A stretch of DNA of 28,535 bases from Solirubrobacteraceae bacterium. Lineage in GTDB: Bacteria > Actinomycetota > Thermoleophilia > Solirubrobacterales > Solirubrobacteraceae. A model generated the notes under the pieces. That model did not search any database. It saw only the letters and a program-made list of their open reading frames with translations, and was not told the origin of the DNA. Both the position numbers and the translations under genes were made by a program. The first letter of the stretch is position 1. Every line of letters begins with the position of its first letter. Of this stretch, positions 1 to 28,535 are shown in pieces. The stretch lies in the NCBI GenBank assembly GCA_016462625.1, contig JAEMSV010000047.1, forward strand, positions 1-28,535, given 5' to 3'.

Positions 1-376
1 TGTGGGACGGCTGGTCGTTCGGGCTCAGCGAGTCGTACGCGGACTGGTAGGAGACCAGCCGGCTGACCGTCTTCTTACCGGGCGGGCGGATCAGGGTCGT
101 CGCGTTGACCGTGGCCTCCCCGAGCATGCTGGTCGAGCGGTACGCGATCTGCTTGGCGGTCAGCGGCAGCGTGATCCCCGCGACGTGGTACGGCACGTCG
201 CGCGTGCGGATGACCGTTCCGGGCGCGAGGTCCTGCAACGGTGTGGCCCCGTCGTACGCGTAGAACGGGTCATCCGCAGGTTTCGGCATCGCGGATGCGG
301 TGCTCGGCCCGATGAGCGCAAGCGCCATCAGAGCCAGGATCGCCCGCGAGCATGCAGGCGTCTTCCAGCTAGACAT
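1..376 (-). CDS. Secretory lipase family protein, N-terminal part (runs off the window)
   Basis: This is the first ~125 codons of a minus-strand gene starting at ATG 376-374; the C-terminal part lies outside the window. The N-terminus is a Sec signal peptide (basic residues, then a hydrophobic stretch ending ...GPSTASA). The mature region has a DPFYAYDG opening, a 'PGTVIRTRDVPY' strand, 'IAYRSTSMLGEAT' and 'LVSYQSAYDSLSPNDQPS'. These match the N-terminal cap of the LIP/secretory triacylglycerol lipase family (PF03583), alpha/beta hydrolases that cleave ester lipids outside the cell. The catalytic Ser/Asp/His would lie beyond the window edge, so activity cannot be judged. A GGGGAGAG Shine-Dalgarno-like stretch precedes the ATG, and a TACACT -10 box lies at 417-422 on the minus strand. 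Confidence 0.75.
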   Translation of the reverse strand, partial: MSSWKTPACSRAILALMALALIGPSTASAMPKPADDPFYAYDGATPLQDLAPGTVIRTRDVPYHVAGITLPLTAKQIAYRSTSMLGEATVNATTLIRPPGKKTVSRLVSYQSAYDSLSPNDQPSH

Positions 377-416
377 AATCGGCTCTCCCCGCCGTTTCTC
401 CCTAAAGCAGAGCGGC

Positions 417-446
417 AGTGTACTCACACGTACCGTGCCGCGGCAA
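417..446 (-). promoter_or_regulatory. Probable promoter of the secretory lipase gene
   Basis: On the minus strand a TACACT -10 (422-417) follows a TTGCCG -35-like hexamer (446-441) at an 18-bp spacing. Transcription from here would give a short 5' UTR of about 35 nt that contains the GGGGAGAG ribosome-binding site. Inferred from motif spacing only. Confidence 0.45.
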
Positions 447-535
447 GAGGCCGGAAACGCTCGCGCCGTCGTACGAACGTCCACGGATCGGGGCTGCATG
501 CCGGGTTCGCGGCTGCGCTGTCGCCACTGCAGGGA

Positions 536-1609
536 ATGACCACGGTCATCCCGAACCGCCCGCAGGTCGACGCTCCTACCACTCCCGTTCCCCGCCAGCG
601 CGGCCCCGGCCGTCGCCTGTCCGCAGCGATCGAGGCCATGGACACCTTCCCGGCCCTCGCCGAGGCCAAGCAGCGCGTGATCGCGGGCGCTGCGGGCGGT
701 GGCGATCCGGCCGAGCTCGTCGCGGCGGTGGAGAAGGACGTCGCGCTGACCATCGCCGTCCTGCGAGCGGCCAACGAGCTCGGGCAGTTGACCGGCGACA
801 AGGTCGACTCGATCGTCGACGCGGTGACGACGCTCTCTGCGCAGACGATCGCCGACCTCGCGCACCGGATGCGGACCTTCGACTTCTTGGATCGCGGGTC
901 GGTATGGGAGCGCGCGCCTGAGCGGTTCCGGCTGCACGCCGTGGCGACGCAGCGCGCCATCGAGATGATCGCGCGGCAGACCCAGCACGATGACCGCGAC
1001 CGGCTCCTGGTCGTCGCCCTGCTGCATGACGTCGGCCAGCTCGTGCTCATGCGGGCGTATCCCGGCTACCCCGACACGGTCCACGGCGACGAGGGGACAC
1101 CGGAGGATCGCCTCGCCCGGGAGCGCGAAGATCTCGGCGTCGACCACGCGATGGTCGGTGGCGTCGTGACCGGCCGCTGGGGCCTCCCGGCCTCGATCAC
1201 CGCGGCGGTCGCGGGCCACCACGCTCCGAACGCCACCGGCGACGCCGCGCATCTGCGCCTCGCCGACATGCTTGCCCGCTACTCGCAGGGCTGCGAGGTC
1301 AGCGCGAGGGACATGACCGACTGCGGACAGGCCATCGGCCTGGACCTCGACGCGATCCGGTCGCTGATGCACGACGTGTCCAACGCCCCCAACGAGGCCA
1401 GGCGCCAGATCGAACCCTGCCCGCTCTCGGGCCGTGAGCGTGAGGTCCTGGTGGAGCTGGCCAGCGGCAAGGTCTACAAGCAGATCGCCGAGGCGCTCGG
1501 CCTGTCCAGGTCGACGATTCGCTCGCACCTGCACAACGTCTACGCGAAGCTCGACACACCGGATCGCGCGCAGGCGGTCCTGAAGGCCACCGCCTGCGGG
1601 TGGCTCTAG
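536..1609 (+). CDS. HDOD-domain protein with C-terminal LuxR-type HTH
   Basis: A 357-aa cytoplasmic regulator. Residues ~35-230 form an HDOD/HD-related domain, with 'LLHDVGQLVL' near residue 162 and 'AGHHAP' near residue 223 as remnants of the HD signature. Residues ~292-357 are a clear LuxR/GerE helix-turn-helix ('LSGREREVLVELASGK...IAEALGLSRSTIRSHLHNVYAKL'). HDOD domains generally act as signalling or scaffold modules rather than confirmed phosphohydrolases, so the likely role is a one-component transcription factor whose input is sensed by HDOD. The reading frame is open to the window edge. I chose ATG 536, just before the first confidently conserved segment; AGGG lies only 1 nt upstream, and ATG 638 is an alternative. 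The next plus-strand gene is a FliA/WhiG-type sigma factor, which suggests a shared regulatory circuit. Confidence 0.8.
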   Translation: MTTVIPNRPQVDAPTTPVPRQRGPGRRLSAAIEAMDTFPALAEAKQRVIAGAAGGGDPAELVAAVEKDVALTIAVLRAANELGQLTGDKVDSIVDAVTTLSAQTIADLAHRMRTFDFLDRGSVWERAPERFRLHAVATQRAIEMIARQTQHDDRDRLLVVALLHDVGQLVLMRAYPGYPDTVHGDEGTPEDRLAREREDLGVDHAMVGGVVTGRWGLPASITAAVAGHHAPNATGDAAHLRLADMLARYSQGCEVSARDMTDCGQAIGLDLDAIRSLMHDVSNAPNEARRQIEPCPLSGREREVLVELASGKVYKQIAEALGLSRSTIRSHLHNVYAKLDTPDRAQAVLKATACGWL

Positions 1610-1612
1610 TTC

Positions 1613-1742
1613 TTGACAGATCGCCTCGCCGGAACATTCGGCCAAGGCCCTGAGTGCTGAACTACACTTTAGGAACCCGACGAGCTGCCGCTTCCCTCGT
1701 TGTCGGGCCCTCACTCCCGTGAGGGGAGGAGAGAGTCAGGTG
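1613..1742 (+). promoter_or_regulatory. Structured leader with two tandem hairpins upstream of the sigma factor
   Basis: A TTGACA hexamer overlaps the end of the HDOD gene region (1613-1618), but no good -10 follows at 17 bp. A TACACT box lies at 1663-1668. After it come two abutting hairpins: CCCGACGAG (1676-1684) pairing with CTCG..TCGGG (1696-1707, 3-nt bulge), and CCCTCAC/GTGAGGG (1708-1714/1719-1725) with a 4-nt loop. A purine-rich stretch (GAGGGGAGGAGAGAG) follows directly. The 325 bases between the HDOD stop and the sigma start otherwise hold only the small ORF listed separately. I do not recognise a known riboswitch class. Confidence 0.4.
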
Positions 1743-1744
1743 GC

Positions 1745-1906
1745 ATGGCCACCGCACCACGTCGGGCCGGTCCAGGGAATCACGCAGAGATGCGGATGTA
1801 CGGCCGCGCACTGCTCTCGGGTGTCGCCGGCGGCGCGATGGTGGTCTACGGCCTCCCGCACGCGCAGCAGCCCATGCGCGCCGCGGCAGCGGAAGAGCGA
1901 TCGTGA
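1745..1906 (+). CDS. Possible 53-aa small protein upstream of sigma factor
   Basis: A short ORF starting at ATG 1745, preceded by the purine-rich AGGGGAGGAGAG stretch and an AGG close to the start. It encodes a basic N-terminus, one hydrophobic segment ('ALLSGVAGGAMVVYGL'; residues ~22-37) and a charged tail, so it could be a single-pass membrane peptide or a leader peptide. It ends 28 nt before the chosen sigma start. ATG 1790 is an internal alternative start. No family is recognised. The same bases are open in the sigma frame too, so this could be fortuitous. Confidence 0.3.
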   Translation: MATAPRRAGPGNHAEMRMYGRALLSGVAGGAMVVYGLPHAQQPMRAAAAEERS

Positions 1907-1934
1907 ACACCATGCGCATCGCCGGGACGTGACC

Positions 1935-2738
1935 GTGGTGGCGTCCACCTCGCACGCCCCGGCGAAGACGATCGTGCTCACCGAGCAGTGGCGGAAGTAC
2001 CGGGCCACGAGAGATCGGATCATTCGCGACCAGCTGATCCTGGTGTACTCGCCGATGGTCAAGTACGCAGCGGGGAGCATGAAGTCGCGCATGCCGGCGC
2101 ACGTCGATGTCGCCGACCTCATCTCGTACGGGCTGGGTGGACTGATCGACGCGGTGGAGCGGTTCGACCCGGACCGGGGGGCGACGTTCGAGACCTTCGC
2201 CATCACGCGCATCCGCGGTGCGATCGTGGACGAGCTGCGCAAGCTCGATTGGGTGCCCCGCTCAGTTCGCGCCGAGGCCCGCGCGATCGACCAGGCGACG
2301 TCCGAGCTCTCCTGCCGGCTCCAGCGGGTCCCCACCGATGCCGAGATGGCGACCAAGCTCTCGATGACCGCGGTGGAGCTCGACGCTTCGCTGCTCCGGG
2401 TCGCCGAGTCCCGCCTGATCTCCCTCGACGAGCCTCACCTACTCGGTTCGGCCGAGGGCTCCGAGCGGGCGATGGTCGACACGGTCGGAGATCCGGACGC
2501 CCCGGATCCGGCGGCGAGCGCGGATGCCGCGGAGTCCCGCGCGCTGATCGCCACCGCGATCACGAAGCTGAGCGAACGCAGCCAGGTCGTGGTTGCCCTG
2601 CGCTACAACCAGGAGCTGAGTCTCGGCGAGATCGGCGAGGTGCTGAGCCTCACCGAATCGCGCGTCTCCCAGATCCACGCCGCGGCGGTCCTGCAGCTCC
2701 GGGCGCTGCTGCCGGCGAGGCTCGCGGACACGAGCTAG
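1935..2738 (+). CDS. FliA/WhiG-family RNA polymerase sigma factor (group 3 sigma-28 type)
   Basis: A 267-aa alternative sigma factor that directs RNA polymerase to a dedicated promoter set. Region 2 is intact ('LWRKY-like TEQWRKYRATRDR', 'LILVYSPMVKYAAGSM', 'VADLISYGLGGLIDAVERFDPDRG', 'FETFAITRIRGAIVDELRKLDWVPRSVR'). Region 3 follows ('VPTDAEMATKLSM...SLDEP'), then region 4 with its HTH ('LSLGEIGEVLSLTESRVSQIHAAAV'). Length fits the family (about 240-270 aa). I chose GTG 1935, which has GGGA at 1924-1927 about 7 nt upstream; GTG 1929 and 1938 are close alternatives. There are no flagellar genes in the window, so I cannot say whether the regulon is motility, development or something else. The HDOD-LuxR gene immediately upstream is the obvious functional neighbour. 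Confidence 0.88.
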   Translation: MVASTSHAPAKTIVLTEQWRKYRATRDRIIRDQLILVYSPMVKYAAGSMKSRMPAHVDVADLISYGLGGLIDAVERFDPDRGATFETFAITRIRGAIVDELRKLDWVPRSVRAEARAIDQATSELSCRLQRVPTDAEMATKLSMTAVELDASLLRVAESRLISLDEPHLLGSAEGSERAMVDTVGDPDAPDPAASADAAESRALIATAITKLSERSQVVVALRYNQELSLGEIGEVLSLTESRVSQIHAAAVLQLRALLPARLADTS

Positions 2739-2763
2739 GACCTGGGGCGGAGGGGGCGAGCAG

Positions 2764-2822
2764 TCGCGGGGGTGTGCGCATCCTCCTTCGCGTGACGACG
2801 GAGAATGCGCACACCCCTGCGA
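2764..2822 (+). terminator. Long imperfect hairpin after the sigma factor gene
   Basis: Arms 2764-2786 and 2800-2822 pair over about 23 bp with one G-T wobble and one C-A mismatch around a 13-nt loop. Core arm GGGGTGTGCGCAT pairs with ATGCGCACACCCC. It starts 26 nt after the sigma stop codon. No plus-strand T-tract follows, so if it ends sigma transcription it does so as a GC-hairpin terminator; it may instead stabilise the mRNA 3' end. Confidence 0.55.
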
Positions 2823-2828
2823 AAACGA

Positions 2829-2858
2829 CAGCGGCCCCCGAGTTCTCGGGGGCCGCTG
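2829..2858 (-). terminator. Strong hairpin terminator downstream of tRNA-Leu
   Basis: A perfect 13-bp stem, CAGCGGCCCCCGA / TCGGGGGCCGCTG, with a 4-nt loop. It lies 20 nt beyond the tRNA-Leu 3' end and is followed on the minus strand by TCGTTTTCG, a short T-tract. The orientation therefore suits the minus-strand tRNA-Leu transcript. Confidence 0.75.
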
Positions 2859-2877
2859 GTCAACATCGAAGGCGTCA

Positions 2878-2961
2878 TGCGGATGAGAGGACTCGAACCT
2901 CCACGGGGTTACCCCCACGGCGACCTGAACGCCGCGCGTCTACCAATTCCGCCACATCCGC
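2878..2961 (-). tRNA. tRNA-Leu (anticodon CAG)
   Basis: An 84-nt class II tRNA on the minus strand. Acceptor arm GCGGATG pairs with CATCCGC, with A as the discriminator. The D-arm carries GGCGGAATTGGTAGACGC, typical of Leu tRNAs. The anticodon stem CGGCG/CGCCG holds loop TTCAGGT (anticodon CAG). The long variable arm (TGGGGGTAACCCC) and T-loop GTTCGAGTC are all present. CCA is not encoded. It reads the abundant CTG codon. Confidence 0.96.
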
Positions 2962-3019
2962 CTGGGATGCGGCCGACGACGATACCGCACGGATTGCCTG
3001 CTAGATTGCTCTGCCCCGA
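2962..3019. promoter_or_regulatory. Divergent promoter region between the two tRNA genes
   Basis: A 58-bp gap separates the 5' ends of tRNA-Leu (-) and tRNA-Glu (+). TAGATT at 3002-3007 is a plausible plus-strand -10, 12 nt before tRNA-Glu. TATCGT at 2984-2979 is a plausible minus-strand -10, 17 nt before tRNA-Leu. -35 elements are not clear. Confidence 0.4.
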
Positions 3020-3092
3020 GCCGCCATCGTCTAGGGGACTAGGACGCCGCCCTCTCACGGCGGAAACCGGGGTTCGAATCCCCGTGGCGGTA
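3020..3092 (+). tRNA. tRNA-Glu (anticodon CTC)
   Basis: A 73-nt tRNA. Acceptor arm GCCGCCA pairs with TGGCGGT. The D-arm is TCGTCTAGGGGACTAGGA. The anticodon stem CCGCC/GGCGG holds loop CTCTCAC (anticodon CTC). The T-arm is CGGGG-TTCGAAT-CCCCG. CCA is not encoded. It is divergent from tRNA-Leu and is followed after 4 nt by a bidirectional terminator. Confidence 0.96.
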
Positions 3093-3096
3093 CTCG

Positions 3097-3123
3097 AAAA
3101 GCTCCCGAACTCCGGGGGCTTTT
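3097..3123. terminator. Bidirectional intrinsic terminator between tRNA-Glu and the lipocalin gene
   Basis: An 11-bp stem, AAAAGCTCCCG (3097-3107) / CGGGGGCTTTT (3113-3123), with one G-T wobble and a 5-nt loop. It has TTTT on the 3' side of both strands. It can end tRNA-Glu on plus and the lipocalin transcript (stop at 3151) on minus. Confidence 0.85.
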
Positions 3124-3150
3124 CTCGTTCTGGGCGGCAGATGCCCAGGC

Positions 3151-3720
3151 TCAGCAGAATGACGGCGACGTCGTCGCGCCGCCCGCCTGCTTGGTGACCC
3201 GCAGCCGGCACGTGTTGATGCCGTTCGCCGTGAGGATCCCGCGGATCCGGTCGAGGACCGGCTGGGGCTGCGTTGCCGTGCGCGACAGGACGAACGCCGA
3301 CGTGCGGTCCGGGTCGGTGACGACCGCCCATGAGTAGTCGTCGGCCAGGCCGACGATCACGTAGTTCGTCCCCATGTAGACCGGCCCGCCGATGTTCAGG
3401 AACGTGACCTGCAGCTGGGCGTTCGTCACCGGGTCGGCGATCCGGGCGCGGCCGGTGATGCTGATGGTCGTCCCGAGGGGTCCGGCGCACTTGTTCGCGA
3501 CGCGCACAGTGCCATCCGCGTTGAGCGAGTACGTCGCGGTCGTGTCGCGCAGGCAGCCGACGTCGAACCACTGGGGAATCGCCGCGAGCTGCTTCCACGT
3601 GCCGAGGTATCGGTTGACCTCGACCCGTGGGACCGGCTCCACCGCGGACGCCGCCTGCGGCAACGCGAGGACGGCCAGGAAGAGCAGTGGGGCGAGGGCA
3701 CGGCGCAGGATCGTGGACAT
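3151..3720 (-). CDS. Secreted lipocalin (Blc-type)
   Basis: About 189 aa, with a signal peptide (MSTILRRALAPLLFLAVLALPQAASA) and a lipocalin domain close to bacterial Blc / apolipoprotein D. Visible signatures are 'VNRYLGTWKQLAAIPQWFDVGC' (lipocalin motif 1 with the G-x-W), 'ATYSLNADGTVRVANKC', and the 'YVIVGLADDYSWAVVTDPDR' and 'FVLSRTATQP' strands. Such proteins bind small hydrophobic ligands such as fatty acids or lysophospholipids outside the membrane. There is no lipobox, so it is probably soluble and secreted. Cys residues near the two ends of the barrel could form a disulfide. ATG 3741 would add seven residues; neither start has a convincing ribosome site, and I prefer 3720 because it gives a standard signal peptide. 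It sits in a run of minus-strand exported proteins. Confidence 0.88.
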   Translation of the reverse strand: MSTILRRALAPLLFLAVLALPQAASAVEPVPRVEVNRYLGTWKQLAAIPQWFDVGCLRDTTATYSLNADGTVRVANKCAGPLGTTISITGRARIADPVTNAQLQVTFLNIGGPVYMGTNYVIVGLADDYSWAVVTDPDRTSAFVLSRTATQPQPVLDRIRGILTANGINTCRLRVTKQAGGATTSPSFC

Positions 3721-3789
3721 GTTCGACGTACGAGCCTGCATTGTGGACCGGTTGCCGGGGCGCCGAATTGGCGCCCCGGCGCTCGGGCG

Positions 3790-4392
3790 TCAGCGCCTCG
3801 GCTGAGCAAGCGCCGTCGCGGCGGGGACGCGCAGGTGACGGCTCTTCATGAGGGCCGTGAACCGGCAGCCGTTCTGCGTTGCGCGGTCGATGAAGTCCTC
3901 AGCCAGGTCGTACCACGCCTGGGCCTCCGCGTCGTTGCCCAGCCCGATCTGGCGGTCGCCCTGGTCCCACGCGTCCTGGATCAGCTTCGCGACGCCCGCG
4001 CAGTACTCGTCCTGCTGCTGGTTGCCCGTCGTGGTCGCCTTGATGGCGGACACCGAGACGGTCGCCTGCGGGACGCGCCCGCCACCGGTCGTCTGCTGCT
4101 TCGCCTGGACCGCTGCCCAGCCACATCCGGCCGCGCGAGCGCGGTCGAGCGTGTTCCGGGCGCGGTACTTGTAGAAGTCCCGGACGTTCTTCGGCTGCGT
4201 CGGGTCGGTCGAGATGTCGTGGTATCGCTGCATGCGGTCGCGCAGGGTGTTGCACAGCTCGCTGTTGCCGGCGGGCCCGCTGCCGGTGTTCTGCGCGGCG
4301 CCGGAGACGGCGGGCACGGCCGCGGCCGCCATCGCGATGGCCAGGACGGCGAGCATGAGGCGGACGGGGCGGGTGACGGTGGTGGCGAACAT
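3790..4392 (-). CDS. Secreted protein of unknown function with duplicated Cys-framed helical module
   Basis: A 200-aa exported protein with signal peptide residues ~1-33 (...AVLAIAMAAAAVPAVSGAA). The mature part holds two copies of a ~45-residue unit beginning with Cys and ending with 'DRAxxxGC': Cys47 to 'LDRARAAGCGWAA' (Cys90), and Cys131 to 'IDRATQNGCRFTA' (Cys176). They are joined by a low-complexity linker (~98-126). The Cys spacings are 43 and 45 residues, which suggests two disulfide-closed helical hairpins. I recognise no named family. The start is ATG 4392, preceded by AAGGAG at a 5-nt spacing, the best Shine-Dalgarno site in the window. That site lies in a hairpin arm (see the separate entry). 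Confidence 0.8.
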   Translation of the reverse strand: MFATTVTRPVRLMLAVLAIAMAAAAVPAVSGAAQNTGSGPAGNSELCNTLRDRMQRYHDISTDPTQPKNVRDFYKYRARNTLDRARAAGCGWAAVQAKQQTTGGGRVPQATVSVSAIKATTTGNQQQDEYCAGVAKLIQDAWDQGDRQIGLGNDAEAQAWYDLAEDFIDRATQNGCRFTALMKSRHLRVPAATALAQPRR

Positions 4393-4398
4393 GACGGC

Positions 4399-4435
4399 TC
4401 CTTGGGTGATGGGAAGGACGTTCGCCTCCCAAGGA
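4399..4435 (-). promoter_or_regulatory. Inverted repeat that can hide the Shine-Dalgarno of the duplicated-Cys protein
   Basis: A perfect 8-bp inverted repeat, TCCTTGGG (4399-4406) and CCCAAGGA (4428-4435), with a 21-nt spacer. In the minus-strand mRNA the 3' arm contains AAGGA of the AAGGAG ribosome-binding site, 5 nt before ATG 4392. Pairing would block initiation, so this could be a translational switch such as a thermosensor or ligand/protein-controlled leader. Seen in sequence; the function is inferred. Confidence 0.5.
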
Positions 4436-4489
4436 CGCCGGTCTGGCGGCCGCATTCCGCTGTGTCACGGATGCGACAGATGCACGGGA

Positions 4490-5311
4490 TCAGGTCGAGC
4501 GCCGCACGCGGGTGCGCAGCGCCCATCCGGCGATGCGGTCGACGCGTGCGAAGAGGGCCGGGTAGGGCGTCTTGCAGTCTGCGTCCCGGCCCGTGAGCAC
4601 GCCGACGGCGAGCCAAGCCCCCGGGGTCCCGACGACGAGTGGACCGCCGCTGTCCCCGCCGCAGACGTTCGGGGCGCCGGCCGCTCCGGCACACACCGTC
4701 CACGCTGGGCGGTACGGAACCTTGAACTCACCGATGCCGTAGGTCTCCTCGCACGTCTCGTCGCTGACGATCGGGATGGCGAGCTGCCGCAGGCGATCGG
4801 CGAAATATCCCGACGCCATGCGGCCCCAGCCCATGGTCCAGGCCGCGGTGCCAGCGCTCCACAACGACTCCTGGCCGGGCTGCATGAGGGCGATCGCCGG
4901 CGTGCGCGCGTCCGCCGCGAGGTGCAGGACGGCGGCGTCGAGGCCTTCCTCCGAGTGCGACGTATACCCGGGGTAGACACTGATCGCCTTGACCGGGACG
5001 CGCCGGCCTCCGCGGTCGGTCAGCCGCACGCGACCCAGCAGGACGTCGACTTCGTCTGGGTCGACATCGTCGAGGCAGTGTGCCGCGGTGAGGACGCGGC
5101 GCGGCGCGATCACGACGCCCCCGCAGAACTGTCCCCAGGCGGTCTGGGAGGCGGTGTTGTCCACGATGCCGGCGAACCACGGCCAGGCACCCGGTGCCGC
5201 CGGGGTCCCGCCCATGATGGCGTGGGCCTGCATCGGCCACCCGAGAAGTGCCACGGTCAACGCTGCCGTACAGACGGCGCGGATTGCCGGGCGCGGGGAG
5301 AGCGGGAGCAT
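4490..5311 (-). CDS. Secreted trypsin-fold (S1) serine protease
   Basis: A 273-aa exported chymotrypsin-fold protease. The signal peptide is residues 1-31 (...WPMQAHA), and the mature chain starts directly at 'IMGGTPA', the counterpart of the IVGG N-terminus that activates trypsins. There is therefore no room for a propeptide, and signal peptidase cleavage may itself generate the active N-terminus. Catalytic triad: His78 (LTAAHC), Asp125 (EEGLDAAVLHL), Ser221 (CGGDSGGPL). The residue six before Ser221, which sets P1 preference, is Asn215 and not Asp, so trypsin-like Lys/Arg preference is doubtful. Cys residues are placed as in the family. I chose ATG 5311 because a TAGGGT -10 box (5324-5319) ends 7 nt upstream, overlapping the alternative GTG 5320. 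Confidence 0.92.
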   Translation of the reverse strand: MLPLSPRPAIRAVCTAALTVALLGWPMQAHAIMGGTPAAPGAWPWFAGIVDNTASQTAWGQFCGGVVIAPRRVLTAAHCLDDVDPDEVDVLLGRVRLTDRGGRRVPVKAISVYPGYTSHSEEGLDAAVLHLAADARTPAIALMQPGQESLWSAGTAAWTMGWGRMASGYFADRLRQLAIPIVSDETCEETYGIGEFKVPYRPAWTVCAGAAGAPNVCGGDSGGPLVVGTPGAWLAVGVLTGRDADCKTPYPALFARVDRIAGWALRTRVRRST

Positions 5312-5413
5312 GGCGCTCACCCTACGCCTTGGCCGCGACGTCGCTGACCGAGCAGACTACGCTGAGCTATCGGTGTCTTTCCCGGAGCGTGCTGGGCGTC
5401 TTCGATCGGCGGG

Positions 5414-5821
5414 CTACCCGTCGAGCACCTGGCGGTCGAGCACGATCCGCACCCGGCGATCGGAGCCGTCCGCGACGCTCGTCGCCCACTCGTCGTCGTG
5501 TTCGCGCACCGGGTCGCTGATCTCGTCGACCGGATCGACGCCGACGACCAGCGTGCCGTCGTCGGTCCAGCGCAGGCCGTTGACGTGGTTCGCGCGCAGC
5601 ACGACGTCGCCGTCACCGGGATCTGCGGCCAGGCGCAGGAGCACCTGCCCTTCGGTCGCGCCCGCCGCGCCGCCGCACGAGCGCTGCCGGTCGGTCGCGA
5701 CGACGGTGCCGTCGGGGGACGCAAGGCGCGTGTCGCTCGTGGTGCAGTCGTCCTCGACGCTGCAACCGAGCGCGGAGGCGGCGAGTGCGAGCACGATGAG
5801 CAGGATCCCGGCGGGGCGCAT
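5414..5821 (-). CDS. Small putative lipoprotein of unknown function
   Basis: A 135-aa protein with a lipoprotein signal peptide whose lipobox SALGC places the lipidated Cys at residue 20. After it come a short Cys-bearing region ('EDDCTTSDTRLASPDGTVVATDRQRSCGG') and beta-strand-like stretches ('GQVLLRLAAD', 'DVVLRANHVNGLRWTDDGTLVVGV', 'VRIVLDRQVL'). The pattern is reminiscent of one or two beta-propeller blades, but I recognise no family. It begins 29 nt after the stop of the enoyl-reductase-like gene on the same strand and is probably cotranscribed with it. Confidence 0.72.
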   Translation of the reverse strand: MRPAGILLIVLALAASALGCSVEDDCTTSDTRLASPDGTVVATDRQRSCGGAAGATEGQVLLRLAADPGDGDVVLRANHVNGLRWTDDGTLVVGVDPVDEISDPVREHDDEWATSVADGSDRRVRIVLDRQVLDG

Positions 5822-5850
5822 GGTCGCCCAACCGGGATCGCCCGACGGGA

Positions 5851-7011
5851 TTACGCGGCAGCGCTCACGACGTCGAACTTCATGCCCGCGGCGACGAGGC
5901 GCGAGCGGAGCGCCGGCCCGAGCGCCGCGGCGGTCGTCGTCTGACCAGAGACGTTCGGCAGCTCGTCGAAGGCGAGGGACATCGCCGACTCGGCGAGCAT
6001 CTTCGCCGTCTCGGTGTATCCGGGATCGCCACCTGAGACCTCGGTCACGACGTGCTTCCCCCCGCCGTCGCCGATGAACGTGACCTGAAACCAGGAGTTC
6101 GCCCGGCGCTCCTCCGAGGGGCCGGTGCCGGGAGGGCTCATCTTCACCATCCGCCGGCGCAGCGGCGGGACCTGCGACGCGGCGAGGACGCCCACCACCC
6201 CGAAGACCGCGCCGACCACCGTGAACGGGCTCTTGAGCGCCGCGTAGTGGCCGTAGGTGAAATCGGGGCCGTAGCGCTCCTGGGCACGCGCGGAGCGCAG
6301 GATGATCTGCGGGTCGACGGTGGGGAGGGGCAGTGCGAAGGCGCCGATCTCCTTCTCGTACGCGGGCTTCGACATGCCGTGGGTGCGGCGCCCGTCGGCG
6401 GGCTTGCCCTCGCGGGCTTTGCGTTCCTTCGCGGCGGACATCGTCTGCCGCCCTCGAGACATCGCCGTCGTCGCCGAGTCCAGCGTGCCGCCGGAGAAGA
6501 GTCCGTTGCCGCGCACGTAGCCGCGGACCTTCAGCGGCACGCCCTCCGGGAGCTGCTCGACGCAGAACTGCGCGCCCAGGTCGTGCGGGATCGAGTCGAA
6601 GCCGCACGCGTGGATCAGCTTCGCCCCCGACTCGACCGCGCGGTCGTGGTGGCGCAGGTACATCGTGTCGACGAACTCCGGCTCGCCCGTGAGATCGACG
6701 TAGTGCGTGCCCGCGGCGGCGCAGGCCGCCACGAGCGGCTCGCCGTAGCGGATGTACGGGCCGACGGTGGTGGCGACGACCTTCGTCGAGCCGGCGACGC
6801 GGGCGAGGCTCGTCGGATCCGAGGCGTCGGCGACCAGCAGCGAGACATCACCGCCCAACCGGTCCCGGAGCGCCTCGAGCTTCTCGAGGCTGCGCCCGGC
6901 GATCGCCCACTTGGCGCCCTCCGGCGCGTTGGCGGCCAGGTACTCGGCGGTGAGGCCGCCGGTGAACCCGGTGGCGCCGAAGAGGACGACGTCGAACTCG
7001 CGGTCGGTCAT
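5851..7011 (-). CDS. Saccharopine dehydrogenase-like protein, trans-acting enoyl reductase family
   Basis: A 386-aa NAD(P)-binding protein. A Rossmann motif GATGFTG (residues 12-18) opens the domain. 'GPYIRYGEPLVAACAAAGTHYVDLTGE' and 'HACGFDSIPHDLG' (~135-146) are signatures of the saccharopine-dehydrogenase-like / trans-acting enoyl reductase family, known from mycobacterial Rv2953, which reduces a polyketide intermediate in cell-wall lipid synthesis. A single hydrophobic helix (~262-280) could anchor it to the membrane. No polyketide synthase lies nearby, so the substrate is unknown; a lipid enoyl or keto intermediate is the best guess. The start at ATG 7011 is supported by TATGCT (7023-7018) 6 nt upstream, consistent with a leaderless mRNA. 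Confidence 0.87.
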   Translation of the reverse strand: MTDREFDVVLFGATGFTGGLTAEYLAANAPEGAKWAIAGRSLEKLEALRDRLGGDVSLLVADASDPTSLARVAGSTKVVATTVGPYIRYGEPLVAACAAAGTHYVDLTGEPEFVDTMYLRHHDRAVESGAKLIHACGFDSIPHDLGAQFCVEQLPEGVPLKVRGYVRGNGLFSGGTLDSATTAMSRGRQTMSAAKERKAREGKPADGRRTHGMSKPAYEKEIGAFALPLPTVDPQIILRSARAQERYGPDFTYGHYAALKSPFTVVGAVFGVVGVLAASQVPPLRRRMVKMSPPGTGPSEERRANSWFQVTFIGDGGGKHVVTEVSGGDPGYTETAKMLAESAMSLAFDELPNVSGQTTTAAALGPALRSRLVAAGMKFDVVSAAA

Positions 7012-7074
7012 GGCGCGAGCATACGGGCCGCACCGTGCACCGCAACTCGCGCGTCGGGAAAGCGTCATAGGGGC

Positions 7075-8652
7075 ATGCCCGTGGGTATGAGAGCGGTCGT
7101 GCTGCCGAGTGTCGCGGCCGCGGTGATGGTGCTGAGCGTCGTCCCCGCGCGCGCGGCCGCGCCCAAGCTCGGCGAGCCCCGGGTGATCGCCTCCTTCACC
7201 GGCGCGACGCGCGTCCTCACGTCGGTGTCGGACCCGACGCACCGCGCGATCGTCGCGGTCGAGAGGACGCCGTCGGGGGCCGACCGGCACGTCGTCCTCT
7301 TCCGGCGGGCCAATGGGCGCTACAAGCGCTTCGACCTGCCGCCGCCCCAGGACCCGATCCAGCGCGTGCGGCTCGCACTGATGGAGAGCGGGGACGGGCT
7401 CGTCGCGTGGGACGACAAGGACCGGGTCGTCACCCAGATCTGGCACGCCGACGGGCGCGTGGACCGCCCGTTCGTCGCGCTCTCCAGCGTGCGCCCGACG
7501 CTCGTCGCCGATGGCACCGCCAACTGGGCGCTGGGGTCAGACGACGCGGGCACCGTGGTGCTCGTCGCCCCGCGCGCCGCGCCCCGCAACCGCATGACGA
7601 TCCAGGCGGCCGTCCGCGAGCCGGGCGGTGTGTTTGCGCCGGCGCAGCAGGTCGCGGCGCTGCCGGTCGCCGATGTGCCGCTGTTCACCCCGACGGTCGA
7701 GCCGGGCGGCGCGATCACCGTCCGGTGGCGCGGCGGCGCGTCCGCGAGGGCAGCAACCGGCGCGATGTTCGGCGCACCGGTCGCCGCGACGTGGGAGCTC
7801 TCGCCCGGCTTCGAGACCATTGGCCCTGACACCGTCGCCGTCGCGTCGCTGTCGGCGGAGATCATGCGCACGCTCCCGCGCGGGACGGCCCGCGTCGTCC
7901 TGCCGGCCGAGGAGGCGACGAACGGCCCGGTCGCCATCGGCCAGGCGATCCGCGCGCTGTGCCGGATCGGGGCCTCGGGGTGCTCGGATCTCCACCGCTT
8001 CGTGTGGCCGGGAGGGGTCGAGCGGCTCGCGTTCCTCGCCTCCGCTCCGGCTCCGGCGCAGATCTGGCAGTGGCACGTCGCGACGCTGAACCCGCGCCGC
8101 GGGGAGTTCGTTGGTCCGAAGCTGGTGAGCGCGAACCCGGGCCTCGTCCCGCTGCGCGGCGGCACGCCCGGGCGAGTCGACTTCGCGGGCGTGGACACCG
8201 ACGGCGTGCCCGGCGCGCAGCTCGCAGGCGGGCGTCTGTATGTCATGCCCTACGGCACCGGTGAGGCGCTGGCCGACCGGCACGCGCCGGAGATCGGCGT
8301 CGGTGACACCGCGACGAGCGACGCCGACGCGGTCTACATCCCGCTGTGGTGCGACGAGGCGTGCTCCCTGCGGCTGCGCGCCCGCGTCGAGCGGCGCGGG
8401 CGCCGTCCCGGCCGGTGGCAGCCCGCGGCCGCGCTCGACCGCGACGGCTCCTACGCCGTCCGGCAGGAGCCGTTCCAGACGGCCGCCGGGCGCGTCCGCA
8501 CCCGCGCTGGCGACGGAGCGGTGCTCCGATTGCGCATCACGGCGACCGACCGCGCCGGGCGCCGGCGGACCGAGACCGTCGCGCTGCGGGCGGGCCGGGG
8601 CGCGGCCGCGCGCGCCTGGTGTCGCATCGGCGCGGCCGCCTGTCCGGCGTAG
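7075..8652 (+). CDS. Large secreted protein, probable beta-propeller-like exoprotein
   Basis: 525 aa with a signal peptide (MRAVVLPSVAAAVMVLSVVPARAAA). The body shows repeating beta-strand units of the kind 'RAIVAVERTPSGADRHVVLFRRANGRYKRF', 'DGLVAWDDKDRVVTQIWHADGRVDRP' and 'DGTANWALGSDDAGTVVLVAPR', suggestive of propeller blades. A C-terminal Ig/bacterial-adhesion-like segment (~430-515) ends with 'VLRLRITATDRAGRRRTETVALRAGR'. No enzyme motif is visible. It resembles the larger exoprotein at 26548-28446 in plan. ATG 7075 is the upstream start; ATG 7087 gives an equally good signal peptide. The long open frame upstream of 7075 runs antisense over the enoyl reductase and is not coding. Its stop is 1 bp from the stop of the convergent GroES-like gene. 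Confidence 0.75.
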   Translation: MPVGMRAVVLPSVAAAVMVLSVVPARAAAPKLGEPRVIASFTGATRVLTSVSDPTHRAIVAVERTPSGADRHVVLFRRANGRYKRFDLPPPQDPIQRVRLALMESGDGLVAWDDKDRVVTQIWHADGRVDRPFVALSSVRPTLVADGTANWALGSDDAGTVVLVAPRAAPRNRMTIQAAVREPGGVFAPAQQVAALPVADVPLFTPTVEPGGAITVRWRGGASARAATGAMFGAPVAATWELSPGFETIGPDTVAVASLSAEIMRTLPRGTARVVLPAEEATNGPVAIGQAIRALCRIGASGCSDLHRFVWPGGVERLAFLASAPAPAQIWQWHVATLNPRRGEFVGPKLVSANPGLVPLRGGTPGRVDFAGVDTDGVPGAQLAGGRLYVMPYGTGEALADRHAPEIGVGDTATSDADAVYIPLWCDEACSLRLRARVERRGRRPGRWQPAAALDRDGSYAVRQEPFQTAAGRVRTRAGDGAVLRLRITATDRAGRRRTETVALRAGRGAAARAWCRIGAAACPA

Positions 8653-8653
8653 C

Positions 8654-9046
8654 TCAGAGCTCGGGGTTCGACGCGACCCGGCCGCAGACCGGGCACTGCT
8701 CGCCGTCGCTGCCCCCGCGGCCCATGCAGACCGGGCAGTCGTCGACGGTGTCGAGGACCCCGAGCAGCTCGGTGACGCCGAGCACGAGCAGGCGCTCCTC
8801 GTCGATGTCGACCCACACGCCCGCCTGCGCGGGAAACACGACGTGGTCCCCGGGGCGCACCGGCATCGTGACCCCGGCGGCGCCCCACCAGTCGACGCCC
8901 GGGCCGACTGCGAGCACGATCCCGTGGTGCGGCGGCGGCTCGCGCGAGCCGGGCGGGACGAGCAGGCCCGACTGCCGAACCCGGTCGGGCTCGAGCTCCT
9001 TGAGCACGACACGGTCGAACAGGGGGCGGAGATTGCGACGGGCCAC
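8654..9046 (-). CDS. GroES-like (cpn10) protein with C-terminal zinc ribbon
   Basis: 130 aa. Residues ~5-97 form a cpn10 barrel: 'LRPLFDRVVLKELEPDRVRQSGLLVPPGSREPPPHHGIVLAVGPG...PVRPGDHVVFPAQAGVWVDIDEERLLVLGVTELLGVL' matches the GroES pattern including the mobile-loop region. Residues 104-121 add CPVC-x10-CPVC, a four-cysteine zinc-ribbon-like knuckle absent from classical GroES. No groEL is adjacent. It may be a divergent co-chaperonin or a cpn10-fold adaptor. The frame is open up to ATG 9088, but that would overlap the divergent promoter. I chose GTG 9046 because a TACGGT -10 box (9059-9054) ends 7 nt upstream and homology starts there. Confidence 0.85.
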   Translation of the reverse strand: MARRNLRPLFDRVVLKELEPDRVRQSGLLVPPGSREPPPHHGIVLAVGPGVDWWGAAGVTMPVRPGDHVVFPAQAGVWVDIDEERLLVLGVTELLGVLDTVDDCPVCMGRGGSDGEQCPVCGRVASNPEL

Positions 9047-9086
9047 GAGGCACACCGTATCGGTGCCGCCTCCGTACACTTGACGC
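9047..9086. promoter_or_regulatory. 40-bp divergent leaderless promoter pair (GroES-like / hemolysin III)
   Basis: Minus -10 TACGGT (9059-9054) lies 7 nt before GTG 9046. Plus -10 TACACT (9075-9080) lies 6 nt before ATG 9087. Each promoter's -35 region falls in or next to the other's -10, so polymerase binding in the two directions should compete. Confidence 0.65.
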
Positions 9087-9758
9087 ATGGTCGTAGATCC
9101 TCAGGGGATCGCCGCCGCGCTCAAGCCGAAGCTGCGCGGGGTGTCGCATCAGTGGGCCTTCTTCGTCTCGCTCGTCGCGGGTGCCGCGCTGATCGTGGCC
9201 GCGCCGCACGCGAAGGCGACCGTCGCCGCCGCGATCTACGCCGCCACGCTGTCGGGCCTGCTCGGCGTCAGCGCGCTCTACCACCGCGTGAACTGGAGCT
9301 CGGTGAAGAAACGCATGATGATGCGCCGCCTCGATCACGCGATGATCTTCCTGCTGATCGCGGGCACCTACACGCCGTTCGCCCTGCTCGTGCTCCAGGG
9401 CCCGCTGGCGATCGTCATGCTCGTGGTCGTCTGGGTCGGTGCCGGGCTCGGCGCGATCAGCCAGATGGTGTGGATCCACGCGCCGCGCTGGGTGATGAGC
9501 GTGTGCGGCATGGCGCTCGGCTGGGTCGCGGTCGCCGCGATGCCGCAGATGGCCGACCGCATGGGCCTGGCCGCGATCCTCATGCTCAGCGCCGGGGGCG
9601 CGCTCTACACGATCGGCGGGATCGTCTACGCGACGAAGAAGCCCGATCCGGTGCCCTCGATCTTCGGGTACCACGAGATCTTCCACGCGCTCGTGATCGC
9701 CGCGGCGGCGTTGCAGTTCGCCGTCGTCGCCGCCTGGGCGCTCCCGGCCGGCGCATAG
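9087..9758 (+). CDS. Hemolysin III / PAQR-family membrane protein
   Basis: A 223-aa integral membrane protein with about seven hydrophobic segments. It carries the HlyIII family signatures: 'GVSHQWAFFVSLVAG' at the start, 'SALYHRVNW', 'MRRLDHAMIFLLIAGTYTPFALL', and 'GYHEIFHALVIAAA' near the C-terminus. The conserved His/Asp residues of these motifs (YHR, LDHA, HEIFH) are the zinc-site residues of the PAQR/CREST superfamily, whose eukaryotic members have ceramidase-like activity. The bacterial role is unsettled; membrane lipid homeostasis is a reasonable guess and cytolysis is not implied. The start is supported by the TACACT box 6 nt upstream. Confidence 0.93.
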   Translation: MVVDPQGIAAALKPKLRGVSHQWAFFVSLVAGAALIVAAPHAKATVAAAIYAATLSGLLGVSALYHRVNWSSVKKRMMMRRLDHAMIFLLIAGTYTPFALLVLQGPLAIVMLVVVWVGAGLGAISQMVWIHAPRWVMSVCGMALGWVAVAAMPQMADRMGLAAILMLSAGGALYTIGGIVYATKKPDPVPSIFGYHEIFHALVIAAAALQFAVVAAWALPAGA

Positions 9759-9792
9759 ACCGGCGCGCGGCTCGTCCGTAAGATCCTTCGCC

Positions 9793-10797
9793 ATGGGTGG
9801 GGATAACGGAAACGCTGCCGCGCTCGCGCGGCCGGCGCTGCGGCCGAGGCCGCGCGAACGCAGGGGTGTGCGACTGGTCGGCGTCGGGGGCTACCTCCCG
9901 GAGACCGTCCTGACGAACGAGGTGCTCGGTGAGCAGCTCGGCGTCGACGCACACTGGATCCACAAGCGCACGCTGATCGAGGAGCGCCGCTACGCGAACG
10001 GGATGTCGACGGCCGAGATGGCCACGCGCGCGGGTCGGCAGGTGCTCGAGAACACGGGCATCGACCCGAAGGACATCGATCTCGTCATCGTCGCGGGCGA
10101 CACGCCGGACGACTACCTGCCGCCGACTGCCCCGCTGGTCGTGCGCGAGCTCGGCTGCGACAACGCCGGCGCATTCGACCTCCACGCCGCCTGCACCGGC
10201 TGGCTCTACGGCCTGGACGTGGGCAGCGGCATGATCGAGAGCCGTCGCGCCGACACGATCCTGCTGATCGGCTGCCAGGTCATCAGCCCGTACCTCGACC
10301 CGACCGACAAGATGACCGTCCCGGTCATGGCCGACGGTGCCGGGGCGGGGATCATCACCGCCGTCGAGGGTGACGGGTACGTGCAGACCGTCGTGCGCGG
10401 TGCTGACGCGAGCTACGCCCACCTCGTGCGCGCGGGCAAGGACCGCATCTTCCGCATGGAGGGCATGGAGACGTTCAAGCAGGCGATCGACGCGCTCGTC
10501 GACACCTCGAAGGAGGTTGTCGAGATGTGCGGGATCACGATCGATGACATCGATCTCTTCTGCTACCACCAGGCCAACGGCCGCATCCTGCGCCGCGTGG
10601 TCCGCTCGCTCGACTTGCCCGAGGAGAAGGTCATCGAGGCGATTCGGCTCACCGGCAACACGGGGCCGGCGTCGATTCCGCTTGCGCTCGAACGTGCGCA
10701 GGCCGAGGGGCGGCTCGAGTCCGGGCAGCGCATCCTGCTCGGGACCGTCGGCGCGGGCGCCCTGTGGGCGTCCACGCTGATCGAGTGGACCGGCTGA
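9793..10797 (+). CDS. 3-oxoacyl-ACP synthase III (KAS III / FabH-like)
   Basis: A 334-aa thiolase-fold condensing enzyme that joins an acyl-CoA starter to malonyl-ACP. The catalytic triad is complete: Cys134 in 'HAACTGWLYGLD', His259 in 'CYHQANGRIL', and Asn289 in 'LTGNTGPASIPLAL'. Typical N-terminal signatures are 'GVGGYLPETVLTN' and 'WIHKRTLIEERRYA'. The first ~25 residues are an extra basic extension. The Asn-site motif reads TGNTGPAS where canonical FabH usually has HGNTSAAS, and no other fatty acid synthase gene is adjacent. A secondary-lipid or specialised starter role is possible. TAAGAT (9779-9784) ends 8 nt before ATG 9793, again a leaderless arrangement. Its stop is 1 bp from the convergent cobS stop. 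Confidence 0.92.
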   Translation: MGGDNGNAAALARPALRPRPRERRGVRLVGVGGYLPETVLTNEVLGEQLGVDAHWIHKRTLIEERRYANGMSTAEMATRAGRQVLENTGIDPKDIDLVIVAGDTPDDYLPPTAPLVVRELGCDNAGAFDLHAACTGWLYGLDVGSGMIESRRADTILLIGCQVISPYLDPTDKMTVPVMADGAGAGIITAVEGDGYVQTVVRGADASYAHLVRAGKDRIFRMEGMETFKQAIDALVDTSKEVVEMCGITIDDIDLFCYHQANGRILRRVVRSLDLPEEKVIEAIRLTGNTGPASIPLALERAQAEGRLESGQRILLGTVGAGALWASTLIEWTG

Positions 10798-10798
10798 C

Positions 10799-11542
10799 TC
10801 AGCCGATCCAGAGCGCGGCGACGGTGCCGTACGCAGCGAGCTCGACGAGCTTGCTCACGGCGCCGTAGCTGTCGCCGGTCAGACCGCCGAGGGCCCGCGC
10901 GAAGGCGAGGCCCGCGGCGAGCGTCATCACGGTCGCGAGGCCGAGCAGGACGGCGCCGTCGACCGGGTCGCCCGCGGCGACGAACACCACCGCGCCGGTG
11001 AACGCGGTGCTGAGCACCAGCACGGGGGAGCCGACTCGCAGGAGTGCTCCCGAGCCGTCGGCACGCGCCGGCCCCGCCAGGCGCGAGTGGGGGAGGATCG
11101 ACCACCGAGCGAGGGTGTGCGCGCAGATCGCTGCGGCGAGGACGTCGTCGCCGCCGAGCCCGACGAGGCACGTGTACGCGAAGAGCAGCGGGAGGACTGC
11201 GGCGATCGCCCCGTACGTCCCGACCCGCGAGTCGCGCAGGATCTCGAGCTTGCGCTCGCGCGGGACGTGCGCGCCGATCCCGTCGGCGATGTCCGCGAGG
11301 CCGTCCTCGTGCAGCGCGCCGGTCAGCAGGATCCCCGCCAGCAGCGCGAGCACCGTCGACGGGCCGGCGGGCAGGACGAGGTCGCCGAGCAGGCGCGTCC
11401 CGCCGACGACGGCCCCCACGAGCAGTCCGACGACCGGGAACCACGCCGCGGCACGGGACATCCCGCGCCCGTCGAGGACGCGATCGTCCGCGACGGGGAG
11501 CCGCGTCAGGAACGCGAGCGCGGTGCGCGCATCGGCGAGCAT
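10799..11542 (-). CDS. cobS: Adenosylcobinamide-GDP ribazoletransferase
   Basis: A 247-aa membrane enzyme that joins adenosylcobinamide-GDP to alpha-ribazole (phosphate), the last assembly step of the B12 nucleotide loop. The signature 'HEDGLADIADG' (residues 78-88) is the Mg-binding motif of CobS/CobV, and 'EILRDSRVGTYGA' (~100-112) is the second conserved block. Several hydrophobic helices (~33-55, 60-78, 110-130 and the C-terminal part) fit the polytopic fold. I chose ATG 11542, which places 'ALAFLTRLPV' at the usual N-terminus; the open frame extends to 11614. It is the last gene of pduO-cobT-cobS, starting 10 nt after the cobT stop. Confidence 0.93.
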   Translation of the reverse strand: MLADARTALAFLTRLPVADDRVLDGRGMSRAAAWFPVVGLLVGAVVGGTRLLGDLVLPAGPSTVLALLAGILLTGALHEDGLADIADGIGAHVPRERKLEILRDSRVGTYGAIAAVLPLLFAYTCLVGLGGDDVLAAAICAHTLARWSILPHSRLAGPARADGSGALLRVGSPVLVLSTAFTGAVVFVAAGDPVDGAVLLGLATVMTLAAGLAFARALGGLTGDSYGAVSKLVELAAYGTVAALWIG

Positions 11543-11552
11543 CGGGGCGCGG

Positions 11553-12629
11553 TCACCCGTCGCGGCCGGACACGCCGGCCTCGGCGAACGTCGCCATGCC
11601 GTCGTGGGCGGCACAGGCCAGGCGCAGGATCGCGAGCGCCGTGACGGCGCCGCTGCCCTCGCCGAGCCGCATGTTCAGCTCAAGGACGGGATCCAGCCCG
11701 AGATGGTCCAGCAGCGCGGTGTGCGCGGGCTCGGGGGACCGGTGCCCAGCCAGCAGCCGGGGCTGCAGCTCGGGCTCCATCGCGACGGCGACCGCCGCCG
11801 CGGCGGTCGCGATGAGGCCATCGCAGACGTACGCGAGGCCCTGCTCGCCTGCGCCGAGCGCCAGGCCCGTCAGGACCGCGATCTCGCCGCCACCCACGCG
11901 GCGCAGCCACCCGAGCGGCCCGTGGGCGTGGGGGCGGTGCAACGCCATCGCGCGGCGGACGACATCGCGCTTGTGCGCGAGGCCCGCCTGGTCGAGGCCG
12001 GTGCCGGGGCCTGCGAGCTCCGGCCCGTCCGCGCCGGTCAAGCCGGCCGTCAGGCACGTGGCGGGCGTCGTGTTGCCGATGCCCATCTCGCCACCGACGA
12101 GCACCGTGACGCCGTCAGCGGCAGCGGCAGCGGCGAGCTCGCGCCCGCAGTCGACTGCGACGGCGACCTCGCCGGCCGTCAGGGCGGGCTCCTTCGCGAG
12201 GTTCGCGCTGGGGCGCAGCCCGGTCCGGACGAGCTGTTGGTGGTCGGGGGCGCTGCCCGGCGCCACGCCGGCGTCGACGAGCACGAGGCCCGCGCCGACC
12301 TCACCCGCGAGTGCCGTCACCGCGCCCTGCCGGGCGAGGAACGCGCCGAGCATCTGCCCCGTGACCGCGGGCGGATAGGCGGAGACGCGCTCCTGCGCGG
12401 CGACACCGTGATCGGCGGCCGCCACCACGACGCGCGGGATGACCTGCGGGCGTTCCCGGCCCGTCGCGCCGGCGAGCCAGACGGCGAGCTCTTCGAGCCG
12501 GCCGAGCGCGCCCACGGGTTTCAGCAGCTGGCGCTGCCGCGCCCGGGCGGCGTCAATCGCCGCCACGTCGAGCGGCCGGATCGCAACGCGGTGAGGCGGA
12601 TCGGGGTGGGCGTCCGCACAGGCGGTCAC
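11553..12629 (-). CDS. cobT: Nicotinate-nucleotide--dimethylbenzimidazole phosphoribosyltransferase
   Basis: A 358-aa cytoplasmic enzyme that activates the lower-ligand base (DMB or another base) to alpha-ribazole phosphate. Visible are the N-terminal 'GALGRLEELAVWLAG', 'VVVAAADHGVAAQERVSAYP', 'LVGGEMGIGNTTPAT', and the catalytic region 'LNMRLGEGSGAV' with Glu324 as the general-base candidate. Length matches the family. It begins with GTG 12629, whose GTGA overlaps the pduO stop, so translation is probably coupled. It feeds CobS encoded directly downstream. Confidence 0.95.
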   Translation of the reverse strand: MTACADAHPDPPHRVAIRPLDVAAIDAARARQRQLLKPVGALGRLEELAVWLAGATGRERPQVIPRVVVAAADHGVAAQERVSAYPPAVTGQMLGAFLARQGAVTALAGEVGAGLVLVDAGVAPGSAPDHQQLVRTGLRPSANLAKEPALTAGEVAVAVDCGRELAAAAAADGVTVLVGGEMGIGNTTPATCLTAGLTGADGPELAGPGTGLDQAGLAHKRDVVRRAMALHRPHAHGPLGWLRRVGGGEIAVLTGLALGAGEQGLAYVCDGLIATAAAAVAVAMEPELQPRLLAGHRSPEPAHTALLDHLGLDPVLELNMRLGEGSGAVTALAILRLACAAHDGMATFAEAGVSGRDG

Positions 12630-13183
12630 CTGCTCGCCCCGGGCTCCCAGAGGGGCTCGGCCCCGTCGTTCGCGGCACGGCTCAGGATGAAGAGCAGGTC
12701 ACTCAGCCGGTTGAGGTAGCGGACGACCTCCACGTTGGCGCCCTCGACCTCGAGCGCGCGCCGCTCGGCGCGGCGGCAGACCGTCCGGCAGACGTGCAGC
12801 TGGGCGGCGGCGGGCGAGCCTCCCGGCAGCAGGAACGAGCGGAGCGGCTCGAGCTCGTTGTTGACCTCGTCGCAGCGCTCCTCCAGCCACGTCGTCTGCT
12901 CGGGCAGGACCCGCAGGCGCTCGCGCCCGCCCTCCTGGCCCTCGGGGACCGACAGGTCCGCGCCGAGGTCGAAGAGGTCGTTCTGGATTCGCCGCAGCCA
13001 CGGCGCGAAGCGCTCGGGCAGCGACGGGAGGGTCAGCGCGACGCCGAGGTGGGCGTTCAGCTCGTCGGTCTCGCCGTACGCCTCGATGCGCGGGTGGGTC
13101 TTCGGCACGCGGCTCATATCGCCGAGGTGCGTTTCCCCACCATCGCCGAGACGCGTGTAGATCCGGGTCAGGTTCACGGTCAC
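12626..13183 (-). CDS. pduO: PduO-type ATP:cob(I)alamin adenosyltransferase
   Basis: A 185-aa trimeric corrinoid adenosyltransferase (MMAB/PduO type) that transfers the adenosyl group of ATP to Co(I). Family signatures: 'TRLGDGGETHLGD' (residues 10-22, ATP site), 'RIEAYGETDELNAHLG' (32-47), 'FLLPGGSPAAAQLHVCRTVCRRAER' (~117-141) and 'YLNRLSDLLFILSR' (156-169). It is the first gene of a three-gene unit with cobT and cobS, so the operon adenosylates a corrinoid and completes its nucleotide loop; no corrin-ring synthesis genes are here. Start GTG 13183 or GTG 13177. It is divergent from the DUF4430 lipoprotein across 36 bp. Confidence 0.94.
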   Translation of the reverse strand: MTVNLTRIYTRLGDGGETHLGDMSRVPKTHPRIEAYGETDELNAHLGVALTLPSLPERFAPWLRRIQNDLFDLGADLSVPEGQEGGRERLRVLPEQTTWLEERCDEVNNELEPLRSFLLPGGSPAAAQLHVCRTVCRRAERRALEVEGANVEVVRYLNRLSDLLFILSRAANDGAEPLWEPGASR

Positions 13184-13219
13184 GGTGTCCCGAGTCTGTC
13201 AAACTGGCGCGCCTCCCGG

Positions 13220-14161
13220 ATGGCCCTTCCTGACGTCCCCCTCCTGCGGCACGGTTGCCGCACCACGTTCCTCGTCCTCGCCGTGCTCGCGCTCGTCGCG
13301 CCGGGCTGCGGCGCGGGCCCCGGCCAGGAGGCCGGCAACGTCCAGCTGCTCGTGACCGAGGGCTTCGGCGAGGCGGAGCTGCTGCGAGTGCCGGCGCCCG
13401 AGCGGGGCGACGGCGACAGCATCGTGGACCTGCTGCGGGCCAACGCCAAGGTCGAGCTCGACGGCGACACGGTCGTCGGCGTGCGCGGCAAGGCGGCGGC
13501 GGACGATTCCGGCTGGTTTGCCTACGTCAACGGTGTCGCTCCCGACGAGGCGCCGGCGAAGACCGACCTCGAGGACGGTGCGCGCATCTGGTGGGACCTC
13601 CATCGCCGTGGGATTCCGGTCCGCGCGGTCGTCGGCGCGTACCCCGAGCCCTTCCGGACCGGCCTCGAGGGGCGGCGGTTCCCGCTGCGCATCGAGTGCT
13701 CGGACGTGCAGAGCAAGGCGTGCGATCAGGTCGCGGCCGCGTTCTCGAAGCTGGGGATCGTCGCCGCCCGCGGCGGCCTGGGCACGACCGCGGGGGAGGA
13801 GACGCTGCGGGTGCTCGTCGGCCGGTGGTCGAAGCTCCGCTCGCGCGACGAGGTCGCCGAGAGCCTGGCGGGCCGGCCCGGGGCCAGCGGCGTCTTCGCG
13901 CAGTTCGCCGACGGGGGCCGGACCCTCGTCACCTTCGACGCCGCGGGCCGGCCGGTGCAGCGCCTTGGTGCGGGCACGGGCCTCGTCGCCGCAGGGCGGA
14001 TCGAGCATTACGGCCCGACCTGGCTGGTCACCGGTACGGACGACGCGGGGGTCGACAGCGCCGTGCTTGCACTCGACGAGTCCGCACTGGACAGCAAGTT
14101 CGCGCTCGCGGTCTCGGAGAATCGCGGGATCGCGCTACCCGAGAACCCTGGTACCGGGTAG
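13220..14161 (+). CDS. DUF4430 (transcobalamin-like) putative lipoprotein
   Basis: A 313-aa exported protein. The N-terminus (…TTFLVLAVLALVAPGC) looks like a lipoprotein signal with Cys30, though the lipobox (VAPGC) is not ideal. Residues ~40-130 fit DUF4430: a 'GDSIVDLLRANAKVEL' helix, 'GWFAYVNGVAPDEAPAKTDLEDGARIWWDLHRR' with the characteristic G-W-x-x-x-V-N-G and D-G-x-x-x-W. This domain is related to the C-terminal beta domain of transcobalamin and intrinsic factor. The remaining ~180 residues match nothing I know, with two Cys (160, 168) close together. It is divergent from pduO-cobT-cobS, which makes extracytoplasmic corrinoid binding a reasonable inference. ATG 13220 was chosen; upstream open frame is antisense to pduO. 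Confidence 0.8.
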   Translation: MALPDVPLLRHGCRTTFLVLAVLALVAPGCGAGPGQEAGNVQLLVTEGFGEAELLRVPAPERGDGDSIVDLLRANAKVELDGDTVVGVRGKAAADDSGWFAYVNGVAPDEAPAKTDLEDGARIWWDLHRRGIPVRAVVGAYPEPFRTGLEGRRFPLRIECSDVQSKACDQVAAAFSKLGIVAARGGLGTTAGEETLRVLVGRWSKLRSRDEVAESLAGRPGASGVFAQFADGGRTLVTFDAAGRPVQRLGAGTGLVAAGRIEHYGPTWLVTGTDDAGVDSAVLALDESALDSKFALAVSENRGIALPENPGTG

Positions 14162-14163
14162 TT

Positions 14164-14187
14164 CGCCCGCCATTTCCAACCCGGGCG
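14164..14187 (+). terminator. Weak hairpin after the DUF4430 gene
   Basis: CGCCCG (14164-14169) and CGGGCG (14182-14187) can form a 6-bp stem with a 12-nt loop, 2 nt after the stop codon. No T-tract follows. It may partly insulate the pnt operon. Confidence 0.3.
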
Positions 14188-14224
14188 GCATGACATTCCC
14201 ACTATGGGGTAGCTTTCCCGCCCC

Positions 14225-15355
14225 ATGCGAGTAGGTGTCCCCAAGGAGACCGCCGCGGGCGAGCACAGGGTTGCGCTCGTCCCCGAGGTCGTCAAGAAGC
14301 TTTCCGCCGCCGGCCATGAGGTCGTCGTGCAACCCGGTGCCGGCGCTGGGGCGATGATCCCCGATGCGCTCTTCACCGACGCCGGTGCGACGCTCGGCGA
14401 GGACGTCTGGACCGCCGACGTCGTCGTGAAGGTCGCGCCGCCCACCGATGAGGAGATCGGCAAGCTCGGCTCCGGCACGTTGCTCGTCGGGTTCCTCGAG
14501 CCGCTGACCAACGGCGCCGCGATCAACGCGCTGGCCGCCGCGAAGGTCACGGCGTTCGCGATGGAGGCCATCCCGCGCATCACCCGCGCGCAGTCGATGG
14601 ACGCGCTCTCGTCGCAGTCCAACGTCGCCGGGTACAAGGCCGTCCTGCTCGCGACGAACGAGATCGGCCGCTTCATGCCGATGCTCATGACCGCCGCCGG
14701 CACGATCCGCCCCGCGAAGGTCCTGGTGCTCGGCGCCGGCGTCGCGGGCCTGCAGGCCATCGCGACCGCGCGCCGCCTCGGCGCCGTCGTCGTCGGCTAC
14801 GACGTCCGCTCCGCCGTCAAGGAGCAGGTCGAGTCGCTCGGCGCCCAGTTCCTCGAGCTCGAGGCCGGCAAGGGCGCGGAGGGTGAGGGCGGCTACGCCC
14901 GCGAGCTCACCGACGAGGAGAAGGCCGCCCAGCAGCAGGAGCTCACGGACGCCATCGGGGGGTTCGACGTGGTCATCACGACCGCGCTCGTTCCGGGCCG
15001 TCCCGCGCCGAAGCTCATCTCGGCCGAGGCCGTCGAGAAGATGCCGCCCGGCGCTGTGATCGTCGACCTGGCGGGCATCGCCGGCGGCAACTGCGAGCTG
15101 ACCGAGCCCGGCGAGACCGTCGTCAAGCACGACGTGACCATCGCCGCGCCGCTGAACCTTCCCGCGACGATGGCCGAGCACGCCTCGTCGCTGTATGCCC
15201 GCAACGTCCAGGCACTGCTGGAGCTGTTCCTCGATGAGGAGAAGCAGGGCGTGAGCCTTGACTTCGAGGACGAGATCATCGCCGGCGCGTGCATCACGCG
15301 CGAAGGCGAGATCGTCCACGAGGGCGCCAAGCAGACGGCCGCCGCGACCGCCTGA
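14225..15355 (+). CDS. pntAA: NAD(P) transhydrogenase, alpha subunit part 1 (NAD-binding domain I)
   Basis: A 376-aa soluble dI component of the proton-translocating transhydrogenase, which transfers hydride from NADH to NADP+. Signatures are 'RVGVPKETAAGEHRVALVPEVVKKL', 'RAQSMDALSSQSNVAGYKAVLLA', the Rossmann 'VLVLGAGVAGLQAIATARRLGAVVVGYDVR', and 'PGRPAPKLISAEAVEKMPPGAVIVDLA'. It is the first gene of pntAA-pntAB-pntB, the three-polypeptide arrangement found in many actinobacteria and alphaproteobacteria. TAGCTT (14210-14215) ends 9 nt before ATG 14225 and is a plausible -10 for a near-leaderless message. Confidence 0.96.
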   Translation: MRVGVPKETAAGEHRVALVPEVVKKLSAAGHEVVVQPGAGAGAMIPDALFTDAGATLGEDVWTADVVVKVAPPTDEEIGKLGSGTLLVGFLEPLTNGAAINALAAAKVTAFAMEAIPRITRAQSMDALSSQSNVAGYKAVLLATNEIGRFMPMLMTAAGTIRPAKVLVLGAGVAGLQAIATARRLGAVVVGYDVRSAVKEQVESLGAQFLELEAGKGAEGEGGYARELTDEEKAAQQQELTDAIGGFDVVITTALVPGRPAPKLISAEAVEKMPPGAVIVDLAGIAGGNCELTEPGETVVKHDVTIAAPLNLPATMAEHASSLYARNVQALLELFLDEEKQGVSLDFEDEIIAGACITREGEIVHEGAKQTAAATA

Positions 15356-15369
15356 CCTGAGGAGCAGTC

Positions 15370-15687
15370 ATGGACTACCTGACCCTGGCCACGACCGCCG
15401 CTGAGCGGACGCCGATCATCACGCTGCTGGCGATCGTCGTGCTCGCCGGCTTCGTCGGCTTCTTCGTCATCAGCAAGGTGCCGAACACGCTGCACACGCC
15501 GCTCATGTCGGCAACCAACGCGATCCACGGCATCGTGATCCTCGGCGGCATCATCGCCATGTACACGGCCGACAGCCCGCTCAGCAAGGTGCTGCTGGTC
15601 ATCGCGATCGCGTTCGGCACGATCAACGTCGTCGGCGGCTTCCTGGTCACGGACCGCATGCTCGAGATGTTCAAGAAGAAGGACTAG
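15370..15687 (+). CDS. pntAB: NAD(P) transhydrogenase, alpha subunit part 2 (membrane domain)
   Basis: A 105-aa membrane component with three to four hydrophobic segments ('LLAIVVLAGFVGFFVIS', 'AIHGIVILGGIIAMYTA', 'VLLVIAIAFGTINVVGGFLVTDRMLEMF'). The final 'NVVGGFLVTDRML(E)MFK' is a PntAB hallmark. It supplies part of the proton channel. It lies 14 nt after pntAA with a GAGGAG ribosome site before ATG 15370. Confidence 0.96.
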   Translation: MDYLTLATTAAERTPIITLLAIVVLAGFVGFFVISKVPNTLHTPLMSATNAIHGIVILGGIIAMYTADSPLSKVLLVIAIAFGTINVVGGFLVTDRMLEMFKKKD

Positions 15688-15695
15688 CTCGGACC

Positions 15696-17108
15696 ATGCT
15701 CGCCACCACCTTCATCCAGGACGACAACTTCATCAACGCGGCGTACATCGTCGCGTTCACGCTCTTCATCGTCGGCCTCTCGCAGGTCACCAGCCCGCAG
15801 ACCGCGGTCCGGGGCAACCGCATCGCCGCGTGGGGCATGCTCCTCGCCGTCGTTGCGACGTTCCTCTACCAGGACGCAGGCAACTGGTGGCTGATCGCGA
15901 TCGGCATCGTCGTCGGCACCGCCGTCGGCGTCCCGAGCGCGCGCAACGTGAAGATGACCGCGATGCCGCAGCTCGTCGCGATCTTCAACGGCGTGGGCGG
16001 CGGCGCGATCGCGCTCATCGCCTGGGCCGAGTTCCGCGCGGCGGACGGCCACCTCTCCGACGAGCTGGCGGTCGGTATCCCGCTCGTCTTCGCGGCGATC
16101 GTCGGCTCGATCTCGTTCTGGGGCTCGAACATCGCGTTCGCCAAGCTCCAGGAGCTCATCGACGGCAAGCCCAAGAAGGTCCCGGGCGGTGCCTGGCTGA
16201 ACCTCGCCCTGCTGATCGGCGCGATCGCCTGCGGCGTGCTGATCCTCACCGGCTCCACGTCGGAGGGCCTGTTCATCGGGCTGCTCGTGCTCGCAGGGAT
16301 CCTCGGCAACCTGTTCGTCCTGCCGATCGGCGGCGCGGACATGCCCGTCGTCATCTCGACCCTGAACGCCTTCACTGGTCTCTCGGCCGCGGCGGCCGGT
16401 ATCGCGCTCGACAACACCGCGCTCATCGTGGCCGGCATGATCGTCGGCGCGTCCGGCACGATCCTGACCGACCAGATGGCGAAGGCCATGAACCGCACGA
16501 TCCCGTCGGTGCTGCTCGGTGGCTTCGGCGGTGGCGGCGGCGACGTCCCCGCGGCGGTCTCCGGTGCCGGCGGCGGAACGGTGCGCTCGACGAGTGCGGC
16601 CGACGTCGCGATCCAGCTCGCCTACGCGCGCCAGGTCGTCGTCGTCCCGGGCTACGGCATGGCGGTCTCGCAGGCTCAGCACGCGGTCCGCGAGCTCTCC
16701 AAAGCGCTGGAGGGCAAGAACGTCGAGGTCAAGTTCGCCATCCACCCCGTTGCAGGTCGCATGCCCGGTCACATGAACGTCCTCCTCGCGGAGGCCGATG
16801 TGCCGTACGACCAGCTCAAGGAGATGGACGAGATCAACGGCGAGTTCGGGCGCACCGACGTCTCGCTCGTCATCGGCGCGAACGACGTCACGAACCCCGA
16901 CGCACGCAACAAGGCCGATTCGCCCATCTACGGGATGCCGATCCTCAACGTCGACGAGTCGGCGTCGGTCATCGTCCTGAAGCGCTCGATGTCCAGCGGT
17001 TTCGCCGGGATCGACAACCCGCTCTTCGTCAACCCGAAGACGCAGATGCTCTTCGGCGACGCCAAGGGCAGCATCACCGAGATCACCTCGGAGCTGGCCA
17101 ACCTCTAG
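15696..17108 (+). CDS. pntB: NAD(P) transhydrogenase, beta subunit
   Basis: A 470-aa protein. The N-terminal half (~1-265) is the multi-helix membrane domain ('VAIFNGVGGGAIALIAW', 'LVLAGILGNLFVLPIGGADMPVVISTLNAFTGLSAAAAG'). The C-terminal half is the NADP(H)-binding dIII ('VVVPGYGMAVSQAQHAVRELSKAL', 'VAGRMPGHMNVLLAEADVPYDQL', 'VIGANDVTNPDAR', 'SSGFAGIDNPLFVNPKTQMLFGDAK'). All expected blocks are present, so the complex should be functional and supply NADPH for lipid and redox enzymes. It starts 8 nt after pntAB. Confidence 0.96.
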   Translation: MLATTFIQDDNFINAAYIVAFTLFIVGLSQVTSPQTAVRGNRIAAWGMLLAVVATFLYQDAGNWWLIAIGIVVGTAVGVPSARNVKMTAMPQLVAIFNGVGGGAIALIAWAEFRAADGHLSDELAVGIPLVFAAIVGSISFWGSNIAFAKLQELIDGKPKKVPGGAWLNLALLIGAIACGVLILTGSTSEGLFIGLLVLAGILGNLFVLPIGGADMPVVISTLNAFTGLSAAAAGIALDNTALIVAGMIVGASGTILTDQMAKAMNRTIPSVLLGGFGGGGGDVPAAVSGAGGGTVRSTSAADVAIQLAYARQVVVVPGYGMAVSQAQHAVRELSKALEGKNVEVKFAIHPVAGRMPGHMNVLLAEADVPYDQLKEMDEINGEFGRTDVSLVIGANDVTNPDARNKADSPIYGMPILNVDESASVIVLKRSMSSGFAGIDNPLFVNPKTQMLFGDAKGSITEITSELANL

Positions 17109-17122
17109 CCGTTCGGTCGCAC

Positions 17123-17147
17123 GCCCCCGCCGTCTGTCGGTGGGGGC
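17123..17147 (+). terminator. Terminator hairpin of the pnt operon
   Basis: GCCCCCGCCG / CGGTGGGGGC forms a 10-bp stem (one G-T wobble) with a 5-nt loop, 14 nt after the pntB stop. Only TTGCG follows, so it lacks a full T-tract. Confidence 0.65.
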
Positions 17148-17182
17148 TTGCGTCCCGCGGCCATTGGGCCGATGATGCACGC

Positions 17183-17596
17183 ATGGGGGAGCTACCGCTC
17201 CTAGTTCGGTGTCTGCTGGCAGCCGCACTCGCTGCCACGATCGTCTGGGCATTCTTCGGTCGGGCGCCGCGTCGCTGCGTTCCGGTCCGGGCCGTCGTGT
17301 GGACGGGGTCGCTGGGTGTGGCCTGTTACGCGGCAGCCGCGCTCGCCGTGGCGTTCGGACGTGGTGAGGCCGCGCTCCTGATGGCGTTCGCCGTCGAGGG
17401 CCTGTGCGCGACCGTCTGGCTGGCGCGGGGTGTCCCGCGTGACGAGGGCGAGGACGATGACGGCGGAGGCGGAGGCGGCCGGCCGAAGCATCCGACTGGC
17501 CCGTCCCCGATCGATTGGGAGCAGTTCGACCGTGATCGCGCGGCGTGGTCGCGGCGCACCGGGTCGCACCCGCGGCCGCCCGAGCGCGTGGCCTAG
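17183..17596 (+). CDS. Small membrane protein of unknown function
   Basis: 137 aa with three predicted transmembrane helices (residues ~6-25, 38-58, 62-82). An acidic-glycine linker (DEGEDDDGGGGGG, ~87-99) and a conserved-looking cytoplasmic tail 'PIDWEQFDRDRAAWSRR' follow. I recognise no named family. The start at ATG 17183 is the only sensible one; a GATGAT sequence 6 nt upstream is one base short of the TANNNT box. The open frame upstream of 17183 is a shadow of pntB. Its TAG stop overlaps the TAG stop of the convergent hydrolase in a single CTAG. Confidence 0.7.
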   Translation: MGELPLLVRCLLAAALAATIVWAFFGRAPRRCVPVRAVVWTGSLGVACYAAAALAVAFGRGEAALLMAFAVEGLCATVWLARGVPRDEGEDDDGGGGGGRPKHPTGPSPIDWEQFDRDRAAWSRRTGSHPRPPERVA

Positions 17597-18453
17597 AACC
17601 GCGCTGCGATCCAGTCCAGGACGCGCGTGAACGCGAGCTCGGCCAGTGGAGTCCCGCTGCTCAGGAAGCTGTGCGGCGCCTCGGGCCAGATCTGCAGCTC
17701 CGCGTCGGGGAGGCGCTCGGCCAGCAGCCGGGAGTCGTCGAGGAGCGGGTCGAGCGCGCCGACGGTCAGTAGAGCCGGCGGGAGGCCGCGCAGGTCTTCG
17801 TACAGGGGAGAGAACGCGGGGTCGCGCAGGGCATCGCCGATCACGCCGGGCAGCGCGAGCTCGGCGAAGGCGTCGAGCCATGTCCGCGTGAGGAGCAGCG
17901 TCTCCTCCGTGGCCGCCCGGGCGCTGGCCGTGCCCGCAAGGTCGTAGCGTCCGCAGTCCAGGTGCATCCCGGCCAGCGGGACCTCCGAGCGCAGCCGGAT
18001 CGCGGCGGAGAGCGCCAGGTGTGCCCCAGCCGACGTCCCGGCGAGGACGAGCGGCAGCTCCGGCCATCGCGCCGCCGCCCAGCGCACGGCCGCGACGCAG
18101 TCGGAGATCTCCTCGCGCAGGGTCACGTCCGGCGCGAGCCGGTAGGCCGGACTCACCACGACGGCACGGCACGCCCGGGCGATGCGGTCGTTCAGCCGAT
18201 CGTCGTGCGCAGGGGTCCCGACCGCGAACCCGCCTCCGTGGACCCGCACCACCAACCCGACGGGGTGGTCGGGCACGAACATCCGAGCGTGGCCGAGGTC
18301 GACCGGCGTGAGGACGAGGTCCGCGGGCTCGGGCGGTCGCGCGCGGATCTCCGCGAGCCCCTCAGGCGTCCGCGGGTCGGGGTGCGTCATCCGCGCGAGC
18401 TCGGCGTTGCACCTGCGCTGCGTGGCGCGGACGGAGGGATCGACGTCGATCAC
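17593..18453 (-). CDS. Alpha/beta hydrolase, HSL (hormone-sensitive lipase) type esterase
   Basis: A 286-aa carboxylesterase of family IV. The oxyanion motif HGGG is at residues 72-75, the nucleophile elbow GTSAG at 139-143 (Ser141), acid Asp235 in 'GALDPLLDDS', and base His261 in 'EAPHSFL'. The N-terminal cap region (~1-50) is short. It should hydrolyse short- to medium-chain acyl esters in the cytoplasm. The start is GTG 18453; TAGGTT (18468-18463) lies 9 nt upstream and overlaps the -10 of the divergent DUF72 gene. Confidence 0.92.
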   Translation of the reverse strand: MIDVDPSVRATQRRCNAELARMTHPDPRTPEGLAEIRARPPEPADLVLTPVDLGHARMFVPDHPVGLVVRVHGGGFAVGTPAHDDRLNDRIARACRAVVVSPAYRLAPDVTLREEISDCVAAVRWAAARWPELPLVLAGTSAGAHLALSAAIRLRSEVPLAGMHLDCGRYDLAGTASARAATEETLLLTRTWLDAFAELALPGVIGDALRDPAFSPLYEDLRGLPPALLTVGALDPLLDDSRLLAERLPDAELQIWPEAPHSFLSSGTPLAELAFTRVLDWIAARF

Positions 18454-18479
18454 GAGCGCCGCAACCTACTCTGAGCACC
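18454..18479. promoter_or_regulatory. 26-bp divergent promoter with overlapping -10 boxes
   Basis: Minus-strand TAGGTT (18468-18463, for the hydrolase) and plus-strand TACTCT (18467-18472, for DUF72) share two base pairs. Both are 7-9 nt from their start codons. Only one polymerase could open this DNA at a time. Confidence 0.6.
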
Positions 18480-19400
18480 GTGAGCGGCCGCATCGTCGTC
18501 GGGACCTCCAGCTGGGCCGATCCCGGCTTCATCAAGACCTGGTACCCGCCGGGACTGCCCGCCCGTGACCGGCTGCAGTTCTACGCCGACCGCTACGAGG
18601 GCGTCGAGGTCAACGCGAGCTTCTATGCGGTTCCCGAGGTCAAGACCGTCGAGCGATGGGTGCAGATCACGCCGCCGGACTTCACGTTCGACTTCAAGCT
18701 GCACCGCCTGCTCAGCCGCCACTCGGCGCCGATCGAGTCGTTGCCTCCTGACCTGCGCGACCTGGCCGAGACGTCGAGCCGGGGCCGAGCTGTCTTGTCC
18801 GAGGAGCTCGAGGAGGCGGTGGTCAGTGCGGTGAAGGCCTCGATCGCGCCCGTCGACAAGGCCGGCAAGCTCTCGGCGCTGCTGCTGCAGCTGTCTCCGT
18901 CGTTTGCGCCCAAGAAGCACGAGCTCGCGGAGATCGGCCCGATGATCGAGGCGTTCCGGCCGCACGTCGTCGCGGTCGAGTTCCGCCATCGCGGCTGGGT
19001 CGAGGGCGACCGCTTCCCGAAGACGCTGGCATGGCTCGAGGAGCACGGTGCCGCCTTCGTGTGCACGGACTCGCCACAGGGCGAGGCCCCGACGATGATG
19101 CCGCCGGTCGACGCGGTCACGCATCCCGACGTGGCGTACCTGCGGATGCACGGGCGCAACGTCGAGGGCTACGCGAAGGGCAAGAGCGTCGCCGAGCGGT
19201 TCGACTGGGACTACGGCGACGGCGAGCTGCGCGAGATCGAGCGCCGCGCCGAGGGACTCGCGGAGGAGTCGGGCCAGGTCCGGATGATGTTCAACAACAA
19301 CAAGGACGATCTCGCCCCGCAGGCCGCTACCCGCATGCGCATCCTGCTCGGCCAGGATCCCGGCCCGCCCGCGGGTTCGCCGCAGGGTGCGCTGATCTAG
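18480..19400 (+). CDS. DUF72 (YecE-like) protein
   Basis: 306 aa, a TIM-barrel-like DUF72 protein. Family signatures are 'VVGTSSWADPGFIKTWYPPGLPARDRLQFYADRYEGVEVNASFYAVP', 'FDFKLHRLLSRH', 'LLLQLSPSF', 'VAVEFRHRGW', and 'YLRMHGRN'. Near the C-terminus the usual short 'FNNxxxGhAxxNA' block reads 'FNNNKDDLAPQAATRMR'. Biochemical function is unknown for the family, although a nuclease or sugar-phosphate role has been suggested from the fold. The start is GTG 18480, with TACTCT 7 nt upstream. Its stop shares CTAG with the convergent RTX-like gene. Confidence 0.92.
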   Translation: MSGRIVVGTSSWADPGFIKTWYPPGLPARDRLQFYADRYEGVEVNASFYAVPEVKTVERWVQITPPDFTFDFKLHRLLSRHSAPIESLPPDLRDLAETSSRGRAVLSEELEEAVVSAVKASIAPVDKAGKLSALLLQLSPSFAPKKHELAEIGPMIEAFRPHVVAVEFRHRGWVEGDRFPKTLAWLEEHGAAFVCTDSPQGEAPTMMPPVDAVTHPDVAYLRMHGRNVEGYAKGKSVAERFDWDYGDGELREIERRAEGLAEESGQVRMMFNNNKDDLAPQAATRMRILLGQDPGPPAGSPQGALI

Positions 19401-20908
19401 CGGGAGATCCGCTCGCAGCTGGAGCCGAGCACCTCGTCGTGCCGGTCCAGGTGCACGGTGTCGTAGCCGCTCCCGCAGCGCACGCGGTCGCGCGTGCCGT
19501 CGACGAGGTTCACGATGTCGTTGCCCGGGCCGGCGTTGACGCGGTCGCGGTTCATGCCGCCCCAGATGCGGTCGTTGCCCGGGCCGCCTCTGATGGTGTC
19601 CCGGCCGCGGTCACCGGTCAGGCGGTCGCCGCCGCTGCCGCCGTAGATCCGGTCGTTGCCCTTGCGGCCGGCGATCACGTCGCGACCGGGGCCGCCGGAG
19701 AGGGCGTCGTGACCGGCCTGGCCCTCGAGGACGTCGTCGCCTCCCTCCCCGAACACGCGGTCGTTGCCCGATCCGCCCAGCAGCTTGTCGTCGCCGCCGC
19801 GCCCGTAGACGAGGTCGGCGCCGGCCATGCTCATGATCTTCTCGGCGCCGCTGGTGCCGACCATGCGCTGCCCGGCCTTGTTGCCGGTGATCAGCCGGAG
19901 GCCGTCGTAGCCCGGGTCGCGCGGGGGAGAGCCGGCGAGGATCACGGTCTCGCAGTTGACGATGCGGCCGCGCTCGCGATCGACGACGTCGACGTAGGCG
20001 GTGTCTTCGCCGGGACCGCAGTCGATGCGTGCGTCGGCGAGCTCGTCGGTCTCGTCGGCGGTGTAGGCCTCGCCGTCGGCGGGCGCCGGGACGAGGTCTG
20101 CGGCGTTCACCGTGTCGAAGCCGTCGCCGCCGAGCAACACGTCCTGGCCGGGACCGCCCTCGACGCTGTCGTTGCCGCTGCCCCCGCGGATCGTGTCGTT
20201 GCCGCGGCCGCCGGCGAGGATGTCGCCGCCGGAGTCGCCGCGGAGGGAGTCCTTGCCGCTGCTGGCGATGATGTTGTCGTCGCCCGGGCCGCCGCGCAGG
20301 ATGTCGCTGCCGCTGCCGCCGAGGAGCGTGTCGGCGCCGCCGTCGCCCCAGATGCGGTCGGTGGCGTTGCCGCCGGAGATCCAGTCGTCGCCTGGCCCGC
20401 CGCGGGCGCGGTCGTGGCCGAACTCGAGGGAGATGCGGTCGGCGCCGTTGTCGCCGCGGGCGCGGTCGTTGCCCGCGCCGGCGCGGATCCGGTCGTTGCC
20501 GGCTCCGCCGCGCAGCCGGTCGTCGCCGGTGCCGCCGGAGAGCAGGTCGGCACCGTCGCCGCCCCAGAGCTTGTCGTCGGCCGACTCGCCGTGAAGGCGG
20601 TCGCGGCCGCTGTTGCCGCTGAGCCGGTCGCGGTCCGAGCCGCCGAGCAGGCGGTCGTTCCCGGGTCCGCCGTAGAGCCGGTCACGCGAGCGCTGCCCCC
20701 GCAGCCCGTCGTTCCCGCCACGGCCGTACAGGCGGTCGCGGCCGGAGGTGCCGAGGATCAGGTCGCGGCCCGGGCCGCCGGTGGCGCGGGCGACGCTGTC
20801 GCCGAGCTTCGCGCGGACGACGCGCGGAGACTCCGCGGAGGCCGGCACGGCGGGGGAGACCAGCGCGGCAGCGCTGAGCACGGAGATGAGGGCGATGAGC
20901 CGGGACAC
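19397..20908 (-). CDS. Secreted RTX-like calcium-binding repeat protein, two repeat blocks
   Basis: 503 aa with a Sec signal peptide (…AAALVSPAVPASA), then RTX nonapeptide repeats of the GGxGxDxLx type. Block 1 covers ~45-270, a linker ~271-345, and block 2 ~346-487. Each block ends with the same cap: 'DCGPGEDTAYVDVVDRERGRIVNCETV' (~296-322) and 'RCGSGYDTVHLDRHDEVLGSSCERI' (~477-501). This shows a duplicated repeat-plus-cap module. Classical RTX proteins leave by type I secretion with a C-terminal signal; here a Sec signal is used and no type I exporter is nearby. The repeats bind Ca2+ in beta-rolls. Many repeats carry Arg ('GRDRL', 'GNDRI'), which is unusually basic. The start is GTG 20908 with AAGGAA just upstream. 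Confidence 0.9.
   Translation of the reverse strand: MSRLIALISVLSAAALVSPAVPASAESPRVVRAKLGDSVARATGGPGRDLILGTSGRDRLYGRGGNDGLRGQRSRDRLYGGPGNDRLLGGSDRDRLSGNSGRDRLHGESADDKLWGGDGADLLSGGTGDDRLRGGAGNDRIRAGAGNDRARGDNGADRISLEFGHDRARGGPGDDWISGGNATDRIWGDGGADTLLGGSGSDILRGGPGDDNIIASSGKDSLRGDSGGDILAGGRGNDTIRGGSGNDSVEGGPGQDVLLGGDGFDTVNAADLVPAPADGEAYTADETDELADARIDCGPGEDTAYVDVVDRERGRIVNCETVILAGSPPRDPGYDGLRLITGNKAGQRMVGTSGAEKIMSMAGADLVYGRGGDDKLLGGSGNDRVFGEGGDDVLEGQAGHDALSGGPGRDVIAGRKGNDRIYGGSGGDRLTGDRGRDTIRGGPGNDRIWGGMNRDRVNAGPGNDIVNLVDGTRDRVRCGSGYDTVHLDRHDEVLGSSCERISR
19560..20770. repeat. 27-bp periodic coding repeats of the RTX gene
   Basis: The nonapeptide repeats give a degenerate ~27-bp DNA periodicity rich in GGCGGC/GTCGTTGCC units, in two arrays (roughly 19430-19860 and 20100-20770) separated by non-repetitive DNA. 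The periodicity also creates a long but spurious antisense open frame. Confidence 0.7.
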
Positions 20909-20948
20909 GCTTCCTTCGTTTCTCGACCCGCCCGCGAGCGAGGTTGAG

Positions 20949-22025
20949 TCAGTGGGCCGGAGCGTACGCCTCGTCGTGCTCGTGCCGGCGGAAGAAGTCC
21001 ACGAAGGTCCCGACGTACGAGCTGAACGGCGGGCAGGTCACCCCGTGCGGACCGAGCAGCTCGGCGGTCCGCGTCCCGTCGTAGCGGACCGGGTGGTTCA
21101 GGTACCGCAGCGACTCGGGCGGGACGCCGCCGACGAGCGCCCGGATCGGCTTGACCGACAGGGCGAGCTCGAGGCTCGGCATCCACGTGGGCAGCGTCGG
21201 CGGGTGTCCGGCGTAGACCTCGGAGAGAAGCTCGACGAGCGACGCGGCCGAGAGCGGCTGCTGGTCGACGAGCTGGAGCGTCTCGCCTTCGGTCTCGGGC
21301 AGGGTGGCGCCGACGGCGAGCGCGTCGATGATGAAGTCGACGGGAACCGAGTTGAAGGGTGCGTCGCCGCGGCCCATCTTCATGAGCGGCAGGCCGTAGC
21401 GCGCGAACGAGCTGATCGCGCGCAGGATGAAGTACGGCCCGTCGAACTTCACGGTCTCTCCGGTCTGCGAATCCCCGACGACGATGCCCGGGCGGAAGAC
21501 GGTGGTCGGGACGTGGTCCATCGACTCGCGCACGAGCAGCTCGGCGGCGTACTTCGTCGACTCGTAGAAGTTCTTGAACTCCTGGCCCTCGTCGAGCTCG
21601 CTCTCGAGGACGACGCCGTTGCGCAGCCCCGCGACGTAACACGTGGAGACGTAGTTGTGGCGGAAGAGGCCGGTGCAGGCCTCGCAGAACGCGATGACGT
21701 GGCGGGTGCCCTCGACGTTGACCTTGCGCGCGATCTCCTCGCCGACGGCGAGGTCGTACACCGCGGCGAGGTGGAAGACGTTCCGGACCCGGCCGGCGAG
21801 CTCGTCGTAGGCCTTCGGGGCGAGGCCGAGCTTCGGGTCGGTGATGTCGCCCTCGAGGATCTCGACCCGGTCCCCGCCGGGGAGCCCTGCTGCGATCTCG
21901 CGGGCGCGCGCGGCCATCCGGGGCTCGACCAGGCAGACGATCTGCACGTCGCCGTCGTCGTCGAGCAGCCGGGCCACGAGGCGCGTCCCGATGAAGCCGG
22001 GGAAGCCGGTGAGGAGTGTCGTCAC
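20949..22025 (-). CDS. SDR-family fatty acyl reductase-like protein (NAD_binding_4)
   Basis: A 358-aa extended SDR. The cofactor motif TGFPGFIG (residues 6-13) and the 'IVCLVEPRMAARA' strand mark the male-sterility / fatty-acyl-CoA-reductase-like group, and 'DITDPKLGL' with 'VFHLAAVYDL' are typical. Catalytic Ser127-Tyr154-Lys158 ('YVSTCYVAG', 'FYESTKYAAE') is present. It may reduce acyl-thioesters or act on another lipid carbonyl; it lacks the extra C-terminal domain of eukaryotic acyl-CoA reductases. The start GTG 22025 has AAAGG about 9 nt upstream. It is divergent from the gntR / alcohol-oxidase operon, so both arms probably handle the same long-chain acyl/alcohol metabolites. Confidence 0.85.
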   Translation of the reverse strand: MTTLLTGFPGFIGTRLVARLLDDDGDVQIVCLVEPRMAARAREIAAGLPGGDRVEILEGDITDPKLGLAPKAYDELAGRVRNVFHLAAVYDLAVGEEIARKVNVEGTRHVIAFCEACTGLFRHNYVSTCYVAGLRNGVVLESELDEGQEFKNFYESTKYAAELLVRESMDHVPTTVFRPGIVVGDSQTGETVKFDGPYFILRAISSFARYGLPLMKMGRGDAPFNSVPVDFIIDALAVGATLPETEGETLQLVDQQPLSAASLVELLSEVYAGHPPTLPTWMPSLELALSVKPIRALVGGVPPESLRYLNHPVRYDGTRTAELLGPHGVTCPPFSSYVGTFVDFFRRHEHDEAYAPAH

Positions 22026-22087
22026 GTCTGGTGCCTTTCGCCGAGTCCGCGCGGTCTGGACAGGTGAGACAACCGGCGGACCGGCGC

Positions 22088-22115
22088 AGCGTAATGACTT
22101 GAACGACCATTCGGT
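22088..22115 (-). promoter_or_regulatory. Putative promoter and dyad for the SDR gene
   Basis: TACGCT (22093-22088 on minus) is a plausible -10 for the SDR gene. ACCATTCGGT at 22106-22115 is an ACC-n4-GGT dyad over the -35 position and could be an operator for a TetR-like or other regulator. Weak evidence. Confidence 0.3.
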
Positions 22116-22120
22116 AGGAA

Positions 22121-22136
22121 AGTGTTCGGAACTCTG
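22121..22136. promoter_or_regulatory. Operator 1: dyad AGTGTTCGGAACTCTG in the gntR promoter
   Basis: An odd palindrome, AGnGTTC-G-GAACnCT, centred on 22128. It lies between the -35 position and the TACTGT -10 (22140-22145) of gntR, so binding would block polymerase. It is repeated almost exactly 40 bp downstream (operator 2). Confidence 0.7.
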
Positions 22137-22139
22137 TGG

Positions 22140-22145
22140 TACTGT
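22140..22145 (+). promoter_or_regulatory. -10 box (TACTGT) of the gntR operon
   Basis: TACTGT lies 12 nt before ATG 22158, flanked by the two operator copies. It would give a very short 5' UTR with no Shine-Dalgarno site. Confidence 0.5.
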
Positions 22146-22157
22146 GACGCTCCTTCC

Positions 22158-22853
22158 ATGAGTGTTCCGAACTCTGGCCTCGTCTCCGACCGGGTCTTCG
22201 ACGATCTGCTGCGCCGCGTCCTCCAGGGCGAGTACCTCGGCGGGCAGCGCCTGCCGACCCAGCGCCAGCTCGCCGCCGAGCAGGGCGTGACGCTCTCGTC
22301 GCTGCGCGAGGCGCTCAAGCGGCTCGAGCAGATGGGGCTCCTCGACGTCCGCCACGGCGACGCCACCTACGTGCGCGACTGGCGCGAGCACGGCACGCTC
22401 GACGTGCTCGGCCACCTGCTGATGGGCGGGGGCCGGTTCGACGCCGACGTCCTGCGCGACATCCTCGAGGCGCGGTCGCTCTGCCTGCGCGAGATCGCCG
22501 GGCTGGCGGCGGCGAAGGCGCAGGCCGAGGACGACCGGGTGCTCGCCGGGCTTGCGGCGGACGTCGCCGCCGCGACCGACATGGCCGCCGCCACCGCCGC
22601 GGACTACGCGTTCTTCGCCGCGCTCGCGAAGGCCTCGAAGAACATCGTCTTCGTCCTGCTGCTCAACGCGATCGGGGACGTCTACCTGCCGCAGGCGCCG
22701 GCCATTCCCGTCGCGGCGTCCCACGCGGAGATCGCGCCCCTCTACGCGCAGCTGGCCGAGGCGGTCGCCACGCGCGACGCGGCCGTCTCCCGCGAGCTCG
22801 CCTGGCGTCTGGCGGAGCGGCAGCGGGCCGACGTGCTGGGGATGCTCGGATGA
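22158..22853 (+). CDS. GntR-family transcriptional regulator (FadR/FCD-like)
   Basis: 231 aa. The N-terminal winged helix (~8-75) has the GntR pattern 'VFDDLLRRVLQGEYLGGQRLPTQRQLAAEQGVTLSSLREALKRLEQMGLLDVRHGDATYV'. The C-terminal all-helical ligand-binding domain (~85-228) is FCD/FadR-like ('DILEARSLCLREIAGLAA', 'YAFFAALAKASKNIVFVLLLNAI'). Ligands of this group are often acyl-CoAs or organic acids. ATG 22158 was chosen because the TACTGT promoter lies just upstream; the frame is open to 22122. Two copies of a dyad operator flank the promoter and start, which suggests autorepression. The stop overlaps the next start (ATGA). Confidence 0.92.
   Translation: MSVPNSGLVSDRVFDDLLRRVLQGEYLGGQRLPTQRQLAAEQGVTLSSLREALKRLEQMGLLDVRHGDATYVRDWREHGTLDVLGHLLMGGGRFDADVLRDILEARSLCLREIAGLAAAKAQAEDDRVLAGLAADVAAATDMAAATAADYAFFAALAKASKNIVFVLLLNAIGDVYLPQAPAIPVAASHAEIAPLYAQLAEAVATRDAAVSRELAWRLAERQRADVLGMLG
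22161..22176. promoter_or_regulatory. Operator 2: dyad AGTGTTCCGAACTCTG inside the first gntR codons
   Basis: It matches operator 1 at 15 of 16 positions (the central base differs), with its centre at 22168, exactly 40 bp from operator 1. It lies in codons 2-7 of gntR, about +10 to +25 from the likely transcription start. Confidence 0.65.
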
Positions 22854-23269
22854 ACGCCCTGTCCGGCCGCGAGGCGTCGATCGCCGCGTGCCTCTGCGAC
22901 ACCGTCGTCTCGCCGGCGGGCGGGCTGCCGCCGGTCTCGCGCACCGACGCGATCACCGCGCTCGATCACACGCTGGCCTCAGGTCCCGCGATCACCCGGT
23001 TCGGCCTGCGCGGGCTCATCCTGATGCTGGAGGTGGTGCCGCTCGTGCTCGGAGAAGGACATCGGCTGCGCCGCCTCTCGGGCGCGCGGCGCGCGGCGGT
23101 CCTGGACCGGCTGAGCCACGGCCCGCTGGCGGCGGCGGTCGAGGCCGTGACCGCGGTCATGGCGTTCTCGTACTTCGGAGACGCCGCGGTGATGCGCTCA
23201 CTCGGCTACGACGCCGAGGCGAACGTCGCCCGCGGGCGGGCGCTGCGCGACGGCGAGGGCCGCTGGTGA
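22850..23269 (+). CDS. Small accessory protein resembling the N-terminal domain of fatty-alcohol oxidases
   Basis: A 139-aa alpha-helical protein: 'LSGREASIAACLCDTVVSP' at the start, a middle region 'RFGLRGLILMLEVVPLVL', 'RRLSGARRAAVLDRLS', and 'FSYFGDAAVMRSLGYDAEANVARG' at the end. This order (a D-T-x-x-P-like opening, an R-x-x-L helix, then Y-F-x-D-x-x-x-x-x-x-G-Y) resembles the region N-terminal to the FAD domain in long-chain-alcohol oxidases and some GMC oxidoreductases. Here it is a separate ORF, overlapping gntR upstream by ATGA and the GMC gene downstream by GTGA. It is probably a subunit or chaperone of that enzyme. The similarity is by pattern only. Confidence 0.7.
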   Translation: MNALSGREASIAACLCDTVVSPAGGLPPVSRTDAITALDHTLASGPAITRFGLRGLILMLEVVPLVLGEGHRLRRLSGARRAAVLDRLSHGPLAAAVEAVTAVMAFSYFGDAAVMRSLGYDAEANVARGRALRDGEGRW

Positions 23270-24753
23270 GGACCCTCGGCGCCATCGTCGACGGCGCGGG
23301 CATCGCCGGTGAGCGCGTGCTGACCGTTGATGCGTGCGTCATCGGCACGGGTGCGGGCGGTGCGCCGGTCGCCGCCGAGCTCGCCGGGGCGGGCCTCGAC
23401 GTCGCGATGCTCGAGGAAGGCCCGTGGCACGACGCCGACACGTTCACGGCGCGTCCGCGCGACATGACCCCGCGCCTGTACCGCGACGGTGGCCAGAGCG
23501 TCACGATCGGCGACCCGGCCATCGTCCTGCCCACCGGCCGCGGCGTCGGCGGCACGACGCTCATCAACTCCGGCACCTGCTTCCGCACCCCGTCGCACGT
23601 GCTCGAGCGCTGGCGCGAGCAGGACGGCCTGGTCGAGCTGACCGACGGCGAGCTCGCATCGGTGTTCGCCGATGTGGAGGACACGATCGGCGTCGCGGAG
23701 GTTCCCGCCGAGCTGGCGGGGGAGAACGCCGCGATCGTCCGCCGCGGGGCCGAGGCGCTCGGGTTCTCCGGTGGCTACCTGCGCCGCAACGCGCGCGGCT
23801 GCGTCGGCTCCGGCGTCTGCGCGTTCGGCTGCCCATCCGGCGCCAAGCAGCACATGGGCGTGACCTTCGTCCCGCGTGCGTGGGACGCCGGCGCCAAGCT
23901 CTACACCGAGGCCCGCGTCCGTGAGCTGCGCCGCGAGGGTGGCCGGATCACCGAGGTCGTCGCGACGACCGCGGGGGGCGGCACGCTGCGGGTCCGCGCG
24001 GGCATCGTGGTGGTCGCCTGCGGCGCGCTCGCCACCCCGCTCCTGCTGCGGCGCAACGGCCTGGGGACCGCGTCGGGCCAGCTCGGCCGCAACCTGTCGA
24101 TCCACCCGGCGAGCGCCCTGCGGGCCCGGATGCCGGAGCCCGTGAAGATGTGGGAGGGCGTCCCGCAGAGCTACTACGTCGACGAGTGGGCGCGCGACGG
24201 GATCATGCTCGAGGGGATCGCCGCGCCGCCCGACCAGGCCGCCATGTCGACGCCCCGCAGCGGCGCCGAGCTCCGCGATCTCATGCTCGACCTCGACCAC
24301 AGCGCGACGTTCGGCGTGATGGTCACCGACGAGGGGCGCGGGAGCGTGCACCGGGCGTTCGGGCGGCCGCTGCTGCGGTACGACCTGGCCGCGGAGGACG
24401 CGGCGCGCTTCCAGCGCGGGTTCGAGCGGCTCGCCGAGATCTTCTTCGCCGCGGGCGCGACCGAGGTCATCGTCCCCGCGACCGGCGTGCCGACGCTGCG
24501 CGACGGCGACCTCGGGCCGTTGCGGGAGCGGCGGCTGCGCCCGCGTGACCTGCACCTGATGGCGTTCCACCCGCTGGGCACGGCCCGAGCTGGGGCTGAT
24601 CCGGCGCGCTCGGTCGTCGATGGGGATCTCCGTGTGCACGGCATGGAGAACCTCTACGTGGCCGATGCCAGCGTCATTCCGTCCTCACCCGGCGTGAACC
24701 CGCAGCTGACGATCATGGCCCTCGTCACCCGCGCTGCGCGCCGCTGGATCTGA
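23266..24753 (+). CDS. GMC oxidoreductase, long-chain alcohol oxidase-like
   Basis: A 495-aa FAD enzyme. The dinucleotide-binding motif GTGAGG is at residues 27-32, the FAD-contact block 'LPTGRGVGGTTLINSGTCFR' at ~88-107, and the C-terminal catalytic pair His435 ('FHPLGTARAG') and Asn478 ('SSPGVNPQLTIMAL') is present. A three-Cys cluster 'GCVGSGVCAFGCPSGAK' (~181-197) is typical of fatty-alcohol oxidase relatives and might bind a metal or form disulfides. The likely reaction is oxidation of long-chain alcohols to aldehydes. The start is GTG 23266, overlapping the stop of the accessory ORF, which keeps the FAD domain at the very N-terminus. The open frame extends upstream of the start but there encodes nothing conserved. 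Confidence 0.9.
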   Translation: MRTLGAIVDGAGIAGERVLTVDACVIGTGAGGAPVAAELAGAGLDVAMLEEGPWHDADTFTARPRDMTPRLYRDGGQSVTIGDPAIVLPTGRGVGGTTLINSGTCFRTPSHVLERWREQDGLVELTDGELASVFADVEDTIGVAEVPAELAGENAAIVRRGAEALGFSGGYLRRNARGCVGSGVCAFGCPSGAKQHMGVTFVPRAWDAGAKLYTEARVRELRREGGRITEVVATTAGGGTLRVRAGIVVVACGALATPLLLRRNGLGTASGQLGRNLSIHPASALRARMPEPVKMWEGVPQSYYVDEWARDGIMLEGIAAPPDQAAMSTPRSGAELRDLMLDLDHSATFGVMVTDEGRGSVHRAFGRPLLRYDLAAEDAARFQRGFERLAEIFFAAGATEVIVPATGVPTLRDGDLGPLRERRLRPRDLHLMAFHPLGTARAGADPARSVVDGDLRVHGMENLYVADASVIPSSPGVNPQLTIMALVTRAARRWI

Positions 24754-24774
24754 CCGGGCTGCGAGACTGACGCC

Positions 24775-26463
24775 GTGCTCGATCGCGCCACCGCGCTCCG
24801 CTCCCTGGCGGCCGACCGGTTCGACGTCGTGGTCGTCGGCGGCGGGATCACCGGCGCGGGCGTCGCGCTCGACGCCGCGTCGCGGGGGTACAGCGTTGCG
24901 CTCGTCGAGAAGGCCGACTATGCCTCGGGCACCTCGAGCCGGTCGAGCAAGCTCGTGCACGGGGGCCTGCGCTACCTCCAGAACTTCGACCTCGGCCTGG
25001 TGCGCGAGGCGCTCGTCGAGCGTCAGCTCATGGTCGCCCTGGCGCCGCACCTCGTCACGCCGCTGCCGCTGGTGATCGCCGCCTTCGACGGCAAGGCGCC
25101 CGACCGCGTCATGGGCGCAGGGCTGAACCTCTACGACGTGATGACGTTCGAGCGCCGGCCGGGCCGCGTGGCCCGACGCTTGGGCCGCCCCGGCCGCGGT
25201 GAGGCGCTGCAGGCGCCGTCGAGCTGGAGCCCCGACCGCCACCGCGCGATCACCGGAGAGGAGGTCGTCGAGCACGTGCCGGCCCTGGGGCCGCGCGAGC
25301 CGACCGGCGGCTACCTGTTCTACGACTGTCAGACCGACGACAGCCGGCTCGTCCTCACCGTCCTCGCGGAGGCCGAGCGCTACGGCGCGGTCTGCGCGAA
25401 CCGCGCGGAGGTGCTGGGCCTCGTCGAAGAGGGTGGCCGCGCGATCGGCGTGAAGGTTCGCGACACCATCGGGGGCGACGACTTCGAGATCTTCGCCGAC
25501 AACGTCGTCAACGCCACGGGCGTCTGGGCCGACCGACTGCGCCCGGGAGAGCTGCACGACGAGGCGGAGGTCCCGCGCATAAGCCCGAGCCGCGGGACCC
25601 ACGTGACGATCCTCCACGAGGACATCCCGCTCGTCTCCGGCGCGATCGTCCCGGTCGGCGACGGCCGGTTCCTGTTCGCGCTGCCGTGGCAGGGCCGCAC
25701 GCTGATCGGCACGACCGACACGGACTACGAGGGGGAGCTCGAGCACATCGCGCCGGCCGGCGACGACCTCGAGTACATCCTCGAGGCGACGAACGCGTTC
25801 TTCGGCACCGACCTCGGCGTGGACGACCTGACCGGCGCGTATGCGGGCGTGCGGCCGCTGATCTCGACCGGCGACCCGCGCAAGTCGGTCGACATCTCGC
25901 GCAAGGCCGAGCTCTACGAGACCTCGTCGGGGATGGTCACGATCACGGGCGGCAAGCTCACGACCTGGCGGCGGATGGCGAAGATGACCGTCGACCGCCT
26001 CGTCGAGCGCGACGCGCTGGATGCGCCCTGCCGCACGCACGAACTGCCCCTCGGCCACGCGATCGAGGCGAGCGAGCTGCCCCGCGTCGAGGGCGTCCCG
26101 GAGGCGTCCTACGAGGCCCTTGCGGCGCGCTATGGCCATACCGCCCACGAGATCCTCGCCGTCGCCGCCGAACGGGGCGAGCTGGCCCAGCCGGTGGTCG
26201 ACGGACTGCCCGACCTCCTGGCCGAGACCGTGTACGCCGCCCGGCGTGAGCAGGCTGCTTCACTGGGCGACGTGCTGCTGCGCCGGACCCGGTTGGCCCT
26301 GCTGGCCGCCCGGGACGTCGAAGCGGGTACGCCGGCCGCCGAGCGGGTCGCGCGTGCCGTGGCCGGCGAACTGGGCTGGGACGACGCCCGGATCGCCGCC
26401 GAACTGCAGGGCTGGGCACGCGAGGCGGCGCTGGAAGGCGTCGGCTTGTCGCCCGCGCCGTAA
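24775..26463 (+). CDS. glpD: Glycerol-3-phosphate dehydrogenase (FAD)
   Basis: A 562-aa flavoprotein that oxidises glycerol-3-phosphate to dihydroxyacetone phosphate at the membrane. FAD motif 'VVVVGGGITGAGVALDAASRG' (~18-38), then 'SGTSSRSSKLVHGGLRYL' (the GlpD/DAO signature), 'FYDCQTDDSRLVL', 'NVVNATGVWAD', 'IGTTDTDYEG', 'GAYAGVRPLI' and 'VTITGGKLTTWRRMAK'. The C-terminal ~120 residues are the GlpD-specific DAO_C domain. Length fits. The start is GTG 24775, 21 bp after the alcohol oxidase stop, so it may be cotranscribed with the gntR operon; no clear independent promoter is seen. Confidence 0.95.
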   Translation: MLDRATALRSLAADRFDVVVVGGGITGAGVALDAASRGYSVALVEKADYASGTSSRSSKLVHGGLRYLQNFDLGLVREALVERQLMVALAPHLVTPLPLVIAAFDGKAPDRVMGAGLNLYDVMTFERRPGRVARRLGRPGRGEALQAPSSWSPDRHRAITGEEVVEHVPALGPREPTGGYLFYDCQTDDSRLVLTVLAEAERYGAVCANRAEVLGLVEEGGRAIGVKVRDTIGGDDFEIFADNVVNATGVWADRLRPGELHDEAEVPRISPSRGTHVTILHEDIPLVSGAIVPVGDGRFLFALPWQGRTLIGTTDTDYEGELEHIAPAGDDLEYILEATNAFFGTDLGVDDLTGAYAGVRPLISTGDPRKSVDISRKAELYETSSGMVTITGGKLTTWRRMAKMTVDRLVERDALDAPCRTHELPLGHAIEASELPRVEGVPEASYEALAARYGHTAHEILAVAAERGELAQPVVDGLPDLLAETVYAARREQAASLGDVLLRRTRLALLAARDVEAGTPAAERVARAVAGELGWDDARIAAELQGWAREAALEGVGLSPAP

Positions 26464-26547
26464 CTTTGCCCGTCCCCACCGGTTGAAAGCCCGGAGACGA
26501 GCCTTCCCACCGCTGTCCCCAACACGCTGGAGCCGTACGAGACCCCC

Positions 26548-28446
26548 ATGCGCCGCATGAGCACCCGAATCGCCACTGCCACCGTCACCACCCTCTCCGC
26601 AGCCGCTGTCGTGAGCGCTCCGGCGTTGGCCGGGAACTTCGCCGGCGACCCGATCGCGGGACCGAGCACGGAGATCCAGCGGCTGTCCGATCTCGACATG
26701 GCGCGCGACGGCACGGGTGCGCTGGCGTTCATCTCCAACGAGGGGGGTGAGCCGCGCGCGTTCGTCTCGCGGTTCGTCGCGGGCGCGTTCATCGGGGCCG
26801 AGCGGGTGGACGCGGGAATCCCGGCCGGCGTCACGGCTGCGGCCGTCGCCGCGACGAACGGCGGCCGCGTGTCGGCCGTGTTCTCCGCAGGCGGGGTGGT
26901 GTACGGCGTGGTGAAGCCCAACGGCGCGCAGCCGTGGAGTGCTCCCACGCCGATCGGCAACGGCACGGCGCCCTCGCTCGCCATGTCGCTCACCGGCACC
27001 GCGTACGCGAGCTTCACGAACAACGGCGACATCAACGTCGCCCGGCTGGATCGCACGACCAACGGCTGGACCGCGGTCGCCGGCGCGTTCGACGTCGACC
27101 CGGCGCGCGAGGCGGGGACCGGGTCCAAGCGCTCAAAGGTCTCGATCAGCGCGGACGGCGTCGGCATCGTCGTCTGGGGCGAGGACGGGGCGGACGGGCG
27201 CACCCACGTGTACGCCCGCAAGGTGTTCGGCGCCAACGCGTCCACGCGGCCGCAGGATCTGACCGCGAACGACATCGAGGGGCGCCCCGCCGGCAACGCG
27301 GACATGCCCGACGTGGACGCCGAGGACGATTCGAGCTACGCCTGGGTCGTCTTCCGCCAGGCGATCGCCGACGCCAACGGCGTGACGCGGCTGCGCACCG
27401 TCGCCCGTCGCCAGCGCGGGACCGAGTTCGACCCACCCGTCCCCGTCGACAGCTTCGGCGTCCCGGCCGACGAGGACACCGCGGCGCCCCGCATCGACCT
27501 GAACGGCAGGGGTGAGGGCATCGCCTCGCTCTCCGGCGCGGGCACGAACCAGCCGATCGCCTCGCTGCTGCAGGCGGACCTCTTCGCGCGCGGTCAGCGC
27601 TACGGCACGGCGGGCGCCCAGACCTCGGCCGCGGTCGGCGCGGTCGCGGACAACAGTGACGGGCTGCTCGCATGGGTCCAGTCGCCCGGTGCCGATGCGC
27701 CGAGCGTGCGCGTCCGCCCGTTCGACAAGTTCGTCGCGCAGCCGGAGGTCGTCCTCTCCAAGCCCGAGTACGGCCCGGTCGACCCGACCCGCGGGTTCGA
27801 GGCGGTCGCCGACCGCGCTGGATCGGGTGTCGTCGCCTGGGTGCAGACGAGCGCGACGCTGCCGGGCGCACGATCCATCGTCGCCGGCTACCTGGACAAG
27901 TCGCCGCGGGCGTTCAACGGCTACACGTCGACGAAGTACCGCTCCGCGTCCCGTCCGAAGCTCGCGTGGGGCGAGGCCGTGGATCTCTGGGGCCCGATCA
28001 CGTACCGGGTGCTCATCGACGGGGTCCAGGTCACCGAGCTCGCCGGGCGCACGGGCTGGACGCCGGTCCAGCCGATTCCCGACGGCGTCCACCGCTGGCA
28101 GGTCCAGGCGGTCGACCGCCGCGGCCAGGTGACGAATTCGCGGGTCCGGCTCCTGCGCGTCGACGCGACGCCGCCCACGCTCACCGCGAAGGTCAGCGGC
28201 GTCCGCAAGGCTGCGCGTCCGCTGAAGCTGACGTTCAAGGCGGCCGACGTGCAGAACCCGAAGGCCTCGGGGCTCGCGCGCGTGCGGATCGACTGGGGCG
28301 ACGGCACGACGACGACCACGAAGTCCTTCAAGGGCACGGTGACGCACCGGTACCGGCGGGGCTCCTACACGCTGCGGGTCAGCGCGACCGACAAGGCCGG
28401 CGCCGCGACGGTCGTCACGCGGTCGCTGAGGATCGGCAAGCGGTGA
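26548..28446 (+). CDS. Large secreted protein with beta-propeller-like repeats and C-terminal PKD domain
   Basis: 632 aa with a signal peptide (…TVTTLSAAAVVSAPALA). The N-terminal ~430 residues hold repeated beta blades: 'TGALAFISNEGGEPRAFVSRF', 'NGGRVSAVFSAGGVVYGVVKPNG', 'DGVGIVVWGEDGADGRTHVYARKV', 'SGVVAWVQTSATLPGARSIVAGYL'. A fibronectin/Ig-like segment follows (~455-545), then a PKD-type domain (~547-630; 'VRIDWGDGTTTTTKSFKGTVTHRYRRGSYTLRVSATDKAG'). PKD domains usually bind polysaccharide or protein surfaces. No catalytic motif is seen. It resembles the exoprotein at 7075-8652 in plan. ATG 26548 was chosen; ATG 26557 is possible. The 84 bp before it carry no clear promoter. Confidence 0.8.
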   Translation: MRRMSTRIATATVTTLSAAAVVSAPALAGNFAGDPIAGPSTEIQRLSDLDMARDGTGALAFISNEGGEPRAFVSRFVAGAFIGAERVDAGIPAGVTAAAVAATNGGRVSAVFSAGGVVYGVVKPNGAQPWSAPTPIGNGTAPSLAMSLTGTAYASFTNNGDINVARLDRTTNGWTAVAGAFDVDPAREAGTGSKRSKVSISADGVGIVVWGEDGADGRTHVYARKVFGANASTRPQDLTANDIEGRPAGNADMPDVDAEDDSSYAWVVFRQAIADANGVTRLRTVARRQRGTEFDPPVPVDSFGVPADEDTAAPRIDLNGRGEGIASLSGAGTNQPIASLLQADLFARGQRYGTAGAQTSAAVGAVADNSDGLLAWVQSPGADAPSVRVRPFDKFVAQPEVVLSKPEYGPVDPTRGFEAVADRAGSGVVAWVQTSATLPGARSIVAGYLDKSPRAFNGYTSTKYRSASRPKLAWGEAVDLWGPITYRVLIDGVQVTELAGRTGWTPVQPIPDGVHRWQVQAVDRRGQVTNSRVRLLRVDATPPTLTAKVSGVRKAARPLKLTFKAADVQNPKASGLARVRIDWGDGTTTTTKSFKGTVTHRYRRGSYTLRVSATDKAGAATVVTRSLRIGKR

Positions 28447-28490
28447 TGACGTGGCGGCGCTGCGGGCTGGGCGTAGAGGACTCGGAGAGG

Positions 28491-28535
28491 TAATCTCGGA
28501 GCCATGGCTCGCGACGCCGACGATCCACGGCTCCA
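28491..28535 (+). CDS. Start of another gene (first ~10 codons, truncated by window end)
   Basis: TAATCT (28491-28496) is a good -10 ending 7 nt before ATG 28504, and a GGAG sits between them. The visible residues are MARDADDPRL. The product cannot be named. The feature includes the promoter box; the coding part begins at 28504. Confidence 0.5.

Follow-up and report, generated by a model that had tools for sequence, protein, structure and literature searches.

Two nearly identical dyads, O1 and O2, lie across the promoter and the first codons of a gntR gene in the 28,535-bp stretch of DNA analysed here (hereafter the window; Table 1). The locus raises the question of which protein reads these dyads and which contacts determine what is read. 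A preliminary description of the sequence took the dyads for the specific autoregulatory site of a GntR regulator and left their consensus unrecognised; we find that it is the operator of the FadR subfamily, altered by one base in each half-site. At a probability of roughly 0.85, sequence comparison points to O1 and O2 as sites of the adjacent FadR-type protein, acting as autorepressor of its GMC oxidase operon with a DNA specificity switched by changes at the positions of FadR Arg45 and Glu34.

Table 1 Features of the gntR locus (coordinates refer to the window)
Feature	Position	Strand	Basis
gntR, FadR-type regulator, 231 aa	22158..22853	+	Pfam GntR + FCD + FadR_C; HMMER alignment; AF2/Foldseek
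O1, primary operator AGTGTTCGGAACTCT (predicted)	22121..22135	.	perfect pattern match, 5′ of -10-like box
O2, second operator AGTGTTCCGAACTCT (predicted)	22161..22175	.	perfect match, gntR codons 2-6
-10 box of gntR, TACTGT (predicted)	22140..22145	+	sequence
Small 139-aa protein, no known family	22850..23269	+	ORF; start overlaps gntR stop by 4 bp
GMC oxidoreductase, presumed alcohol oxidase/dehydrogenase	23266..24753	+	Pfam GMC_oxred_N/C
Glycerol-3-phosphate dehydrogenase/oxidase-like	24775..26463	+	Pfam DAO + DAO_C; PDB matches; 21 bp after GMC stop
Divergent NAD_binding_4 SDR gene	20949..22025	-	Pfam; not a conserved neighbour
Possible -10 of SDR gene, TACGCT (putative)	22088..22093	-	by eye; same hexamer in window and L001-L003

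Results

Twin dyads at the gntR promoter

The two 16-mers of the preliminary description lie where it had placed them; they differ at a single central base, and the dyad centres at nucleotides 22128 and 22168 are 40 bp apart. Its assignment of the second copy to gntR codons 2–7 needs trimming: with the ATG at 22158, the 15-bp O2 coincides exactly with codons 2–6 (AGT GTT CCG AAC TCT), and codon 7 is touched by the 16th base of the second 16-mer alone. O1 is asymmetric, with halves TGTTC and AGTTC. A search of all 28,535 bp for the pattern AGNGTTCSGAACNCT at up to two mismatches returns exactly two matches, both perfect. In dinucleotide shuffles the mean is 0.43 matches, with two or more in 3 of 100 shuffles, figures that refer to matches at up to two mismatches and not to perfect matches alone. 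Judged from the sequence, the dyads are very likely a real operator pair.

A search for close orthologues returned five loci, of which L001–L003 (79–86% identity) were used and L004 and L005 (26%) were not. Both dyads are kept in L001–L003. In L001 the operator change seen in O1 recurs in O2, in the mirror-image arm, which is what a single protein acting at the two sites would be expected to leave. A TetR-like half-dyad at about 22100–22113 was also considered and was dropped; it is not kept in L001–L003.

A FadR-type regulator with leucine in place of Arg45

The gntR product contains an N-terminal GntR winged helix-turn-helix (PF00392, 62.5 bits, cut-off 27) and an all-helical C-terminal domain (PF07729, 33.7 bits, cut-off 24.3; PF07840, 27.3 bits, cut-off 23.6). 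Against the NCBIfam equivalog for FadR proper (TIGR02812) it scores 68.8 bits, below the cut-off of 249.2. Its best sequence matches in the PDB are a chimera of the Rv0494 winged helix-turn-helix with FadR (9wfi), a streptococcal GntR and E. coli FadR. We used an AF2 model (42 sequences, mean pLDDT 88.1) for a Foldseek search, in which E-value ranks 1–4 are all FadR structures, the chimera included, with 1e2x as the best; the highest TM-score, 0.83, belongs to the complex of FadR with the fadB operator (1h9t) at rank 14. Some of the FadR structures matched are acyl-CoA-bound, and the likeness seen here is one of fold only.

Arg45 in the recognition helix and a TKGT..ACMA operator are typical of the GntR/FadR subfamily, with BioR and NanR as exceptions for the operator, and Arg45 is not its dividing feature. 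GntR subfamilies are defined by the C-terminal domain, as set out in PMC4494728. The HMMER alignment to E. coli FadR is gapless across the helix-turn-helix and pairs Gln35, Arg36, Leu46, Ser47 and Arg50 of the window protein with Glu34, Arg35, Arg45, Thr46 and Arg49 of FadR, whose numbering is used below. The window system shares with E. coli FadR the fold, the equivalents of Arg35, Arg49 and His65, and the 11-bp odd-palindrome frame of the operator, but has Leu for Arg45, Gln for Glu34 and TGTT for TGGT, and its regulator is tied to one local operon as far as seen. Rv0494 of M. tuberculosis, the FadR-like GntR protein that contributes its winged helix-turn-helix to 9wfi, has Arg at the FadR-45 position, unlike the window protein, and is reported at 77 binding places (PMC4301838).

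Operator and helix residue change together in one clade

Of 232 genomes surveyed from the order, 73 contain relatives of the regulator at E ≤ 1e-15. This is the order of Svornostia, which we take to be Solirubrobacterales. In a maximum-likelihood tree of 91 sequences (the window protein, L001–L003 and 87 other matches), 38 relatives without Arg45 form one clade with support 98/95. At the position of Arg45 the clade has Met in 25 members, Leu in 8, Ile in 3, and Ala and Val in one each. A 39th sequence without Arg at this position (L109, Ala45) lies outside the clade and is excluded from the counts of 38 and 72 given below. From 396 genomes of the phylum, 26 of them with a match at E ≤ 1e-20, 20 were used as a new set; four were already in hand, and G622 and G573 were left out. 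A search of the class (399 genomes, E ≤ 1e-24) matched only genomes already found in the order.

The preliminary description had made its proposal depend on conservation of the dyads upstream of orthologous gntR genes, and there it holds. Within a region from -200 to +60 around the aligned gntR start, 36 of the 38 clade genes have TGTTCSGAACA at no fewer than 9 of 11 positions, all predicted sites, so that an autoregulatory site is supported well beyond the window; the exceptions are L038, with no site, and L057 (Val45), with the palindrome TGTGTGACACA recognised by eye. The order's 52 Arg45 relatives carry TGTTCSGAACA at this threshold in 2 cases and TGGTNNNACCA at 7 or 8 of 8 positions in 28. 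All 20 members of the phylum set have Arg45; a perfect TGGTNNNACCA stands in 16, and TGTTNNNAACA is never perfect, reaching 7 of 8 in one. When at least 7 of 8 positions are demanded, TGTTNNNAACA is found in 33/38 clade members versus 1/72 Arg45 relatives, and the TKGT..ACMA form TGGTNNNACCA in 1/38 versus 45/72, the other 27 of the 72 being without it. The helix differs at further positions: FadR-34 is Gln in 37/38 clade members versus Glu in 72/72 Arg45 relatives, and FadR-46 is Ala, Ser, Thr or Gly in the clade versus His in 43 of the order's 52 Arg types.

The same arms emerge when no motif is preset. With 4-bp arms 3 bp apart, the leading arm is TGTT for the clade (26/38) and TGGT for the Arg types of the order (19/52) and for the phylum set (16/20). 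With 5-bp arms around one base we obtained TGTTC in the clade (24/38) and TGGTC in the phylum set (9/20), and no common arm among the order's 52 Arg types (best 3/52); the other three arm settings gave no arm common to more than 7 rows. Perfect sites are rare in mononucleotide shuffles, at 1 in 1,900 for TGTT and 8 in 3,600 for TGGT. A Fisher test for the TGTT form at 7/8 gives 1.3e-21, a value to be read with the shared ancestry of the genes in mind, which makes them not independent: loss of Arg45 and the new operator are essentially one transition on the tree. Within the clade, the outer base of the half-site varies with the residue. Among scorable sites, A is the outer base in at least one half-site in 8 of 8 Leu45 rows and in 3 of 28 rows with other residues; one of the Leu45 rows, L056, branches separately from the rest, at a fork that the tree does not resolve.

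These data bear on whether the dyads serve some other regulator, such as a TetR-type protein whose gene lies elsewhere, their nearness to gntR being incidental. Such an assignment could appeal to the core GTTCSGAAC, which departs from the GntR rule TNG(N)nCNA as given in PMC7797058 and from TKGT/ACMA as given in PMC4494728. It would have to accommodate an operator type that tracks the helix residue of the adjacent protein across 110 genes, a second position that tracks the residue within the clade (Leu45 with outer A), and strict sites that lie mostly at gntR (7/8 and 16/18, see below); we regard it as very improbable.

Fit between changed base and changed residue

In E. coli FadR, Arg35 and Arg45 touch two consecutive guanines (PMC4333415), and Glu34 bonds with Arg35, Arg45 and Arg49 (PMC4494728). 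The contact between Arg45 and guanine is described as GntR-typical for Atu1419, where binding was abolished when that guanine was replaced (PMC7797058). The clade operator has the frame of TGGTNNNACCA, and the base that is changed in it is the guanine read by Arg45 in the characterised members; Arg35 and the first guanine are kept, and Arg45 and the second guanine are lost together. We propose that the clade would read TGTTC-S-GAACA instead of TGGT-N3-ACCA because Arg45 has become a hydrophobic residue and its partner Glu34 has become Gln, and we infer that residue 45 is the cause.

The helix and the operator may instead both have changed in an ancestor, with the base chosen by other substitutions, at residue 46 or 34, and not by residue 45. 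That only one clade and one main transition are available leaves room for such an origin, as does the difference at FadR position 46 (Ala/Ser/Thr/Gly versus His). We nevertheless hold it to be unlikely, since the changed base is the Arg45 contact in both FadR and Atu1419 (PMC4333415, PMC7797058), and the Leu/Met difference tracks the neighbouring outer base within the clade. We judge it fairly probable that this clade of the Svornostia order dropped the Arg45–guanine contact and reads TGTTCSGAACA hydrophobically, Leu tolerating A and Met or Ile preferring T at the outer base. This would be a natural orthogonal specificity switch; as part of the same proposal, the operator within the first codons would dictate the N-terminal peptide in the branch that bears O2, including Pro-to-Arg changes that arise from the neutral centre base.

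A conserved GMC oxidase operon

A codirectional GMC gene lies 3′ of gntR in 35 of 38 clade loci, or 35 of the 36 that can be tested, since L024 and L054 have less than 0.8 kb downstream. The control of an oxidase operon predicted in the preliminary description is borne out by this linkage. Near the comparison gntR genes, with at most about 2.5–3 kb available on each side, a GMC gene was found in 0 of 53 cases in the order (the 52 Arg types and L109) and in 0 of 20 in the phylum set. The sole clade member with ample sequence and no GMC gene (L038, also L124) is one from which the operator is absent too.

Relatives of the small 139-aa protein stand 3′ of gntR and ahead of the GMC gene in many loci; a Pfam search with the protein itself gave no hit even at E ≤ 10. 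The glycerol-3-phosphate dehydrogenase-like gene is probably part of the same operon as the GMC gene, and is linked in 14 of 38 loci, with many others too short to tell. In Svornostia abyssi (L002:5580–5760) the 3′ end of gntR runs in another frame and is fused with the next gene, so that a single 372-aa frame stands where the window has two overlapping genes. L003 is titled as a Bifidobacterium breve MAG, with genes near gntR that are 60–90% identical to those of the window; it is probably a mislabelled bin.

Position of the sites relative to the promoter

We scored the distance from the first listed site to the first TANNNT in 36 rows: it is 4 nt in 17, 6 nt in 6 and 5 nt in 1. In L044 the distance is 18 nt from the first listed site, and the stronger site of this locus has 4 nt. 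No TANNNT occurs within 30 bp of the first listed site in 11 of the 36 rows; in 3 of these (L001, L002 and L027) the first listed site is O2, and a TA box can be seen by eye at O1. L046, L048 and L050 have the site between TTGACA and GACACT. As read from the sequence, the sites at these promoters are in repressor positions.

A regulator that activates, or both activates and represses, perhaps also at the divergent SDR promoter, would be compatible with the placement of O1 just 5′ of the predicted SDR -35 region (by eye) and with the ability of FadR-type regulators to activate fatty acid synthesis genes, as stated in PMC12042122. The TANNNT box 4–6 nt past the site in 24/36 loci and the three sites flanked by both promoter elements argue for repression and make activation improbable, and the SDR gene is adjacent in 4 of 38 loci only, namely the window and its three closest orthologues (L035 has just 259 bp upstream; in L030 an SDR relative lies 3.5 kb upstream). 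The divergent SDR gene, named as a further candidate target in the preliminary description, therefore finds no backing as one. In the window, this SDR gene adjoins a frame with glycine-aspartate-rich repeats on the minus strand (19397–20908), by eye probably a calcium-binding repeat protein, which is kept in L001–L003.

Spacing between the two copies varies. In nine loci with two copies it amounts to 34, 34, 36, 36, 36, 39, 39, 40 and 40 bp, a list that leaves out an additional, weaker match lying 14 bp upstream in L044. A range of 34–40 bp gives no fixed helical phase, and we reject cooperation of two dimers on the same face at a fixed 40 bp, as had been suggested from the window. Taken as a whole, the earlier reading keeps its autoregulatory site of the oxidase operon and loses the weight placed on helix face and on the SDR gene.

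Sites elsewhere in the genomes

The regulon was gauged in 37 other genomes with a clade gntR. The strict 15-mer WKTGTTCSGAACAMW has 8 matches, distributed over 7 genomes, of which 7 lie at a gntR promoter, and the reversed pattern yields none; WKTGTTCSGAACAMW would miss the window's own, less symmetric sites, and the counts concern strict sites only. The operator followed by TANNNT within 1–5 nt occurs at 18 sites in 17 genomes, 16 of them at gntR, with 0 for the reversed control. By eye, one extra strict site, in G061, falls within a long coding frame, and another (10/11), in G225, is located at a gene's 3′ end and directed into that gene. In G086, a site with 9/11 matches and a -10-like box (L151:3983–4002) lies 89 bp 5′ of the start of a likely PadR-like regulator (by eye); it is a possible second target.

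With the pattern of the preliminary description at up to one mismatch, 2 of 4 sites in the Svornostia genome are at the gntR locus. At two mismatches, this pattern matches 44, 36 and 32 times in three orthologue genomes versus 27, 23 and 27 times when reversed, so that these matches are mostly noise.

O2 within the first codons of gntR

Eight of the 38 loci (the window, L001–L003, L024, L027, L030 and L034) have O2 at the first codons, and its position is constant relative to the start codon and not relative to O1. L030 has no start codon at the aligned start, and its O2 lies one codon further in. L028, whose frame contains a stop, has two copies 34 bp apart that lie further upstream. The Val codon within O2 is GTT in 7 of the 8 loci (CTT, Leu, in L001), and codon 6 is TCT in 6 of 8. 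Across the matched gntR, GMC, glycerol-3-phosphate dehydrogenase and SDR stretches of these loci, GTT accounts for 15 of 1,015 Val codons and TCT for 2 of 423 Ser codons.

Codons 2–6 could be conserved for the peptide MSVPNS, with O2 being no operator. The motif [VILM]PN within the first 14 residues of 84 of the 120 homologues listed (of 327), the window's included, is what such selection might leave behind. We consider it quite improbable for the following reasons: (i) residues 1–5 of the AF2 model have pLDDT below 50, which predicts disorder; (ii) among the matches listed, the triplet begins at residue 3 or 4 in 78 of the 83 homologues with a usable anchor and stands 4, 5, 6 or 7 residues from the folded part in 79 of 83, and is thus fixed relative to the start and variable relative to the fold; (iii) GTT and TCT are rare elsewhere in these loci; and (iv) four homologues, known from protein sequence alone, have VRN near the start, three of them without VPN, and VRN would result if the centre base of this operator were G. 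O2 thus seems, from these codons, to be an operator tied to the start codon that dictates the N-terminus MSVPNS through locally rare codons.

Discussion

Starting from what the comparison shows, namely that the sites are conserved and co-segregate with the helix, that the GMC gene is linked and that O2 has a codon bias, we infer binding, repression, a ligand and a start site as follows. A dimer on O1 beside the gntR -10 box would block RNA polymerase, and by this block gntR would repress itself and the operon behind it, comprising the small protein, the GMC oxidase and probably the glycerol-3-phosphate dehydrogenase. O2 would lie at or just past a likely near-leaderless start, where a second dimer would occupy initially transcribed DNA and reinforce the block. 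Repression would be released by a ligand, plausibly a long-chain acyl-CoA, alcohol or aldehyde, a guess based on the fold and on the linked oxidase.

A model for this mechanism is provided by AlkR of Pseudomonas aeruginosa, a GntR/VanR protein of alkane use, which is described as an FCD-type repressor with a palindrome over the -10 region that is released by long-chain acyl-CoA (PMC12042122). AlkR differs in belonging to the VanR group, in having Arg45 and in its operator ATTGTCAGACAAT, where the guanine is kept. FadR-subfamily operators with the TKGT/ACMA frame, including double sites, are described by Suvorova et al. (2015; PMC4494728); the guanine of the GT pair in that frame is absent from the clade, and no such group appears in that study's account of these operators. 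Among the papers listed in searches of the open-licence PubMed Central literature, none concerned a TGTTCSGAACA operator. On the sequence comparison, the operator frame is the known one of the FadR subfamily, and what sets this clade apart is that helix and operator have changed in step.

The clade offers a clean natural experiment on specificity change in a very large regulator family, in which a helix residue, a supporting residue and one base per half-site change jointly. It predicts a minimal residue swap and suggests orthogonal repressor–operator pairs for engineering, and it names a likely regulator and operator for an uncharacterised GMC oxidase operon at 35 loci of the order. L057, with its Val45 and its own palindrome, still has the GMC gene downstream and possibly represents a further shift in specificity.
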